Assembly (NCBI RefSeq): GCF_001425305.1
Contig: NZ_LMEE01000001.1
Coordinates: 1,316,183-1,380,182, forward strand
Direction of reading: 5' to 3'
DNA length: 64,000 nt
Source: Phenylobacterium sp. Root1290
Lineage (GTDB): Bacteria; Pseudomonadota; Alphaproteobacteria; Caulobacterales; Caulobacteraceae
The position numbers were made by a program, and so were the translations under genes. Every line of letters starts with the position of its first letter. Position 1 is the first letter of the stretch. Below are positions 1 through 64,000 of the stretch, piece after piece. The notes under the pieces are model-generated. The model was not told the DNA's origin. It was given only the letters and a program-made list of their open reading frames with translations, and did no database searches.

Positions 1-1790
<1,790 letters not shown>

Positions 1791-2017
1791 GGCCCGCGTC
1801 CGGCTCTGCCCAGAAACCTAGCTTCGCGGTGATGGCGGTTGGCTCTGGCCGCCGCCCGCCTGATCGAACACGTTGTCATCCCTACGGCGCGACCTTCGAT
1901 GGGTCTCGATCGATGCGCCCGCCCCCTGCGGTGGGCGGGGGGGTCTACCCGTGGGCAATGAACCTAGGAGACTGCCTCGCGCCGGGCGCGTAGCCTACTG
2001 AACTACGGGGGAAAGGC

Positions 2018-2515
2018 ATGGAGGTCACCGTGTCCCCAATCGACGAACACCCATCTTTCGCCGCGGAATCGTCAGCCACGACGGGCAGGAAAAAAGCCTC
2101 CGCCGGATCGTCCGAACAGGCGGTCGCGCCGCTCCTATCCATCAACGTCGATCCCGGCACGGGACGGGTGATCAGCATCGAGAGCATGGACGCCTCCGGC
2201 GATCGACGGGCGCTCTCCGATGAAGAGCGCACCCGCCTCTCCGAGCTGAAGCCTGAAGCCACATTGCGAGACATCGTTGAACGGGCGTTCGAGGCTGGCG
2301 TCGCCTGCGTTCTGGGCCAGCAGGCCCGGGGCGAAGAAACTCCGGAGTCCGAAGAGGACGCCGAGCTGTCGCGGATGCTGTTGCGTTCCTTAATCGCCGA
2401 AAGCGCCGCCAAGCGCCTAACCCAGTTCGATGTCTTGAGCCCCGCGATCGTGGGAACGCTGATCGAGCGGGCCGCGAGCCGCGACCGGAACTCCGACGCC
2501 GGCGCCGACCACTAA
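2018..2515 (+). CDS. hypothetical acidic protein
   Basis: 165 residues, not recognised. The ATG at 2018 is preceded by GGGGGAAAGG, a usable ribosome binding site; an in-frame GTG at 2030 is a weaker alternative. No signal peptide, membrane segment or cysteine motif is apparent. The first 40 residues look disordered (Ser, Ala, Thr, Lys). From about residue 45 the protein is rich in Glu, Arg, Ala and Leu and probably helical, with an acidic stretch EETPESEEDAE near residue 110. It lies 93 bp upstream of the internal-repeat protein on the same strand, so the two may be co-transcribed, but nothing else links them. Confidence 0.7.
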   Translation: MEVTVSPIDEHPSFAAESSATTGRKKASAGSSEQAVAPLLSINVDPGTGRVISIESMDASGDRRALSDEERTRLSELKPEATLRDIVERAFEAGVACVLGQQARGEETPESEEDAELSRMLLRSLIAESAAKRLTQFDVLSPAIVGTLIERAASRDRNSDAGADH

Positions 2516-2608
2516 ACACCCACGTCAAGTCGGGGATGAAGCGAACCGCGCCGTCCGGCCAGCGTGCCGTTCGACGCGGCCTACCAGCAAACACACGAGG
2601 AGCACTCG

Positions 2609-3307
2609 ATGACGTTTGACACGACTTATGACGGCAATGGCAGAGACACCGACGACATCGCCCGCCTGCTCGCCGGCGGCAAGATACGAGGCCGCAAGCG
2701 CATGCGGCGGCTGCTGATCGCCCGTCTCATCAGCGACAAGCGTGGCGCCGAAGCCGACGACGAGGATGAAGGCATCGACGAAGATGAAGGCGGCGGCGAA
2801 GACCAGCGCCTCGCCCGCCTCCTGGTCGGCGGCGCCGTGCGCAAGCGCCGACTTCGGCGCCTGGTGCTCGCCCAGATGCTCCGTCAACGAGGCGACGAAG
2901 ACGAGGGCGAGGGCATCGAGGATGAGGAAAGCGACGACGAGGATCATAACCTCGCCCGCCTCCTGGTCGGCGGGGCCGCGCGCAAGCGGCGTCTGCGTCG
3001 CCTGGTGCTCGCCCAGATGCTCCGTCAACGCGGCGAAGAAGATGAGGACGAGGGTATCGAGGACGAGGAAGGCGGCGATGAGGATCGGCGTCTGGCTCAA
3101 GTCCTGGTCGGCGGCGCCAGGCGCCGGCGGCGTCTGCGCCGACTGGTCCTGGCCCACGTGCTCAGCGAGCGCAGAGACGAGGACGAGGGCGAAGGCATCG
3201 AGGATGACGACGATGATCGCCAACTGGTGCGCTTCCTCGTCGGTCAAAAGGCCGTGCGTCGGGGCCGGGCCCGGCGAATGGCCGGCGCCCGCGAACTGAG
3301 GCACTAG
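2609..3307 (+). CDS. internal-repeat protein of alternating basic and acidic blocks
   Basis: 232 residues, no family recognised. ATG at 2609 chosen because CGAGGAG lies 6 nt upstream; an in-frame start at 2564 has no such site. After a 16-residue leader the protein is four full units and one partial: residues 17-67, 68-114, 115-161, 162-205 and 206-232. Each unit opens with a hydrophobic-basic block (LARLLVGGAxRKRRLRRLVL) likely to form an amphipathic helix, then AQMLRQRG, then a 15-20 residue run of Asp and Glu containing EGIED. Units 2 and 3 are nearly identical, also in DNA, which points to recent tandem duplication. It has no cysteine, no signal peptide and no classical membrane span. Strong charge alternation suggests polyelectrolyte binding or self-association; that is inference only. 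Confidence 0.8.
   Translation: MTFDTTYDGNGRDTDDIARLLAGGKIRGRKRMRRLLIARLISDKRGAEADDEDEGIDEDEGGGEDQRLARLLVGGAVRKRRLRRLVLAQMLRQRGDEDEGEGIEDEESDDEDHNLARLLVGGAARKRRLRRLVLAQMLRQRGEEDEDEGIEDEEGGDEDRRLAQVLVGGARRRRRLRRLVLAHVLSERRDEDEGEGIEDDDDDRQLVRFLVGQKAVRRGRARRMAGARELRH
2657..3304 (+). repeat. in-gene tandem repeat, about 141-bp period, 5 units
   Basis: Units at 2657-2809 (153 bp), 2810-2950 (141 bp), 2951-3091 (141 bp), 3092-3223 (132 bp) and a partial unit at 3224-3304. The phrases ctcgcccgcctcctggtcgg and ctggtgctcgcccagatgct recur almost unchanged in units 2 and 3. Length differences are multiples of three, so the frame is kept. Confidence 0.9.
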
Positions 3308-3317
3308 GCCAATCACT

Positions 3318-3347
3318 GCCGGAGGGGCTCGCCCCTCCGGCTTCCTT
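3318..3347 (+). terminator. intrinsic terminator of the repeat-protein gene
   Basis: Perfect 10-bp stem GCCGGAGGGG / CCCCTCCGGC with loop CTCG (3318-3341), then TTCCTTA. It starts 10 nt after the repeat-protein stop codon and sits between convergent genes, so it may also stop transcription from the MFS gene on the other strand. Confidence 0.75.
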
Positions 3348-3367
3348 ACCGCAAGCCGCGATGGGTC

Positions 3368-4537
3368 TTACGGCTTCTCACCAACGGCCACCTGCGGCCT
3401 TGGGAACACGAAGGCCAGGGTCATCAGCGCCGCCAGCGACATGGCCAGGGCCACCGCCGGGATCGCCGGCACGCCGTAGCTCGCCAGAGCCAGCCCGCCC
3501 ATGGCCGAGCCCAGCGCCTGGCCGACCGAGATCACCGAGCCGTTGAGGGCCAGCGCCACCGGCGCGCCCTCGGTCATCGAGATCAGCCGCGCCTGGATCA
3601 CCGGGGTGATCGAGAACAGCGCCGTGGCCGCCACGAAGATGCCCAGCGCCACCAGCGTCGCGCTCGGCCAGCCGGCCGGGGCGACCTGGTGCGTGGCCGC
3701 GAAATGGATGGTCATGGCCGTCGCCTGGATCGCAAAGCCGATCAGGATCCAGCTGCGCCCGAGATCACGGTTGGCCGCCCGCGCGCCCAGCCACAGGCCG
3801 AGGATGGAGCCAAAGCCGATCATCGACTGGAAGGCGCCCACCCCTGCGCCGGTGACGCCCGCCCCGACCCGCACGATCGGCGCGATGTAGAGGTTCAGCG
3901 TCATGTTGGCGGCGAAGGCCAGGAAGGTGGTCAGGTAGAGCGGCCAGATCGCCGGCAGGTCCAGGGTTCCCCCGGCGCGCTTCGGCGGCGCCGGCACCCG
4001 CGGCAGGAAGAACAGCACCCCGACCAGGGCGATGGCCGACAGCGTCGCCGCGGTCAGGAAGGTCGCCCGCCAACCGAACAGGTCGCCGACGACGCTGCCG
4101 ATAGGAATGCCGATCACGAAGGCCAGTGTCATGCCGCCCGAAACCATGGCCAGGGCCGAGCCGCGCCGCTCGGGCGGAGCCAGCGAAGCGGCCGCTACGC
4201 TGGCGGCCGGACCCGACATCGCGCCAGCCAGGCCGGCCAGCGCCCGCAGCACCATCAGCGCCTCGAAGTTGGGCGTCAGGGCGCAGGCGATGTGCAGCAC
4301 CAGGCCAAGGCTCAGGCCGACGATCACCATGATCTTGCGGTCGACCCGCGCGAACAGCCAGGCGGCCACCGGCCCCAATACCGCCGAGGTCAGCACGAAC
4401 ACCGTCTGCAACTGCCCGGCCACGGCCGTCGTCACGCCAAGGTCGGCGGCCAGCGCCTCCAGCAGGCCGGCGAAGATGAAGGCTCCGGACCCGAACGCGA
4501 ACGTCACCATGGTCAGAACGAAAATGCGCGGGTTCAT
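3368..4537 (-). CDS. MFS transporter, DHA1/AraJ-like
   Basis: 389-residue inner-membrane transporter of the major facilitator superfamily with about 12 hydrophobic segments. It begins MNPRIFVLTMVTFAFGSGAF and carries the DHA1-type loop LFARVDRKIMVIVGLSLG between helices 2 and 3. This group exports drugs, sugars or small metabolites by proton antiport; the substrate cannot be told from sequence. ATG at 4537 was preferred over an upstream ATG at 4579 because the upstream 14 residues (MSGGRYGRAAKLGC) are polar and the first helix starts right after the internal Met. It is the last gene of a leftward run that includes the PepSY protein and TonB receptor but is separated from them by 63 bp. Confidence 0.85.
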   Translation of the reverse strand: MNPRIFVLTMVTFAFGSGAFIFAGLLEALAADLGVTTAVAGQLQTVFVLTSAVLGPVAAWLFARVDRKIMVIVGLSLGLVLHIACALTPNFEALMVLRALAGLAGAMSGPAASVAAASLAPPERRGSALAMVSGGMTLAFVIGIPIGSVVGDLFGWRATFLTAATLSAIALVGVLFFLPRVPAPPKRAGGTLDLPAIWPLYLTTFLAFAANMTLNLYIAPIVRVGAGVTGAGVGAFQSMIGFGSILGLWLGARAANRDLGRSWILIGFAIQATAMTIHFAATHQVAPAGWPSATLVALGIFVAATALFSITPVIQARLISMTEGAPVALALNGSVISVGQALGSAMGGLALASYGVPAIPAVALAMSLAALMTLAFVFPRPQVAVGEKP

Positions 4538-4600
4538 GCAGCCGAGCTTAGCCGCGCGACCATACCGGCCGCCAGACATTTGAGAGCGCGGTTCGCCGAG

Positions 4601-5701
4601 CTAGGCCGCCGCGGGCTTGGCGACCGGGCGCTTGCGCTTGCGTTTCAGGGTCTTGGGTCCCGCCCAGAAGGTCCAGACCGCCAGGGATCCCAGCAGGGCG
4701 AGCGACAGACCCGAGAGCGTCATCACCAACCGATACGGCAGCCCGCCGACCTTGGCGGCGTGGATCGGATACTCGGCGTTGGCGATTCGCACGCCCAGCG
4801 GCTGGGTCAGGGCGTCGCGGCTGGCGACCAGCCGGCCATCTGCGGGATCGAACCAGAACATGGTGCGGCCGTTGGGCAGCCATTCGGCCTGCTGGCGCAC
4901 CCTCAGCGAGATCAGGCCGCCGGGCTTGGTCGGCAGGCTGATTATCCGCAGTTCGCCGTCGGGATACATCGCCCGCGCCGCCTCGAGCAGCGCGGCGTAG
5001 TCGATGTCGGCCGCCTTCGGGCCGCCCTCGGTCTTGGGCGGTTTCTGCGCCTCGGCCATGACCGCAGGGCTGGAGAACGGCGCCAGCAGCACGTCCTCGA
5101 CCGCCGGCAAGGTCATCATCACCCCAGTCAGCATCGACACGAACAGCAGCGGCGCGGTCACGACGCCCAGGTCGCGGTGCTGACGCACCACGCCGTTGCG
5201 GCTCAGGTTCGAAGGCCATGGCCGAAGGGCGAACAGCCGCCGCGCCGGCCACCACAGGATCACCCCGGTGACCACGAAGCCCAGGCCGACCAGAGCCATG
5301 ATCCCGGCCGCCAGTTCGCCGACATCGGCGGCCAGCAGGTGATGGTGCAGGTCGAACAGCCAGATCTCCGGTCGCTCCCACTTGGACGACCACGCCGCGA
5401 CGATCTCGCCGCTCTGGTCGGCATAGGCCCCGCGCGCGGGCTCGACATAGTTCAGGCGATGCAGCCCCAGCCGCTCGCTGGCCAGCACGATGGAACGCGG
5501 CGCATCGGGCCCTGAGAATATCTTTCCAACGGTCGCTGCAACCGCCGCCGTGTCCTGGTTCTGCGCGTCGGCGGCGTGCGGCAGGGTCGCGCGCAGGAAG
5601 TCGTCCTTGTGGACCAGCAGCGCGCCCGAGAGGCCCAGCACCGCCAGGAAGAGGCCGATCAGGCCTCCGGCCCATCGGTGCAGGAGCCGCAGCGTTCCCA
5701 T
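4601..5701 (-). CDS. PepSY-associated TM helix protein (iron-regulated membrane protein)
   Basis: 366-residue inner-membrane protein of the PepSY-TM (PiuB-like) family, often encoded with siderophore receptors and thought to help ferric-siderophore reduction or handling. N-terminal helix RLLHRWAGGLIGLFLAVLGLSGALL is typical, including the paired His/Trp. Further spans are near residues 150 (IMALVGLGFVVTGVILWWPARR), 195 and 335; the tail is basic (KRKRKRP). The start codon overlaps the TonB receptor stop codon by one base (TGATG at 5703-5699), so translation is probably coupled. It should be Fur-controlled from the promoter in front of the receptor. Confidence 0.88.
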   Translation of the reverse strand: MGTLRLLHRWAGGLIGLFLAVLGLSGALLVHKDDFLRATLPHAADAQNQDTAAVAATVGKIFSGPDAPRSIVLASERLGLHRLNYVEPARGAYADQSGEIVAAWSSKWERPEIWLFDLHHHLLAADVGELAAGIMALVGLGFVVTGVILWWPARRLFALRPWPSNLSRNGVVRQHRDLGVVTAPLLFVSMLTGVMMTLPAVEDVLLAPFSSPAVMAEAQKPPKTEGGPKAADIDYAALLEAARAMYPDGELRIISLPTKPGGLISLRVRQQAEWLPNGRTMFWFDPADGRLVASRDALTQPLGVRIANAEYPIHAAKVGGLPYRLVMTLSGLSLALLGSLAVWTFWAGPKTLKRKRKRPVAKPAAA

Positions 5702-7857
5702 CAGAACCTGCGCTCGAACCCAAGCGTGAAGCTGCGGCCGCGGCCCGCGAAGTTGCGCAGGTTGTCGGTCGGGTTGCTCGTGTCGGAGGCGTAGCTCAGA
5801 TAGTACTCGTCCATCAGGTTCTGCACGCTGAAGATCACGTCGCCGAACCCTGCCTCATAGCGGACCGAGGCGTCGACCAGCGTGTAGCCGCCGAAGCTGT
5901 TGCGCGGATCTGCGCCGTCGAAGCTGCGCTCCAGATAGGACTGGCTCTGCAGACGAGCGGCCAGCGGACCGCTCTGATAGATCAGCGCGAAGTTGAAGCG
6001 GTCAGGCGAGATGTTGGCGCCGTCGAGGTCGATGTCGACGCTGCCGTCGCCGTTGCTGTCGGCACGGCCCTTCAGCTTGGCGTAGCCGGCGTTGACGCTG
6101 ACCCCGGGCACAGGCGTCCTGGCGGTGACGTTGAGCTCCAGGCCCTCGATCTCCACCCGTTGGCGCTGCACGTCGTAGACGGCGGTGGCCGGGTTGAGCA
6201 CCAGCAGCTGACCCAGCTTGGACTTGGACCAGAAGTAGGCGGCGCTGGCCTCGATCGGCCCGTACTTCCACTCGGCGCCGATTTCCTGGTTGTCGGAAAC
6301 CACCGGGCTGATGTCGAGGAAGCTGTCGACGTCGACGCCGTTGCGGTTCACCGCCCGCAGGATTCGGCCGACGTCGGGCACGGTGTAGCCCTCGGCGTAG
6401 CTGGCGTAGAGGCGCAGGCCCTCGACCGGGTTCACCACGATCCCGCCATTGACCAGCGTGGCGTCGAAGCTGGGCTCGCCGCCGCTGACCGCACGCGAGC
6501 CGTAGGTGGCCAGGGTGGTGTAGTCGCCGACCTTCAAGGTCACCGATTCATAGCGGGCGCCGCCAGCCAGATGCACCTTGTCGCCGAACAGGGCGAGGTT
6601 GGCCTGCACGAACGGCGCGACGCTGCGGAACTCGGTCGGCGGCACCCAGACGCGGTTGGTGGCGATCAGCGACTGCGCGGTCTCGTCGCGCAGGGTGTCG
6701 AGGCCCAGCGTCGCGTTCAATCCGGGCACGAACGGCACTTCACGCTCGTAACTGGCGCGGGCGCCGAGCTTTTCGGACTCGTTGGAGGACTGGTCGAACA
6801 GCGTCCCGACCGGAGCCAGGCGCACGTCCTGGAAGGTGGCGCTGCGGTCTCCGCCGAACGTGTCGCGCGTGCGGTTGTAGAACAGCTGGGCGTTCAGATC
6901 GCCGCCCCACAGGTCGTTGTCGGTCAGGGCCAGGGAGACCGTCTCGACCTTGTTGGCGGCCGTCCGGCCTTCCGGCGCGCCGCGCACCGAACTGGCTGGG
7001 CGGTTCTTGGTGCGGTCGCCCGCCACGATCACATAGTCGCCGTCGCCCTTCAGCTCGAAGCGGTTGGCGACGAGGTCGAGGCGCAGGCTTTCGTCGATCT
7101 GCCAGCCGAACCGGCCGAAGATCGAGGTGCTGACCGAGTCCTGGATCTCGCCCTGGGTGTTGTCGACGCCGATCCGATCGCCGTGTCCGTCGTAAAAGGC
7201 GCCGCGCGCCTCGTAAGCCAGGCCCAGGGTGGCGTCGAAGGCGCCGCTGCGCCAGGCGCCCAGACCCGCCGTCTTCCAGCCAAGGCCATCGCCGTGCGCG
7301 CGCGCGTCGGTGCTGGCCTGGACCAGCACGCGGCCGGTCAGGCCGTCTTCCTTGGGCGGGCCGACGGTCACCTGGTTGACCACGCCGCCGGTGGCGCCGA
7401 TGCCCTGCAGAGCGTTCGATCCGTAGATCAACTCGACATGATCGATGAAGAAGGCGTCGATGGTGAAGCCGTCGCGCGAGCCGTCCCGGATCGGGGTCGA
7501 CTGCGGGATGCCGTTAATGGCGAACAGCGGCGAGCGGCCGCGCAGGGTCTCCCCGCTGCCCGACAGCTTCTGGCGCGTCGGCGAGAAGGACGGCGACAGC
7601 GCGGACACCGCATCGACGATCGAACCGCTGATCGAGACCTGCTGCGATAGGGCGGTGGAGTCGACCACGTCCACCGTCATCGGCAGGGCGCTGGCCGGCA
7701 GGTTGGTCCGCGCCGCGGTGATGACCAGTTCGGAGACTTCGGTCGCGGCGGCGTCGTCAGCGAGCGCCTGTCCTCCGGCCATCAAGGCCAGCATGCTGGC
7801 CCCCGCCGCCAACAGGCCTCCACGCGCGATCCGCGCGACGTTGCTACCCTTAGTCAT
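5701..7857 (-). CDS. TonB-dependent siderophore receptor
   Basis: 718-residue outer-membrane receptor: signal peptide (to about ...GGQALADD), TonB-box-like EVSELVITAA, plug domain with YGSNALQGIGATGGVVNQVT, then a 22-strand barrel ending in aromatic FTLGFERRF. Such receptors import ferric siderophores or other scarce ligands using TonB energy. ATG at 7857 (MTKGSN) is used; an upstream in-frame start at 7920 would add a non-signal-like stretch and overlap the promoter. The Fur-box promoter directly upstream and the coupled PepSY protein downstream make ferric-siderophore uptake the best assignment. Confidence 0.92.
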   Translation of the reverse strand: MTKGSNVARIARGGLLAAGASMLALMAGGQALADDAAATEVSELVITAARTNLPASALPMTVDVVDSTALSQQVSISGSIVDAVSALSPSFSPTRQKLSGSGETLRGRSPLFAINGIPQSTPIRDGSRDGFTIDAFFIDHVELIYGSNALQGIGATGGVVNQVTVGPPKEDGLTGRVLVQASTDARAHGDGLGWKTAGLGAWRSGAFDATLGLAYEARGAFYDGHGDRIGVDNTQGEIQDSVSTSIFGRFGWQIDESLRLDLVANRFELKGDGDYVIVAGDRTKNRPASSVRGAPEGRTAANKVETVSLALTDNDLWGGDLNAQLFYNRTRDTFGGDRSATFQDVRLAPVGTLFDQSSNESEKLGARASYEREVPFVPGLNATLGLDTLRDETAQSLIATNRVWVPPTEFRSVAPFVQANLALFGDKVHLAGGARYESVTLKVGDYTTLATYGSRAVSGGEPSFDATLVNGGIVVNPVEGLRLYASYAEGYTVPDVGRILRAVNRNGVDVDSFLDISPVVSDNQEIGAEWKYGPIEASAAYFWSKSKLGQLLVLNPATAVYDVQRQRVEIEGLELNVTARTPVPGVSVNAGYAKLKGRADSNGDGSVDIDLDGANISPDRFNFALIYQSGPLAARLQSQSYLERSFDGADPRNSFGGYTLVDASVRYEAGFGDVIFSVQNLMDEYYLSYASDTSNPTDNLRNFAGRGRSFTLGFERRF

Positions 7858-7890
7858 GCAATCCCCGACACGTCCTGTTCCAGACCGCGC

Positions 7891-7920
7891 TCTATAGCGG
7901 AGAATGCGAATTACTCTCAA
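7891..7920 (-). promoter_or_regulatory. sigma70-like promoter overlapped by a Fur box
   Basis: On the minus strand TTGAGA (7920-7915), 18-nt spacer, TATAGA (7896-7891) forms a promoter 34 bp before the receptor ATG. The spacer holds an imperfect palindrome, plus strand GAGAATGCGAATTACTCTC (7900-7918), close to the proteobacterial Fur pattern AATGCGAATnATTCTCA. Fe-Fur binding here would block RNA polymerase when iron is sufficient. Seen directly: the sequence and spacing; regulation is inferred. Confidence 0.78.
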
Positions 7921-7971
7921 CGTACTTGTGCGGGTGGTTTCCAGAAGAGGACTATCGATGCGGGAGTGGGA

Positions 7972-8433
7972 CTAGCCGCTGAACCAGCCGCCGACCACGC
8001 AGCTGATCTGGCCGTCCCTCACGGTCACGGTGGCGCGACGGCCGGTCCCCGGCTTGTACACGACCGTGCGCCCGCCGCTGGTCACCGCCAGGGTGGACGG
8101 CGCGCTGAACTGGCAGACGCGATAGGTCTTCTCGCTCACCATGCCGCGCTCCGGCGGCGCCACGCAGCTGGCGTGGCCATAGCGTCGTTCGAACCTGACG
8201 GCGCCGTACTCGAAACTCCTGGGTCCCTTGTCGCCGAACGAGGTCGGCGAGGCCTGCACCACTGGGCAGGCCGGCCCGGCGATGCTCCAGGCCTGGCGCA
8301 TCGCCTCCTGCTCCGACCAGGTTTCATGGATCAGGAAGGCGGGGATGCTTAGGATCACCAGCATCAGGCCGGTCAGGTTGACGACCTGCCCCGCGATCGA
8401 GTCCAGCAACGGATGACGCCGCACCTGCTCCAT
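7972..8433 (-). CDS. hypothetical membrane-anchored protein
   Basis: 153 residues, not recognised. One clear membrane helix near the N-terminus (VVNLTGLMLVILSIPAFLI, about residues 17-35) after a short positively charged start suggests an inner-membrane anchor with a periplasmic body. The body holds four cysteines (in GPACPVV, HASCVAP, YRVCQFS and ISCVVGG), which could form two disulfides. It stands alone between the Fur-controlled receptor and the AraC gene, with 114 bp to the former and 68 bp to the latter. Confidence 0.6.
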   Translation of the reverse strand: MEQVRRHPLLDSIAGQVVNLTGLMLVILSIPAFLIHETWSEQEAMRQAWSIAGPACPVVQASPTSFGDKGPRSFEYGAVRFERRYGHASCVAPPERGMVSEKTYRVCQFSAPSTLAVTSGGRTVVYKPGTGRRATVTVRDGQISCVVGGWFSG

Positions 8434-8501
8434 GACGCCACTTCACCCCCGATCGGAGCGCGCCGCAACCCAGAAGCGTGGCTCGACGTCACCACAATCG
8501 C

Positions 8502-9500
8502 TCAGCGCAGCGGGGCCGCGCCCTGCGCCTGTCGCAACGCCCGGGGCGAGGCGCCCCACCAATGCGAGACCGCGCGGGAGAAGGCGCTGGCGTCGGAGTA
8601 GCCCAGCAAGCGGCTGATCTGGCCGATGCTGGCCTGGGACTCGACCAGCAGGATCAGCGCCTCTTCCATCCGATAGCCTTCCAGCAGGGCCTTGAAGCTG
8701 CTGCCCGCCTGCGCCAGCCGCCGTTGCAGCGTGCGCGGCGAGCAGCCGACCTCCGCGGCGACCGAGGGCACGTCGGCCGTTCCCGGCCCCAGCTTGCCGA
8801 TCGCCGCCCGCACGTTCTGGCAAAGTCCGTCCATCTGCCGCCGCCCGGCCAGGAGCGACTCCGCATAGGCCAGATTGATGTCGCGTAGGGCCGGATCGGC
8901 GCCGGGCACCGGCATGGCCAGGGCCGAGGCGTCGAAGTCGATGGTCGCCTGCGCCGCCCCCATCCGAACCGGGCAGCCGAGCAGGGCGGCGAACGGCGCG
9001 GGATCGGCTTCGGCGCGCCCGACGAGTTGCACCAGCGTCGGATGCGGCCGGCGTCCCGCCGCCGCGGCCACCACCGAGTCGATCTGCAGCGGATCGATGG
9101 CGACCGCCGCCTTGCTCGGCTCGTAGGTCAGCCGCAGCCCGCCCGCCCGCGCGGTCGCGACAAAGCGGCCGCTGTCGCTGAGCAGCACCTGGTAGCGCGC
9201 CATGTGCCGCAGCGACTCCTCGAAGGTCTGGCTGTGCGCGCGCACCACGCTGACCACGTTGGCGGCCTGGATCGGCAGCCGCGTCCCGACCTTCAACCCC
9301 AGCAACGGATCCTCGCTCAGCGCCCGCGCCCGCCGCCAGATCCGCCGGGCCAGGCTGACCTCGATCTGTCCGGCGTCGGGCGCCCGGCCCTCGACGACGC
9401 CGCGCAGGCCATGGGTCAGCGCTGCGCGGTCCAGGCCCTCGCGCACCAACCCGTCGAGCACCGCGTTGATCCAGGCCGAAGCAATGGTGAGGGCCGACAC
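8502..9500 (-). CDS. AraC-family transcriptional regulator
   Basis: 332 residues. The N-terminal about 200 residues match the Arabinose_bd (PF12625) type found in OruR/ArgR-like regulators, with ARRIWRRARALSEDPLLGLKVGTRLP; the C-terminal pair of helix-turn-helices includes DVPSVAAEVGCSPRTLQRRLAQAGSSF and IGQISRLLGYSDASAFSRAVSHWWGASPRALR, a textbook AraC signature. GTG at 9500 is the likely start. It is divergently transcribed from the Baeyer-Villiger monooxygenase, with 140 bp between start codons, so it is a good candidate to control that gene, perhaps in response to its substrate. Confidence 0.88.
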   Translation of the reverse strand: MSALTIASAWINAVLDGLVREGLDRAALTHGLRGVVEGRAPDAGQIEVSLARRIWRRARALSEDPLLGLKVGTRLPIQAANVVSVVRAHSQTFEESLRHMARYQVLLSDSGRFVATARAGGLRLTYEPSKAAVAIDPLQIDSVVAAAAGRRPHPTLVQLVGRAEADPAPFAALLGCPVRMGAAQATIDFDASALAMPVPGADPALRDINLAYAESLLAGRRQMDGLCQNVRAAIGKLGPGTADVPSVAAEVGCSPRTLQRRLAQAGSSFKALLEGYRMEEALILLVESQASIGQISRLLGYSDASAFSRAVSHWWGASPRALRQAQGAAPLR

Positions 9501-9640
9501 TCGTCTTCATCCGCCAACTGAAACGCCATCAGGTGGCGCACAACATCATCTTTCCAGCGCCGCCTGTCACCGACGCTTTCCCATTGCCTTCCGCGAGGGG
9601 AACCCAATTTGGATAAAGCGGTATGTTTCGGGAGGTATCG

Positions 9641-11464
9641 ATGGCGGATTCAGCGGAAATCGCGGACGCAGCGACCACGGGACTGGGCTTCGACCCTGAA
9701 AAACTGCGTGAGAAATACCGTGCCGAGCGCGACAAACGCCTGCGCGCCGACGGCAACGAGCAGTATGTCGAGATCGCTGGCGACTTCGCCCGCTACCTGG
9801 ACGACCCCTATGTCGAGCCGGGCTACGCCCGCGCGCCGCTGACCGACGAGGTCGAGGTGGTCGTGATCGGCGGCGGCTTTGGCGGGCTGCTGGCCGCCGC
9901 GCGCCTGCGCGAAGCCGGCGTCAAGGATCTGCGCGTCATCGAAAAGGGCGGCGACTTCGGCGGCACCTGGTACTGGAATCGCTACCCCGGCGCGGCCTGC
10001 GACGTCGAAAGCTACGTCTACCTGCCGCTGTTGGAAGAGACCGGCTACATGCCGGTCGAGAAGTACACGCGCGCGCCGGAGATCTTGGCCCACAGCCGCG
10101 CGATCGCCCAGCAGTACGACCTCTATTCCAACGCCTGCCTGCAGACCGAGGTCACCGGCATGACCTGGGACGACGCCTCAGGCCGCTGGATCATCACCAC
10201 CAACCGCGGCGACGCCATGAAGGCCCGGTTCGTGACCATGGCCAACGGTCCGCTGCACCGGCCCAAGCTGCCCGGGATCCCAGGCGTCGACACCTTCAAG
10301 GGCCACACCTTCCACACCAGCCGCTGGGACTATGACTACACCGGCGGAGATTCGAACGGCGGCCTGACCGGCCTGGCCGGCAAGCGCGTCGGGATCATCG
10401 GCACCGGCGCCACGGCAGTGCAGTGCGTGCCGCACCTCGGCGCGGGCGCCCGCCACCTCTACGTCTTCCAGCGCACGCCCTCGTCGATCGACGTGCGCAA
10501 CAACCGCCCGACCGATCCTGCGTGGGCCGGCAGCCTGGCCCCGGGCTGGCAGCAAGCGCGGATGGACAACTTCAACACCCTGGTCACCGGCGGCTTCGCG
10601 CAGGAGGACCTGGTCAACGACGGCTGGACCGACATCATCCGCAACCTCGGCATGATCGCGCGCAACCGCAACGCCGCGGCCGGCGTGCAGGACCCAGGCG
10701 AACTGGTGCAGCTGGCCGACTTCCAGAAGATGGAGCAGATCCGCGGCCGCGTGGATTCGGTGATCCACGACCAAGCCACCGCCGAGGCCCTGAAGCCATA
10801 CTACAATCAGTTCTGCAAGCGCCCCTGTTTCCACGACGAGTATCTGGACACCTTCAATCGCCCGAACGTTACGCTGGTCGATACGCAAGGCCGCGGCGTC
10901 GAGGCGATCACCGAAAAGGGCGTGGTGGCCGGCGGCGTGGAGTACGAGCTCGACTGCCTGATCTTCGCGACCGGCTTCGAGGTCGGCACCTCCTACGCCC
11001 GCCGCGCCGGTTACGAAGTGGTCGGACGCGGCGGCGTCACCCTGACTGAAAAGTGGGCCGACGGCGTCGCCACGCTGCACGGCATGCACAGCCGCGCCTT
11101 CCCGAACTGCTTCATCATGAGCAACACCCAGTCGGGCTTCACGGTGAACTACCCGCACATGCTCAACGAGCAGGCCAAGCACATCGGCTACATCCTCCAG
11201 ACCTGCGCCGAGCGCGGCGTCACCGTGGTCGAGGCCTCGCAGGCGGCCGAGGACGAGTGGGTCGAGACGATCGTCTCCTCGGCCCTGCAGCGCGCCAAGT
11301 TCGCCGAGGAATGCACCCCCGGCTACTACAACAACGAGGGCCAACCCTCGGCCCTGGCCGCGCGCAACGGGCCCTACGGCAAGGGACCGATCGCTTTCGT
11401 GAAGATCCTGGAAGACTGGCGCGAAAACGGGACGTTGGCGGGGCTGGAGACCACCTCGCGCTAG
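9641..11464 (+). CDS. Baeyer-Villiger monooxygenase, long (cyclopentadecanone/steroid) type
   Basis: 607-residue flavoprotein that should insert an oxygen atom next to a ketone, using FAD, NADPH and O2. Seen: FAD-binding VVVIGGGFGGLLAAAR (about residues 73-88), the Baeyer-Villiger fingerprint FKGHTFHTSRWDY (219-231), and a second nucleotide motif GIIGTGATAVQ for NADPH near residue 250. An N-terminal extension of about 70 residues before the FAD motif makes it longer than cyclohexanone monooxygenases (about 540) and similar in length to cyclopentadecanone or steroid monooxygenases (about 600). ATG at 9641 has GGAGG 5 nt upstream. Divergent from an AraC regulator; followed by a DUF2267 gene and a TonB receptor, which may supply a hydrophobic substrate. 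Confidence 0.92.
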   Translation: MADSAEIADAATTGLGFDPEKLREKYRAERDKRLRADGNEQYVEIAGDFARYLDDPYVEPGYARAPLTDEVEVVVIGGGFGGLLAAARLREAGVKDLRVIEKGGDFGGTWYWNRYPGAACDVESYVYLPLLEETGYMPVEKYTRAPEILAHSRAIAQQYDLYSNACLQTEVTGMTWDDASGRWIITTNRGDAMKARFVTMANGPLHRPKLPGIPGVDTFKGHTFHTSRWDYDYTGGDSNGGLTGLAGKRVGIIGTGATAVQCVPHLGAGARHLYVFQRTPSSIDVRNNRPTDPAWAGSLAPGWQQARMDNFNTLVTGGFAQEDLVNDGWTDIIRNLGMIARNRNAAAGVQDPGELVQLADFQKMEQIRGRVDSVIHDQATAEALKPYYNQFCKRPCFHDEYLDTFNRPNVTLVDTQGRGVEAITEKGVVAGGVEYELDCLIFATGFEVGTSYARRAGYEVVGRGGVTLTEKWADGVATLHGMHSRAFPNCFIMSNTQSGFTVNYPHMLNEQAKHIGYILQTCAERGVTVVEASQAAEDEWVETIVSSALQRAKFAEECTPGYYNNEGQPSALAARNGPYGKGPIAFVKILEDWRENGTLAGLETTSR

Positions 11465-11546
11465 CGCGGATCACGAACGCGCGCAGGCTGGAACATCCAT
11501 CGGCGGCGGACGGTTGGCTGATCGTCCGCCACCGAAGGAGGCAGCC

Positions 11547-12044
11547 ATGAGCGTCAACGGCCTGGACGTCTTCGACAGGACCCTGCACACGACCAACGCC
11601 TGGCTCAAGGAGCTGTCCGAAGAGCTGGAGGTCGATCGGCACGCGGCCTGGAAAGTCCTCAGCGTCGTCCTGCACAAGCTTCGCGACCGCCTGCCGGTGG
11701 ACCTCTCGGCCCACCTCGGCTCGCAACTTCCGCTGCTGATCCGCGGCGTCTATTACGACCAGTACCAGCCGGCCAGGCAGCCCAGCCGCTGCAGCAGCCT
11801 GGACGAGTTCGTCGACGAGGTCGGCGAGTGGTTGACCGACGCCAAGAGCATCGATCCGCGCCGCGCCATCGAGGCGGTCTGCCACGTGCTGTCGCGCCAT
11901 CTGGCGCCCGGCCAGGTCGACAAGGTGCGGGCCAACCTGCCCAAGGCGCTGCGCGTGCTCTGGAGCGCGCCGGCCGAGACCCCGCCACGCCGCCGCCCGG
12001 TCAAGGCGGCGCAGGACGCCGCCGCCATGGCGACCGGCATCTAG
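11547..12044 (+). CDS. DUF2267 domain protein
   Basis: 165 residues. Residues 1-140 match the DUF2267 helical family: AWKVLSVVLHKLRDRLPVDLSAHLGSQLPLLIRGVYYDQY followed by a second half with AIEAVCHVLSRHLAPGQVDKVRANLPKALRVLW, two copies of the same helical fold. The family is cytosolic and of unknown function, often found near stress genes. ATG at 11547 has AGGAGG 6 nt upstream. The basic, proline-rich tail (TPPRRRPVKAA) looks flexible. It lies 82 bp after the monooxygenase on the same strand. Confidence 0.85.
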   Translation: MSVNGLDVFDRTLHTTNAWLKELSEELEVDRHAAWKVLSVVLHKLRDRLPVDLSAHLGSQLPLLIRGVYYDQYQPARQPSRCSSLDEFVDEVGEWLTDAKSIDPRRAIEAVCHVLSRHLAPGQVDKVRANLPKALRVLWSAPAETPPRRRPVKAAQDAAAMATGI

Positions 12045-12177
12045 GCGCCGCAGCCACAATGCGAGGCGTCGGCGCCACAGACGCGGCGTGTCGTATCGAT
12101 GACGCTTGGGTTACGCTTTCGCGACTCTCCTAAGCCCCCTAAAACGCAGCACAATCGCTGCTTGGGGGACCCAGCCA

Positions 12178-14418
12178 ATGACCATGCGTACGCGTTTCTT
12201 GAACAAGGCCGCGCACGCAGCGCTGGCCACCGCCGCCGGCCTGGCCGTCTTCGCGCCGGCCCAGGCCCTCGCCCAGGACACCGAACTGGGCGAAGTCGTC
12301 GTCACCGCCCAGAAGCGCTCGGAAAACCTCAATGACGTGCCGGTCTCGGTGACCGCCATCTCGGCCGAAAAGCTCGAGGTGCTCCAGTCTTCCGGCGGCG
12401 ACATCCGGGTGTTCTCGGCCCGCATCCCCAACGTGACGCTGGAATCCAGCTACGCCCGCATCTTCCCGCGGCCCTACATCCGCGGGCTCGGCAACACCGA
12501 TTTCGACTTCAACGCCTCGCAACCGGTCTCCTTCGTCTACGACGAGGTGGTGATGGAGAACCCGGTGCTGAAGAGCTTCCCGCTGTTCGACATCGAGCAG
12601 GTCGAGGCCCTGCGCGGCCCGCAAGGCACCCTGTTCGGACGCAATACGCCCGCCGGCGTCCTGAAGTTCGACTCGGCCAAGCCGACCCAGACCTTCGGCG
12701 GCTACGCCCAGGCCTCCTACGCCACCTTCGGCACCATCAACCTGCAGGGCGCGGTGTCCGGCCCGATCATCGACGGCGTGCTCGCCGGACGCCTGTCGGG
12801 CATCTACATGCACCGCGACGACTGGATCGATAACGGCTTCACCGGCAGGGACGACGTCACCGGCGGCTACGACCAGAGCGCCTTCCGCGGCCAGCTTCTG
12901 TTCACGCCGACCGAGGCGTTCAGCGCCCTCTTGAACCTGCACTACACCAAGCTCGACGGGTCGCCGCAGATCTTCCGCGCCAACATCATCCAGCAGGGGA
13001 CCAACGACTTCGTCCCCGGCTTCGACCGCGAGAAGATCTACCAGGACGCCCAGCCGCGCACCGGCCAGACCATGGAAGGCTCTGGCGCCAACGTGAAGCT
13101 GACCTACGATTTTGGCGAGGAAGGTCCGACCCTGACCTCGATCACCGCCTACGAACACGTGACCGCCTATTCGCGCGGCGACGTCGACGGCGGCTTCGGC
13201 GCGGTCTTCGCCCCGCCCTCGGGCCCGGGCCTGATCCCGTTCACGGCCGAGAGCGCCGACGGCGTGCCCTATCACGCCCAGTGGAGCCAGGAAGTCCGGC
13301 TGGCCGGCGACTACGCCGGGGTGAACTACACGGTCGGCGCCTTCTACTTCTTCGAAGATCTGAAGATCGACAGCATCAACTTCGACACCCTGGCCAATGG
13401 CGCCCGCAACGGCTTCGCCTACCAGCATCAGAAGACCAAGGCCTGGGCGCTATTCGCCAACGCCGACTACCAGCTGACCGACCAGCTGACCGTCGGCGGC
13501 GGCATCCGCTACTCCAACGACAAGAAGGAGTTCATCGCCCAGCAGACGCTGTCGCCGATCGGCCTGCCGCCGACCGCGATCCTGGCCGCCGATCCGGAAA
13601 GCGACGACGTCAGCTTCAACCTCAGCGCCACCTATGCGGTGAACGACGACGTCAACCTCTACGCCCGCATCGCCAAGGGCTACCGCGCCCCATCGATCCA
13701 GGGCCGGCTGCTGTTCGGCTCGACCATCTCGGTCGCCGACACCGAGACCCTGATGTCCTACGAGGCCGGCTTCAAGGCCGACCTGTTCGACCGCCGGGCC
13801 CGTGTCGACGCATCGGTCTACTACTACAAGGTCGACGACATGCAGCTGACCGCCGTCGGCGGCGGCGCCAACTTCAACCGCCTGGTCAACGCCCAGAACG
13901 CCGAGGGCTACGGCTTCGAGTTCAACGGCGAAGCCAACCCGATCGCGCATCTGCTGCTGACCGCGGGCCTGTCCTACAGCCACACCGAAATCAAGGATTC
14001 GGCCCTGGCCATTCAGCCGTGCGGCGCGCCCTGCACCGTGCTCGACCCTGCCGGTCTGCCCGGCACGGTGCTGGTCGACGGCAACAGCCTGCCCAACGCC
14101 CCGCGCTGGATCGCCAACATCACCGCCCGCTACGCCATCCCGTTCCGCGACGGCGAGTTCTACGCCTACACGGACTGGGCCTACCGCTCGAAGATCAACT
14201 TCTTCCTCTACCGCTCGGTCGAATTCACGGACGACAAGCTGCTCGAAGGCGGCCTGCGCCTGGGCTACGCCACCGACGACGGCAAGTGGGACGCGGCGGT
14301 GTTCGCCCGCAACATCACCGACGACGAGAGCCTGGAAGGCGGCATCGACTTCAACAACCTGACCGGCTTCGTGAACGACCCGCGCACCATCGGCGTCGAG
14401 CTGAAGACCCGGTTCTGA
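12178..14418 (+). CDS. TonB-dependent receptor
   Basis: 746-residue outer-membrane receptor. Signal peptide ends ...QALAQD, followed by TonB box GEVVVTAQKR, a plug with SVTAISAEKLEVLQ and VEALRGPQGTLFGRNTPAGV, and a beta barrel ending GVELKTRF. This subtype (VVVTAQKR..NDVPVSVTAI) is greatly expanded in Caulobacterales and sphingomonads and is often tied to uptake of hydrophobic or plant-derived organics rather than siderophores. ATG at 12178 has GGGGGA upstream. No Fur-like site was seen in front of it. Position downstream of the Baeyer-Villiger monooxygenase suggests, without proving, a shared ketone or terpenoid/steroid substrate. Confidence 0.9.
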   Translation: MTMRTRFLNKAAHAALATAAGLAVFAPAQALAQDTELGEVVVTAQKRSENLNDVPVSVTAISAEKLEVLQSSGGDIRVFSARIPNVTLESSYARIFPRPYIRGLGNTDFDFNASQPVSFVYDEVVMENPVLKSFPLFDIEQVEALRGPQGTLFGRNTPAGVLKFDSAKPTQTFGGYAQASYATFGTINLQGAVSGPIIDGVLAGRLSGIYMHRDDWIDNGFTGRDDVTGGYDQSAFRGQLLFTPTEAFSALLNLHYTKLDGSPQIFRANIIQQGTNDFVPGFDREKIYQDAQPRTGQTMEGSGANVKLTYDFGEEGPTLTSITAYEHVTAYSRGDVDGGFGAVFAPPSGPGLIPFTAESADGVPYHAQWSQEVRLAGDYAGVNYTVGAFYFFEDLKIDSINFDTLANGARNGFAYQHQKTKAWALFANADYQLTDQLTVGGGIRYSNDKKEFIAQQTLSPIGLPPTAILAADPESDDVSFNLSATYAVNDDVNLYARIAKGYRAPSIQGRLLFGSTISVADTETLMSYEAGFKADLFDRRARVDASVYYYKVDDMQLTAVGGGANFNRLVNAQNAEGYGFEFNGEANPIAHLLLTAGLSYSHTEIKDSALAIQPCGAPCTVLDPAGLPGTVLVDGNSLPNAPRWIANITARYAIPFRDGEFYAYTDWAYRSKINFFLYRSVEFTDDKLLEGGLRLGYATDDGKWDAAVFARNITDDESLEGGIDFNNLTGFVNDPRTIGVELKTRF

Positions 14419-14428
14419 TCGCGGTCGA

Positions 14429-14450
14429 GGCGAGGGGGCGACCCCTCGCC
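14429..14450 (+). terminator. hairpin after TonB receptor
   Basis: Perfect 9-bp stem GGCGAGGGG / CCCCTCGCC with GCGA (GNRA-type) loop, 10 nt past the receptor stop codon. There is no following T-run, so it may be a weak or factor-assisted terminator or an RNA-stabilising hairpin. Confidence 0.5.
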
Positions 14451-14490
14451 GCACCCAGATTGACGGAGCCTTAACTACGCTCAGGGGCAG

Positions 14491-15390
14491 ATGACGCGTC
14501 GAATTGGGAGCGCCGCCTTGAGCCTCAAACTTGTCGAACGGCCCGAGGGCTATTTCGAGATCGAACCTCGCCCGACCCCGGACGAGCTCGCCGCCTATTA
14601 TCGCGACAAGTACTTCGGCGCGACCGACGGGCGCACGCCCTACGCCCACGGCTACACGGCCGAAGAACTCGAGCACAAGCTGCTGCAGCCCGCCGAGACC
14701 GAGCAGGTCTGGGGCCGCGCGCCCGGCCGCCTGCTCGAGGTCGGCGTCGGCGAGGGCTTCACCCTCGACTACTTTTTGAAGCGCGGCTGGCAGGCCAAGG
14801 GCCTGGACTTCACCGACGACGGCGTCCGCGAGTTTCATCCGCACCTGGCCGAGCACCTGATGCTGGGCGACGCCTTCGCCCTGCTCGACGAGGAGATCGC
14901 CAAGAGCGAGGTCTACGATCTGGTGATCTGCAACAACGTCCTGGAACACGTCATCGACCCGATGGGCCTGCTGCAGCGGCTGCGCGCCATCGTCGCGCCG
15001 GGCGGCCTGCTGCGCGTCGCCGTGCCCAACGACGGCTCCTGGCTGCAGGACCAGATCGTCAAGCGCGAGCTGGCCGATCCGGAGTTCTGGCTCGCCGCCC
15101 CCGACCACCTCAACTACTTCAACACCGACACCCTGCCCCGCGCCCTGGCCGCCAACGGCTGGGAAGTGGTCGAGCACCTGGGCGAATTCCCCATCGACAT
15201 CTTCCTGCTCAATCCGGACACCGGCTACATGCGTGACCGCAGCAAGGGGCGGAACTGCCACTTCACCCGCGTCGCCTTCGAGATGGGCCTCTGGCGCGAG
15301 CGGTCTCTGGACGCGGTGATCGAGTTCCGGCGCGGCTGCGCGCGGGCCGGCGTCGGCCGCAATCAGACCGCCTACGCCCGGCCGGTCTAG
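14491..15390 (+). CDS. class I SAM-dependent methyltransferase (surface-sugar cluster)
   Basis: 299 residues. SAM-binding motif I LLEVGVGEGFTLDYFLKRGW (about residue 85) and post-motif VICNNVLEHVIDPMGLLQRLRAIVAPGGLLRVAVPN (about residues 148-182) identify a class I methyltransferase; the N-terminus YFEIEPRPTPDELAAYYRDKYFG is shared with methyltransferases encoded in polysaccharide and glycan clusters. Two starts are possible: ATG 14491, or TTG 14518, which has GGGAG 6 nt upstream and would begin with SLKLVERPEGYF. It opens a four-gene rightward set with the ATP-grasp, HAD and PseI-like genes, so a glycan or sugar acceptor is likely. Confidence 0.82.
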   Translation: MTRRIGSAALSLKLVERPEGYFEIEPRPTPDELAAYYRDKYFGATDGRTPYAHGYTAEELEHKLLQPAETEQVWGRAPGRLLEVGVGEGFTLDYFLKRGWQAKGLDFTDDGVREFHPHLAEHLMLGDAFALLDEEIAKSEVYDLVICNNVLEHVIDPMGLLQRLRAIVAPGGLLRVAVPNDGSWLQDQIVKRELADPEFWLAAPDHLNYFNTDTLPRALAANGWEVVEHLGEFPIDIFLLNPDTGYMRDRSKGRNCHFTRVAFEMGLWRERSLDAVIEFRRGCARAGVGRNQTAYARPV

Positions 15391-15411
15391 GCGCGGGATC
15401 GGCGGGCGGCG

Positions 15412-16359
15412 ATGAACGTCCTCATCCTCAGCGCCGCCGCCAAGGTCCTTCTGATCCAGGCGTTCCAGGCCGCCGCCCATCCGCTGGGCGGGCGGGTGCT
15501 GGCCGCGGACCTCGCCCGCGACAACGCCGCCCTGTTCGCCGCCGACCAGGCGCTGATCCTGCCGCGCAGCGACGACCCGAGCTTCGTGGAAGCACTTGCC
15601 CGGTCCTGCGCCCAGCACGCCGTCGGCCTGGTTGTTCCGACCCGCGACGGCGAACTGGCCATGCTCTCGTCGGCCCGCGAGCGCCTCGCCGCGCAAGGCG
15701 TCACCGTCCTGGCGCCCTCGCAGGACGCCCTGGCCGTCTGCCGCGACAAACGCCGCTTCAGCCAGGCCTGTCAGGACCTGGGCCTGCAAACGCCCCGGAC
15801 CTTCGCGCCCGGCGAGACCCCCGACCGCTTCCCGGTCTTCGTGCGCCCGGTGGACGGCGCCGGCGGCCGCGGCGCCCGCCGGGTCGACGGTCCCGCCGAC
15901 ATGCCGACTGGCGAGGACCTGCTGGTCCAGGCCTTCGACAGCGGCCCGGAGTTCACCATCGATGTGCTGATGAGCCTGGACGGGGCGCCGCTTCAGGCGG
16001 TGGCGCGCCGCCGGCTGCAGGTCCAAGGCGGCGAGGCGACCAAGTCGCGCACCGAGGACATTCCGGCCCTGGCCGACCGGGCGCTGAAGCTCTGCGCCGC
16101 CCTGGGCCTCGTCGGGCACAATGTCGTGCAGGCCTTCCACGACGAAGCGGGCACGCGATTCATCGAGATCAATCCGCGCTTTGGCGGCGCCTCGAACCTC
16201 TCGATCCACGCGGGCCTCGCCTCGCCCGAACGCATCCTGCAGATGGTGCGCGGCCAGGACGCCGAGGCCGCCCGCCCCCGCCCGATCGTCTATGGCCTGA
16301 CCATGCTGCGCTACGCCCAGGACCGCATCGTCACCGACGCGGAGCTGGCCGGCCTGTGA
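15412..16359 (+). CDS. ATP-grasp enzyme of surface-sugar cluster
   Basis: 315 residues with an ATP-grasp layout: pre-grasp domain MNVLILSAAAKVLLIQAF (1-100), the lid and lysine region CRDKRRFSQACQDLGLQTPRTF, VFVRPVDGAGGRGARRVDG, and the Mg/ATP-binding end HDEAGTRFIEINPRFGGASNLS (about residues 240-265). Such enzymes ligate a carboxylate to an amine or other nucleophile through an acyl phosphate; homologues in polysaccharide loci resemble the large chain of carbamoyl-phosphate synthase. The acceptor is unknown. The stop codon overlaps the GTG start of the HAD gene (GTGA at 16356), and the pair is probably translated together. Confidence 0.82.
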   Translation: MNVLILSAAAKVLLIQAFQAAAHPLGGRVLAADLARDNAALFAADQALILPRSDDPSFVEALARSCAQHAVGLVVPTRDGELAMLSSARERLAAQGVTVLAPSQDALAVCRDKRRFSQACQDLGLQTPRTFAPGETPDRFPVFVRPVDGAGGRGARRVDGPADMPTGEDLLVQAFDSGPEFTIDVLMSLDGAPLQAVARRRLQVQGGEATKSRTEDIPALADRALKLCAALGLVGHNVVQAFHDEAGTRFIEINPRFGGASNLSIHAGLASPERILQMVRGQDAEAARPRPIVYGLTMLRYAQDRIVTDAELAGL

Positions 16360-17042
16360 TCTCCACCCTGCTCATCGACCTGGACGACACGCTCTACGAC
16401 GAGCGGACCTACGTGCTGTCCGGCTTTCGGGCCGTCGCCGCCGACCTCGCGCGGCGACACCCGCGCCTTGACGAGGCCGCGCTCGCCGCCGGCATGGAGG
16501 CCGAGCTCGACGCCCATGGCCGCGGCCGCACCTTCGACGTCGTGCTGGCCCAGGCGGGCCTGCCGGCCACCCCGGCGCTGATCGCCGAACTGGTCGGCGT
16601 CTATCGCGACCACCGCCCGCAGATCGGCCTGTGGCCCGGCGTCGCCGACACCCTCGCCGCGCTCGCCAAGTCCTATCGGCTGGCCATCGTTACTGACGGC
16701 TTGGCGCTGATGCAGTCGCGCAAGGTCGAGGCGCTCGGCGTCGCCGATCTGGTCGACGAGGTGCTGCTCTGCTGGGAGCACGAGGCGCCCAAGCCCGATC
16801 CGGCCTGCTATCTTGAGGCGCTGCGCCGGCTCGACGCCTTCCCGGCCCAGGCCGTGGTGATCGGCGACAATCCCGGCCACGACATGGCCGCCGCCGCCGC
16901 CGTCGGCTGCCGCTCGGTGCGGGTGCGGACCGGCAAGTACGCGACCCAGGGCCACGGCGATTTCCCGCCCGACGCCGAGGTCGCAAGTTTCGTGGAGATC
17001 GCCCCGCTGCTGGCGCATCTCGAACCTGGAGGCGCCGCGTGA
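16356..17042 (+). CDS. HAD-superfamily hydrolase
   Basis: 228 residues, subfamily IA HAD phosphatase. Motif I is LLIDLDDTLYDE (nucleophile Asp near residue 8), motif II IVTDG, motif III/IV KPDPACYLEALRRL and VVIGDNPGHDMAAAAAVG. The four-helix cap region lies at about residues 17-90. Starts at GTG 16356 within the ATP-grasp stop and ends in GTGA overlapping the PseI-like gene, so three genes are tightly coupled. In this setting it may remove the phosphate from a nonulosonic-acid 9-phosphate or a sugar-phosphate precursor; that is inferred from neighbours. Confidence 0.85.
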   Translation: MISTLLIDLDDTLYDERTYVLSGFRAVAADLARRHPRLDEAALAAGMEAELDAHGRGRTFDVVLAQAGLPATPALIAELVGVYRDHRPQIGLWPGVADTLAALAKSYRLAIVTDGLALMQSRKVEALGVADLVDEVLLCWEHEAPKPDPACYLEALRRLDAFPAQAVVIGDNPGHDMAAAAAVGCRSVRVRTGKYATQGHGDFPPDAEVASFVEIAPLLAHLEPGGAA

Positions 17043-18091
17043 GCCAACCCATCGTCAGCATCGCCGGCCGCAAGATCGGGCCCGGTCATCCGCCCTACAT
17101 CGTGGCCGAGATGTCCGGGAACCATAACGGCGAGATCGAGCGCGCCCTGGCCCTGATCGACGCAGCCAAGGCGGCCGGCGCCGATGCGGTGAAGCTGCAG
17201 ACCTACACCGCCGACACCATCACCATCGACCATGACGGCCCCGGCTTCACGGTCCACGGAGGCCTCTGGGACGGACGGCGGCTCTACGACCTCTATGAGG
17301 AAGCCCACACCCCCTGGGACTGGCACGCGCGGCTGTTCGCCCATGCCCGGGAGATCGGCATCACCGTCTTCTCCTCGCCTTTCGATCCGACCGCCGTGGA
17401 TCTGCTCGAGAGCCTGGGCGCGCCAGCCTACAAGATCGCCTCGTTCGAGCTGGTGGACATCCCGCTCATCGAGCTTTGCGCGCGCACCGGCAAGCCGCTG
17501 ATCATGTCGACGGGCCTCGCCTCACCGGCCGAGATCGCCGAGGCGGTGGCCGCCGCGCGGGGCGCCGGAGCCAGCGAGATCATCGTGCTCCACTGCAACA
17601 GCGGCTATCCGACCCCGCCGTCGGACATGAACCTGCTGACCCTGCCGCATCTGGCCGCCCAGCACGGCGTCGTCACCGGTCTCTCCGACCACACCATGGG
17701 CGTCACCGCCTCGGTGGCGGCGGTGGCGCTCGGCGCCTGCTTCATCGAAAAGCACTTCACCCTCAGCCGCGCCGAGGGCGGGGTCGACTCCGACTTCTCG
17801 CTGGAGCCGGCCGAGCTGGAAAGGCTTGTGGTGGAGTGCCGCGACGCCTGGCTGGCGCTCGGCTCGGTGCGCTACGACGAGGCCCCGTCCGAGGCCTCCA
17901 GCCGCGACCACCGCCGCTCGCTCTATGTGGTCGCCGAGGTCGCCGCGGGCGAGGAACTTACCCCCGCCAACGTTCGCTCGATCCGCCCCGGCTTCGGCCT
18001 GCCGCCCAAGCACCTGCCGGAAATCCTGGGCCGCAAGGCGACCCGCGCCCTGCCCCGCGGCGCGCCGCTGGACTGGACGATGGTGGAGTAG
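17039..18091 (+). CDS. pseI: nonulosonic acid synthase, pseudaminic acid synthase (PseI/NeuB) type
   Basis: 350 residues. NeuB TIM-barrel domain (about residues 18-260) with YIVAEMSGNHNGEIERAL, ADAVKLQTYTADTITID, LYDLYEEAHTPWDWH, the active-site FSSPFDPTAVDLLE, and SDHTMG; C-terminal SAF (antifreeze-like) domain at about 290-345 (RRSLYVVAEVAAGEEL). The enzyme condenses phosphoenolpyruvate with a six-carbon diamino or N-acetyl sugar to give a nine-carbon nonulosonic acid used on flagellin or surface polysaccharide. The TPWDWH and LWDGRRLYDLY segments fit PseI rather than sialic acid synthase. GTG start at 17039 overlaps the HAD stop. Confidence 0.85.
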   Translation: MSQPIVSIAGRKIGPGHPPYIVAEMSGNHNGEIERALALIDAAKAAGADAVKLQTYTADTITIDHDGPGFTVHGGLWDGRRLYDLYEEAHTPWDWHARLFAHAREIGITVFSSPFDPTAVDLLESLGAPAYKIASFELVDIPLIELCARTGKPLIMSTGLASPAEIAEAVAAARGAGASEIIVLHCNSGYPTPPSDMNLLTLPHLAAQHGVVTGLSDHTMGVTASVAAVALGACFIEKHFTLSRAEGGVDSDFSLEPAELERLVVECRDAWLALGSVRYDEAPSEASSRDHRRSLYVVAEVAAGEELTPANVRSIRPGFGLPPKHLPEILGRKATRALPRGAPLDWTMVE

Positions 18092-18117
18092 GCGGCGGGC
18101 CAATCGACCCACCACCG

Positions 18118-18157
18118 TGTCATTCCGGTCTTCGGCTGCGCCGAAACCGGGATGACA
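18118..18157. repeat. intergenic palindrome, GTCATCCCGG family
   Basis: Inverted repeat TGTCATTCCGGT / ACCGGGATGACA with inner TTCGGC/GCCGAA arms, between the convergent PseI-like and methyltransferase genes; it can fold on both strands and may terminate both transcripts. Same family as copies at 36504, 40979, 41081, 48490, 50626 and 57546. Confidence 0.8.
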
Positions 18158-18170
18158 CCGCTCTCTAAGG

Positions 18171-18803
18171 CTAGCCCTTCCGGAACAGCCACCAGGTCGC
18201 ATCGTCCAGGCCCGTCGCGCGCTTCCAGAAGAAGCCGTAGTCCACCAGCTGCAGGTCCGGGAAGCGGTCCATGTAGAGGCCGCCGAAGTCGTTCTTGAAC
18301 AGCAGGCCCTCGTGGCCGCGATAGCTCAGCGTCTCGGGCCGCGGCGAGAAGTACTCGGCGCACAGCACGTACTTCGACGACACCCGGTGAATCTCGTCCA
18401 TCGTCGCTGGCAGCCGCGAAGGATCCACATGGATCAGCACGCCCGTGGTGAAGGCCATCTCCACCGCACCGTCGGCCAACGGGATCTTGTCGCCGAAGCC
18501 TTCGTACAGCCGCTCGGCGGGCAGGATGCCGTCGGCCAGCACCCGCGCCCGCGCCGTGGCGTTCGGTTCGATAGCCGACAGTTCGGCCCCCAGCAGCCGC
18601 GGCATGACCCGCAGGTTGAGGCCAAGGTTGCAGCCGACCTCCAGGATGGTCTTGGGCGGATCGCCCGCGAAGGCCTGGGCGAAGCGGCCCCACATGAAGG
18701 TGCGCGCGCGCAGCGCCTCGTCGGAGGCGACGTTGCGCTCGGTATATTCGGCGCCGAAATCTCCCGCCCAGGCGGACTTCGGGTCGGCGGTGGCGCCAGT
18801 CAT
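18171..18803 (-). CDS. pseudaminic acid biosynthesis-associated methylase-type methyltransferase
   Basis: 210 residues. SAM motif I is ILEVGCNLGLNLRVMPRLLG (about residue 53), then LSAIEPNATARARV, and AFTTGVLIHVDPSRLPATMDEIHRVSSKYVLCAEYF. The opening WAGDFGAEYTERNV and the end (DLQLVDYGFFWKR..DDATWWLFRK) match the TIGR03587 group found next to pseudaminic-acid genes. The chemical role of that group is not established; it may methylate a sugar or a carrier. It is 9 bp downstream of the SpsF-like gene on the minus strand, so the two form an operon facing the PseI-like gene set. Confidence 0.83.
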   Translation of the reverse strand: MTGATADPKSAWAGDFGAEYTERNVASDEALRARTFMWGRFAQAFAGDPPKTILEVGCNLGLNLRVMPRLLGAELSAIEPNATARARVLADGILPAERLYEGFGDKIPLADGAVEMAFTTGVLIHVDPSRLPATMDEIHRVSSKYVLCAEYFSPRPETLSYRGHEGLLFKNDFGGLYMDRFPDLQLVDYGFFWKRATGLDDATWWLFRKG

Positions 18804-18812
18804 GGGAGGCTC

Positions 18813-19508
18813 CTAAAGCTCAGGTTCGAAATGGGAGAAAGGCAGCGCCCGGATGTCGTCGGACGTGAAGTCTGGCTTGGTCGGATAGAGCGCCGCATAG
18901 ACCTTCTTGACGAAGGCGAAGTCCTCGGGCGTATCGACGGTCCAGCGCAGCGCGCTCTCGTCATTGGCCTGGACCAGCTCGCCCTGGGTGAAGCGCTCGG
19001 GATTGCGATAGAGGAACGGCGTCACGTGCTCGCGGTCATAGGGATCTTGCGTTTCGCGTCCCGCGATCAGCAGCCCCGCCGCATCGAACACCTCGACGTC
19101 CAGGCCCCGCGGATAGGTCCGATTGCGGCCGTTGGAGCAGTAGTCGACCGCGAGACTGGCCTGCAGCCGCACGCAATCGTCGATGACGCCGGCGTCGGCC
19201 AGCGGACAGTCGGCGGTCAGGCGCACGACTTGGCCGCTCACGCCCAGGGCCTCGATCGCCCCGACATAGCGGCCCAGCACGTCGGCCAGCGGGCCGCGAT
19301 GGACCTCGATCTCGATGCTCTGGAGGAAGCTCGCCAGCCCGTCGTCGCTGGCGTCGTCGCTGGTCGCGACAATCAGGCGCGACAGGGTCGCGCTGCGGCG
19401 CAGGCGCTCGATCTGGCGCTCGACCATCGGCCGCCCCGCCAGCGGCTTCATCACCTTGCCTGGCAGCCGCGACGAACTCATCCGCGCCTGCAGGATCGCG
19501 ACCGCCAT
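18813..19508 (-). CDS. SpsF-type cytidylyltransferase / nucleotidyl transferase
   Basis: 231 residues. N-terminus VAILQARMSSSRLPGKVMKPLAGRPMVERQIERL is the nucleotide-binding signature of SpsF/CMP-sugar transferases (the RLPGK loop binds CTP); downstream VVRLTADCPLADAGVIDDCV holds a metal-binding Asp, and RWTVDTPEDFAFVKKVY is the conserved end of the family. It should activate a sugar acid, plausibly the product of the PseI-like enzyme, as its CMP derivative in place of PseF/NeuA. ATG at 19508. Its start faces a methyltransferase gene on the plus strand across 165 bp. Confidence 0.84.
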   Translation of the reverse strand: MAVAILQARMSSSRLPGKVMKPLAGRPMVERQIERLRRSATLSRLIVATSDDASDDGLASFLQSIEIEVHRGPLADVLGRYVGAIEALGVSGQVVRLTADCPLADAGVIDDCVRLQASLAVDYCSNGRNRTYPRGLDVEVFDAAGLLIAGRETQDPYDREHVTPFLYRNPERFTQGELVQANDESALRWTVDTPEDFAFVKKVYAALYPTKPDFTSDDIRALPFSHFEPEL

Positions 19509-19673
19509 ACCCGCACCCCCGTAACGGCGCGAGGTTAGGGCCAGAGCCTTTCGCCGTCCTTAACCGTATCGTCGCGGCGGCCGGCGCGGTCTTTACGCCG
19601 CAGCCCGGCTCGCGCTACCTCCCGGGGCCGCGGCAAGTCCGTCGCGCCGCTCATCAGTCGAAGAGATTCCGAG

Positions 19674-20540
19674 ATGTTGTCCGACAACGCCCGCGTAATC
19701 GCAGCCCTCGAGAAACAAGCCGCCAAGGGCGCATCGGTCGAGACGATCCTGGCGGGCCTGCGCAAGGAGCTGTCGCTCGACGCCTTTGGCCTGCTGATGA
19801 TCAGCCTGCCGCGCAAGGACCTGCCCGCCCTCTCCAAGCTGCTGCCGCGTATGGCCAGCGACGAGACCCAGCGCAACTTCACCGGCAACGCCGGCGAGGA
19901 CCTGCTGAAGCAGACGGCCAGCTTCGTGCGCGCCCTGGCCTACAACTACGCCGCCCTGCGCAACCGCTCGCTCTCCGACGCCAAGATCCTCGACTATGGC
20001 TGCGGCTACGGCCGGATCACGCGAATGATGTACTACTATACCGACCCGGCGAACCTGTGGTCGGTCGATCCGTGGGACGTGGCGATCGACTTCTGCCGCG
20101 AGGCGGGAATGCTCGGCAACCTGGCGCAGTCGGATTACCTGCCCAAGAGCCTGCCGGCTCCGGAAAAGGGCATCGACGTGATGTTCGCTTTCTCGGTGTT
20201 CACCCACACCTCGCGCTCGGCGACCGACGCGGCGCTCTCGGCGATGCGCAAGCACATCGCCGACGACGGTCTGCTGGCGATCACCATCCGTGCGCCGGAA
20301 TACTGGGAGGCCGATCCGCAATACGCCGCCGACGCCAAGCGCCTGCAGGCGCTGCACGCCAAGGAAGGCTTCGCCTACGTCCCGCACCTGCGCGACACCG
20401 TCGAGGGAGAGGCCACCTATGGCGACACCTCGATGACCCTCGACTTCCTGGCCGCCAACTATCCCGACTGGAAGATCGTGCAGACCGACTGGTCGCTGGC
20501 CGACGTCCACCAGCGCTACGTCTTCCTGCAGCCCGCCTAA
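19674..20540 (+). CDS. class I SAM-dependent methyltransferase
   Basis: 288 residues. A helical N-terminal portion of about 95 residues (LSDNARVIAALEKQAAKGAS...) precedes the methyltransferase core: motif I ILDYGCGYGRITRMMYYYT (about residue 105), acidic SVDPWD, and VMFAFSVFTHTSRSATDAALSAMRKHIADDGLLAITIR. The N-terminal extension resembles those of methyltransferases encoded in flagellin-glycosylation or polysaccharide loci. Substrate unknown. Its promoter must lie in the 165-bp spacer shared with the SpsF-like gene; convergent with recQ, only 6 bp apart. Confidence 0.8.
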   Translation: MLSDNARVIAALEKQAAKGASVETILAGLRKELSLDAFGLLMISLPRKDLPALSKLLPRMASDETQRNFTGNAGEDLLKQTASFVRALAYNYAALRNRSLSDAKILDYGCGYGRITRMMYYYTDPANLWSVDPWDVAIDFCREAGMLGNLAQSDYLPKSLPAPEKGIDVMFAFSVFTHTSRSATDAALSAMRKHIADDGLLAITIRAPEYWEADPQYAADAKRLQALHAKEGFAYVPHLRDTVEGEATYGDTSMTLDFLAANYPDWKIVQTDWSLADVHQRYVFLQPA

Positions 20541-20546
20541 GGGCCG

Positions 20547-22412
20547 CTAGACGTCCATTCCGCGCAGCACGGCCAGCACCGCCTCGCCGTAGCGCTGCAG
20601 CTTGCCTTCGCCGACGCCCGAGATCGCGCCCAGCGCAGGCAGGTCGCCCGGCTTGCGCCCGGCGATCTCCGCCAGGGTCCGGTCGTGGAAGATCACGTAC
20701 GGCGGCAGGTGCTGGCGGGCCGCCTCGTCGCGGCGCCAGGCGCGCAGCGCCTCGAAGATCGGCTGATCGTGCGGCTCGACGGAGGCTGGCGCGGCCCCGC
20801 CCTTGCGCCGGCTGCTGGTCCGTGCCCGAGGCTCCGGCTCATGCGGCTTGCGCAGCGAAACCTGGCGCTCGCCGCGATAGATCGCCTTCACCCCGTCGGC
20901 GTCGCCCAGCCCGATCAGCGGCCGCCCGTCATTGGGGTCCTCGCGCAGCAGCCCGTCGAACAGCAGCTGGTCAATCAGGTCGCGCCATGCGATGGCGCTC
21001 AGCTCCTGGCCGATTCCGAACGTGGTCAGGCCCGCCTCGAACCCCGACGGGTCCTTGGTCTTGCCCAGCAGGTGATCGACCAGACGCCCGCGCCCGAACC
21101 GGCCGCCCATGCGGTGCACCGCCGACAGCGCCATCTGCGCGGGCCGGCTCGCATCCACCGTCTCCACCTCGCCCAGGCACAGGTCGCACTGACCGCAGGC
21201 CTTCACCCCCTCCTCGCCGAAGTAGCGGCGCACAGCGGCGGCGCGGCAGGTCGTGCCGTCCAGCATGGCGTAGAGCTGGCGGACCTTGCGGCCCTGGACC
21301 TGCTTGACGCTTTCGTCGACGTCGCGGCCGTCCAACCGCCGGAACGCCCAGGCCATGTCGGCTGAGCCATAGAGGGTGATGCCCTCGGCCGGATCGCCGT
21401 CGCGTCCGGCGCGGCCGATCTCCTGCCAATAGGCCTCGATCGAGGCCGGCGGATCGGCGTGGATCACATAGCGCACGTCGGGCTTGTCGACGCCCATGCC
21501 GAAGGCGATGGTCGCGACCATCACCGCCTCGTCGGCCTCGAGGAACTTCTCCAGCCGGTCGGCGCGGACGTTCTTGTCCAGGCCCGCGTGATAGGCCAGG
21601 GCAGGAACCCCCGCCCCGCGCAGCGCCTCGGCCAGCTTGTCGACCCCATCGCGCGAGCCGGCATAGACCACGCCCGAGCGCCCCGGCCGCGCGGCGACCA
21701 GTTCCAGCACTCGTTTGTGGCCTGCGCCCCGCTTGCGCTCGGCCGACAGCGCCAGCTCCGGCCGCGCGAAGCTGGCCACGAACTCAGCCGAGTCCTCCAG
21801 CCGCAATTCGGCGCGGATGTCCTCGCGGGTCCGATTGTCGGCGGTGGCGGTGACCGCCAGCCGCGGCACGCCCGGAAAGATGTCGGCCAGCCGACCCAGC
21901 ATCCGGTATTCGGGCCGGAAGTCGTGGCCCCACTGGCTCACGCAGTGCGCCTCGTCGATGGCCAGCAGCGCCAGCGGAACCCGCGACAGGCGCTCCAGCA
22001 TCGAGGGCTGCATCAAGCCTTCCGGCGAGATGTAGAGCAGGTCCAGCTCGCCGCGGTCGATCCGCTCCCAGGTCTCGGCCCGCTCCCAGGCCTCGCCGGT
22101 GGAGTCGAGCTTGGCGGCGGCGACACCCGATTGCTGCAGGCCCGCCACCTGGTCGGTCATCAGCGCGATCAGCGGCGAAACCACCAGGCCCAGGCCGGGG
22201 CGCATCATGGCGGGGATCTGGTAGCAGACGCTCTTGCCGCCGCCGGTCGGCAGCACGGCCATGGCGCTGCGTCCGGCCAGAACCTCGGCGATCACCTCGG
22301 CCTGCCGCCCCCGAAAATCGGGATGCCCGAAGGTGCGGCGCAGGATCTCCCGCGCACCGTCCAGGTTCGGCGTTTCGTCGAGTTCAAACCGCGGCGCGAG
22401 GGAGGCGACCAT
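20547..22412 (-). CDS. recQ: ATP-dependent DNA helicase RecQ
   Basis: 621 residues, 3'-5' helicase of recombination and fork repair. Walker A AVLPTGGGKSVCYQIPA (about residue 55), DEAH box LALLAIDEAHCVSQWGHDFRPEY, ARGS-like VTATADNRTREDI, helicase motif VI IEAYWQEIGRAGRDG, then the RecQ-Ct zinc site (CRAAAVRRYFGE...ACGQCDLC), a winged-helix segment and a single C-terminal HRDC domain (about residues 540-615). A Lys/Arg-rich linker (PEPRARTSSRRKGG) separates RQC and HRDC. ATG at 22412. Length is normal for the family. Confidence 0.95.
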   Translation of the reverse strand: MVASLAPRFELDETPNLDGAREILRRTFGHPDFRGRQAEVIAEVLAGRSAMAVLPTGGGKSVCYQIPAMMRPGLGLVVSPLIALMTDQVAGLQQSGVAAAKLDSTGEAWERAETWERIDRGELDLLYISPEGLMQPSMLERLSRVPLALLAIDEAHCVSQWGHDFRPEYRMLGRLADIFPGVPRLAVTATADNRTREDIRAELRLEDSAEFVASFARPELALSAERKRGAGHKRVLELVAARPGRSGVVYAGSRDGVDKLAEALRGAGVPALAYHAGLDKNVRADRLEKFLEADEAVMVATIAFGMGVDKPDVRYVIHADPPASIEAYWQEIGRAGRDGDPAEGITLYGSADMAWAFRRLDGRDVDESVKQVQGRKVRQLYAMLDGTTCRAAAVRRYFGEEGVKACGQCDLCLGEVETVDASRPAQMALSAVHRMGGRFGRGRLVDHLLGKTKDPSGFEAGLTTFGIGQELSAIAWRDLIDQLLFDGLLREDPNDGRPLIGLGDADGVKAIYRGERQVSLRKPHEPEPRARTSSRRKGGAAPASVEPHDQPIFEALRAWRRDEAARQHLPPYVIFHDRTLAEIAGRKPGDLPALGAISGVGEGKLQRYGEAVLAVLRGMDV

Positions 22413-22478
22413 CCGATGGCTTATGGCCTGCGTCGGCGGTCAGGGCCATGGGGAATGGCGCCGCGCCGCGTGCGCCGG

Positions 22479-23090
22479 CTACTCGGCCGCGGCCCCAGGT
22501 CTGCGCAGCAGTCCTTCCATCAAGGCCCGGAACACCGGAACGGCCTTGCGGGACGCCGCCTCGGCGTCAGGGGCGTTGGCGATCCACATGGCGGCGTCTG
22601 TCGAAGCGCCGGAGATCAACCGCGCGGCGACATCGGCGTCGATGTCGTCCTTCACCGTTCCATCCGCCTGCAGCTGCTCCAGATTGGCTCGGATCGTGGC
22701 GATGCAACCGTCGGCGCTGGGCCAGCCTGACGGGTCGCCAAGCACCGCCGGGCCGTCGCGCAGTATGATCCGCTGGATCTCCGGCTCCAGCGCCATCTCG
22801 ACGTATCCGATGTTCTCCAGCACGAAGCCTTCCCACGGGGTGGTCGCCGCGGCGGAGATCGCCTTGAGCCGTTCGGCCATCTCGGAGTCGATCTGGCTCA
22901 CCACCGCCTCCAGAAGGCCCTTCTTGTCGCCGAAGTGGTGATAGAGCGCGCCCCGCGTCAGGCCGGCCTCGGCCGTAAAATCGTCCATCGAGGCGTCGGC
23001 ATAGCCCAGTTCGCCAAACGCCTTGCGCCCGGCGGCGATCAGCTTGGCGCGGGTTTCGGCGATCATCTCGGGGCGCGATCTTCGCGTCAT
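22479..23090 (-). CDS. TetR-family repressor
   Basis: 203 residues. The helix-turn-helix is FGELGYADASMDDFTAEAGLTRGALYHHFGDKKGLLEAVV (about residues 22-61), typical of TetR proteins with the YHHF end; the C-terminal half is the variable ligand-binding domain. ATG at 23090 (MTRRSRPEM) chosen over a longer form beginning at 23159, which would run through the operators. It is divergent from an MFS transporter, and two matching palindromes lie between them, so it most likely represses both its own gene and the exporter until a ligand binds. Confidence 0.9.
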   Translation of the reverse strand: MTRRSRPEMIAETRAKLIAAGRKAFGELGYADASMDDFTAEAGLTRGALYHHFGDKKGLLEAVVSQIDSEMAERLKAISAAATTPWEGFVLENIGYVEMALEPEIQRIILRDGPAVLGDPSGWPSADGCIATIRANLEQLQADGTVKDDIDADVAARLISGASTDAAMWIANAPDAEAASRKAVPVFRALMEGLLRRPGAAAE

Positions 23091-23125
23091 CTGAAACTCC
23101 GGGCAAAAAGCGGCGGCGGCCATTG

Positions 23126-23172
23126 ACATACGCAACGTATGTAACCACCTCGCCGACATACGAAGCGTATGT
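23126..23172. promoter_or_regulatory. twin TetR operators
   Basis: Two 17-bp palindromes of the same design: ACATACGCAACGTATGT (23126-23142) and ACATACGAAGCGTATGT (23156-23172), each a 7-bp inverted repeat with a 3-bp centre; the arms are identical and the centres are 30 bp apart, close to three helical turns. TTGACA at 23123-23128 overlaps the first operator and could be the -35 element of the MFS gene. The repressor gene begins 35 bp to the left. Confidence 0.9.
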
Positions 23173-23215
23173 AGGACTTTGGAACATGCGCCGCCATCAT
23201 GGAAAGGCCAGGGCC

Positions 23216-24433
23216 ATGCCCAATCCCTATCGCGAAATCTTCCGGGCGCCCGGGACCAAGGGGTTCGCCGCCGCCGGCTTCGTGGCGCGGCTTCCGATCG
23301 CCATGGCCCCCATCGGGATCGTCACCATGCTGTCCCAGGCCCGCGGCGAGTACTGGCTTGCGGGAGCGGTCGCCGCCGTCTTCACGCTCACCAATGCGTT
23401 CGCCGCGCCGCAGATTTCGCGTCTCGTCGACCGTTTCGGTCAAAGCCGGCTCCTGGCGCCGACGGCGGCGATCTCCGTCCTGGCGTTCGGCGCCCTGATC
23501 CTCGCCTCTCGGCTGGACTGGCCGACCTGGACCCTGTTCGCGTCGGCGCTGCTCGCGGCCGCCATGCCCAGCATACCGGCCATGGTGCGAGCGCGGTGGA
23601 CCGAGATCTTCCGCGACCGGCCCGAGCTGAACACCGCCTTCGCGTTTGAATCGGTCGCCGACGAACTGGTCTACATCGCCGGCGCGTCGCTCTCGGTCGG
23701 CCTCAGCGTGGCCGTCTTCCCCGAAGCCGGGCTTCTGGCCTCGACCATTTTCCTGGCCGCTGGAATGACCGCATTCGTGCTCCAGCGCGCAACAGAACCG
23801 AAGGTCAGGGCGACCTCGACGCGATCGCGCACATCGGCCATCGCCCTGCGGCCAGTCCAGATCATCACCGCCGCCCTGATCTTCGTCGGCGCGATCTTCG
23901 CGACCGCCGAGGTCAGCACCGTCGCCCTGACGAGGGAGCTCGGCCAACCTGACGCCGCCAGCCTGGTGATCGGCGTGTACGCGCTCGGCTCCTTCATCGT
24001 CGGACTGATCATTGGAGCCTTGAACCTGAAGGTTCCCCTGCACCGCCAACTGCTGGCCGCGCTGGGCGTCGTGCTGCTGACTACCCTGCCCCTGCTGCTG
24101 GCCGGCAGCGTGCCCGTGCTGGCCGGCGCGATCTTTCTCAGCGGCGTGGCGATCTCGCCGACCTTCATCACCGCCTTCGGCCTGATCGAGCGACGCGTGC
24201 CGCCCGAGGCGCTGACCGAGGGCGTGACCTGGGTGATGACCGGCATCGGCATCGGGATGGCGCTGGGGGCTTTCGTCTCCGGGTTGGTCGTCGACGCCTT
24301 CGGCCCCCGCAGCGGCTTCTGGGTGTCGGTGGTCGCGGCGAGTTCGGCTCTGCTGATCGTCACCCTGGGCCAACGCGTCCTGGGCGAGAGCCGGGTCGAC
24401 GCCGCAGGCGCAAGCCCCGTCCCGGCGGAATGA
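23216..24433 (+). CDS. MFS transporter controlled by TetR
   Basis: 405 residues, about 12 hydrophobic segments, major facilitator superfamily. N-terminus PNPYREIFRAPGTKGFAAAGFVARLPIAMAPIGIVTMLSQ is typical of a group of actinobacterial and proteobacterial exporters; the loop RLVDRFGQSRLL follows helix 2. Substrate unknown, but divergent pairing with a TetR repressor and twin operators fits an inducible efflux pump. ATG at 23216 has GGAAAGG upstream; ATG 23186 is an alternative that would add ten basic residues. Convergent with the D-aminoacylase-type gene, 11 bp apart. Confidence 0.86.
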   Translation: MPNPYREIFRAPGTKGFAAAGFVARLPIAMAPIGIVTMLSQARGEYWLAGAVAAVFTLTNAFAAPQISRLVDRFGQSRLLAPTAAISVLAFGALILASRLDWPTWTLFASALLAAAMPSIPAMVRARWTEIFRDRPELNTAFAFESVADELVYIAGASLSVGLSVAVFPEAGLLASTIFLAAGMTAFVLQRATEPKVRATSTRSRTSAIALRPVQIITAALIFVGAIFATAEVSTVALTRELGQPDAASLVIGVYALGSFIVGLIIGALNLKVPLHRQLLAALGVVLLTTLPLLLAGSVPVLAGAIFLSGVAISPTFITAFGLIERRVPPEALTEGVTWVMTGIGIGMALGAFVSGLVVDAFGPRSGFWVSVVAASSALLIVTLGQRVLGESRVDAAGASPVPAE

Positions 24434-24444
24434 TCGCTCTGCGG

Positions 24445-26184
24445 CTACTCAGCCGCGATCGCCGCCGGGGCCGCCTGCGCGCCGCGCAGCAGCCGGCCGG
24501 GCAAGGCCCCGGTCGGCTCGCCGTCGCGATAGGTCACCTCGCCCGCCACGATGGTCGCCACATAGCCTTCGGCCCGCTGGATCAGCCGTCGCCCGCCGGC
24601 CGGCAGGTCGTAGGCCACCCGCGGCGACTCCAGGCTCAGGCGCTCATAGTCGATGACGTTGAGGTCGGCGCGGTAGCCGGGCGCCACCAGGCCCCGGTCG
24701 TGCAGGCCCAGCGCCGCGGCGGTGTCGTGGCTCTGCATCCGCACCATGGTCTCCAGCGGCAGCTTGGGTCCGCGCGTGCGATCCCGCGTCCACAGCGTCA
24801 GGTTCGAGGTCGGGAACGAGCCGTCGCAAATCATCCCCACATGCGCCCCGCCGTCCGACAGCCCCGGCACGGTGTCCGGGTGGCTCAGCATCTCGAACGA
24901 TGGGTCCAGCGAGCCGCCCGCATAGTTGAGGAACGGCAGGTACAGCATCCCGCGCCCGCCGTTGGTCAGCATGTGCTCCAGCGCCAGCTCCTCGGGCCGC
25001 ACGCCGCGGGCGTCAGCCAGGGCCAGCACCGTGCGGTCGGGGGTCTGCTCGTAGTCCGGCGTCTCGCCCATCAGGAACATGACCTTCCAGTTCTGGGTCA
25101 TGTTGGCGGCGAAGGCGGCCGAGGCCTGGCTGCCCTCGCTCAGCAGCTGGGCGCGGAATGTGGGATCAGCCAGCTTCGCCGCGCGCTCGGCCAACGGCTG
25201 GCCGGCGATCGCCTTGTAGCTCGGATAGTGGGTGAACGGATTGAGCGTCAGCTCCAGCCCGAACAGCACCCCGACCGGCCGCCCGCAGACCTGGGCGCGC
25301 ATCGGCAGTCCGGCCGCGCTGGCCTCCTCCAGCCGGTCGAGCAACAGCCGCCACTGAGCCGGCTGGATCGGGCTCTGCACCAGCGAGAACGACAGCGGTC
25401 GCCCCGAGGTCTCGACGATCCGCCGCAACATGGCGAACTCGGCCTCCGGATCGCCGAAGTCGGAGACGAACTGCAGCGCGCCCTTGCCCGCCGCCGCCAG
25501 TCCCATGGCGATCCCGGTCAGCTCGTCCTCGGAGGCGGTCAGGGTCGGGGTCGGCTGGCCGTCGCTGGTCCGGTGGTTGAGCGTCCTCGAGGTGGAAAAG
25601 CCCAGCGCCCCGGCCTCGACCGCGCCCTTGGCGATGGCGGCCATCGCGGCGATGTCGGCCGGCGTCGCGTCTTCACGGTTGGCGCCGCGCTCGCCCATCA
25701 CGAACACCCGCAGCGCCGCATGCGGCAACTGCGCGCCGATGTCGACGTCGAAGCTTCGCCCGTCCAGGCTGTCGAGATAGTCGGGAAAGCTCTCCCAGTT
25801 CCAGGGCAGGCCCTCGGTCAGCACCGGGAATGGGATGTCCTCGACGCCCTCCATCAGCCGCACCAGCCGGTCGTGGTCGGCGGGCTTGCAGGGCGCGAAG
25901 CCGACCCCGCAGTTGCCCATCACCACCGTCGTCACCCCGTGCCAGGACGAGGGCTGCATGTGGCGGTCCCAGGTCGCCTGGCCGTCGTAATGGGTGTGAA
26001 TGTCGACAAAGCCCGGCGTCACCAGCTTGCCGCGGGCGTCGATCTCTTCGGCCCCGGCGCCGGCGACCTTTCCGACCTGGACGATCAGCCCGTCCTTGAC
26101 CGCGACGTCGGCCTCGAACGCCTTCCCGCCCGAGCCGTCCACGAGCATGCCGCCCCGGATGACGAGGTCATAGGCCCGTTCCAT
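24445..26184 (-). CDS. N-acyl-D-amino-acid deacylase family amidohydrolase
   Basis: 579-residue amidohydrolase (Amidohydro_3 / D-aminoacylase group). Metal-binding start [22 protein letters not shown] (about residues 53-74), [17 protein letters not shown] with the bridging cysteine seen in D-aminoacylases, [12 protein letters not shown], and the late Asp motif [14 protein letters not shown] (about residue 450). The family removes acyl groups from N-acyl-D-amino acids or opens related amides with one or two zinc ions; this longer type also includes proteins of unknown substrate. GGGAGAG precedes ATG 26184. It stands alone between the MFS exporter and the lipoprotein pair. Confidence 0.85.
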
Positions 26185-26275
26185 GGCGCTCTCCCTGATG
26201 CCGTCTTGTGATCGACGTTCAGGAGCGATTACCCGCCCTAGGAGGCGCTCAGGTCAAGGGCGCCGTTGCGGCAGC

Positions 26276-26758
26276 CTACTTCCCCTCGCCCTCGCGCGGA
26301 CGCTCGGAGGTCTTGGCGGCGCAGCCCTTGTAGGTGGTCCCGCCCAGAGCGACCTCAGCCGCCAACGGATACTTGAGGTCCGACATGCCGTCGGAACAGC
26401 CCGGCTGCTCGCTGAGCGTAACCTTGATCGGCTTGTCGCCGGCGGCGCTTTCCCACACCGCCTTGCCGCCCGCCAGGGTCATGCCTTTGTTCGGGAAGGT
26501 GACGTTCGCGTCCGGGGTGGAGAAGCCGATCTGCGTCTCGCGGATTTGCACGCCCCAGAACGGCTCGGTCCCATGGGCGTCGATGTCGCCCTTGAACGCG
26601 TCGGGCGTCGGCGGCTCAGCCGGCGCCGCAGCTGGAACGGCCGGAGCGGCCGGCGCAGCCGGAGCGTCGGCCGGCGGCTGGGCAGGCGAGCCGTCGGGCG
26701 CCTGCGGCTGACAGGCGGCCAGCGAGACGGCGGCGAGAGCCAGGAGGACAGCGCGCAT
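26276..26758 (-). CDS. COG3650-type lipoprotein, copy 1
   Basis: 160 residues. Lipoprotein signal MRAVLLALAAVSLAACQPQ gives lipobox LAAC with acylated Cys16. A Pro/Ala-rich linker (about residues 17-53) leads to a globular domain with GDIDAHGTEPFWGVQI and CSDGMSDLKYPLAAEVALGGTTYKGCA, the pattern of an uncharacterised membrane/lipoprotein family (COG3650). The two cysteines could form a disulfide. It lies 15 bp downstream of a paralogue (copy 2) and is probably co-transcribed. Function unknown; an envelope role is likely because of the lipid anchor. Confidence 0.8.
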   Translation of the reverse strand: MRAVLLALAAVSLAACQPQAPDGSPAQPPADAPAAPAAPAVPAAAPAEPPTPDAFKGDIDAHGTEPFWGVQIRETQIGFSTPDANVTFPNKGMTLAGGKAVWESAAGDKPIKVTLSEQPGCSDGMSDLKYPLAAEVALGGTTYKGCAAKTSERPREGEGK

Positions 26759-26773
26759 CGAAGGGTCCTTTCG

Positions 26774-27214
26774 CTAGTGGTTCGCCACCCGACCCTGCAG
26801 GCGCGAGGCGCAGCCCTGCAAGGTGGTCTCGCCGAACGTGACCATGGCCACATACGGATAGAGCAGGTCGGAGGTTCCGTCCCGGCACTGTCCCTCATCC
26901 AGCAGAGTGACGATCAGAGCTTGGCCGTCCACCGTCGTCGACCAGACCGCACGGTCCTCCTCGCCCAGCATGCCGGGATTGTCGACCACCACCGGGGCGC
27001 GGCCGTCTTGATTCAGGGTCAGCTTGTCGGCGCGGATCTTCAGCGACCAGGACGGGCGCGTGCCGGCTGCATCGATGTCGCCCACGAACAGGTTCTGCGG
27101 GGGCGGCGGCGCGTCGACATGCTCGTCGTCGCCGCCCTGCCGTTGGCAGGCGCTCAGCGCCAGGACGGCGACTGCGGCAACAAGGGCGCGTCGTATGATG
27201 GCGTCCGTACGCAT
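26774..27214 (-). CDS. COG3650-type lipoprotein, copy 2
   Basis: 146 residues, paralogue of the downstream gene. Signal MRTDAIIRRALVAAVAVLALSACQRQ gives lipobox LSAC (Cys23). The body repeats the family pattern: GDIDAAGTRPSWSLKIR, CRDGTSDLLYPYVAMVTFG, TTLQGCASRL, so the EPFW of copy 1 is RPSW here. The ATG at 27214 was chosen by the signal peptide; the same frame stays open far upstream but that part is antisense to the methyltransferase gene and is not coding. Only 21 bp separate this start from the start of the divergent methyltransferase gene. Confidence 0.8.
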   Translation of the reverse strand: MRTDAIIRRALVAAVAVLALSACQRQGGDDEHVDAPPPPQNLFVGDIDAAGTRPSWSLKIRADKLTLNQDGRAPVVVDNPGMLGEEDRAVWSTTVDGQALIVTLLDEGQCRDGTSDLLYPYVAMVTFGETTLQGCASRLQGRVANH

Positions 27215-27235
27215 GACGGTTAAACTTCCCTGCAG

Positions 27236-28366
27236 ATGAGTCGGGCTCTCCACTTCTACGAGTTTTTTGCCGGCGGCGGCATGGCCCGCGTCGGCCTTGG
27301 CGACAACTGGGCCTGCGCGTTCGCCAACGACTTCGATCGGCTCAAGGCCGCGACCTACCGCGCCAACTTCACGGATGCCGAAGAACATCTGCACGAGGGC
27401 GACGTCTGGGCGATCGATCCGGCTGACCTGCCGCCGCGTGTCGATCTCGCCTGGGCCTCCTCGCCGTGCCAGGACTTCAGCCTCGCCGGCGCCCGCGCCG
27501 GCCTGGCCGGCGGGCGCTCGTCGGCCTTCTTCGGCTTCTGGCGGCTGATGCAGGCGCTGGGCGAGAACGCCCCGCGCGCGGTGGTCATCGAGAACGTCTC
27601 GGGCCTGCTCTCGTCCCATGGCGGGGAGGACTTCACCGCCCTCTGCCGGGCGCTGGCCGATCAGGGCTACGCCTTCGGCGCGCTGGAGATCGACGCCGCC
27701 CGCTTCACGCCGCAGTCGCGGCCCCGCGTCTTCGTGATCGCCACCCGCCAGCCGCCCGCGCCAAGCCTGGTCGGCGACAGCCCGTTCCACACCCGCGCCG
27801 TGCGTCAGGCCCACGCCCGGCTGCCCGAATCCCTCGCTCGCCGCTGGATCTGGTGGCGCGGCGAGGCCCCGGCCGCCCGCAACACCGACCTGGCCGCTTT
27901 GCTCGAGCCCGACGCCGAGGTCGAGTGGCACGGCCGCGAGCGGACGCAGCGGCTGCTGGCGCTGATGGCCCCGCCGCACCTGGCCAAGATCGAGGCCGCC
28001 CGCGCCGCCGGGAGCCGTCAGGTCGGCGCGGTCTTCCGGCGGATGCGGGTCGAGGACGGCCGGCGCGTGCAGCGCGCCGAGATCCGTTTCGACGGCCTGG
28101 CCGGCTGCCTGCGCACCCCGCGCGGCGGTTCCTCGCGCCAGACCCTGGTCGTCGTCGAGAACGGCGAGATCCGCAGCCGGCTGGTCTCGCCTCGCGAAGG
28201 CGCCCGGCTGATGGGCCTGCCCGACGGCTACGTCCTGCCCCTCGCCGCCACCGGCGCGCTGCATGTGGTCGGCGACGGGGTCGTGGTTCCGGTCGTGCGC
28301 TGGCTGGCCGGCGAGATTCTCGAACCGTTGCTGCGCGCGCCGGCCGCCGCCCAGGCCGCCGAATAG
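27236..28366 (+). CDS. DNA (cytosine-5-)-methyltransferase
   Basis: 376 residues with the ordered motifs of C5-cytosine methyltransferases: I ([15 protein letters not shown], residues 7-21, SAM), IV (ASSPCQDFS, catalytic Cys near residue 80), VI (VVIENVSG), VIII ([13 protein letters not shown]), a target-recognition region at about 190-280, IX ([15 protein letters not shown]) and X ([16 protein letters not shown]). It transfers a methyl group to C5 of cytosine in a target that cannot be read from sequence. No restriction endonuclease is adjacent. A Vsr mismatch endonuclease gene lies 2.3 kb downstream on the same strand, which fits repair of T:G mismatches that arise from 5-methylcytosine. 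Confidence 0.93.
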
Positions 28367-28454
28367 CCAGGCTGCGCCGCGAAACAGAAGAAGTGCGCTT
28401 CCAAATCCAGCGCGGGCCCTTAGGTTGACGCCACAGCCAACCGACGAGAGAGCC

Positions 28455-29435
<981 letters not shown>

Positions 29436-29439
29436 GCTC

Positions 29440-30627
29440 CTGAGGATCGCGGTCGTCGGATGCGGCGTCGCCGGCATGGCGGCGGCCCGCGCCCTGGCGC
29501 GCAAGGGACACGCCGTCGTGCTGCTGGAGGCTTTCCAGCAGCCGCGTCCGCTCGGCTCGGGGCTGCTGTTGCAGCCCTCGGGCCTGGCCGCCCTGCGCCA
29601 GCTCGGCCTCGACGCACAGGTGATCGAACGCGGGGCGCGGGTCGAACGCCTCGACGGACGCGATCTGCGCGGCCGGCTGATCATGGACATGCGCTATGCC
29701 GACTGGCGGCCGGACGCCTTTGGGATCGGCGTGCATCGCGCCACCCTGTTCGACGTCCTGCATGACGGCCTGGAGCCGGTCGGGGTCGAGGTGCGCACCG
29801 GGATCGAGGTCACTGGCTTCGAAGACCCGGCCGCCCCCGTCCTCATCGACGCGGCCGGCGGCCGCCACGGCCCCTTCGACCTGGTGATCGCGGCCGACGG
29901 CTCGGCCTCTCGGCTGCGCGACCTGCTGCGGCCGAACGCCCGGGCGCCGCTCTATCCGTGGGGCGCCGTCTGGGCCAACGCGCGCGACCAGGACGGGACC
30001 TTCGCAGGGTCGCTCTCCCAGCGCTATGATCGCGCCTCGACAATGATGGGTGTGCTGCCGATCGGGCGCGGCCCGGCCGGCGGCGCTGAACTGGTCAGCT
30101 TCTTCTGGTCCTTGCCGGTGACGCAGATGGACGGCTTCCTTGGCGGCGATCTGAGCGAATGGCGCGCCCGCGCCGTCGCCATGTGGCCGCAGGCCGCCCC
30201 GATCATCGAGCAGTTCCAGGACCCGGCCGCCTTCTCCCGCGCCACCTATCGCGACGTCCAGATTGGTCGCTGGTCGCAAGGGCGCTTCGTGCTGATCGGC
30301 GACGCCGCGCATGGAACCAGCCCTCAACTCGGCCAAGGCGCGAACATGGGCCTGATCGACGCCGTCGAGCTGGCCGACCGCCTCGGCGACGATATCCCGC
30401 GCTCGATCCGCGGCTTCCAGGCCTCGCGCCGTCGCCACGCGGGTCTCTACCAGTTCATGTCGCGCTGGCTGACGCCGATGTTCCAGTCCGGCGGCTGGCT
30501 GGGCCCGTTCGTCCGCGACGTCTTCTTCACGCCGATGTCCAAGGCGCCGGGCGGACGCCAGATGGCCGCGCGGGTGCTGACCGGCACGCTGCGCCTGGGC
30601 CGCACGCCAAAGGCCCTGCGCCCGTGA
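29440..30627 (+). CDS. FAD-dependent aromatic-ring-type monooxygenase, probable CTG start
   Basis: 395 residues if read from CTG 29440. Group A flavoprotein monooxygenase (UbiH/PHBH-like): IAVVGCGVAGMAAARALARKG (FAD Rossmann loop), LVIAADGSASRLRDLL (DG motif near residue 155) and FVLIGDAAHGTSPQLGQGANMG (GD motif near residue 290). The first ATG/GTG/TTG in frame is 29476, but starting there removes the GCGVAG dinucleotide loop, so translation most likely begins upstream; CTG 29440 is the only near-start that restores it, 4 nt after the cysK stop with AGGG upstream. Substrate unknown. Its TGA overlaps the GTG of vsr. Confidence 0.82.
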   Translation: MRIAVVGCGVAGMAAARALARKGHAVVLLEAFQQPRPLGSGLLLQPSGLAALRQLGLDAQVIERGARVERLDGRDLRGRLIMDMRYADWRPDAFGIGVHRATLFDVLHDGLEPVGVEVRTGIEVTGFEDPAAPVLIDAAGGRHGPFDLVIAADGSASRLRDLLRPNARAPLYPWGAVWANARDQDGTFAGSLSQRYDRASTMMGVLPIGRGPAGGAELVSFFWSLPVTQMDGFLGGDLSEWRARAVAMWPQAAPIIEQFQDPAAFSRATYRDVQIGRWSQGRFVLIGDAAHGTSPQLGQGANMGLIDAVELADRLGDDIPRSIRGFQASRRRHAGLYQFMSRWLTPMFQSGGWLGPFVRDVFFTPMSKAPGGRQMAARVLTGTLRLGRTPKALRP

Positions 30628-31034
30628 CCGACGTCTTCACCCCCGAGAAGCGCTCGGCGGTGATGGCCCGGGTGAAGGGCAAGAACACCACGCCGGAGCT
30701 TAAGGTCCGCAAGGCGCTGACCGCGCTCGGCGCGCGCTATCGCCTGAACCGCAAGGACCTGCCGGGCACGCCGGACATCGTCATGCCCGGCCGGCGGCTG
30801 GCGATCTTCGTGCACGGCTGCTTCTGGCACGGCCACGAATGCCCCCGCGGTTCGCGCGTGCCCAAGGCCAACCGCGAGTACTGGACCGCCAAGGTCGCCC
30901 GCAACGTCGCCCGCGACCAGCGCACCGCCGCCGAGTTGGCGGCCGCCGGCTGGCGCGTCGAGACCATCTGGGAATGCGACCTCAAGGACAGCGCGGCGCT
31001 GACCGAACGCCTGCGCGCCTTGCTGGCGTCCTAG
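30624..31034 (+). CDS. vsr: very short patch repair endonuclease Vsr
   Basis: 136 residues. Nicks 5' to the T of T:G mismatches produced by deamination of 5-methylcytosine, starting short-patch repair. Family landmarks: TPEKRSAVMARVKGKNTTPELKVRKAL, GTPDIVMPGRRLAIFVHGCFWHGHEC (catalytic Asp, Mg/His residues, zinc-site Cys and His), and ETIWECDLKD at the end. The GTG at 30624 overlaps the stop codon of the FAD monooxygenase (GTGA). The partner is likely the cytosine methyltransferase at 27236-28366, although two metabolic genes separate them. Confidence 0.93.
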   Translation: MTDVFTPEKRSAVMARVKGKNTTPELKVRKALTALGARYRLNRKDLPGTPDIVMPGRRLAIFVHGCFWHGHECPRGSRVPKANREYWTAKVARNVARDQRTAAELAAAGWRVETIWECDLKDSAALTERLRALLAS

Positions 31035-31043
31035 ATACCTTAG

Positions 31044-31076
31044 CCCTCTCCCTCTGGGAGAGGGTTGGGTGAGGGC
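31044..31076. repeat. CTCTCCC/GGGAGAGG palindrome (family B, short copy)
   Basis: CCCTCTCCC TCT GGGAGAGGG perfect 9-bp stem (31044-31064), then TTGGGTGAGGG. It lies between the convergent vsr and OsmC genes and may act as a two-way terminator. Related to the long elements at 43798 and 45673. Confidence 0.75.
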
Positions 31077-31079
31077 CTT

Positions 31080-31532
31080 CTAAACCACCGTCACCTCGGT
31101 CTTCACCGAATTGGCGATGAAGCACTCCTCGTGCGCCTCGTGGTGCAGGTGGGCCAGCTGCCCGGCGTCCGGCGCCGCGCCGTCCCACTCGATCTTCGGC
31201 GACAGCACGACCTTGGTCACCGCCATCTTGCCGGGCGCGATCTCCTCCATCACCCCGCTGGCGTGGTCGCGATAGGACGTCACCACGAACCCGGCCAACC
31301 GCGCCTTATGCAGGAAGGTCAGCATGTGACAGTTGGAAAGGGCGGCGACGAACATCTCCTCGGGATCGACCGCCTCTTCGACCGCCCACTTGCCGACCAC
31401 ATGCGGCGAGGCCGAGGCGGGCACGATCAGCCCGCCGTCGAAGCTCACCACATGACCACGGCTGTAGCGTCCCTTGGCGAAGTCCTCGCCGTCGCGGAGG
31501 CTCCAGGCGACGTCGGCCGTGTAGCTGGCCAT
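31080..31532 (-). CDS. OsmC-family peroxiredoxin-like protein
   Basis: 150 residues. OsmC/Ohr fold with the two redox cysteines in AALSNCHMLTFLHKA (Cys68) and HEECFIANSVKTEV (Cys137), plus the N-terminal GHVVSFDGG strand. Family members reduce organic or lipid hydroperoxides using lipoyl or thiol reductants. ATG 31532 shares its A with the stop codon of the acyl-CoA dehydrogenase gene (TGATG), so translation is coupled. Co-expression with a fatty-acid beta-oxidation flavoenzyme, which can leak peroxide, makes protective peroxide removal plausible. Confidence 0.9.
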   Translation of the reverse strand: MASYTADVAWSLRDGEDFAKGRYSRGHVVSFDGGLIVPASASPHVVGKWAVEEAVDPEEMFVAALSNCHMLTFLHKARLAGFVVTSYRDHASGVMEEIAPGKMAVTKVVLSPKIEWDGAAPDAGQLAHLHHEAHEECFIANSVKTEVTVV

Positions 31533-33319
31533 CAGAACGCCTCCGCCGGCAGCGCCATCATCAGCTCCGAGCCGGTCTTCAACTTGGCCAGGTGCGCGCC
31601 GGTCTCAGGCAGGATGCGCTCGATGTAGTAACGGCCGACCACCAGCTTGTTGGCGTAGAACGGGTCGCTCTCACCGGCCGCGATCTTGCCCTGCACGGTC
31701 TTGGCGATCTGGGCCCACATATAGGCCAGCGCCGTCAGCCCGAAGAGGTGCATGTAGTCGGTCGAGGCGGCGCCGGCGTTGTCGGGATTCATCAGCCCGT
31801 TCTGCATCATCCACATGGTGGCGTCCTGCAGTTCGCCCTTGGCCTTGGCCAGGCCGTCCGTGAACGGCTTCAGGTCCTTGTCATCGCCGTTCGCCTCTAC
31901 GAAGGCGTCGATCTCGGCGAAGAAGCTCATCACCGCCCGGCCGCCCTCGGCCGCCAGCTTGCGGCCGACCAGGTCCAGCGCCTGCACACCGTTGGTGCCC
32001 TCGTAGATCAGCGCGATGCGCACGTCGCGCATGTACTGGCTGACCGGGAAGTGCTCGGTGAAGCCAGAGCCGCCATGCACCTGCACAGCGTTCGAGCAGA
32101 CCTGCAGCCCCTTGTCGGTCAGGTAGCCCTTCACCACCGGGGTCATCAGCGCCATGTAGTCCGCGCCCTTCTGGCGCACCGCCTCGTCGGGGCTCGAATG
32201 GGCCAGGTCGCCCTGCAGCGCCGTCCAGAACAGGAAGGCGCGGCCGCCCTCGATGAGGGCCTTGGAATCCATCAGCATCCGGCGCACGTCCGGGTGGACG
32301 ATGATCGGATCGGCCGGGCCGTCCGGGTTCTTCGGCCCGGTCAGCGAGCGGCCCTGCAGGCGTTCCTTGGCGAAGGTGGCGGCGGCCTGATAGGCGGCCT
32401 CGGCCTGGGCGATGCCCTGCAGGCCCACCCCGATCCGGGCCTCGTTCATCATCACGAACATCAGCGACAGGCCGCGGTTCTCCTCGCCGACCAGCCAGCC
32501 CACCGACTCCTCGTGACGGATCACGCAGGTGGCGTTGCCGTGGATGCCCATCTTCTCTTCCAGGCCGTCGCAATAGACGCTGTTGCGCGCGCCCGGCTTG
32601 CCCTCGGCGTCGGGGATGAACTTCGGCACGATGAACAGGCTGATGCCGCGCGTGCCCTGGGGCGCGCCCTCGATGCGGGCCAGCACCAGGTGGACGATGT
32701 TCTCGGCCATGTCGTGCTCGCCGCCGGAGATCCAGATCTTCCCGCCGGTGATCTTGTAGGAGCCGTCGCCTTGGGGGACCGCCTTGGTCCTCAGCAGGCC
32801 CAGGTCCGTGCCGCAGTGCGGCTCGGTCAGGTTCATCGTCCCGCCCCATTGGCCCGAGGCCAACTTGGGCAGGTAGAGGTCCTTCTGCGCGTCCGACCCG
32901 CCGTTCAGGATCGCCGAATAGGCGCCGTGGGTCAGGCCAGGATACATCGAGAAGGCCATGTTGGCCGACGAGCTCATCTCCGAGAACGACAGGTTGACCA
33001 CGTGCGGCAGGCCCTGGCCGCCATAGGCCGGCTCCGCGCCCAGCGCCGGCCAGCCGCCCTCGACCAGCTGGGCGTAGGCCTCCTTGAAGCCCGCCGGCGT
33101 CTTCACGGTATGATCGGCGCTCCAGACGCAGCCTTCCTTGTCGCCGACGCTGTTCAGCGGGGCCAGCACCTCGCCGGTGAAGCGGCCGGCTTCCTCGACG
33201 ATCTGCTCGATCACGTCCATCGAGGCGTCCGCAAAGCCGGGCAGGTTGGCGTACTTCTCGATCTCCAGCACGTCGCGCAGCAGGAAGATGTGGTCGCGTA
33301 CGGGGGGCTGATAGGGCAT
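31532..33319 (-). CDS. acyl-CoA dehydrogenase with C-terminal extension
   Basis: 595-residue FAD enzyme that forms the 2,3 double bond of acyl-CoA in beta-oxidation. Landmarks: MNLTEPHCGTDLGLLRTKA and KIWISGGEHDMAENIVHLVLARI (FAD/substrate loop), NEARIGVGLQGIAQAEAAYQ, and RIALIYEGTNGVQALDLVGRKL with the candidate catalytic Glu. After the dehydrogenase core is a helical extension (about residues 465-595) typical of the 590-600-residue group. ATG 33319 (MPYQPPVRDHIFLLRDVL) follows GGAG. Upstream lies a MerR regulator gene on the same strand; downstream an OsmC gene starts inside the stop codon. Confidence 0.93.
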   Translation of the reverse strand: MPYQPPVRDHIFLLRDVLEIEKYANLPGFADASMDVIEQIVEEAGRFTGEVLAPLNSVGDKEGCVWSADHTVKTPAGFKEAYAQLVEGGWPALGAEPAYGGQGLPHVVNLSFSEMSSSANMAFSMYPGLTHGAYSAILNGGSDAQKDLYLPKLASGQWGGTMNLTEPHCGTDLGLLRTKAVPQGDGSYKITGGKIWISGGEHDMAENIVHLVLARIEGAPQGTRGISLFIVPKFIPDAEGKPGARNSVYCDGLEEKMGIHGNATCVIRHEESVGWLVGEENRGLSLMFVMMNEARIGVGLQGIAQAEAAYQAAATFAKERLQGRSLTGPKNPDGPADPIIVHPDVRRMLMDSKALIEGGRAFLFWTALQGDLAHSSPDEAVRQKGADYMALMTPVVKGYLTDKGLQVCSNAVQVHGGSGFTEHFPVSQYMRDVRIALIYEGTNGVQALDLVGRKLAAEGGRAVMSFFAEIDAFVEANGDDKDLKPFTDGLAKAKGELQDATMWMMQNGLMNPDNAGAASTDYMHLFGLTALAYMWAQIAKTVQGKIAAGESDPFYANKLVVGRYYIERILPETGAHLAKLKTGSELMMALPAEAF

Positions 33320-33399
33320 GTCCGCTCCAATGGGCCGGTGACGGCGAAAGGGGCTCCCGACCATGCCGGAAGCCCTGAAAGGTTATCGTGGTTGCACGT

Positions 33400-33415
33400 T
33401 CACGGCGAACCGTGA
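33400..33415. promoter_or_regulatory. palindrome between MerR and acyl-CoA dehydrogenase genes
   Basis: TCACGG CGAA CCGTGA, a perfect 6-bp inverted repeat (UUCG loop on the minus-strand RNA), 8 bp after the MerR gene stop and 81 bp before the dehydrogenase start. It may be a terminator-like hairpin for merR or an operator of the dehydrogenase operon; sequence alone does not decide. Confidence 0.4.
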
Positions 33416-33422
33416 CCGGCGA

Positions 33423-33896
33423 TTATTTGGCGTGTTCCAGATCGCCCAACCGTTCGCGCAGCACCTGGTCGTAATCCGCCGCGCGAGGCAGCAGGTCGGG
33501 CCGCGTGGCCTTCAGGTGCTCCTCCAGCGCGTCGCATCCCTTGCGCAGCTCGTCGATGGCCTGCTCGATGTCGTTGCGCTGGGCCTCAAGCTCCAGGATG
33601 CGCTCGCGGAATTTCACCAGGGACTTGGCGTTCTGCGCCGCCCCGCCGTCGTTCAGTTCGTAGAGATCGAGAATCTCGCCGATCTCGGCCAGCGCCAGGC
33701 CCACCCGCTTGCCGCGCAGGATCAGCTGCAGACGGGCGCGGTCCTTGTAGGAATAGACCCGGTTCATGCCGTCCCGCGCCGGAGAGATCAGCCCCTTGTC
33801 TTCGTAGAAGCGCAGGGCGCGCGGGGTGCATTTGAACTCGAGGCACAGCTGGCGAATGGTGAACGTGCGATTGGGCCGACGAAGGTCAGTGGCCAT
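33423..33896 (-). CDS. MerR-family transcriptional regulator
   Basis: 157 residues. N-terminal winged helix TFTIRQLCLEFKCTPRALRFYEDKGLISPARDGMNRVYSYKDRARLQLILRGKRVGLALAEIGEIL (about residues 11-77), then a dimerisation coiled coil (FRERILELEAQRNDIEQAIDELRKGCDALEEHL). The DNA-binding arrangement is that of MerR proteins next to acyl-CoA dehydrogenase genes, which respond to acyl-CoA or related ligands. No metal-binding cysteine cluster is present. It is encoded just upstream of the acyl-CoA dehydrogenase/OsmC pair and likely controls it. Confidence 0.88.
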   Translation of the reverse strand: MATDLRRPNRTFTIRQLCLEFKCTPRALRFYEDKGLISPARDGMNRVYSYKDRARLQLILRGKRVGLALAEIGEILDLYELNDGGAAQNAKSLVKFRERILELEAQRNDIEQAIDELRKGCDALEEHLKATRPDLLPRAADYDQVLRERLGDLEHAK

Positions 33897-33935
33897 GGGC
33901 GCCCTCCCTGGACGCTGTCGTTTCTATTGGCTGAC

Positions 33936-33965
33936 ACCGTAAGTCGATGCTTCCGTTTACGTCAA
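33936..33965 (-). promoter_or_regulatory. candidate MerR-type promoter of the merR gene
   Basis: Minus strand TTGACG (33965-33960), 18-nt spacer, TACGGT (33941-33936), 39 bp before the MerR ATG. The spacer and flanks form a partial dyad (TGACGTAA and TTACGGTGTCA), as expected for an autoregulated MerR gene. Confidence 0.45.
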
Positions 33966-34054
33966 GGTGATCAACGTTCACTCGGGTGTGAGGGCGGCGC
34001 CTGGACCAGGCGGATCGAACGACCCTAGGTTGGTCGCTCGAAAGGGGCGTTTTC

Positions 34055-36502
34055 ATGGTTCGATCTGGTTTGCTGGCGGCTGCTTCGGCGGCGGCGATGG
34101 CGGCGTGTCTGGCGCTCGCAACCCCGGCCTTCGCCGCCCCCGAGAAGACCGCGTCCGCCACTGCCGGCGCGGTCCGCCAGGACGGGCTGCTACCAGTCTA
34201 TGTCGACAACTCCAGGGGCCGGATCCTGCTGTCGCTGCCCGCGCCGGACGCCCAGGGCGTCAGCGGCCGCTTCCTCTATGTGACCGCCCTGAAGACCGGT
34301 CTTGGTTCGGCGCCCGTGGGCCTCGACCGGGCGCGGATCGGCGACACCCAGGTGCTGGCCTTCCGCCGCATCGGCAGAAAGGTGGTGGCCGAGTTCGAAA
34401 ACCATCGCTTCCGCGCCGCCGGCGCCCCCGACGCCGAACAGGCGGCCGCCCGCGAGGCGTTCTCGGTCTCCACGGTCTGGGCCGGCGACGTGATCGAGAC
34501 CACGCCCGACGGCCGCACCCTGGTCGACATCGGCGGCTTCCTGACCCGCGACGGCATCGGCGTCGCCGACGCCCTCAAGCAAGCCGGCGAGGCCGGTTAC
34601 AAGCTGGTCCCCGATCTCTCGCTCGCCGACCCCGGCGCGGTGAAGGTGTTCCCCGAGAACCTCGAGTTCGAGGCCCGCCAGACCTACGCTTCCGACACCC
34701 CCGGCCCGGAAGTGCGCAACATCGCGCCCGACCCGAAACTGATCACCTTCGAGGTCCGCCACAGCCTGGTGAAGCTGCCCGAGCCCGGCTACGAACCGCG
34801 CGTCTTCGATCCGCGCACCGGCGGCTTCTCGACCATGGTGCTCGACTACGCCGCGCCGCTCGGCGAGGAGATCGTCCAGCGCTACGCCAATCGCTTCCGC
34901 CTGGAAAAGACCGACCCGGCCGCCGCCCGCTCACCGGTGAAAAAGCCGATCGTCTTCTATGTCGACCGCGCCGCGCCCGAACCGATCCGCAGCGCCCTGG
35001 TCGACGGCGCTGCCTGGTGGAACCAGGCGTTCGACGCCGCCGGCTTCGTTGACGCCTTCCAGGTCAAGGTGCTGCCCGAAGGCGCCGACCCGCTGGACGT
35101 CCGCTACAACGTCATCAACTGGGTCGACCGCGCCACCCGCGGTTGGTCCTATGGCCAGGCTGTGGTCGATCCGCGCACCGGCGAGATCGTCAAGGGATCG
35201 GTGCTGCTGGGCGCCCTGCGTGTGCGCCAGGACATGCTGATCTTCGAGGGCCTGGTCGGCGCCCACCACAACGGGACCGGCGGGCCGAACGACCCCATCC
35301 AGGTCTCGCTGGCGCGGCTGCGCCAGCTCTCGGCCCACGAGGTGGGCCACTCGATCGGCTTCGCCCACAACTTCGCCGGCTCGACCCAGGACCGCGCCTC
35401 GGTGATGGACTACCCCGCGCCACGGGTGCTGCTGAAAGACGGCCGCATCGACCTCTCCGACGCCTACGGCGTCGATATCGGCGGTTGGGACAAGTTCACC
35501 GTCGATTGGCTCTATGGCGAAGGCGGCGAGTCCGCCCAGCGCAAGGTCAAGGCCTCGGTCGACCAGGGCCAGCGCTACGTCACCGACGTCGACGCGCGCC
35601 CGATGGGCGTGGCCCAGCCCTGGGGCAGCCTCTGGGATGACGGTCCCGATCCGGCGGCGGAGCTGACCCGCATGATGGCCGTGCGCCGCGCGGCCTTGGG
35701 CCAGTTCGGCCTCGGCGCGCTGAAGCCCGGCGAACCGGTCGCCAATCTCAAGCGCAAGTACGCGCCGATCTACCTGCTGCACCGCTACCAGCTGGAGGCG
35801 GCCAGCAAGCTCGTGGGCGGCGTCGACTTCGCCTATGCCGTGATCGGCGACGGCCGCGAAACCTCGCACCCGGTCCCGGCCGCCCAGCAACGCGCGGCGC
35901 TTTCCGCCCTGCTCGCCACCCTCGCACCCGGCGAGCTCGACACCCCGGAGACGCTGACGGCGATGCTGTCCTCGGCGCAGTCAGGTGATCCCGACCGCCA
36001 GTACACGATCGAGGTGTTCGCCACCGCCGGCGGCCCGGTCTTCGATCCGTTGGTCGCCGCCGAGGTCGCCGCCGGCCTGACTCTCGACAACCTGCTGGCG
36101 CCCGACCGCATGGCCCGCCTCGTCGACCAGCACCGGCGCGATCCGGCCCAGCTCGGCGCCGGCGAGATGTTGGACCAGCTGATGGATACCGTGTTCACGC
36201 CCGCGACCGGCCGGCTGGGCGAAGTCTCCCGCAGGGTTCAGACCCGGCTGGTGTTGAACCTGGCGAACGCCGCTCGGGACCCCAAGGTGTCGCCCGCAGT
36301 CGCTGCGGAAATCGGCGCCCGACTCGCTGCTCTGCCCGCGCGGCTGAAGGGCGGCGCCGACGCCGCCGACCGCGCCCATCGCCAGCGCCTGATCGCCCTG
36401 CTCGGCGACCCGGCCCTGCTGGCGGACCTCTCCGCCCCGCGCCTCAAGCCCCAGACGCCGCCCGGCATGCCGATCGGCGACGGGGACTTCGGGGGAAGGT
36501 GA
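34055..36502 (+). CDS. secreted zinc-dependent metalloprotease (DUF5117/DUF4953 type)
   Basis: 815 residues. Signal peptide MVRSGLLAAASAAAMAACLALATPAFAAP, then a DUF5117-like N-terminal domain (about residues 45-330), and a metzincin catalytic site SAHEVGHSIGFAHNFAGS with HEVGHSIGFAH at 428-438 (three zinc His, catalytic Glu) followed by ASVMDYPAPR, the Met-turn region. The C-terminal 350 residues are helical and match the extended-domain group of Caulobacterales and Bacteroidetes. Likely periplasmic or exported. ATG at 34055. Ends next to a palindrome that separates it from lysS-type gene lysK on the other strand. Confidence 0.9.
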   Translation: MVRSGLLAAASAAAMAACLALATPAFAAPEKTASATAGAVRQDGLLPVYVDNSRGRILLSLPAPDAQGVSGRFLYVTALKTGLGSAPVGLDRARIGDTQVLAFRRIGRKVVAEFENHRFRAAGAPDAEQAAAREAFSVSTVWAGDVIETTPDGRTLVDIGGFLTRDGIGVADALKQAGEAGYKLVPDLSLADPGAVKVFPENLEFEARQTYASDTPGPEVRNIAPDPKLITFEVRHSLVKLPEPGYEPRVFDPRTGGFSTMVLDYAAPLGEEIVQRYANRFRLEKTDPAAARSPVKKPIVFYVDRAAPEPIRSALVDGAAWWNQAFDAAGFVDAFQVKVLPEGADPLDVRYNVINWVDRATRGWSYGQAVVDPRTGEIVKGSVLLGALRVRQDMLIFEGLVGAHHNGTGGPNDPIQVSLARLRQLSAHEVGHSIGFAHNFAGSTQDRASVMDYPAPRVLLKDGRIDLSDAYGVDIGGWDKFTVDWLYGEGGESAQRKVKASVDQGQRYVTDVDARPMGVAQPWGSLWDDGPDPAAELTRMMAVRRAALGQFGLGALKPGEPVANLKRKYAPIYLLHRYQLEAASKLVGGVDFAYAVIGDGRETSHPVPAAQQRAALSALLATLAPGELDTPETLTAMLSSAQSGDPDRQYTIEVFATAGGPVFDPLVAAEVAAGLTLDNLLAPDRMARLVDQHRRDPAQLGAGEMLDQLMDTVFTPATGRLGEVSRRVQTRLVLNLANAARDPKVSPAVAAEIGARLAALPARLKGGADAADRAHRQRLIALLGDPALLADLSAPRLKPQTPPGMPIGDGDFGGR

Positions 36503-36503
36503 C

Positions 36504-36533
36504 AAGCGTCGTCCCGGTTTCGGGATGACGCTT
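36504..36533. terminator. bidirectional terminator-like palindrome (GTCATCCCGG family)
   Basis: AAGCGTCGTCCCGG / CGGGATGACGCTT, 13-bp arms with a G:T-type mismatch and a short loop, between the convergent metalloprotease and lysyl-tRNA synthetase genes (stop codons at 36502 and 36545). Confidence 0.7.
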
Positions 36534-36544
36534 GGCCCTGGAGC

Positions 36545-38251
36545 CTAGGCCGCGACCAGTTCGCCGGCCAACGCCTGCTCGATCAGCGCGATCGTCCGCT
36601 CAAGGCCGAAGATCGCGGCGAAGGAGCCGAAGCGCGGCCCCTGGCTCTGGCCCAGCAGCACCTCGTACAGCGCCTGGAACCAGGCGCGCAGCGGCTCGAA
36701 CCCGGCATTCTTGCCAACCTCGAACACCTCGTTCTGGATCGTCTCGGCGTCGGCGTCGGCCGGCAGCGCCTTGAAGCGGGCCAGCAGTTCCTCCATCGCC
36801 GCGCGCTCCTTGTCGTCAGGTGCGCGGAACTTCTTCGAGGGCTTCACGAAGTCCTCGTAGTAGTTGATCGCATAGCCGATCAGACGGTCCAGCATCGGCT
36901 CGCTGCTCGCGTCGGCGCCCGGCATGTAGCGGCTGACGAAGCCCCAGAGGATGTCCTTCGTCGAGGCGTCCGCCGCCGACACCAGGTTCAGCAGCAGCGA
37001 GAACGACAGCGGCGAGCCCTTCTCCGGCGGCGCCCCGCGGTGGACGTGCCAGGCCGGGTTGTCGATCGCCGTGGCGTTCGACGTCGCGCGGGCCTTGTTG
37101 AAGGCCTCCAGCTGCTGGAGGTACTCGTCCGTCGCCTTCGGGATGACGTCGAAATAGAGCCGCTTGGCCGACTTCGGCGACTGGTACATGTAGTAGGCGA
37201 GGCTCTCGGGCGCGCCGTAGCGCAGCCACTCCTCCATGGTCAGGCCGTTGCCCTTGGACTTTGAGATCTTCTGGTTGTTCTCGTCCATGAACAGCTCGAA
37301 GTGGAAGGCCTCCGGCGGCGTGCCGCCCAGCACCTTCACCAGCTTGTTCGAGACCCGCACCGAGTCGACCAGGTCCTTGCCCGAAGCTTCGAAGTCGACG
37401 CCGAGCGCGTACCAGCGCGCCGCCCAGTCGGGGCGCCACTGCAGCTTCACATGGCCGCCGGTGACCGGAACCTCGGTCAAGGTCCCGTCCTCGTCGGCGA
37501 AGGTGATGGTGCCCTTCTCGACGTCACGGCCGAGCGTCGGCGCCTGCAGCACCCGGCCCGAGGTCGGGCTGACCGGCAGGAACGGCGAATAGGTTGCGCG
37601 GCGCTCCTCGCCGAGCGTCGGCAGCATCACGCCTTGCACCGCGTCGAACCGCGCCAGGATCTTCAGCAGCACCTCGTCGAAGCGGCCGGACTTGTAGGTG
37701 TCGGTCGACGACATGAACTCGTAGTCGAAGCCGAAGCCGTCGAGGAACGCGCGCAGGCGGGCGTTGTTGTGGGCCGCGAAGCTCTCGTACTCGCCGAAGG
37801 GGTCGCGCACGGCCGAGACCGGCTTGTCGCGGTCCTCTTCCAGCATCTCGCGGTTGGGCACGTTGTCGGGAATCTTCCGCAGGCCGTCCATGTCGTCGGA
37901 GAAGACGATCAGCTTGGTCGGGATCGCATCGTCGGTCAGGGCGCGGAACGCCGTGCGCACCATGGTCGGGCGCGCGGCCTCGCCGAACGTGCCCATGTGC
38001 GGCAGGCCCGAGGCCCCGAACCCGCACTGGAACACCACCGGCTGGGCCAGCGCCGGGAAGGTGCTCACCGCCTCGTCGGCCTTGCCCTGGCCGATCAGGC
38101 TGGCGGCCAGGTCGCGTTCGGCGTCCGACAGGCGAAGTTTGAGCGTCCGATCCAACAGAATGCGGGCCTGTTCGAAGGGCCAGCTTTTCGCTTCGCGCGC
38201 CTGACCTGAGAGGCCGCGCAGGGAGGGGTTCTGGATCGAGGTGTCGGACAT
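36545..38251 (-). CDS. lysK: class I lysyl-tRNA synthetase
   Basis: 568 residues. Attaches lysine to tRNA-Lys. It is the class I (archaeal-type) enzyme: Rossmann-fold HIGH counterpart in [22 protein letters not shown] (about residues 77-98) and KMSKS counterpart KISKSKGNG (about residue 328); class II LysRS motifs are absent. [26 protein letters not shown] is typical of LysRS1. The C-terminal helical anticodon-binding part follows. Length is close to the usual 520-560. ATG 38251 ([13 protein letters not shown]). Confidence 0.95.
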
Positions 38252-38371
38252 CTTCGCGGCCTAACCCCAGTAGGCGCTCGCCTCAAGCAGACTTTTGCGC
38301 TCATCATCGTCGCGGAGCTGTCACGGAACCGGCGCAAAAGCCCGGCCAGTCGCTCCATCGGGGGAAGTTTC

Positions 38372-39373
38372 ATGACCACGCGCCGCCTCGCGCTCGCCCT
38401 GGCCGCCGCTTTGGCGCTCGCCGGCTGCAGCCAGAAGGAGGCGGCCAAGCCGGCGCCTCAGGTGATCAACTTCTCGATCATGTCGACCGAGGGCCGCCAG
38501 ACCCAGATGGACGACTGGGGCCCGTTCCTGGCCGACATGGAGAAGTCCGTCGGCGTACCGGTGAAGCCGTTCTTCGGCACCAATTACACCTCGCTGATCG
38601 AGGCGATGCGCTTCAAGCAGACCGATGTGGGCTGGTTCACCAACCACTCGGGCCTGGAGGCCGTCCGCCGCGCGAACGGCGAGGTCTTCGCCCGCACCGT
38701 CAAGCCGAACGGCCCCGACGGCTACCAGGCGGTGATCGTCGTCAAGAAGGGCTCGGGCGTCACCCTCGAGCGGCTGCTGACCTGCGACCGGACCCTGAAC
38801 TTCGGCATGGGCGACGCCAAGTCGACCTCGGGCACCCTTGCGCCGATGACCTACCTCTTCGCGCCCAAGGGCATCGATCCCAACGCCTGCTTCAAGACCG
38901 TCCGCTCGGCCAATCACGAGGCCAACCTGTTCTCGGTCGCCCAGGGCCTGCTGGACGCGGCGACCAACAACACCGCCTCCATGGAGCGCATGGAGATGCT
39001 GGGCACCGACATGGCCAAGAAGACGATGGCCAGCCTCGACGTGATCTGGACCTCGCCGACCATCCCCGAGGACCCGATGGTCCGCCGCAAGGACCTGGAC
39101 CCAGCGCTGAAGGCCAAGATCGACGCCTTCATCTTCAGTTACGGGACCGGCGAGGGCCCCGAGGCCGAGCGCCAGCGCAAGGTGCTTGAGCGCATCCAGA
39201 CCAAGCCGTTCAAGCGCGCCGACAATTCGCACCTGCTGCCGGTCCGCGAAATGGAGGCGGCCGGCCAGCTGATCCACGCCAAACGCAAGGGCGACGCCGC
39301 GGCGACCGCCGCCGCCCAGGCCGAACTCGACAAGATCGCCGCCGAGAAGAAAGCCCTGCCGCCCGTCCAATAG
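38372..39373 (+). CDS. phnD: PhnD-like phosphonate/phosphite ABC transporter substrate-binding lipoprotein
   Basis: 333 residues. Lipoprotein signal [21 protein letters not shown] (lipobox LAGC, Cys19), then a type II periplasmic binding protein: [69 protein letters not shown] and [20 protein letters not shown], the PhnD signature. It should bind phosphonate or a similar oxyanion and hand it to a PhnC/PhnE permease, but no ATPase or permease gene is adjacent in this window. A half Pho-box-like CTGTCAC lies about 50 bp upstream; weak. Divergent from lysK. Confidence 0.88.
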
Positions 39374-39429
39374 GGGAACTGAAGCGCAGCTTTCGCGTCC
39401 TCCCTACCTAGGCTGGAACGGAGGCGTAC

Positions 39430-39810
39430 GTGAATCTGCTGGTCGCCAAGCGGGCTTTGGGCCTGTTCTCCCTCGCCATCGGCGTGGCCGCGGTCGCCGC
39501 GCCGCGCCAGGTGACGCGATTCCTGGGGCTCAAGTTCGACGACCAGGCGATGAGCGCCTTCGGTGCGCGGGAGATCGCCTCGGGCGCCGGTCTGCTCTCG
39601 CCGGTGCCGCCAGGTCCGTGGTTCTGGATGCGGGCCGGCGGCGACCTCATGGACCTGGCCGCGCTGGGCCGCGCCATCGGCCGCGACAATCCCCGCCGCA
39701 AGGTCGCCTACGCCGCCTTCGGCGCCGTCGCAGCGGTGGCTGTGGTCGATATCGCCATCGCCATCCACACGGCCCGCAACCGACGGGACGACCACGAAGC
39801 GGCGGCCTAG
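39430..39810 (+). CDS. small hypothetical membrane protein
   Basis: 126 residues with three or four hydrophobic stretches (LLVAKRALGLFSLAIGVAAVAAP, REIASGAGLLSP, MRAGGDLMDLAALGRAIG, KVAYAAFGAVAAVAVVDIAIAIHTARN), so an inner-membrane protein. The segment FGAREIASGAGLL followed by RAGGDLMDLAALGRA resembles the membrane part found beside cyclase/dehydrase proteins, but function is unknown. GTG at 39430 follows GGAGG. Its last codons overlap the convergent thioesterase gene by four bases. Confidence 0.7.
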   Translation: MNLLVAKRALGLFSLAIGVAAVAAPRQVTRFLGLKFDDQAMSAFGAREIASGAGLLSPVPPGPWFWMRAGGDLMDLAALGRAIGRDNPRRKVAYAAFGAVAAVAVVDIAIAIHTARNRRDDHEAAA

Positions 39811-40223
39811 GTCCCGCTCAACAGGAAGTGACCGCGCAGGGCGGCGGCCGGCTTGTCGCGCGCCTCCTGCCAGGCTTCGACATGCACGTTGGCGACCTGC
39901 CGGCCGACCTTCCGCACGTCGGCGCGAGCGTACATGGTCATGGCCTTGCCGGGCCGCAGGTACTCGATGGTGATGTCGATGGTCTTGTGGACCTTGGCGC
40001 TAGGCGCGATCACCGACAGCTGCGCCAGGGCGGTCATCTCCATGAAGGCCCCGATCACACCGCCGTGCAGCGCCGGCAGCATGACGTTGCCGATCAGGTG
40101 GGGCGCGAACGGCAGGATGGCGGTCATCTCGTCGCCGGCCAGTTCGGCCCGCATGCCCAGGAACCGCACATACGGCACGCGGCCGAGGAACTCTTCGAGG
40201 CGTTGAGCGGCGGCCTGGCTCAT
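39807..40223 (-). CDS. PaaI-type hotdog thioesterase, copy 1
   Basis: 138 residues, single hotdog domain. Strand-helix pattern VPYVRFLGMRAELAGDEMTAILPFAPHLIGN and the catalytic-helix region LPALHGGVIGAFMEMTALAQL (HGG motif) place it with PaaI/ACOT13 acyl-CoA thioesterases; it probably hydrolyses an acyl- or phenylacetyl-type CoA ester. Its ATG is contained in the stop of a related upstream thioesterase (ATGA, 40220-40223), suggesting a coupled, possibly heteromeric pair. Confidence 0.88.
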   Translation of the reverse strand: MSQAAAQRLEEFLGRVPYVRFLGMRAELAGDEMTAILPFAPHLIGNVMLPALHGGVIGAFMEMTALAQLSVIAPSAKVHKTIDITIEYLRPGKAMTMYARADVRKVGRQVANVHVEAWQEARDKPAAALRGHFLLSGT

Positions 40224-40663
40224 GGCGCGGCCCGCTTCAGGATGAAGGCCGCCTGCGCGGTGGCGATCGGATCTTCCGGATCGGCGTCGAACGCGTGGGC
40301 GCGCACGAAGGCGATGTTGCGGGTCAGCTTGTAGCAGTGAGCGCTGGCGGTGACGTCCGCGCGCGCGGCGGCCGGGCGCATGTAGTCGATGCGCAGGTCC
40401 AGGGTCGCCGTGGAAAGAAAGCCGCCTTCCAAGGATCGCGAGGTCACGGCCAGGCCGCAGACATGATCGAGAAGCGCGGTGATCACCCCGCCCGCGATGA
40501 CGCCGGTGTCGGGATCGCCGACCAGCTCTTCGCGCCAGGGAGATAGAATGGAGCCTCGCTGGGGCTCTACGGAGATCAACTTGAAGCCGAGGGCGGAGGC
40601 CTGCGGCACGGTCTCAACCATGTGCCGGGCCGCATCGCGAAGGGCCTCCGGGGATTTCGTCAT
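40220..40663 (-). CDS. PaaI-type hotdog thioesterase, copy 2
   Basis: 147 residues, second hotdog protein: PQASALGFKLISVEPQRGSILSPWREELVGDPDTGVIAGGVITALLDHVCGLAV, in which the usual HGG is AGG and DHV provides the acidic/His pair; LSTATLDLRIDYMRPAAARADV is the following strand set. It overlaps the next thioesterase by four bases (ATGA). Tandem hotdog genes often encode subunits of one enzyme or a diverged paralogue pair; the altered HGG position hints that the two have different activity. Confidence 0.86.
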   Translation of the reverse strand: MTKSPEALRDAARHMVETVPQASALGFKLISVEPQRGSILSPWREELVGDPDTGVIAGGVITALLDHVCGLAVTSRSLEGGFLSTATLDLRIDYMRPAAARADVTASAHCYKLTRNIAFVRAHAFDADPEDPIATAQAAFILKRAAP

Positions 40664-40715
40664 CCCCTGTCTTTGAGGCGCCTCCGCCTATCGGTCAACG
40701 TGACGGCAGGTCAAC

Positions 40716-40823
40716 TTAAGCGACGCCGGCGGCCTTGGTCAGGATCGCGACGGCGATGGCCATCAGCGGGGTGGCGGCGAGGACGATGTTGGCGAAGCCG
40801 TTGAGCGCGAAGGTGTTACGCAT
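40716..40823 (-). CDS. 35-residue membrane miniprotein
   Basis: ATG 40823 to TAA 40718-40716, 35 codons. The peptide starts MRNTFALNGFANIVLAATPL and ends in ILTKAAGVA. The middle (ANIVLAATPLMAIAVAIL) is a single hydrophobic helix with one Pro; ends are short and weakly basic. A plausible ribosome site AGAGGGA lies 8 nt before the ATG, and the frame contains no rare-looking codons (GCC, CTC, ATC dominate as in neighbours). It stands in a 486-bp gap between thioesterase copy 2 and the exonuclease gene and is transcribed toward the thioesterases. No function known; small single-helix proteins often modulate larger membrane proteins. Confidence 0.55.
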   Translation of the reverse strand: MRNTFALNGFANIVLAATPLMAIAVAILTKAAGVA

Positions 40824-41149
40824 GGTGTTGTCCCTCTGGTCTGGTGTGGCCCGCGACTTCCGCGGCCCGATGAGAGAGGTATACGCAACGACTTCGGCGA
40901 ATACTCGTTAAGTCTTGGTCATGACGCCAATTTCACAATATGAATACTATGTAATGTAATCGCCGCCGATCTAAGGGCGTCATCCCGGAAAGCGCGCAGC
41001 GCTTGTCCGGGACCCATTGTCGCCTGAGCTCGCCGTAAAGCCCGGCCCTCGCAACATCCTGCACGATCAGGTGTTCATAGGTCCCGGTCTTAGGCCTGCA
41101 GCCGAAACCGGGATGACACCCTGGAGAACCCGTCCCCATATCCCCAGAC
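40824..41149. other. 326-bp gap: promoter region and repeat copies
   Basis: No gene seen. The left part is richer in A/T (tgaatactatgtaatgtaat at 40941-40960) and presumably holds the promoter of the miniprotein; the right part holds two palindromic repeat copies (40979-41013 and 41081-41116) upstream of the exonuclease gene. Confidence 0.6.
40979..41116. repeat. two GTCATCCCGG-family palindromes, possibly one compound element
   Basis: First copy GTCATCCCGGAAAGCGC..GCGCTTGTCCGGGACCC (40979-41013); second copy GTCCCGGTCTTAGGC..GCCGAAACCGGGATGAC (41081-41116). The outer ends GTCATCCCGG and CCGGGATGAC are inverted, so the 138-bp stretch can be read as one compound element with a spacer. Confidence 0.65.
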
Positions 41150-42160
41150 ATGATCCGGCCCGAAAGCCTGCTCTGCCCAAAGCCTGAGGGCCTGTACTGT
41201 GCGCCCGGCGACTTCTTCGTCGACCCGGTGTCCCCAGTGGCGCGCGCGGTGATCACCCATGGCCACGCCGACCACGCCCGCGCCGGCCACGGTGTGGTGA
41301 TCGCCACGCCCGAAACCCTGGCGATCATGGCCGAGCGTTACGGCGCCGACTTCGCCGGCTCGGTGCAGCCGCTGGCTTACGGTGAGAGCGTCAGCCGCGA
41401 CGGGGTGCAGGTGACCCTGGTCCCGGCCGGCCACGTGCTCGGTTCTGCCCAGGCCGTCGTCGCCTGGAAGGGCCTGACCATGGTGGTCTCGGGCGACTAC
41501 AAGCGCCGCCGCGACCCGACCTGCCCGCCGTTCGAGCCGGTGCCCTGCGACGTGTTCATCTCCGAGGCCACCTTCGGCTCGCCGGTGTTCCGCCATCCCG
41601 ACGACGGCCACGAGATCGCCAAGCTGCTGCGCTCGGTCGAGCAGTTCCCGGACCGCGCCCACATGGTCGGCGCCTACGCCCTCGGCAAAGCCCAGCGGAT
41701 CATCCGCCTGCTGCGCGAGGCCGGCTGGGAGCGGACGATCTACGTCCACGGGGCCCTCGAGCGGCTGAACCATCTCTATGAGCGGCACGGCATCGCACTC
41801 GGACCGCTCGCGCCGGCCACCTCGACGGCCAAGCAGGACTTCGCCGGCCAGATCATCATCGCCCCGCCCGGCGCCCTGGCTGACCGCTGGTCGCGCCGCT
41901 TCCCGGACCCGGTCTCGGCCTTCGCCTCCGGCTGGATGCAGGTGCGGGCCCGCGCCCGCCAGCGCGGCGTCGAGCTGCCGCTGGTGATCTCCGACCACGC
42001 CGACTGGGACGAGCTGACCGCCACCATCGACGAGCTGCGCCCCGGCGAGCTCTGGATCACCCACGGCCGCGAGGAGGCGCTGATGCGCTGGGCGCAGCTG
42101 CACGACATCAAGGCCCGCGCCCTGGCCCTGGTCGGCTACGAGGACGAGACCGAGGACTGA
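41150..42160 (+). CDS. ligase-associated DNA damage response exonuclease (MBL/beta-CASP)
   Basis: 336 residues. Metallo-beta-lactamase fold with HGHADHARAGH (residues 37-47) binding zinc, VPAGHVLGSAQAVVAWKGLTMVVSGDYKRRRD (second metal His/Asp), and the beta-CASP end VISDHADWDELTATIDELRPGELWITHGREEALMRWA. The family (TIGR04122) is usually encoded with an ATP-dependent ligase, an Lhr-like helicase and a PdeM-type phosphoesterase. It likely trims DNA ends in a repair path. Its stop shares bases with the ligase start (TGATG at 42158-42162). Confidence 0.9.
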   Translation: MIRPESLLCPKPEGLYCAPGDFFVDPVSPVARAVITHGHADHARAGHGVVIATPETLAIMAERYGADFAGSVQPLAYGESVSRDGVQVTLVPAGHVLGSAQAVVAWKGLTMVVSGDYKRRRDPTCPPFEPVPCDVFISEATFGSPVFRHPDDGHEIAKLLRSVEQFPDRAHMVGAYALGKAQRIIRLLREAGWERTIYVHGALERLNHLYERHGIALGPLAPATSTAKQDFAGQIIIAPPGALADRWSRRFPDPVSAFASGWMQVRARARQRGVELPLVISDHADWDELTATIDELRPGELWITHGREEALMRWAQLHDIKARALALVGYEDETED

Positions 42161-43779
42161 TGCGCGCCTTCGCCGAGCTTCTGGACCGCCTGTCGCTGAC
42201 CGCCTCGCGGAACGCCAAGCTCGTCCTGCTGCGCGACCACTTCGCCAACGCGCCCGACCCCGACCGGGGCTGGGCGCTGGCGGCCCTGACCGGCGATCTG
42301 ACCTTCGACGCCGCCAAGCCGGCCTTCATCCGCAAGGCGGTCGAGGCGCGGATGGACCCGGTGCTGTTCGGCTGGTCCTACGACTATGTCGGCGACCTGG
42401 CCGAGACCGTCGCCCTGGTCTGGCCCGCCCGCCCCGGCGCCAACCGCGAGCCGGAGCTTTCGGAAGTGGTCGACGCCCTGCGCGGCGCGAGCCGAGCCGA
42501 GGTCCAGCGGTTGATCGAGGGCTGGCTCGACGCCCTCGACGCCACCGGCCGCTGGGCGCTGCTCAAGCTGATGACCGGCGGTCTGCGCATTGGCGTCTCC
42601 GCCCGCCTGGCCAAGACCGCGGTCGCCGCCATGGGCCAGGTCGAGGTCGCCGAGGTCGAGGAGGTCTGGCACGCGCTGAGCCCGCCCTATGACGACCTCT
42701 TCGCCTGGCTTGAGGGGCGCTCGGAGCGGCCGACCGCAGACGCCCCCGGCCGCTTCCGGCCGGTGATGCTGGCCCAGGCGATCGACGAGGCGATCGACTT
42801 CGGCAAGCTCGATCCGGACGACTACGCCGCAGAGTGGAAATGGGACGGCATCCGCGTTCAGGCGGTCAGCGAGGGCGGCGTGCGACGGCTCTACACCCGC
42901 ACGGGCGACGACATCTCGCGCACCTTCCCTGACGTGATCGCGGCGCTGGATTTCGAGGGGGCGCTCGACGGCGAGTTGCTGGTGCTGCGCGAGGGCGGCA
43001 TGGCCAGCTTCGCCGACCTGCAGCAGCGGCTGAACCGCAAGAGCGTCAACGACAAGATGCTGGCCGACTTTCCAGCCGGAGTCCGCGCCTACGACCTGCT
43101 GTCCGACGGCGGCGAGGACTTGCGCGCCCTGCCGTTCGCCCAGCGCCGCGCCCGCCTGGAGGCCTTCGTGGGCGCGCTGAACACCAGCCGCATCGACCTC
43201 TCGCCGGTCCAAACGTTCGCCACGTGGGAGGAATTGGCGGAGCTGCGCCGCCAGCCACCGCCTGGCGACCCAACCCTCGCAGAGGGCCTGATGCTCAAGC
43301 GCTGGGACAGCGTCTACGAGGCCGGCCGCCCCAAGGGCCCATGGTTTAAGTGGAAGCGTGACCCGTTCCTGATCGATGCGGTGCTGATGTACGCCCAGCG
43401 CGGCCACGGCAAGCGCTCCAGCTTCTACTCGGACTACACCTTCGGCGTCTGGACTGAGGCGGTCGACGGCTCGCGCACCCTGACCCCGGTCGGCAAGGCC
43501 TACTTCGGCTTCACCGACGAGGAGCTGAAGGAAATCGACAAGTACGTCCGCGACCACACGGTCGACCGCTACGGCCCGGTTCGCGCGGTCCGCGCCGACG
43601 TCCGCCACGGCCTGGTCTTCGAGGTCGCCTTCGAGGGCCTGCAGCGCTCGACCCGCCACAAATCGGGCGTCGCCATGCGCTTCCCCCGCATCAGCCGCAT
43701 CCGCTGGGACAAGCCGTCCGGCGAGGCCGACGAACTGGCCACCCTGGAGCGGATGCTGGAGCAGATGGAGGGGCGCTGA
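42160..43779 (+). CDS. ATP-dependent DNA ligase, DNA-damage-response type
   Basis: 539 residues. N-terminal DNA-binding domain (to about residue 200), adenylation domain with motif I EWKWDGIRVQ (nucleophile Lys227), motif LDGELLVLREG and the C-terminal OB-fold (about 400-530) with SSFYSDYTFGVWT and GLVFEVAFEGLQRSTRHKSGVAMRFPRISRIRWDK. It seals nicks after AMP transfer from ATP, unlike the NAD-dependent housekeeping LigA. Translationally coupled to the exonuclease. The usual helicase and phosphoesterase partners are not downstream. Confidence 0.93.
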   Translation: MRAFAELLDRLSLTASRNAKLVLLRDHFANAPDPDRGWALAALTGDLTFDAAKPAFIRKAVEARMDPVLFGWSYDYVGDLAETVALVWPARPGANREPELSEVVDALRGASRAEVQRLIEGWLDALDATGRWALLKLMTGGLRIGVSARLAKTAVAAMGQVEVAEVEEVWHALSPPYDDLFAWLEGRSERPTADAPGRFRPVMLAQAIDEAIDFGKLDPDDYAAEWKWDGIRVQAVSEGGVRRLYTRTGDDISRTFPDVIAALDFEGALDGELLVLREGGMASFADLQQRLNRKSVNDKMLADFPAGVRAYDLLSDGGEDLRALPFAQRRARLEAFVGALNTSRIDLSPVQTFATWEELAELRRQPPPGDPTLAEGLMLKRWDSVYEAGRPKGPWFKWKRDPFLIDAVLMYAQRGHGKRSSFYSDYTFGVWTEAVDGSRTLTPVGKAYFGFTDEELKEIDKYVRDHTVDRYGPVRAVRADVRHGLVFEVAFEGLQRSTRHKSGVAMRFPRISRIRWDKPSGEADELATLERMLEQMEGR

Positions 43780-43797
43780 GGCTCGCCGCCGACCTCA

Positions 43798-43912
43798 CTC
43801 CCTCGCCCCCTTTGGGGGAGAGGGCCGGGGTGAGGGGGCTGATGACTCAGCTATGCAGCGCTCCGCGCCGCCGCCCCTCACCTAACCTCTCCCCGCGGGC
43901 GGGGAGAGGAAC
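43798..43912. repeat. compound palindromic repeat, family B (left copy)
   Basis: 115 bp. First hairpin CCTCGCCCCC ttt GGGGGAGAGG followed by CCGGGGTGAGGGGGCT; middle GATGACTCAG..CGCTCCGCGCCG; second hairpin CCTCTCCCC gcggg CGGGGAGAGG, preceded by CCCCTCACCTAA. The two hairpins are in inverted relation. Nearly identical in order and sequence to 45673-45788. Confidence 0.85.
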
Positions 43913-43962
43913 ATTAGAGGACGCCAGATCTCATCAATCGACTCGGCCGCGCAGCGACGGAG

Positions 43963-45540
43963 TCACTTCGCGAAACGCTTGAAGAAGCTCTCGTCCTTCC
44001 ACTTCGGCGTCGCCGGCTCGTTGGCGATGTCGGTGATCAGCCGGCCGAGGAAGGCGTCGAACTTCACCGCCTCGGCCTTCTCCACCGGCTGACTAAGGTC
44101 GTCGGCCAGGGCGTGATAGCGCTCGGCCCGCCAGGTCTTCTCGATCGCCGCGCGGTCGGTATCGGCCTTGAAGCCGAACTTGAACGACAGCGCCGGGATG
44201 CCGGCGCGAATGAAGCTGTACTGGTCCGAGCGGATGAACGAGTTGCGGTCCGGATAGGGGTCGGAGACGACTTCCAGGTTCGCGGCCTTGGCCGCCGCCT
44301 TGGCGGTGTCGCCCATGGTGCTCTCGTCGATTCCGTAGATCAGCACGGAGTCGAACGCCCACAACGGCAGCGCCATGTCCATGTTGAGGTTGGCGACCAC
44401 CGAGGCCGGCGGAACGCTGGGCTTGCCCGCGAAGTACTTCGAGCCGAGCAGTCCCTTCTCCTCGCCGGTCACCAGCACGAACAGCACCGAGCGCTTCGGC
44501 GCCGCCTTCGCCGCCGCCATCTCGCGCGCGATCTCCAGCACCGAGGCGACGCCGGCGGCGTTGTCCAGCGCCCCGGCGTAGTAGGGCGCGCCCTTGCCGC
44601 TGGTGTTGGGCCCCAGGTGGTCGAGGTGGGCGGTGACCACCACGTGCTCGGCCTTCAGCTTCGGATCGCTCCCCGGCAGCTTGGCCACGACGTTGGCCGA
44701 GGCGACCTGCCCGACCTCGGTCGCCACCTGCGCCCTGAGGCCGACGTTCAGCGCGAAGCCCTTGATCGGTTTGGCCGCGTCGGCCAGCGCCAGCACGTCT
44801 GCAAAGGTATGTCCCGACTTGGCGAACAGCTTCTCGGCCTCGGCGGGATTGAAGCTCCCCGAGAACGCCTCGCCGGTGACGTCGCGCAGGTCCTCGTCGG
44901 CCGGGTACATGCCCGGCTGGCCGGCGCTCTGCATCTGCCGCGTCCACGGCACATCCATCGACTTGGGCGTCGGCAGCGCGATCAGCCCGACCGCCCCGGC
45001 CGCCTTGGCCGCCCGCCAGGTCTCCGAGCCGCGCGAGTGCGCCTTCAGCGCCGCCGAGATGTCGCCCGGCCCGCCGTTCACATAGACCGCGATCTTGCCC
45101 TTCAGGTCCTGGCCGGCGAAGTCGTCATAACCGACCTCCGGCAGGTGCAGGCCATAGCCGATGAACACCAGCGGCGCGTCGATCGCCTTGGGCTGCGGGA
45201 TGCGCGCACCCAGCAGCAGATCCGGCCCGATGCGCAGCGGCTGCTCCTGGCCGTCCACGACCAGCGCCGCGCTGGAGCCCTCGCTCAGCACCCGCTGCAC
45301 GGTGAACTTCATCGGCTGCAGGTAGCCCTCGGTCCCGGCCGGCTTCAGGCCATAGGCCTTGAACTGGCCCGCGGCATAGGCCGCCGCCTTGTCGTAGCCC
45401 GCCGTCCCGGTCAGGCGGCCCTCGAACTGCGGTCCGGCCAGGGTCTCGACGTGCGACCACCAGCGGGCGCCGTCGGCGTCGGCCGCTGCGACAGGAAGGG
45501 CGCTGAGCGCGGCGATCACAAGGGCAAGGGGAAGGCGCAT
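43963..45540 (-). CDS. M28-family zinc aminopeptidase, secreted
   Basis: 525 residues. Signal peptide MRLPLALVIAALSALPVAAADA, a protease-associated (PA) insert (about residues 100-260), and the M28 catalytic region: VTAHLDHLGPNTSGKGAPYYAGALDNAAGVASVLEIAREM (zinc His, Asp) and LFVLVTGEEKGLLGSKYFA (catalytic and zinc Glu), NLNMDMALPLWAF, and a late YSFIRAGIPALSFKFGF. A co-catalytic di-zinc exopeptidase of the periplasm or medium. ATG 45540 is used because the signal peptide begins there; an ATG at 45582 adds a polar 14 residues. The gene is flanked on both sides by near-identical palindromic repeats. Confidence 0.9.
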   Translation of the reverse strand: MRLPLALVIAALSALPVAAADADGARWWSHVETLAGPQFEGRLTGTAGYDKAAAYAAGQFKAYGLKPAGTEGYLQPMKFTVQRVLSEGSSAALVVDGQEQPLRIGPDLLLGARIPQPKAIDAPLVFIGYGLHLPEVGYDDFAGQDLKGKIAVYVNGGPGDISAALKAHSRGSETWRAAKAAGAVGLIALPTPKSMDVPWTRQMQSAGQPGMYPADEDLRDVTGEAFSGSFNPAEAEKLFAKSGHTFADVLALADAAKPIKGFALNVGLRAQVATEVGQVASANVVAKLPGSDPKLKAEHVVVTAHLDHLGPNTSGKGAPYYAGALDNAAGVASVLEIAREMAAAKAAPKRSVLFVLVTGEEKGLLGSKYFAGKPSVPPASVVANLNMDMALPLWAFDSVLIYGIDESTMGDTAKAAAKAANLEVVSDPYPDRNSFIRSDQYSFIRAGIPALSFKFGFKADTDRAAIEKTWRAERYHALADDLSQPVEKAEAVKFDAFLGRLITDIANEPATPKWKDESFFKRFAK

Positions 45541-45672
45541 CGGTCTTGGGCCGCTCCGGTTGTTGGGGGAAGGCTCGACCATTCGCCGATGCAGCTCCCG
45601 TCTGCAAGCCGCCGAGCGAGAACGCAGAGGAGGTGGATCGACGCATGGCGGGCGAAACCAAGCGCAGGCGTG

Positions 45673-45788
45673 CTCCCTCGCCCCCTTGGGGGAGAGGGTC
45701 GGGGTGAGGGGGTCTGCTGACTCAGCAAAGCGCCGCTCCGCGCCGCACGCCCCTCACCTAACCTCTCCCCGCAGGCGGGGAGAGGGAC
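45673..45788. repeat. compound palindromic repeat, family B (right copy)
   Basis: 116 bp, same order as the left copy: CCTCGCCCCC tt GGGGGAGAGG, TCGGGGTGAGGGGGTCT, GCTGACTCAG..CGCTCCGCGCCG, CCCCTCACCTAACCTCTCCCC gcagg CGGGGAGAGGGAC. It lies in the upstream region of acsA and behind the M28 peptidase gene start. Confidence 0.85.
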
Positions 45789-45924
45789 AGTGAGGGACAG
45801 TGTTCGCCGAGTTAGCGCGAGCCGCTGAACGACGCCAAACCCGACTTTCGCCCCCTGGGCGGTTGCACAGGCCGCCCCACTCCGCATAACTCCCCGGCAA
45901 AGCGTGAAACAGGGAGTGCGCGGC

Positions 45925-47862
45925 GTGAGTGAAGGCGAAGTCTTTCCGGTTCCGAAGGCCTGGGCCGAGCGGACGCACATGGACGCAGCCGGCTACGAGG
46001 CCGCCGTGGCGCAGGTCGAGACCGATCCGATCGGCTACTGGACTAAGGTCGCCGGGCGCCTGGACTGGAGCAAGCCGTTCACCCAGGTGAAGGACGTCTC
46101 CTTCGCCAAGGACGACTTCCGCATCCGCTGGTACGCCGACGGCGAGCTGAACGTCTCGGTCAACTGCCTGGACCGCCACATCGCCACGCGCGGCGACCAG
46201 AAAGCGATCATCTGGGAAGGCGACGGCGGCGAGACCACGACCCTCACCTATCGCGAGCTGCTGGCCGAAACCTGCCGCATGGCCAACGTGCTCAAGGCCA
46301 AGGGCGTCAAGAAGGGCGACCGCGTCACCATCTACCTGCCGATGATCCCGCAGGCGGCCGTGGCCATGCTGGCCTGCGCCCGCATCGGCGCGGTCCACTC
46401 GGTGATCTTCGGCGGCTTCTCGCCCGACTCCATCGCCGGCCGCATCCAGGACTGCGACAGCCGCATCGTCATCACCGCCGACGAGGGCCTGCGCGGCGGC
46501 AAGACCGTGCCGCTGAAGCGCAACGTCGATGAGGCGCTGGCCTCCTGCCCGGGCGTGACCGACGTCATCGTCGTGCGCCGCACCGGCGGCGACGTGCCGA
46601 TGATCGAGGGCCGCGACGCCTATTTCGGCGATCTGAAGAAGGACGTCGCCGACACCTGCGAACCCGAGCCGATGAACGCCGAAGACCCGCTGTTCATCCT
46701 CTACACCTCCGGCTCGACCGGGAAGCCCAAGGGCGTGCTGCACACCACCGGCGGCTACCTGACCTGGGCGGCCCACACCCACGAGCTGGTGTTCGACTAT
46801 CGCCCCGGCGAGGTCTTCTGGTGCACCGCCGACGTGGGCTGGGTCACCGGCCACAGCTATGTCGTCTACGGCCCGCTGGCCAACGCCGCGACCAGCCTGA
46901 TGTTCGAGGGCGTGCCCAACTACCCGACCAACTCCCGCTTCTGGGAAGTGATCGACAAGCACAATGTCGAGATCTTCTACACCGCCCCCACCGCCATCCG
47001 CGCCCTGATGCGCGACGGCGACGAGCCGGTCACCCGCACCTCGCGCAAGTCGCTGCGCCTGCTCGGCACGGTCGGCGAGCCGATCAATCCGGAGGCCTGG
47101 CTCTGGTATCACCGCGTGGTCGGCGAGGGCCGCTGCCCGATCGTCGATACCTACTGGCAGACCGAGACCGGCGCGTGCCTGGCCTCGCCGCTGCCCGGGG
47201 CCCACGCGGCCAAGCCCGGCTCCTGCGCCAAGCCGCTGCCCGGCGTGAAATTCCAGCTGGTCGACGCCGAGGGCGGGGTGCTTGAGGGCGCCACCTCCGG
47301 CAACCTCTGCATCACCGACTCTTGGCCTGGCCAGATGCGGACGGTCTACGGCGACCACCAGCGCTTCTTCGACACCTACTTCTCGACCTATGCCGGCAAG
47401 TACTTCACCGGTGACGGCTGCCGCCGCGACGAGGACGGCTTTTACTGGATCACCGGCCGCGTCGATGACGTGATCAATGTCTCGGGTCACCGCCTGGGCA
47501 CCGCCGAGATCGAGAGCGCCCTGGTCGGCAACGAGAACGTGGCCGAGGCCGCGGTCGTCGGCTACCCGCATGACGTCAAGGGCCAGGGGGTCTACTGCTT
47601 TGTCACCCTGAAGTCCGACGTGACCCCGTCCGACATCCTGCAGGCCGAGCTGAAGGGCTGGGTCCGCCGCGAGATCGGCCCATTCGCGGCGCCGGACGTG
47701 GTGCAGTTCGCGCCCGGCCTGCCCAAGACCCGTTCGGGCAAGATCATGCGCCGTATCCTGCGCAAGATCGCCGAGAACGACCTTTCCAACCTCGGCGACA
47801 CCACCACCCTGGCCGATCCGGCTGTCGTCGACGATTTGGTCAAGAACCGTCACGGCTCCTGA
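45925..47862 (+). CDS. acsA: acetyl-CoA synthetase
   Basis: 645 residues. Converts acetate, ATP and CoA to acetyl-CoA. Landmarks: AMP-binding [22 protein letters not shown] (about residues 257-278), [77 protein letters not shown], and the C-terminal [17 protein letters not shown] whose Lys is the usual acetylation target. GTG at 45925 has GGGAG upstream at good spacing; a GTG at 45904 lacks one. A sirtuin deacetylase gene lies far downstream at 62593, the kind of enzyme that reactivates Acs, though it is not adjacent. Confidence 0.95.
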
Positions 47863-47907
47863 GGCGTTACCCCCTCACGGGGAGAAGCTGCGCTGTGAGG
47901 GAACGCC

Positions 47908-48474
47908 ATGCGGGCGGCCGCCGCCCTTGTCGCCGCCCTGGTTCTTTGCGGACCGGGAACGGCCTGGGCTGACAACAGTCCAGGTCATGAGGGAATCCGT
48001 GTCGAGGTGGTCGCCGATCCCGGCGGCGCCTCGGGCCTGATCCGCGGCAGCGTCGAGATCGACGCCCCACCCGAGGCGGTCTGGAAGGTGATGGTCGACT
48101 GCGACCTCGCCCCGCGCATGGTCCGCCGCCTCAAGACCTGCCGCATCCTGGAACGCGATCCGGCCGGCCGTTGGGACGTGCGCGAACACGTGAGCCGCGC
48201 GGGCGTCCTGCCGCCGGTCCGCAGCGTCTTCCGCTCCGACTACGATCCGCCGCGCCGCATCCGCTTCTACCGCGAGGGCGGCGAGCTGAAGGTGCTCGAC
48301 GGCGAGTGGCGCCTGATCCCGCTCGACGGCGGCGCGCGGACGCGCGTGTTCTACGAGAGCCGCGCCTCCACCCCTTTCGCCATCCCGGCCCCCATCGCGC
48401 GCATGGCTCTGCGCCGAGACGTTCCCGACGCCCTCGCCGCCCTCCGCCGCGAGGTCATGGCGCGGGTGAAGTAG
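47908..48474 (+). CDS. SRPBCC/START-like secreted protein
   Basis: 188 residues. Signal peptide MRAAAALVAALVLCGPGTAWA, then an SRPBCC (polyketide-cyclase/START-like) fold: GSVEIDAPPEAVWKVMVDCDLAPRMVRRLKTCRILERDPAGRWDVREHV and a long C-terminal helix DVPDALAALRREVMARV. The fold encloses a hydrophobic pocket; exported members bind lipids or unknown ligands. It starts 45 bp after acsA on the same strand. Function unknown. Confidence 0.82.
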   Translation: MRAAAALVAALVLCGPGTAWADNSPGHEGIRVEVVADPGGASGLIRGSVEIDAPPEAVWKVMVDCDLAPRMVRRLKTCRILERDPAGRWDVREHVSRAGVLPPVRSVFRSDYDPPRRIRFYREGGELKVLDGEWRLIPLDGGARTRVFYESRASTPFAIPAPIARMALRRDVPDALAALRREVMARVK

Positions 48475-48489
48475 CCAGGGCCGGTTGGG

Positions 48490-48516
48490 AGAGCGCTTCG
48501 CGCTTTCCGGGATGAC
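48490..48516. repeat. partial GTCATCCCGG-family palindrome
   Basis: Inner stem AGCGC TTC GCGCT followed by TTCCGGGATGAC; the left GTCATCCCGG arm is missing, so this is a half copy between the SRPBCC and Rsm22-like genes. Confidence 0.5.
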
Positions 48517-48538
48517 ACGTGCGGGCTAATCCAGCGCC

Positions 48539-49522
48539 ATGTCCTTCGACCTGCCGCCCCAGCTCCGCCTCGCCGCCGACCGCCTGATGGAAGGCGTCTC
48601 GCGCAAGGACATGGCCCAGCGCGCCGGTGCGATCTCGGCCCGCTACCGCGCCGGCGGCGGTTCTGCCGCGGTGGTCGCCAGCCAGGCCGACGCCACCGCC
48701 TATGTGCTGACCCGGCTGCCGGCCACCTACGCCGCCTGCGGCCGCGTGTTCGAAGAGCTGAGCAACCGCGCCCCCGACTTCTCCCCCGCCAGCCTGCTGG
48801 ACGCCGGCGCGGGCCCCGGCGGCGCCGGCTGGGCGGCGATGGAGACCTGGCCGCAGATCGCCTCGGCCACGCTGCTCGACTCCAATCGCGCCTTTCTCGA
48901 CATCGCCGCCGCCCTGGCCGCCGACGCCCCCGCGCCGCTGCAGGGCGCCGAGCGCATCCGCGCCGACCTCACCGCTCCTGGCGACTGGCCCAGCGCCGAT
49001 CTCGTCGTCGCCAGCTACGCGCTCGCTGAGATCCCTCAGGCCAAGCAGGCCGCGACCATCGCCGCGCTCTGGGCATCCTCCCTCGGCGTTCTGGCCCTGG
49101 TCGAGCCCGGCACCCCCGCCGGCTACCAGCGCATCCTGACCGCCCGCCAGACCCTGATCGAGGCCGGCGCGGCGATCCTCGCCCCCTGCCCGCACCACGC
49201 GCCCTGTCCGCTGACCGCTCCCGACTGGTGCCACTTCAGCCAGCGCCTGGCCCGCTCGCGCGACCACCGCCTGGCCAAGGGCGCCGAGACCCCGTTCGAG
49301 GACGAGAAGTTCATCTACCTGCTGGCCGCCCGCCCGGGCGTCGCCGCCGAAGCGCCGAGCGCCCGCGTGCTCGCGCCGCCCCGCGCCGGCAAGCCCGGCA
49401 TCGAGCTCAAGCTCTGCACGCCGCAGGGCGCCGCCGAACTGCGCTTCGCCGCCAAGCGCGACAAGCCGGCCTATGCTGTCGCCCGGCGGCTAGACTGGGG
49501 CGACGCACTTCCCGCCGACTGA
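48539..49522 (+). CDS. Rsm22-type small-ribosomal-subunit methyltransferase
   Basis: 327 residues. SAM-binding SPASLLDAGAGPGGAGWAAMETWP (about residues 81-104), ASATLLDSNRAFL, VVASYALAEIP and VLALVEPGTPAGYQRILTARQTLIEAGAAILAPCPHHAPCPLTAPDWCHFSQRL, which holds the clustered cysteines (CPHHAPCPL...WCHF) typical of Rsm22 (PF09243), the bacterial relative of mitochondrial METTL17. Those cysteines may bind an Fe-S cluster. Likely role: rRNA or small-subunit maturation. ATG 48539. Confidence 0.88.
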   Translation: MSFDLPPQLRLAADRLMEGVSRKDMAQRAGAISARYRAGGGSAAVVASQADATAYVLTRLPATYAACGRVFEELSNRAPDFSPASLLDAGAGPGGAGWAAMETWPQIASATLLDSNRAFLDIAAALAADAPAPLQGAERIRADLTAPGDWPSADLVVASYALAEIPQAKQAATIAALWASSLGVLALVEPGTPAGYQRILTARQTLIEAGAAILAPCPHHAPCPLTAPDWCHFSQRLARSRDHRLAKGAETPFEDEKFIYLLAARPGVAAEAPSARVLAPPRAGKPGIELKLCTPQGAAELRFAAKRDKPAYAVARRLDWGDALPAD

Positions 49523-49633
49523 TCTCGAACATTTGTTTGAAGGCGCTGGCCTTACGGCGTCCGGCAGGCGACAACTCCCGAACGGCCCACCGCATTCAGG
49601 GCCGACGCATTTCAAAAACGCCAGGGAGGCCAT

Positions 49634-50617
49634 ATGCCCAAAAGCCGTGAAATCCACCTCGTCGCCCGTCCGAACGGCATGCCCGCCCAGGGCGACTTCG
49701 CCCTGATCGAGACGCAGGTTCCCGACGCCGCCGACGGCGAAGTCCTGGTCGAGAACCTCTACATGTCGGTCGACCCGGCCATGCGTCCGCGCCTGACCGC
49801 GGGCCAGGACCTCAACGTGCCCATGATGGGCGGCGCCCTGGGCCGCATCGTGCAGTCCAAGAACCCCGACTTCGCGGTCGGCGAACTGGTCTCCAACCGC
49901 AACGGCTTCCGTGAGTTCTTCGTCTCCGACGGCAAGGGTCTGACCAAGCTCAACGCCGATCCCGACCTCCCGGTCACCGCCTACATGCACGCCATGGGCA
50001 TGACCGGCTTCACCGCCTACGGCGGCCTGCTGCACATCGGCCAGCTGAAGGACGGCGAGCAGGTGTTCGTCTCCACCGCCGCCGGCGCGGTCGGCTCGGT
50101 CGCCGCCCAGATCGCCAAGATCAAGGGCTGCTACGTGGTCGGCTCCACCGGCGCCGCCGACAAGGCCGCCTGGCTGAAGGACGAGGTCGGGCTCGACGCG
50201 GTGATCAACTACAAGGAAACCCCGATCCGCAAGGCGCTCGAAGACGCCACGCCCAAGGGCATCGACGTCTACTTCGACAATGTCGGCGGCGACCACCTGG
50301 AGGCGGCCCTGCGCCGCATCAACACCCTCGGCCGGATCCCGGTCTGCGGCTTCATCTCGGGCTACAACTCGGGCCACTCCAGCGTCTCGAACCTGTCGAA
50401 CATCATCTATGCGCGGGTGATGCTGCGCGGCTTCGTCGGCACCGACTTCATGCACCTGCACGGCCAGTTCCTCAGCGACATGGCCGGCTGGCTGAAGGAG
50501 GGCAAGATCAAGACCCAGGAGACCGTGCTCGACGGCATCGCCAACGCGCCGGCCGCGATGATCGGCCTGATGGAAGGCAAGAACTCCGGCAAGATGCTGG
50601 TCAAGCTGGCGGAGTAG
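49634..50617 (+). CDS. NADP-dependent MDR-family oxidoreductase
   Basis: 327 residues, zinc-free medium-chain dehydrogenase/reductase of the leukotriene B4 dehydrogenase/double-bond reductase group. EIHLVARPNGMPAQGDFALIE at the start, MGMTGFTAYGGLLHIGQLKDGEQVFVSTAAGAVGSVAAQIAKIKGCYVVGSTGA (NADPH loop AGAVGS near residue 153), and GIDVYFDNVGGDHLEAALRRINTLGRIPVCGFISGYN. It probably reduces the C=C bond of an unsaturated ketone or aldehyde. ATG 49634 has GGGAGG upstream. Single gene between Rsm22 and the M16 peptidase. Confidence 0.92.
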   Translation: MPKSREIHLVARPNGMPAQGDFALIETQVPDAADGEVLVENLYMSVDPAMRPRLTAGQDLNVPMMGGALGRIVQSKNPDFAVGELVSNRNGFREFFVSDGKGLTKLNADPDLPVTAYMHAMGMTGFTAYGGLLHIGQLKDGEQVFVSTAAGAVGSVAAQIAKIKGCYVVGSTGAADKAAWLKDEVGLDAVINYKETPIRKALEDATPKGIDVYFDNVGGDHLEAALRRINTLGRIPVCGFISGYNSGHSSVSNLSNIIYARVMLRGFVGTDFMHLHGQFLSDMAGWLKEGKIKTQETVLDGIANAPAAMIGLMEGKNSGKMLVKLAE

Positions 50618-50625
50618 CCACGGCT

Positions 50626-50659
50626 GTCATCCCGGTTTGCGAAGCCACACCGGGATGAC
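50626..50659. repeat. intergenic palindrome, GTCATCCCGG family
   Basis: GTCATCCCGGT / ACCGGGATGAC, perfect 11-bp arms with a 12-nt loop, 8 bp after the MDR oxidoreductase stop codon; a probable terminator-like structure for that gene. Confidence 0.75.
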
Positions 50660-50745
50660 CCTTCCGCGCGGATGATGACAATCCCGTAAGCTTCCCCTGT
50701 GCGGCGCGAGTGCTAGGGTCGGCGCTCGCCAATCGGGAAGTCCGT

Positions 50746-53550
50746 ATGCTTCGTCACGCCGCCGCGCTCGCGTTCACGCTCTGCCTGGGCCTCGCCCTTC
50801 CCGCCCACGCGGCCGACGCCGTCCCGCCCATCGCCTACAAGGAACGCACCCTCGCCAACGGCATGAAGGTGTTCTCCGCGGTCGACCGCACCACGCCCAA
50901 CGTGACCGTCCAGGTCTGGTACGGCGTCGGTTCCAAGGACGATCCCGAAGGCCGCTCCGGCTTCGCGCACCTCTTCGAACACATGATGTTCAAGGCGACG
51001 CGCGACATGCCGTCCGAGACCATCGACCGCATGACCGAGGACGTCGGCGGTTTCAACAACGCTTCCACCTACGACGACTTCACCAACTACTACGAGGTCG
51101 TCCCGGCCAATCACCTGCAGCGGCTGCTGTGGGTCGAGGCCCAGCGCCTGGGCTCGCTGGTCGTTGACGAGGCGACCTTCAAGTCCGAGCGCGACGTCGT
51201 GAAGGAGGAACTGCGCCAGTCGGTGCTGAGCCAGCCCTACGGCCGCCTGTTCTATCTCTACATGCCCCAGGCCAGCTACCAGACGCACCCTTACAAGCGC
51301 CCCGGCATCGGCTCGATCGAAGAGCTGGACGCCGCCACCATCGACGACGTGCGCGCCTTCCACGCCGCCTACTACCGCCCCGACAACGCCGCCCTGATCG
51401 TGGTCGGCAACTTCGATCAGGCTGAGCTCGACGCCTGGGTCGACAAGTACTTCGGGGCCTTGAAAACCCCCGCCGCGCCGATCAAGCGGGTCACCGCCGT
51501 CGAGCCGCCGCGCACCGCGCCCGGCGTCTTCAAGGGCTATGGCCCCAACGTGCCGCTGCCGGCGATCCTGATGACCTGGCACGCCCCGGACGCGGCCAGC
51601 CCGGACGCACCGGCCCTGACCGTGCTCGACGCCATCCTCTCCAGCGGCAAGTCCTCGCGCCTCTACGACAGCCTGGTCTACGAGCAGCAGGTCGCCACCG
51701 AGGTGTTCTCCGACGCCTCCCTGCCCCAGCAGCCGGGCCTGGTGATGCTGGGCGCCATCCTGTCAGGCGGCAAGTCGATCGACGACGGCCAGAAGGCGTT
51801 GCTCGCCGAGGTCGCCAAGCTGCGCGACGCCCCGCCCACCGACGCCGAACTGACCGAGGCCAAGAACGAGCTGATCGCCGGCAAGCTGCGCGAGCGGGAG
51901 ACCATCGACGGCCGCGCCTTCGCCCTTGGCTACGCCCTGCGCACCGCCGGCGACGCCGCCCTGGCCAACCGCGAGCTGGCCGAGCTCCAGGCCGTGACCG
52001 CCGCCGACGTGCAGCGCGTGGCGCAGAAATATCTGACCGACGCCGGCCGCATGACCATCCTCTACCAGCCCGAGAGCGCCCGCCCGGCCGGCGAGACTGA
52101 CGCCGTCGCCAAGCCGCCCGTCGTCGCCTCGGCCAAGTATTCCGGCCCGATTGTCACCCTGGCCCCGGAAGGCCAGCGCCAGGCTCCGCCGGCCGTCGCC
52201 GAGCCGGTCTCGCCCGTGCTGCCCAAGCCCGCCGACAAGACCCTCGCCAACGGCTTGCGTGTCATCGTCGCCAAGTCCTCGGACCTGCCGCTGGTCTCGG
52301 CCGCGCTCACCGTGCGCGCCGGCGCCTGGGCCGATCCCCAGGGCCTTTCGGGCGCCATGGGCATGACCGCCGGCATGCTGACCGAGGGCACGAAAACGAG
52401 GGGCGCGCAGGAGATCGCCAGCCAGACCGAAGCGCTCGGCGCCGTCCTCTCCTCGAGCGGCGGCCAGGAGTCGTCTTCCGTCACCCTCAACGTGATGCCC
52501 GAGAAGCTGCCCGCCGCCATGGCGATCATGGCCGACGTCGTGAAGAACCCCGCGTTCGCCGCCGAGGAGCTGGAGCGCCAGCGCGTCCAGGCGCTCGACG
52601 GTCTGTCGGTCGCCTACCAGTCGCCCGGCCAGCTGGCCGGCTTCGCCGCCTCGCCGGTGATCTTCTCCGGCACCAGCTTCGGCCACGTCGCCTCCGGCAC
52701 GCCGGCCTCGCTGGCCAAGCTGTCCACGGGCGACCTCGCCGCGCTGCACGGCCGCTACTTCCGCCCCGACAACGCCATCCTGGTGCTGACCGGCGACATC
52801 ACCCCGGAACAGGGGTTCAAGCTGGCCGAAGGCGCGTTCGGCGACTGGACGGCGCCCGCCGGCGCCGTTCCGGCCCGCGCCGAGGTCGCGCCCAAGGCGC
52901 CGCCGCGCGCCGTCGCCATCGACCTGCCCGGAACCGGCCAGGCGGCGGTCACGGTCGCCAAGGCCGCGATCTCGCGCGGCGATCCCGCCTACTATCCGGG
53001 CGTGGTCGCCAACTCGGTGCTGGGCGGCGGCTACTCGGCCCGCCTCAACCAGGAGATCCGCATCAAGCGCGGGCTGTCCTACGGCGCCAATTCGCGGCTC
53101 TCGGCGATGCGCACCACCGGCCTGTTCCGCGCCGCGGCCCAGACCAAGAACGAGTCCGCGCCGCAGGTGCTCGACCTGATGCTCGGCGAACTCAAGCGCC
53201 TGGCCGACGCCCCCACGGGCGAGGACGAGCTGAAGGCTCGCAAGTCGGTGCTGGTCGGCGGCTTCGGCCGCGAGCTGGCCACCACCGACGGCCTGGCCGG
53301 CATCCTCGGCGGCCTCGCCCTCTACGACCTGCCGCTCAGCGAAGTCGCCGACTACACCGGCAAGGTCGAGAGCGTGACCGCCGGCGAGGTCCAGGCCTTC
53401 GCCCGCGACAACCTCGCCCCCGAAAGCGTCAGCGTCATCGTCGCCGGCGACGCCAAGGCCTTCGCAGACGGCCTCAAGCAGCGCCGAGCGAACCTCGAAC
53501 TGGTCCCGGCCAAGGACATCGACCTGGACGCGGTGACGCTGAAGAAGTGA
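50746..53550 (+). CDS. M16-family zinc peptidase, two-domain, periplasmic
   Basis: 934 residues. Signal peptide MLRHAAALAFTLCLGLALPAHAADA. First half is an active M16 unit: inverted zinc motif HLFEH (75-79) in SGFAHLFEHMMFKATRDMPS, with downstream Glu in FKSERDVVKEELRQS. The second half (from about residue 505, KTLANGLRVIVAKSSDLPLVSAALTVRAG) is a second M16 fold in which HxxEH is replaced (GAMGMTAGMLTEG), so it should be catalytically inactive and help hold the substrate. The pair resembles pitrilysin/insulinase-type peptidases with fused halves. ATG 50746 follows GGGAAG; an upstream start at 50710 would put a polar stretch before the signal. Confidence 0.92.
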   Translation: MLRHAAALAFTLCLGLALPAHAADAVPPIAYKERTLANGMKVFSAVDRTTPNVTVQVWYGVGSKDDPEGRSGFAHLFEHMMFKATRDMPSETIDRMTEDVGGFNNASTYDDFTNYYEVVPANHLQRLLWVEAQRLGSLVVDEATFKSERDVVKEELRQSVLSQPYGRLFYLYMPQASYQTHPYKRPGIGSIEELDAATIDDVRAFHAAYYRPDNAALIVVGNFDQAELDAWVDKYFGALKTPAAPIKRVTAVEPPRTAPGVFKGYGPNVPLPAILMTWHAPDAASPDAPALTVLDAILSSGKSSRLYDSLVYEQQVATEVFSDASLPQQPGLVMLGAILSGGKSIDDGQKALLAEVAKLRDAPPTDAELTEAKNELIAGKLRERETIDGRAFALGYALRTAGDAALANRELAELQAVTAADVQRVAQKYLTDAGRMTILYQPESARPAGETDAVAKPPVVASAKYSGPIVTLAPEGQRQAPPAVAEPVSPVLPKPADKTLANGLRVIVAKSSDLPLVSAALTVRAGAWADPQGLSGAMGMTAGMLTEGTKTRGAQEIASQTEALGAVLSSSGGQESSSVTLNVMPEKLPAAMAIMADVVKNPAFAAEELERQRVQALDGLSVAYQSPGQLAGFAASPVIFSGTSFGHVASGTPASLAKLSTGDLAALHGRYFRPDNAILVLTGDITPEQGFKLAEGAFGDWTAPAGAVPARAEVAPKAPPRAVAIDLPGTGQAAVTVAKAAISRGDPAYYPGVVANSVLGGGYSARLNQEIRIKRGLSYGANSRLSAMRTTGLFRAAAQTKNESAPQVLDLMLGELKRLADAPTGEDELKARKSVLVGGFGRELATTDGLAGILGGLALYDLPLSEVADYTGKVESVTAGEVQAFARDNLAPESVSVIVAGDAKAFADGLKQRRANLELVPAKDIDLDAVTLKK

Positions 53551-53620
53551 TGTCGGTTCCTCGTCTTCCCGGGCGAGGGAGCGGCCCGCGCGTCCCGAAC
53601 GCTCGCCGTAGCGCGGCGTC

Positions 53621-54391
53621 CTAGCCGGACGCGCGCCAGGCGACATAGGCGGCGGTCGCCAGGACCATCAGCGCAAAGGCCCGGCGGGCGATCCCCGCCT
53701 TGCCGGCGAGGCGGGCTGCGACGGGTCCGCCGGCCAGGGCGCCCACCCCGCCGCCGAGCACCAAGGCCGCGAAGATCGGCCGGTCCACCAGGCCGGACGC
53801 GGCATAGCTGGCGCTGGTGGCGGCGCCGAACAGCACCACCGAGAACAGGGACGACGCCGCCGCATTGGCGAGCGACATGCCGGTAGCCGCCATCAGGCCC
53901 GGCACGATCAGGAAGCCCCCGCCAATGCCGAAGAACCCTGCGGCCAGCCCGACCAGCAAGCCGATCGGCGCCAGCTTGAGCGTCAGGGCCGCGGTGAGCC
54001 GCACGCCGGGATCGCCCTCGCCCTTCTTGGGCAAGAGCATCGAGACGCCGACCAGGGCCATGGCGCCGGCGAACCAGAGCAACAACAGCTGGCCGTCGAT
54101 CATCTTGGCGACATGCGCCCCGGCCAGGGAGCCGGCCAGGCCCGCGCCGCCGAACACCAGGGCGCAGGGCCACTTCACCCGGCCGGCCTTGGCCTGCGCG
54201 CCCAGGCCCATCAGCGCGTTGACCGCCACCGCCGCCGCCGAGGTGCCGATGGCCACGTGCGGATCGCGCACGCCGACCACGTAGAGCAGCAGCGGCGTGG
54301 CCAGCACCGAACCGCCGCCGCCGAACACGCTGAGCAGCAGGCCGATGACCGCCCCGCCGAGCGCCGCGAAGCCTAGGCTTGTGGCGTCCAT
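53621..54391 (-). CDS. TauE/SafE-family anion exporter
   Basis: 256 residues, eight hydrophobic segments, TauE/SafE (DUF81) permease. ALGGAVIGLLLSVFGGGGSVLATPLLLYVVGV and VGLAAGFFGIGGGFLIVPGLMAATGMSLANAAASSLFSVVLFG are the two repeated GGGG/GIGGGFL halves of the family. Members export sulfite, sulfoacetate or related sulfur anions. It is the last of three leftward genes (ArsR, rhodanese, TauE); 4 bp separate it from the rhodanese stop. In this context it likely removes sulfite or thiosulfate. Confidence 0.9.
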   Translation of the reverse strand: MDATSLGFAALGGAVIGLLLSVFGGGGSVLATPLLLYVVGVRDPHVAIGTSAAAVAVNALMGLGAQAKAGRVKWPCALVFGGAGLAGSLAGAHVAKMIDGQLLLLWFAGAMALVGVSMLLPKKGEGDPGVRLTAALTLKLAPIGLLVGLAAGFFGIGGGFLIVPGLMAATGMSLANAAASSLFSVVLFGAATSASYAASGLVDRPIFAALVLGGGVGALAGGPVAARLAGKAGIARRAFALMVLATAAYVAWRASG

Positions 54392-54395
54392 CGGA

Positions 54396-54923
54396 TCAGG
54401 CCTCCGCGGGACGATTCCACGGCATGGCCCCCAGCAGCCGCGCCATTCCGCAAAAGCCGGTGACGCCCGCGAAGGTCAGGCCTGCGCCGACAAAGGCGGA
54501 GAGGCCGAAGAACCCGGGATGGATCAGGAAGCCCAGGGCGACGCCGATCAGAACCAGCGAGCCGGCGGCGATCTGGACCTGGCGCATCAATTCCAGCGGC
54601 GCCTTGCGGTTCTCGACCAGCGGCAGGCCCGCAGCGGCCCAGCCGTCGACGCCGCCGTCCAGGACGAAGGCCTCCCCGTCCACCGCCGCGGCGAGCCGCT
54701 GGCAGTTGGCGGCGGTGCGCATGCCCGAGCGGCAGGTGAAGATCGCCGTCTGCCCCTTCGGGACCATCAGGGGATCGGCCTCAAGCGTGGCCAGCGGGCG
54801 CAGGCGCGCGCCCTTGACGTGGCGACGGGCGAACTCGTCGGGATCTCGGATGTCGAACAGAACGGCCCGCCCATCGGCCAGCAGCTCAGCGACGTCCTTG
54901 GGTTTCAGAGTAATCGGTTGCAT
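54396..54923 (-). CDS. rhodanese-domain protein with membrane tail
   Basis: 175 residues. Rhodanese fold (about 1-105) with the persulfide-forming active loop FTCRSGMRT (Cys near residue 64) and DGGVDGWAAAGLPL; then a DUF2892-type pair of membrane helices (QIAAGSLVLIGVALGFLIHPGFFGLSAFVGAGLTFAGV). It should accept sulfane sulfur, giving a membrane-tethered thiosulfate/persulfide sulfurtransferase. The start codon lies 38 bp inside the ArsR gene. Cysteine chemistry fits the sulfide-detoxification set. Confidence 0.9.
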   Translation of the reverse strand: MQPITLKPKDVAELLADGRAVLFDIRDPDEFARRHVKGARLRPLATLEADPLMVPKGQTAIFTCRSGMRTAANCQRLAAAVDGEAFVLDGGVDGWAAAGLPLVENRKAPLELMRQVQIAAGSLVLIGVALGFLIHPGFFGLSAFVGAGLTFAGVTGFCGMARLLGAMPWNRPAEA

Positions 54924-55251
54924 CGGCCTTCTTCATGTCTGGAGGACAGAAGATCTCCGCGAGCGTCGCCACCACCTTCATCGCGGCGGGGTCGGTGATC
55001 CGGTACCAGATGGTCTGCCCCTCGCGGCGGGTGGTCACGATGGCTTCCTCCCGCAGCACCGCCAGATGCTGCGAAAGAGCCGACTGCGAGAGGCCGACCG
55101 TCGGCGCCAATTCACCGACCGATCGCTCACCTTCGGTAAGCTGGCACAGGATCATCAACCGCCGCTCGTTGCCGAGCGCCCGCAGAAGCTTGGCGGCTTC
55201 CCCGGCGCTGGCCTCGAAACGGGTGATGTCGAAGTTCGCGAGATCGAACAT
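54886..55251 (-). CDS. ArsR-family persulfide-type sensor (BigR/SqrR-like)
   Basis: 121 residues, winged helix. KLLRALGNERRLMILCQLTEGERSVGELAPTVGLSQSALSQHLAVLREEAIVTTRREGQTIWYRI is the DNA-binding core. Two cysteines, Cys36 and Cys102, are 66 residues apart, the same spacing as the sensor cysteines of SqrR/BigR (41 and 107), which form a tetrasulfide with reactive sulfur and release DNA. Metal-site ELCVCD motifs are absent. It overlaps the rhodanese gene and is divergent from the MBL dioxygenase, across an AT-rich operator. Confidence 0.9.
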   Translation of the reverse strand: MFDLANFDITRFEASAGEAAKLLRALGNERRLMILCQLTEGERSVGELAPTVGLSQSALSQHLAVLREEAIVTTRREGQTIWYRITDPAAMKVVATLAEIFCPPDMKKADATDYSETQGRR

Positions 55252-55256
55252 GGCCG

Positions 55257-55299
55257 CAATATATGAGTTGTTTCTAATTTAGCAAGTTCTTATATATTG
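55257..55299. promoter_or_regulatory. AT-rich operator/promoter of the sulfur module
   Basis: Inverted repeat CAATATATGAG (55257-55267) and CTTATATATTG (55289-55299), 21-bp spacer, in the 72-bp gap between the ArsR-type gene and the MBL gene. The surrounding 45 bp is far more A/T-rich than anything nearby. Likely operator of the ArsR-type repressor serving both directions. Confidence 0.75.
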
Positions 55300-55323
55300 G
55301 CGGCGCCGAAGGAGGCTTGAGCC

Positions 55324-56184
55324 ATGACCCCACACGTACAGACATTCTTCGACAAGGCCACCTCGACCGCGACCCACCTGGTGATCGACCCCGCCACCAG
55401 GACCGCGGCGATCATCGACCCTGTGCTGGACTTCGAGCCCAAGGCCGCGCGGCTCTCGACCGCCTCGGCCGATGCGGTGCTGGAGGCCGTGCGGGAGCAA
55501 GGTCTGACGCTGGCCTACGTCCTGGAGACCCATGCCCACGCCGACCACTTGTCGGCCGCCGACTACATCCGCCGCAAGACAGGCGCCGAGGTGGTGATCG
55601 GCGCGGAGATCACTCAGGTCCAGAAGACCTTCATCCCCGTGTTCGAAGCCGACGACGCCGACGACAGCGGCCACGCCTTCGACCGCCTGATCGCCGAGGG
55701 CGACGAGCTGCCGCTTGGCGAGCTGACCGTGCGCGTCCTGCACACGCCCGGTCATACCCCCGCCTGCGTGACCTATCTGATCGGTGACGCAGCCTTTGTC
55801 GGCGACACCCTCTTCATGCCCGACTACGGAACCGCGCGCGCCGACTTCCCCGGCGGGAATGCGGAGACGCTCTTCAGGTCGATCCGCAAGATCATGGCGC
55901 TGCCCGGCGCGACGCGGGTGTTCGTCGGCCACGACTACCTGCCGGCCGGCCGCGAGATCTTCGCCTGGGAGACCACCGTGGCCGACGAGCGGGCGCGCAA
56001 CATCCACGCCCATGACGGCGTCGACGAGGCCGCTTTCGTGGCCATGCGCCAGGCGCGCGACGCGACCTTGGACGCGCCGACCCTGATCCTGCCGTCGCTG
56101 CAGGTGAATATTCGCGGCGGAGCCCTGCCGCCGGCGAGCCCGGCCGGGAACGTCTTCCTGAAGCTTCCCGTTACGCTTGTCTGA
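55324..56184 (+). CDS. MBL-fold persulfide dioxygenase-like protein
   Basis: 286 residues. Metallo-beta-lactamase fold with THAHADHLSAADYI (metal ligands H-x-H-x-D-H at about residues 70-76), LHTPGHTPACVTYLIGD, VGDTLFMPDYGTARADFPGG and VFVGHDYLP. This is the ETHE1/Blh group: iron-dependent enzymes that oxidise glutathione persulfide to sulfite. AAGGAGG precedes ATG 55324. Divergent from the ArsR-type sensor; sulfite made here could leave through the TauE exporter. Confidence 0.92.
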   Translation: MTPHVQTFFDKATSTATHLVIDPATRTAAIIDPVLDFEPKAARLSTASADAVLEAVREQGLTLAYVLETHAHADHLSAADYIRRKTGAEVVIGAEITQVQKTFIPVFEADDADDSGHAFDRLIAEGDELPLGELTVRVLHTPGHTPACVTYLIGDAAFVGDTLFMPDYGTARADFPGGNAETLFRSIRKIMALPGATRVFVGHDYLPAGREIFAWETTVADERARNIHAHDGVDEAAFVAMRQARDATLDAPTLILPSLQVNIRGGALPPASPAGNVFLKLPVTLV

Positions 56185-56219
56185 CGGGCGCCTCGGCCGC
56201 CGTCGTCGGCGCTTGCGCC

Positions 56220-56233
56220 TTGATATGGATCAA
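56220..56233. promoter_or_regulatory. perfect FNR/FixK-type box
   Basis: TTGAT ATGG ATCAA, matching TTGAT-N4-ATCAA exactly, 57 bp before the cupin ATG. Its centre would place a class II start site (-41.5) near 56268, a suitable distance. Indicates activation at low oxygen by a CRP/FNR-family regulator encoded elsewhere. Confidence 0.85.
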
Positions 56234-56290
56234 GGCCCCGCGCAGCCTCCCGCCGCAGGGTTTCGCAGCAGCTTCTAGAAAGGGCGCGCC

Positions 56291-56707
56291 ATGAAGGGCT
56301 TTGTCGACGACATCGAGGACCTGACGGAAAGCAACAAGGACTTCCGCCGGGTGCTCTACACGGGCAAGCACCTGCAGCTGGTGCTGATGTCGCTCAAGCC
56401 GGGCGAGGAGATCGGCGAGGAGGTCCACGACACCCACGACCAGTTCTTCCGTATCGAGAAGGGCAAGGGCGAGGTCTGGATCGACGGCGAGAGGACCAAG
56501 GTGAAGGCCGACTTCGGCATCATCGTCCCCGCCGGCGCCCGCCACAACGTCATCAACACCGGCGATAAGTCGCTGCGGCTCTACACGCTCTATGGCCCGC
56601 CCGAGCATCGCGACGGCGTCGTCTACGCCACCAAGGCCGAAGCCGACGCCAGCGAGGAACACTTCGACGGCGTCCTGACCGAGGACGGCCCCGGCACGAA
56701 GATCTGA
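56291..56707 (+). CDS. cupin-domain protein
   Basis: 138 residues, one cupin barrel. [87 protein letters not shown] contains both cupin motifs with metal-type His and Glu ([15 protein letters not shown] and PAGARHNV). Enzymatic role unknown; similar small cupins sit under FixK control in alphaproteobacteria. GAAAGGGC before ATG 56291 is a fair ribosome site. The FNR/FixK box upstream indicates low-oxygen induction. Confidence 0.9.
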
Positions 56708-56730
56708 TTGTCTGGAAATCCTGGAAGCGA

Positions 56731-56750
56731 CCAATTCCGAGAGGAATTGG
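56731..56750. terminator. hairpin shared by cupin and tRNA-Ala ends
   Basis: CCAATTCC GAGA GGAATTGG, 8-bp stem with a tetraloop, 23 bp after the cupin stop on the plus strand. On the minus strand the stem includes the tRNA CCA end, so it can act as terminator for both genes. Confidence 0.7.
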
Positions 56751-56823
56751 TGGAGCCGAGGGGAGTCGAACCCCTGACCTCCTCATTGCGAACGAGGCGC
56801 TCTACCAACTGAGCTACGGCCCC
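56748..56823 (-). tRNA. tRNA-Ala(CGC)
   Basis: 76 nt on the minus strand: acceptor GGGGCCG pairs with CGGCTCC and includes the G3:U70 pair that identifies alanine tRNA. D-arm GCTCAGTTGGTAGAGC, anticodon stem CCTCG/TGAGG with loop TTCGCAA giving anticodon CGC (reads GCG), T-arm AGGGGTTCGACTCCCCT, discriminator A and encoded CCA. Confidence 0.96.
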
Positions 56824-56949
56824 AGGAGGCGCGGACTTAGGGGGCGAAGGCGGGGTCTGTCAAGCGGCTGATCGGGGATGCGGCGTCGCGACTTGCCAGC
56901 GACGCTGCGCCAGCCGATACAGGAGGCCCATTTCCACACGGATTTCCCG

Positions 56950-57261
56950 ATGGCCCCGCTGGTCGGCTTCGTCTTCTACGTCCTGAACGCAATCCTCAGC
57001 TTGCTGGTGTTCGCCCTGATCGCGAACGCCATCCTGTCGTGGCTGGTCGCCTTCGACGTGATCAATCTGCGCAATCAGTTCGTCTACAACGTCGCCCGCT
57101 TCCTGGACGCGGTGACCCGGCCGGTGCTCGCGCCCTTTCAGAAGATCATCCCTTCGCTGGGCGGCGTCGACATCAGTCCGGTGATCGCGATCCTGGTGAT
57201 TTCAGGCATCCAGCGCTACCTGCTGCCGGCCGCGGCGGGAGCCCTGATGGGCCTCGGCTAG
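56950..57261 (+). CDS. YggT-family membrane protein
   Basis: 103 residues, YggT family, with two membrane-helix blocks: LVGFVFYVLNAILSLLVFALIANAILSWLVAF and ISPVIAILVISGIQRYLL, and the conserved NLRNQFVYNVARFLDAVTRPVLAPFQKIIPSLGGVDISP. Role in osmotic stress or cell division has been suggested for family members. ATG 56950 starts just before helix 1; an in-frame start at 56878 exists but would add a non-family stretch. It precedes the YggU gene by 4 bp, a common YggT-YggU pairing. Confidence 0.88.
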   Translation: MAPLVGFVFYVLNAILSLLVFALIANAILSWLVAFDVINLRNQFVYNVARFLDAVTRPVLAPFQKIIPSLGGVDISPVIAILVISGIQRYLLPAAAGALMGLG

Positions 57262-57265
57262 GCCG

Positions 57266-57544
57266 ATGCGCCTGGCCGTGCGGGTCACGCCCAAGGGCGG
57301 CCGCGACGGCCTCGACGGCTGGGCCCTGGATCCCGAGGGGCGGCCCTATCTGAAGGTCCGGGTGAGCGCCCCGCCGAGCGACGGCGCGGCCAACGCCGCC
57401 CTGATCGCATTCCTGGCCAAGGCGCTGAAACGACCCAAGTCGGCGCTCAGCATCGTCTCAGGCGAAACGGCCCGGCTGAAGATGATCGAGATCGACGGCC
57501 TGGACGACGCCGCGGCGGACGCGGTGTTCGGACCGCGGCCCTAG
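57266..57544 (+). CDS. DUF167/YggU-family protein
   Basis: 92 residues. MRLAVRVTPKGGRDGLDGWALDPEGRPYLKVRVSAPPSDGAANAALIAFLAKALKRPKSALSIVSGETARLKMIEIDGL shows the DUF167 core KVRVSAPPxDGxANxAL, a small alpha-beta fold of unknown function. ATG 57266 is 4 bp after the YggT stop, so the two are co-translated. Confidence 0.93.
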   Translation: MRLAVRVTPKGGRDGLDGWALDPEGRPYLKVRVSAPPSDGAANAALIAFLAKALKRPKSALSIVSGETARLKMIEIDGLDDAAADAVFGPRP

Positions 57545-57545
57545 A

Positions 57546-57587
57546 GCGTCATCCCGGCGCGCGCTGAGCGCCCGTCCAGGATGACGT
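57546..57587. repeat. intergenic palindrome, GTCATCCCGG family
   Basis: GCGTCATCC / GGATGACG outer arms with GCGCGCGCTGAGCGC inside, between the convergent YggU and MCP genes (13 bp to the MCP stop); may terminate both. Confidence 0.7.
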
Positions 57588-57599
57588 CTTGAGCCTGGA

Positions 57600-59888
57600 T
57601 CAGAACTCTTCCCAGCCCTCTTCGCGGGCCGAGACGGCGCGCGAGGCGCCACCGGCGACGGCGAGGCGCGGAGCCGGGCGCTGGCGCGGGGCTGGCGGTG
57701 CCGCGGCGGCATGGTCGCCGGTCTTGAACTGACCGATCAGGCGGGCCAGCTCGACAGCCTCGTTCGCCAGCGAGTGGCTGGCGGCGGTCGATTCCTCGAC
57801 CATGGCGGCGTTCTGCTGGGTGACCTGGTCCATCTGGTTGACCGCGGTGTTGACCTGCTGGAGGCCGACCGCCTGCTCCTGGGCGCTGGCGGCGATCTCG
57901 GTGACAATGCCGTTGATCTCGGCCACCTGGGTGACGATCAGCTGCAGCGCCTTGCCGGTGTCGGCGACCAGGCTGACGCCCTGGCCGACCTGCGAACTGG
58001 ACGCGTTGATCAGGGTCTTGATCTCCCTGGCCGCCTCGGCCGAGCGCTGGGCCAGAGCCCGCACTTCGGAGGCGACGACCGCAAAGCCGCGCCCGGCTTC
58101 CCCGGCCCGCGCCGCTTCGACCCCGGCGTTCAGGGCCAGCAGATTGGTCTGGAAGGCGATCTCGTCGATCACGCCGATGATCTGGCCGATCTGGCGCGAG
58201 GAGTCCTCGATCTGGCTCATGGCGTCGGTGGCGCGCTGCACCACGTTGGCGCTCTCGGCGGCGTTGGAGCGCGCCGTCTGAACAACGCCCTGGGCATGAT
58301 TGGCGCCCTCGGCGGTCTTGCGGACCGTGGCGGTGATTTCGTCCAGGGCCGCGGCGGTTTCTTCCAGGCTGGCGGCCTGCTGCTCGGTCCGGCGCGACAG
58401 ATCGTCGGCGGCCTTGCTGATCTCGTCGGCCCCCGAGCGCATGCTGGAGGTCGCGCCGACCACCACGCCCATGGTGTTCTGCAGCTGGCTCATGGCGACG
58501 TTGAAGTCGTGTTTCAGGGCCTCGTATTCCGGAGCGACCTGGGCGTCGACGCGGGCGGTCAGGTCGCCTTGGGCCAGGCGCTCCAGCGCGCGGGCCAGGG
58601 CGGTGACGACGACGTTCTGCTGCTCGGCCACGGCGGCGCGCTCGGCCTCCGAGCGGCGGCGCTCGGTCTCGGCCGCGGCGTTGGCGGCCTCCTGGCCGGC
58701 GCGCAAGGCGCGGTTCTCGGCCAGGCCATGACGGAAGCCTTCGAGGGCGCGGGCGATCTCGCCCACCTCGTCGTGCTTATCGGCGCCCCCCACCGGCTTG
58801 TCGTAGCGACCGGCGGAAAGCTCTCCGACCGCGGTCGTGATGCCGGCCAGCGGCTGGCGGACCAGCTTGCCAACCGCGACGAACAGGGCGCCCAGCACCA
58901 GGGCCAGGATCACCAGGCCGCCGACCGCCAGCCAGATGGCCAGCTGACGGGCCGGGCCGGTGATGTGCTTGGTGGGCACGTCCATGACCACGGCCCAGGT
59001 CGAGTTCAGGCCCGGCAGCGGGGCCGGGGTGACCAGGCGCTCGACCTTGCCGATCGGCTGGTCGAGGCCGCTGAGCAGCACGGGCTTGCCGCTCGACATC
59101 GCGCCCTTCAGTTCGGCGGCGCCGGTGTCGGCATAGGGCTTCATGCGCAGCTTGGCGTCAGGGTGGGAGACCCAGTTCGCGGCCGGCGAAACCAGCATGA
59201 CGCGGCCGTCGCCGAACGGGCGCAGCGCGCCGAGTTGGGCGGAGACGTCATCGAGGGCCAGGTCGAGGCCAGCGACGCCGATCAGCTTGCCGCCCGACAG
59301 GACCGGGAAGGTCACCGAGGTCATCGAGATCGTCTTGCCGCCGACCTCATAGGGATAGGGCTCGACGATCGCCGCCTTCTGGCTCTGGAAGGTGGTCTGG
59401 TAGAAGGGCTGCTCGTAGTCGCTGCCGGTGTCGAGCGGCTCGAGGCTCAGCGTGCCGCCGTCATTGACCCAGTAGGGGGTGAACTGCCCAAGCTTGTTGG
59501 AGCCCATTTCGACCTGGCCCATGTGGGCCTCGTCCAGGCCGTCCAGTTCGTTCGGGACCTCCATGAACCAGGCGCCGAGGATCATCGGCGAAGCCGAGGC
59601 CGCCGGCTTGATCATCTCCGACAGGATCTTGCGGTCGCGGACGCCGGCCGCATGGGCGGCGCCCAGGGTGTCGGCCATCGAGCGGCCCAGCCCCTGGATC
59701 TCGCCAATGTCGCTGGCCACCTCGGCCGCGGCCTTGCCGGCCAAGGCCTGGGCGTTGTCGTTGGACAGGTCGCGGACGATCCCGCTGGCGTTGGCCGCCA
59801 CCAGGGCGGCCGCCAACAGCAGCAGCGCGCCGATCGCGCAGCCAGCCGCAAGCATGAGCTTCCATGCAATGGATAGACGAGCCAGCAC
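57600..59888 (-). CDS. methyl-accepting chemotaxis protein, dCACHE type
   Basis: 762 residues. Membrane helix LSIAWKLMLAAGCAIGALLLLAAALVAAN, a large periplasmic dCACHE domain (about 35-305) with GAWFMEVPNELD, YPYEVGGKTISMTSVTFPVLSGGKLIGVAGLDLALDDV, second helix LAIWLAVGGLVILALVLGALFVAVG, HAMP (LVRQPLAGITTAVGELSAGRYDKPV), and the signalling hairpin IIGVIDEIAFQTNLLALNAGVEAARAGEAGRGFAVVASEVRALAQRSAEAAREI. Ends EEGWEEF, a CheR/CheB-docking type tail. GTG 59888 follows GGGGG. Last of a three-gene operon (MCP, CheW, MCP). Confidence 0.95.
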   Translation of the reverse strand: MLARLSIAWKLMLAAGCAIGALLLLAAALVAANASGIVRDLSNDNAQALAGKAAAEVASDIGEIQGLGRSMADTLGAAHAAGVRDRKILSEMIKPAASASPMILGAWFMEVPNELDGLDEAHMGQVEMGSNKLGQFTPYWVNDGGTLSLEPLDTGSDYEQPFYQTTFQSQKAAIVEPYPYEVGGKTISMTSVTFPVLSGGKLIGVAGLDLALDDVSAQLGALRPFGDGRVMLVSPAANWVSHPDAKLRMKPYADTGAAELKGAMSSGKPVLLSGLDQPIGKVERLVTPAPLPGLNSTWAVVMDVPTKHITGPARQLAIWLAVGGLVILALVLGALFVAVGKLVRQPLAGITTAVGELSAGRYDKPVGGADKHDEVGEIARALEGFRHGLAENRALRAGQEAANAAAETERRRSEAERAAVAEQQNVVVTALARALERLAQGDLTARVDAQVAPEYEALKHDFNVAMSQLQNTMGVVVGATSSMRSGADEISKAADDLSRRTEQQAASLEETAAALDEITATVRKTAEGANHAQGVVQTARSNAAESANVVQRATDAMSQIEDSSRQIGQIIGVIDEIAFQTNLLALNAGVEAARAGEAGRGFAVVASEVRALAQRSAEAAREIKTLINASSSQVGQGVSLVADTGKALQLIVTQVAEINGIVTEIAASAQEQAVGLQQVNTAVNQMDQVTQQNAAMVEESTAASHSLANEAVELARLIGQFKTGDHAAAAPPAPRQRPAPRLAVAGGASRAVSAREEGWEEF

Positions 59889-59939
59889 TTGATACCCCCG
59901 ACTACTGACGAACTGCGCAGGCCCCTGGCGGGCCTGTCG

Positions 59940-60407
59940 TTATGCTGCGGCCTGGATGTCCGGCGGCAGGATGTGATCGAGCGAAAGCAGCGAGACGATG
60001 CCGGTGTCGGTCGTCATCACGCCGCTGACATAGGCCGTCGAGTCCGGGCTGCCGACTTCCGGCGGCGGCTGGATCAGGCCCTCGGTCACGGTGAGGATGT
60101 CGGAGACGGCGTCGACCACCAGACCCATCTGGGCCTCGCCGATCTGGGCCACCACGACCACCGACGAGGCGGTCGGGTTGGCGGGGCCAAGCCCCAGCCG
60201 CGCGCCCAGGTCGATGACCGGCAGGATCGCTCCGCGCAGGTTCATCATGCCCAGGACGTGCGGCGGCGCGTGCGGCAGCGGCGTGGCCGCGGACCAGCCC
60301 CTGATCTCGCGGACGGCCATGATGTCGATCGCATAGGCCTGTTCGGCGATGCGGACCGAGATCAGTTCAGCGCCCGGCGACGGGATACGCGAGGTGACGG
60401 TTTCCAT
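59940..60407 (-). CDS. cheW: chemotaxis coupling protein CheW
   Basis: 155 residues. CheW SH3-like domains: LISVRIAEQAYAIDIMAVREIRGWSAATPLPHAPPHVLGMMNLRGAILPVIDLGARLGLG contains the RGAILPVIDL signature, and VVDAVSDILTVTEGLIQPPPEVGSP follows. It links receptors to the CheA kinase. ATG 60407 shares its A with the stop of the upstream MCP (TGATG), with GGAGGAATTCTG as ribosome site, so coupling with that receptor is tight; the upstream ATG 60422 is less well placed. Confidence 0.95.
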   Translation of the reverse strand: METVTSRIPSPGAELISVRIAEQAYAIDIMAVREIRGWSAATPLPHAPPHVLGMMNLRGAILPVIDLGARLGLGPANPTASSVVVVAQIGEAQMGLVVDAVSDILTVTEGLIQPPPEVGSPDSTAYVSGVMTTDTGIVSLLSLDHILPPDIQAAA

Positions 60408-62317
60408 CAGAATTCCTCCCAAGTGTCGGCTTCTCCGACGGGCTCGAGTTTGGCCGCGGTGGCGGCGCCGGAGCTGTAGCCCCGGCTCGCGACGGGCTTG
60501 TTGACGCGCGGCGCGGGCGGCGCCTTGCGCGCGATCGGACGGCCCTGGTCCTGGCCGATCGAGAACTGACCCATCAGGCGGGACAGCTCGACGGCCTCGT
60601 TGGCGAGCGCATGGCTGGCGGCGGTGGACTCTTCGACCATGGCCGCATTCTGCTGCGTGACCTGATCCATTTGATTAACGGCGGTGTTGACCTGCTGCAG
60701 GCCGACGGCCTGCTCCTGGGCGCTGGCCGCGATCTCGGAAACCGACCCGTTGATCTCGGCGACCTGGGCGGCGATGCGCTGCAGCGCCTTGCCGGTCTCG
60801 GCCACCAGTTCGACGCCCTGGCCGACCTGGCCGGTCGAGGCGTTGATCAGGGCCTTGATCTCCTTGGCCGCTTCGGCCGAGCGCTGGGCCAGGGCCCGCA
60901 CTTCGGAGGCGACGACCGCGAAGCCCTTGCCGGCGTCGCCGGCGCGGGCGGCTTCGACGCCCGCGTTGAGGGCCAGCAGGTTGGTCTGGAAGGCGATCTC
61001 GTCGATCACGCCGATGATCTGGCCGATCTGGCGCGAGGATTCTTCGATCTCGCCCATCGCCGCGGTGGCGCGGTTGACGACGGCGGCGCTGCGCTCGGCG
61101 TCGACACGGGCGGTCTCGACGACCTCGCGGGCGTGGTTGGCGCCCTCGGCGGTCTTGCGGACCGTGGCGGTGATCTCGTCCAGGGCCGCGGCGGTTTCTT
61201 CCAGACTGGCGGCCTGCTGCTCGGTGCGGCGCGACAGGTCGTCGGCCGCCTGGCTGATCTCGCCGGCGCCCGAGCGCATGCTGGTGGTGTTGCCGCTGAT
61301 CACCTTCATGGTGTCCTGCAGCGTGGCGACGGCGGCGTTGAAGTCGGTCTTCAGCTGCTCGGCCTTCGGCGCGAACGCCGCGGTGATGCGGTGGGTCAGG
61401 TCGCCGTGCGCCAGCTTGCCCATGGCCTCGCCCAGCGCCCCGATGGCGACGGCGTCCTGCTCGGCCTCACGGGCCTTCTCTTCTTCGCGGACCTTGCGTT
61501 CCAGCTCGGCGGCGGTGCGCTGTTCGGCCACTTCGGCCTCGACCCGCAGCTTCTGGATCGCGGCTTCCTTGAAGGCCAGGACGGCGTTGGCCATCTGGCC
61601 GATCTCGTCCTTGCGGCCCACGGCCGGCACGTCGACGCTGTTGTCGCCGCCGGCCAGCTTGTCCATGGCGCGGGTCATCGCGTTCACCGGGGCTGCGATG
61701 GCGCGCGACAGCAGCCAGGCCATGGCCGCGGCCGCCAGGATCGCGACGATGCTGCCGCCGATCAGGGTGATGCGCGCCTGGCCGAGGGCCGACTGCTGCT
61801 GTTCCCAACGCTGCGCCACCAGCTTGCGCTGGCCTTCCATGATCTCGCCCTGAACCACGCGGATGTCGCCAAGGCGCACTTCGTCGATCATGGCGAGCGC
61901 CTGGAACTCGGTCGCGGGATCTCGCGCCAGGGCGATGATCTCGTTGTTCTTGGCGCGCCAGGCTTCAATCGCCGTCTTCAGGCGCGCCGCGCGCTCGCGC
62001 TGCTCAGGGCGCGTAGTCCGTTGGGCGAAGTCCGCCAGGTTCTTGTCGGCCGCGGCGCCGTTGGCGTCGTAGTCCTTGAGAAGATCCGCATTGCGGGTCG
62101 CAGCGAAGCCGCGCGTCGCATTCTGCTGCTCGACGACATTGTAGAGCACGCCGATCACGTCCTGCGTGTTCAGGTTGCTCACATTGTTCTGCTGGGCCGC
62201 CTTTTGCGTCACGCCCAGACTTAGGAACACGGCCGTCGAGGCCAGGGTGAAGACCGAAAGGATCACGGCGAACGCCATGATCAACTTCGTCGTGATACGC
62301 GCATTACTGAAATTCAC
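60407..62317 (-). CDS. methyl-accepting chemotaxis protein, four-helix-bundle sensor
   Basis: 636 residues. Short helix LIMAFAVILSVFTLASTAVFLSL, a helical periplasmic domain of about 150 residues (CHASE3/4HB-like, with VEQQNATRGFAATRNADLLKDYDANGAAADKNLADF), second helix, then HAMP and MCP signalling hairpin (IIGVIDEIAFQTNLLALNAGVEAARAGDAGKGFAVVASEVRALAQ). Ends ADTWEEF. GTG 62317 follows GGGGG; longer in-frame start at 62347 adds ten residues without a better site. First gene of the MCP-CheW-MCP operon. Confidence 0.94.
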   Translation of the reverse strand: MNFSNARITTKLIMAFAVILSVFTLASTAVFLSLGVTQKAAQQNNVSNLNTQDVIGVLYNVVEQQNATRGFAATRNADLLKDYDANGAAADKNLADFAQRTTRPEQRERAARLKTAIEAWRAKNNEIIALARDPATEFQALAMIDEVRLGDIRVVQGEIMEGQRKLVAQRWEQQQSALGQARITLIGGSIVAILAAAAMAWLLSRAIAAPVNAMTRAMDKLAGGDNSVDVPAVGRKDEIGQMANAVLAFKEAAIQKLRVEAEVAEQRTAAELERKVREEEKAREAEQDAVAIGALGEAMGKLAHGDLTHRITAAFAPKAEQLKTDFNAAVATLQDTMKVISGNTTSMRSGAGEISQAADDLSRRTEQQAASLEETAAALDEITATVRKTAEGANHAREVVETARVDAERSAAVVNRATAAMGEIEESSRQIGQIIGVIDEIAFQTNLLALNAGVEAARAGDAGKGFAVVASEVRALAQRSAEAAKEIKALINASTGQVGQGVELVAETGKALQRIAAQVAEINGSVSEIAASAQEQAVGLQQVNTAVNQMDQVTQQNAAMVEESTAASHALANEAVELSRLMGQFSIGQDQGRPIARKAPPAPRVNKPVASRGYSSGAATAAKLEPVGEADTWEEF

Positions 62318-62375
62318 TGCAAGCCCCCAACAGTACAATTCCGGCAAACGCTAGCGAAAACAGGCTTATGGATTG

Positions 62376-62389
62376 TTAATCGCGATTAA
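62376..62389. promoter_or_regulatory. candidate CtrA-like site
   Basis: TTAA TCGCGA TTAA, 59 bp upstream of the MCP start. CtrA of Caulobacter prefers TTAA-N7-TTAA; here the spacing is six, and the minus strand ends TTAAC. In a GC-rich region such a double TTAA is unusual, but the spacing is not canonical. Confidence 0.35.
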
Positions 62390-62592
62390 TCGTGACCTGC
62401 CAAATTGTCGCAGCGGAAGTGTTCGCTGGAACAGATTCGACCATAAACAATCTTGGAGGCCTAAATCACATGGCAATACTCGCCATTTTGGGCCGGTAAT
62501 ACCTTGGCGAACGCCAGTCATACCGCCGTGCGTTGCGACGCGCTGCGCGCTACCCATCTCTCCAAGGCGTGAGCCAGCAAGGAGGAGCCTGA

Positions 62593-63336
62593 ATGACCGG
62601 ACGCGGACAGTTGGCCGAGGCGATCGCGAAGGCGCGCCGGATCGTCGTCTTCACCGGCGCCGGCATCTCCACGGAGTCCGGCGTGCCGGATTTCCGCAGC
62701 CCCGGCGGGGTCTGGAGCAAGATGAAGCCGATCTACTTCCAGGAGTTCGTCGGCGACGAGGGCCGTCGGCGCGAGGCCTGGACACGGGTGTTCTCAGGCG
62801 CCGCGAAGTGGACCGGCGCGCGCCCCAATGACGGCCATACCGCCGTCGCCAGGCTTGTCAGCGCCGGTAGGGCCAGCGCGGTCATCACCCAGAATGTCGA
62901 CAACCTGCACCAGGATTCCGGCATTCCCGACGATCGCATCATCGAGCTGCACGGCAACGCGCACTATGCGCGCTGCCTGACCTGCGGCCTGCGACACGAG
63001 TTCGAGGATTTTCGCGAAAGCTTCACGGAGCGCGGCGAGATCCCGGTCTGCCGGGCCTGCGGCGGGCTGGTGAAGTCGGCGACCGTCTCGTTCGGCCAGT
63101 CCATGCCCCAGGAACCGATGGACCGTGCGGAGGCCGCGACCCTTGCCTGCGACCTCTTCCTGGTGCTCGGCTCGTCCCTGGTGGTCTATCCCGCGGCCGG
63201 TTTTCCGCTGCTGGCCAAGCGCAACGGCGCCGCCCTGGCCATCGTCAACCGCGAGCCGACCGACCAGGATCCCTATGCCGACATCGTCCTGCACGACGAG
63301 ATCGGGCCGGTGATGCGCGAGGTGGTCGGCGGTTAA
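62593..63336 (+). CDS. cobB: NAD-dependent protein deacetylase, sirtuin
   Basis: 247 residues, Sir2 family. IVVFTGAGISTESGVPDFRS (NAD loop), TQNVDNLHQDSG, catalytic His120 in IIELHGNAH, zinc cysteines 128/131 and 153/156 (CLTCG, CRACG), and VKSATVSFGQSMP / FLVLGSSLVVYPAAGFP. It removes acetyl or other acyl groups from lysines using NAD; a usual target is acetyl-CoA synthetase, encoded at 45925 in this window. ATG 62593 follows AGGAGCC. Stop overlaps the convergent zinc-ribbon gene by four bases. Confidence 0.93.
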   Translation: MTGRGQLAEAIAKARRIVVFTGAGISTESGVPDFRSPGGVWSKMKPIYFQEFVGDEGRRREAWTRVFSGAAKWTGARPNDGHTAVARLVSAGRASAVITQNVDNLHQDSGIPDDRIIELHGNAHYARCLTCGLRHEFEDFRESFTERGEIPVCRACGGLVKSATVSFGQSMPQEPMDRAEAATLACDLFLVLGSSLVVYPAAGFPLLAKRNGAALAIVNREPTDQDPYADIVLHDEIGPVMREVVGG

Positions 63337-63617
63337 GGCGTGCGCTTGGCCGGGCGAGCGCGCAGCTTGGTCGGCGGGGGATCGGCGCGGAAGTCGGCGA
63401 CCGTGCCGAGCTTGGCGTTGCAGGCCGGGCAGCGGATCACGACGTCGTCAGCCAGCGAGGCCTCGATCGACAGCCCGGCGCCGCAGGGCTTGCACTTCCA
63501 GTCATGCTGCACCGCCGGCGGGGGCGGCGGCGCAGGCGGCTTCGGCCCCTGCGGCACGACGACCTTGGGAGGATTCTTCAAGGAGAGAATCGGGCGGCGC
63601 TTGGGTTCGTCGCTCAT
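63333..63617 (-). CDS. small zinc-ribbon protein with polyproline linker
   Basis: 94 residues. A proline-rich segment PKPPAPPPPPAVQ (about 25-37) is followed by a zinc ribbon with two CxxC knuckles, CKPCGAGL and CPACNAKLG, 16 residues between knuckle ends. Basic tail LRARPAKRTP. Not recognised beyond that; could bind nucleic acid or act as an adaptor. Convergent with cobB by four bases. Confidence 0.75.
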   Translation of the reverse strand: MSDEPKRRPILSLKNPPKVVVPQGPKPPAPPPPPAVQHDWKCKPCGAGLSIEASLADDVVIRCPACNAKLGTVADFRADPPPTKLRARPAKRTP

Positions 63618-63898
63618 TGGCGGGGACTGGGGACCTCATCGTCTGGCCCCGGCGGCTAGACCTGCCGGGACGGCAGGCGTTTTCCCTTGTCCCGACTTCA
63701 GTTGCAACACCAAAGGCCCCGGAAAGCCCGGTCAGTCTGCGTGTTTGGTCGCGGCGAAGGCCTGACTGGCCGAAGACCGCTGTTCGCGACGGCTTAAGAA
63801 GTTTCCAGGCTAAACAGGTCGCCGCAGGTTGACCCTCGCACCCTATCGTGGTGCGACAGGGCGGGGCTGTCGCTGTTGCTTATCTCGGGGAAAAGCCG
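63618..63898. other. 281-bp intergenic region
   Basis: No gene seen. CCTGCC GGGAC GGCAGG cgTTTT (63661-63682) is a terminator-like hairpin on the plus strand, and TCGCACC / GGTGCGA (63836-63856) is a 7-bp inverted repeat 43 bp upstream of the last gene, next to TTGACC (63829-63834), a possible -35 element. Confidence 0.45.
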
Positions 63899-64000
63899 AT
63901 GAAATTGTACTGGACTCATGGCGCGGCGGTTCTGGCCTGCATCGCCCTGAGCAGCTGCGGCCTCGTGGGCGGCGGCGCCAAGGCCCCCAAGGGTCAGGTG
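63899..64000 (+). CDS. lipoprotein, 3'-truncated by window edge
   Basis: First 34 codons. ATG 63899 follows GGGGAAAAG. MKLYWTHGAAVLACIALSSC gives a signal peptide with lipobox LSSC (Cys20), then GLVGGGAKAPKGQV. A lipoprotein precursor is clear; family and function cannot be told from the short part in view. Confidence 0.75.
   Translation, partial: MKLYWTHGAAVLACIALSSCGLVGGGAKAPKGQV

Follow-up and report, generated by a model that had tools for sequence, protein, structure and literature searches.

The locus raises two questions: whether a short open reading frame between gyrB and a transporter gene encodes a real protein, and what a protein made of alternating basic and acidic blocks would do. 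It lies in a window of 64,000 nucleotides from Phenylobacterium sp. Root1290, which is the whole stretch of DNA that was analysed. The features of this charge-block gene and its surroundings are listed in Table 1. The window's genome (G000) is compared mainly with G098, a second species of the genus, and with G003, which belongs to the same family but to a different genus-level group. G003 is apparently Caulobacter sp. 17J65-9 (contig NZ_JAAIVC010000012.1), which the unit used matches at 100%.

Table 1. Features of the charge-block locus, in window positions
Feature	Position	Strand	Description
Neighbour, orphan protein	2018..2515	+	165 aa; adjoins the charge-block gene in both G000 and G098; perhaps an operon partner
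Charge-block repeat protein gene	2609..3307	+	ATG start; 232 aa; four full units and one partial unit
Unit 1	2651..2800	+	50 aa, starts at residue 15
Unit 2	2801..2941	+	47 aa, starts at residue 65
Unit 3	2942..3082	+	47 aa, starts at residue 112; DNA 86.5% identical to unit 2
Unit 4	3083..3214	+	44 aa, starts at residue 159
Unit 5, partial, C-terminal	3215..3304	+	30 aa, starts at residue 203; basic, without acidic linker
Hairpin after the stop	3318..3341	+	10 pairs, 4-nt loop; sequence unchanged in G098; may be a terminator, though the T tail is poor

In the mechanical ORF list, the reading frame opens at a GTG at 2564 and gives 247 aa. The ATG at 2609 is preferred because GAGGAG lies 6 nt upstream of it. 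An antisense ORF (2525-3316, minus strand, 263 aa) that contains hydrophobic repeats spans the gene without a stop and has a 259 aa counterpart in G098. The charge-block protein itself has an orthologue in G098 with 93% amino acid identity. The two genes differ at 44 of 699 nt, and 30 of these differences fall at codon position 3. Among codons with a single change, there are 25 synonymous and 13 nonsynonymous differences in the sense frame, versus 5 and 31 in the frame of the plus-strand ORF 2742-3299 and 6 and 32 in the antisense ORF. Another antisense frame gives 24:16, near the sense frame, and no ORF of at least 80 aa spans the gene there. The earlier note had left room for an ORF that is not translated; the substitutions favour the sense frame, and an unread or antisense product is rejected. 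The rates of change (dN 0.035, dS 0.166, dN/dS about 0.21) indicate protein-level purifying selection on the charge-block frame. The constraint is weaker than on the neighbour 2018-2515 (0.12) and on the MFS gene (0.11). A real protein is also supported by G003, since the same architecture is present there in a protein that is 49% identical in the alignment.

The hairpin in Table 1 is not called by the terminator scan, and a sigma-70 promoter scan of 1700-3500 gives no match. The pattern of general-stress ECF-type promoters matches once in the window, at 56147, which is about the chance number. The stretch 1951-2017 ahead of the neighbour gene (GTGGGCAATGAACCTAGGAGA onward) is better conserved with G098 than the stretch closer to gyrB. 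It is possibly a promoter.

The protein begins with an acidic stretch ahead of unit 1. The four full units and one partial unit described earlier, each a basic helix followed by an acidic run, are found as described, the helix being a predicted one. In the DNA, the units form a direct repeat at 141-nt spacing, in which two copies match the reference copy at 84% and 76% identity. "Near-identical", the earlier wording for the DNA of units 2 and 3, is too strong for their identity (86.5% in G000 and 84.4% in G098; 90% in the helix core of the protein). When the same unit is compared across these two genomes, the DNA identity is 93-96%. Because units 2 and 3 differ more from each other than either does between genomes, this suggests that their duplication predates the split of the two species.

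The unit consensus consists of D-R-R-x-V/A-R-L-L-V-A/G-G, an Arg cluster, L/M-L-L-A-H/Q-L-x-R-E and an acidic, Gly-containing linker. In the unit alignment, every full unit has hydrophobic patches on both sides of the Arg cluster, and these are predicted to be helical. Nine of the ten acidic linkers in the G000 and G003 proteins contain E-[G/S]-[I/F]. The shuffle probability of this motif is 0.045-0.19 per linker, and the repeats are homologous and hence not independent. The tenth linker (G003 unit 6) has GGFGGF in its place. Ile or Phe occurs in all ten linkers and is the sole large hydrophobic residue in five. The description of the protein as a block polyampholyte therefore holds for the charge blocks and is incomplete, since it leaves out the hydrophobic helical patches in the basic blocks and the motif in the linkers.

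Acidic spacers between cationic segments that are in part hydrophobic might be expected of a polyprotein precursor, in which cationic peptides are kept harmless by the spacers and are cut out after synthesis. The GG found in most units would fit this explanation, as would the hydrophobic moment of the short first segment of the unit (0.36-0.74 in seven units, without a shuffle control). However, the second segment, which is rich in Arg, does not look amphipathic. Its moment is below the shuffle mean in all seven units tested, from the ten full units of the two proteins. Judged from the sequence, charged and hydrophobic residues are set apart there by their position along the chain, not by the face of the helix on which they lie. 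No signal peptide is visible by eye, and no protease or exporter is common to both genomic contexts among the genes scanned there. A precursor is very improbable.

The charge blocks are segregated more strongly than amino acid composition would give. In the window's protein, the segregation score is z = 10.7-10.9 over two runs, and none of 2000 shuffles reaches z 10.9. In the G003 relative, z = 11.0. The net charge is near zero in both proteins (-5 in G000 with five units, -4 in G003 with seven). The standard deviation of charge over 11 residues is 0.413, the highest value when the protein is joined to 53 ORFs of the window; the next value is 0.193. These ORFs were taken longest first at a length of at least 100 aa, GC3 > 0.78 and overlap < 60 nt, and the charge-block ORF (GC3 0.773) was added by hand. 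The G003 protein has a standard deviation of 0.351.

The earlier statement that no named family has this design stands for the libraries searched, as there is no credible match in Pfam, NCBIfam, PHROGs, PADLOC or PDB sequences, and no unit has a confident match to a characterised domain there. In NCBIfam, the search of the charge-block protein gives no match at all. The Pfam match to NusB (E 0.045) scores 14.6 bits against a curated cut-off of 23.1. The matches to Apelin (E 0.09, and 0.0096 for one of 12 units), TetR_C_18 (E 6.1), RecX_HTH2 (E 0.082, one unit), PhoH (E 0.25, one unit) and phrog_1064 (E 1.7) are weak. RTas337 of PADLOC, a DRT reverse transcriptase, is matched at E 0.0016 over residues 64-92 only, and no reverse transcriptase family is among the Pfam matches listed. 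The best PDB sequences have E 0.88 with the protein and 0.44 with the profile. The EF-hand or dockerin calcium loop reads DxDxDGxIxxxE; the linker DEDEGEGIEDEE is without Gly at loop position 6, and no EF-hand family is matched at E up to 10. The RNase E/G catalytic domain PF10150 has no match in the charge-block protein at E up to 10, and the genome's RNase E/G matches lie in two places, both away from the gene. Among the literature matches listed, there is no link to gas-vesicle proteins and no published description of such a protein, which does not prove that none exists.

The charge-block protein is rare, patchy and accessory. It is present in 3 of 199 genomes of the family and in 3 of 390 in a larger set, with one genome per species. 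Within the genus, eight of 101 genomes pass E 0.01 and two of these matches are real (G000 and G098). Each of the remaining six genomes has one partial match (E 4.2e-4 to 0.0096), and these matches are discounted, five of them by E-value; in the sixth, G074, no charge-block repeat occurs among ORFs of at least 100 aa. Matches are found in two of 398 genomes of the order and one of 385 of the class. G003 is not among these and was presumably not drawn. A profile made from G003 only matches one of 200 genomes of the phylum, which is the window's own. Phage and plasmid records give no match. In a genome contig collection, the window protein gives 485 pattern stretches with none confirmed, a search of small reach because its patterns are acidic low-complexity peptides; the G003 units give 20, of which the one confirmed is the G003 record itself. 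In viral contigs, 16 and 509 pattern stretches are found and none is confirmed.

The number of units differs between the two genus-level groups. From the chosen ATG, the G003 relative has 368 aa in seven units, the last of which is partial, and full units range from 44 to 54 aa across the relatives. The internal units of G003 (2 to 6) are 71-97% identical among themselves and 37-60% identical to the internal units of G000 (2 to 4). The last units of the two proteins are 55% identical and are mutual best matches by identity, although for the G000 unit the match is not the best by alignment score. The first units are 52% identical, which does not exceed what first units reach against internal ones (up to 59%). 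In the simplest reading of these identities, each lineage amplified or homogenised its internal units on its own, and the last unit is distinct.

In the window, the gene order is gyrB (PF00204, PF00986), the 165-aa neighbour, the charge-block gene and a convergent MFS gene (PF07690). The slot between gyrB and the MFS gene (1791-3367) varies among relatives. It holds the two genes in the window and in G098. In G190, a close relative in which gyrB is 97% and the MFS gene 94% identical, the stops are about 33 nt apart by eye and neither gene is found between them. In G207, a PEP-CTERM protein fills the slot. Of 40 relatives, 17 have a match to the MFS gene, and these include the window's genome and G098. 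Among the fetched loci with 1.5-kb flanks, it lies beside gyrB in G190 and G207 only. On the minus strand, 3368-7920 holds the MFS transporter, a PepSY-TM protein and a TonB-dependent receptor in a row, presumably a common type of cluster for the uptake of metals or siderophores.

GC3 is 0.783 in the neighbour and 0.773 in the charge-block gene, versus 0.938 in gyrB and 0.921 in the MFS gene. As both values are lower than those of the flanks, this suggests a shared accessory origin of the two genes at this site. The low GC3, the empty site in G190 and the occurrence in 3 of 390 family genomes are what would be seen if this were a young accessory gene of little or no function, a chance survivor from a mobile or de novo segment that inserted there. 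Purifying selection on the frame is contrary to this, as is the same architecture in the second genus-level group. In G003, the charge-block gene is flanked by a LysE gene and by one that has no Pfam match, and its GC3 is 0.90, like its surroundings. Such an origin without function is unlikely.

The neighbour had been proposed as part of the same function. The pairing of the two genes in G000 and G098 and the low GC3 of both agree with this proposal. G003, however, has the longer charge-block gene and no credible match to the neighbour (best E 0.006, 23% identity across a stop), so the neighbour is not obligatory. The neighbour shows no diverged repeat unit (BLASTP E 0.32; profile domain scores about -2 bits). 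Its match in G083, one of three in 199 genomes, is discounted (E 3.7e-4, 25% identity across a stop, in a locus covered by a 654-aa ORF). It also matches phrog_27820 at E 0.008, and the follow-up matched none of 60 genus genomes, the window's own included, and none of 14 control genomes. In a further explanation, the charge-block protein acts in regulation or inhibition by docking on a single specific protein through its basic helix or E-[G/S]-[I/F]; the repeats would serve avidity, and the neighbour is a possible partner where present. The linker motif spans two genus-level groups, and the neighbour adjoins the gene in G000 and G098 and has a similarly low GC3, which would suit such a role. 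The neighbour shows no unit and is without a credible match in G003, which would not. This explanation is quite unlikely.

The structure models are weak. In the AlphaFold2 model of two tandem units (11 rows), each unit forms one long helix, at residues 2-30 and 46-81, joined by a low-confidence linker. The mean pLDDT is 60.9, the best 10-residue block reaches 79 and the pTM is 0.27, with no confident packing between the units. In the full-length model (mean pLDDT 46.3), units 1 to 4 each have the helix broken close to the GG. The two models disagree on whether a unit is predicted to be one helix or two, and both amount to isolated helices of low confidence. Another explanation is a self-assembling structural protein, in which helices of different copies would pack through the hydrophobic patches and opposite blocks would zip across chains into a fibre or coat without a nucleic acid ligand. 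The patches in each full unit, the Ile or Phe in all ten linkers, the near-neutral net charge and the 141-nt repeat register are compatible with such a protein. The range of full-unit lengths among the relatives is ill suited to a strict lattice, and the two-unit model does not support packing. Self-assembly of this kind is rather unlikely.

The preferred reading, a tentative one held at somewhat below even chance, is that the charge-block protein is a rare accessory multivalent scaffold that binds a polyanion or forms a condensate. The Arg-rich helix of each unit would act as a sticker for the polyanion, most likely RNA, with DNA or polyphosphate possible. The acidic linkers would hold the chain near neutral and curb aggregation, and they could compete for the basic helices or zip onto them, in the same copy or in others. 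Tandem units would then convert weak binding into a network, as a condensate or as a coat along the polymer. Hydrophobic patches by the Arg cluster and the Ile or Phe of the linker would add specific contacts between helices or with a partner. This scaffold is favoured because strong charge blocks and a near-zero net charge occur in both proteins despite five versus seven units. The unit number differs between relatives, which would fit a design driven by valence, and the single predicted helix per unit with a low-confidence linker in the two-unit model is also counted in its favour, as are the likenesses to RNase E and Ki-67 described below. Counted against it are the weak models, the constraint lower than that of the neighbouring genes, and the hydrophobic segments in the basic blocks, which are unlike the RNase E tail and suggest folding or protein binding. 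In addition, the G000 and G003 contexts share no visible partner gene that acts on RNA or DNA, and the adjoining gyrB is a core-genome landmark.

The nearest analogue in design is the C-terminal tail of RNase E of the same genome (L063 684-3329, minus strand, 881 aa). The disordered C-terminal tail of alphaproteobacterial RNase E, the BR-body scaffold, alternates Arg-rich and Asp/Glu-rich blocks as the charge-block protein does. In G000, the last 340 aa of RNase E have alternating charge blocks with z 8.7 and a standard deviation of 0.327 and are less strongly blocked than the charge-block protein (z 10.7 in the same run, standard deviation 0.413). The charge-block protein differs from this tail as a stand-alone tandem repeat without a nuclease domain and in the hydrophobic patches of its basic blocks. 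The comparison adds to the plausibility that the protein may bind nucleic acids or condense by charge, as first proposed, and the hydrophobic patches and linker motif point to specific contacts beyond the RNase E analogy. Caulobacter RNase E phase separates with RNA through arginine-rich charge blocks, according to the available text of two reports (PMC10412687, PMC12510024).

A further-reaching idea, which is a long shot, is that the protein is a minimal natural bacterial condensate former whose valence is set by duplication of one helix-plus-linker module. Such a protein would be an accessory equivalent of the charge-block tail of RNase E, possibly mobile by horizontal transfer, and in carrier strains it could draw in or redirect either RNA or RNase E bodies. 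If the scaffold works as proposed, the protein would offer a very clean module of one helix and one linker for testing valence and charge blocks in bacterial phase behaviour, with natural five-unit and seven-unit forms available for comparison. RNase E condensates already have a model organism in Caulobacter, where effects on those bodies would be directly testable. Even a protein that did not condense would represent an orphan family, one on which purifying selection acts and which matches nothing in the libraries searched.

The protein is similar to a known design principle and is not a shown member of any family tested. In Ki-67, a eukaryotic protein, repeats with alternating charge blocks raise phase separation; the likeness is one of description, in the available text of the source, and the Ki-67 blocks are made by phosphorylation, unlike those of the charge-block protein (PMC9106583). 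The pyrenoid linkers PYCO1 and EPYC1 are condensate-making repeat proteins, likewise similar by description in the accessible part of the report (PMC10288592). PYCO1 has sticker motifs and prion-like domains, and the client of both linkers is Rubisco. AlgP of Pseudomonas, a histone H1-like, DNA-binding protein associated with polyphosphate granules, resembles the charge-block protein in its basic low-complexity repeats, as far as the available text describes them (PMC9239181). These are KPAA repeats, whereas the 232-aa protein has acidic blocks, six Lys and no Pro, and so lacks the Lys/Ala/Pro composition.
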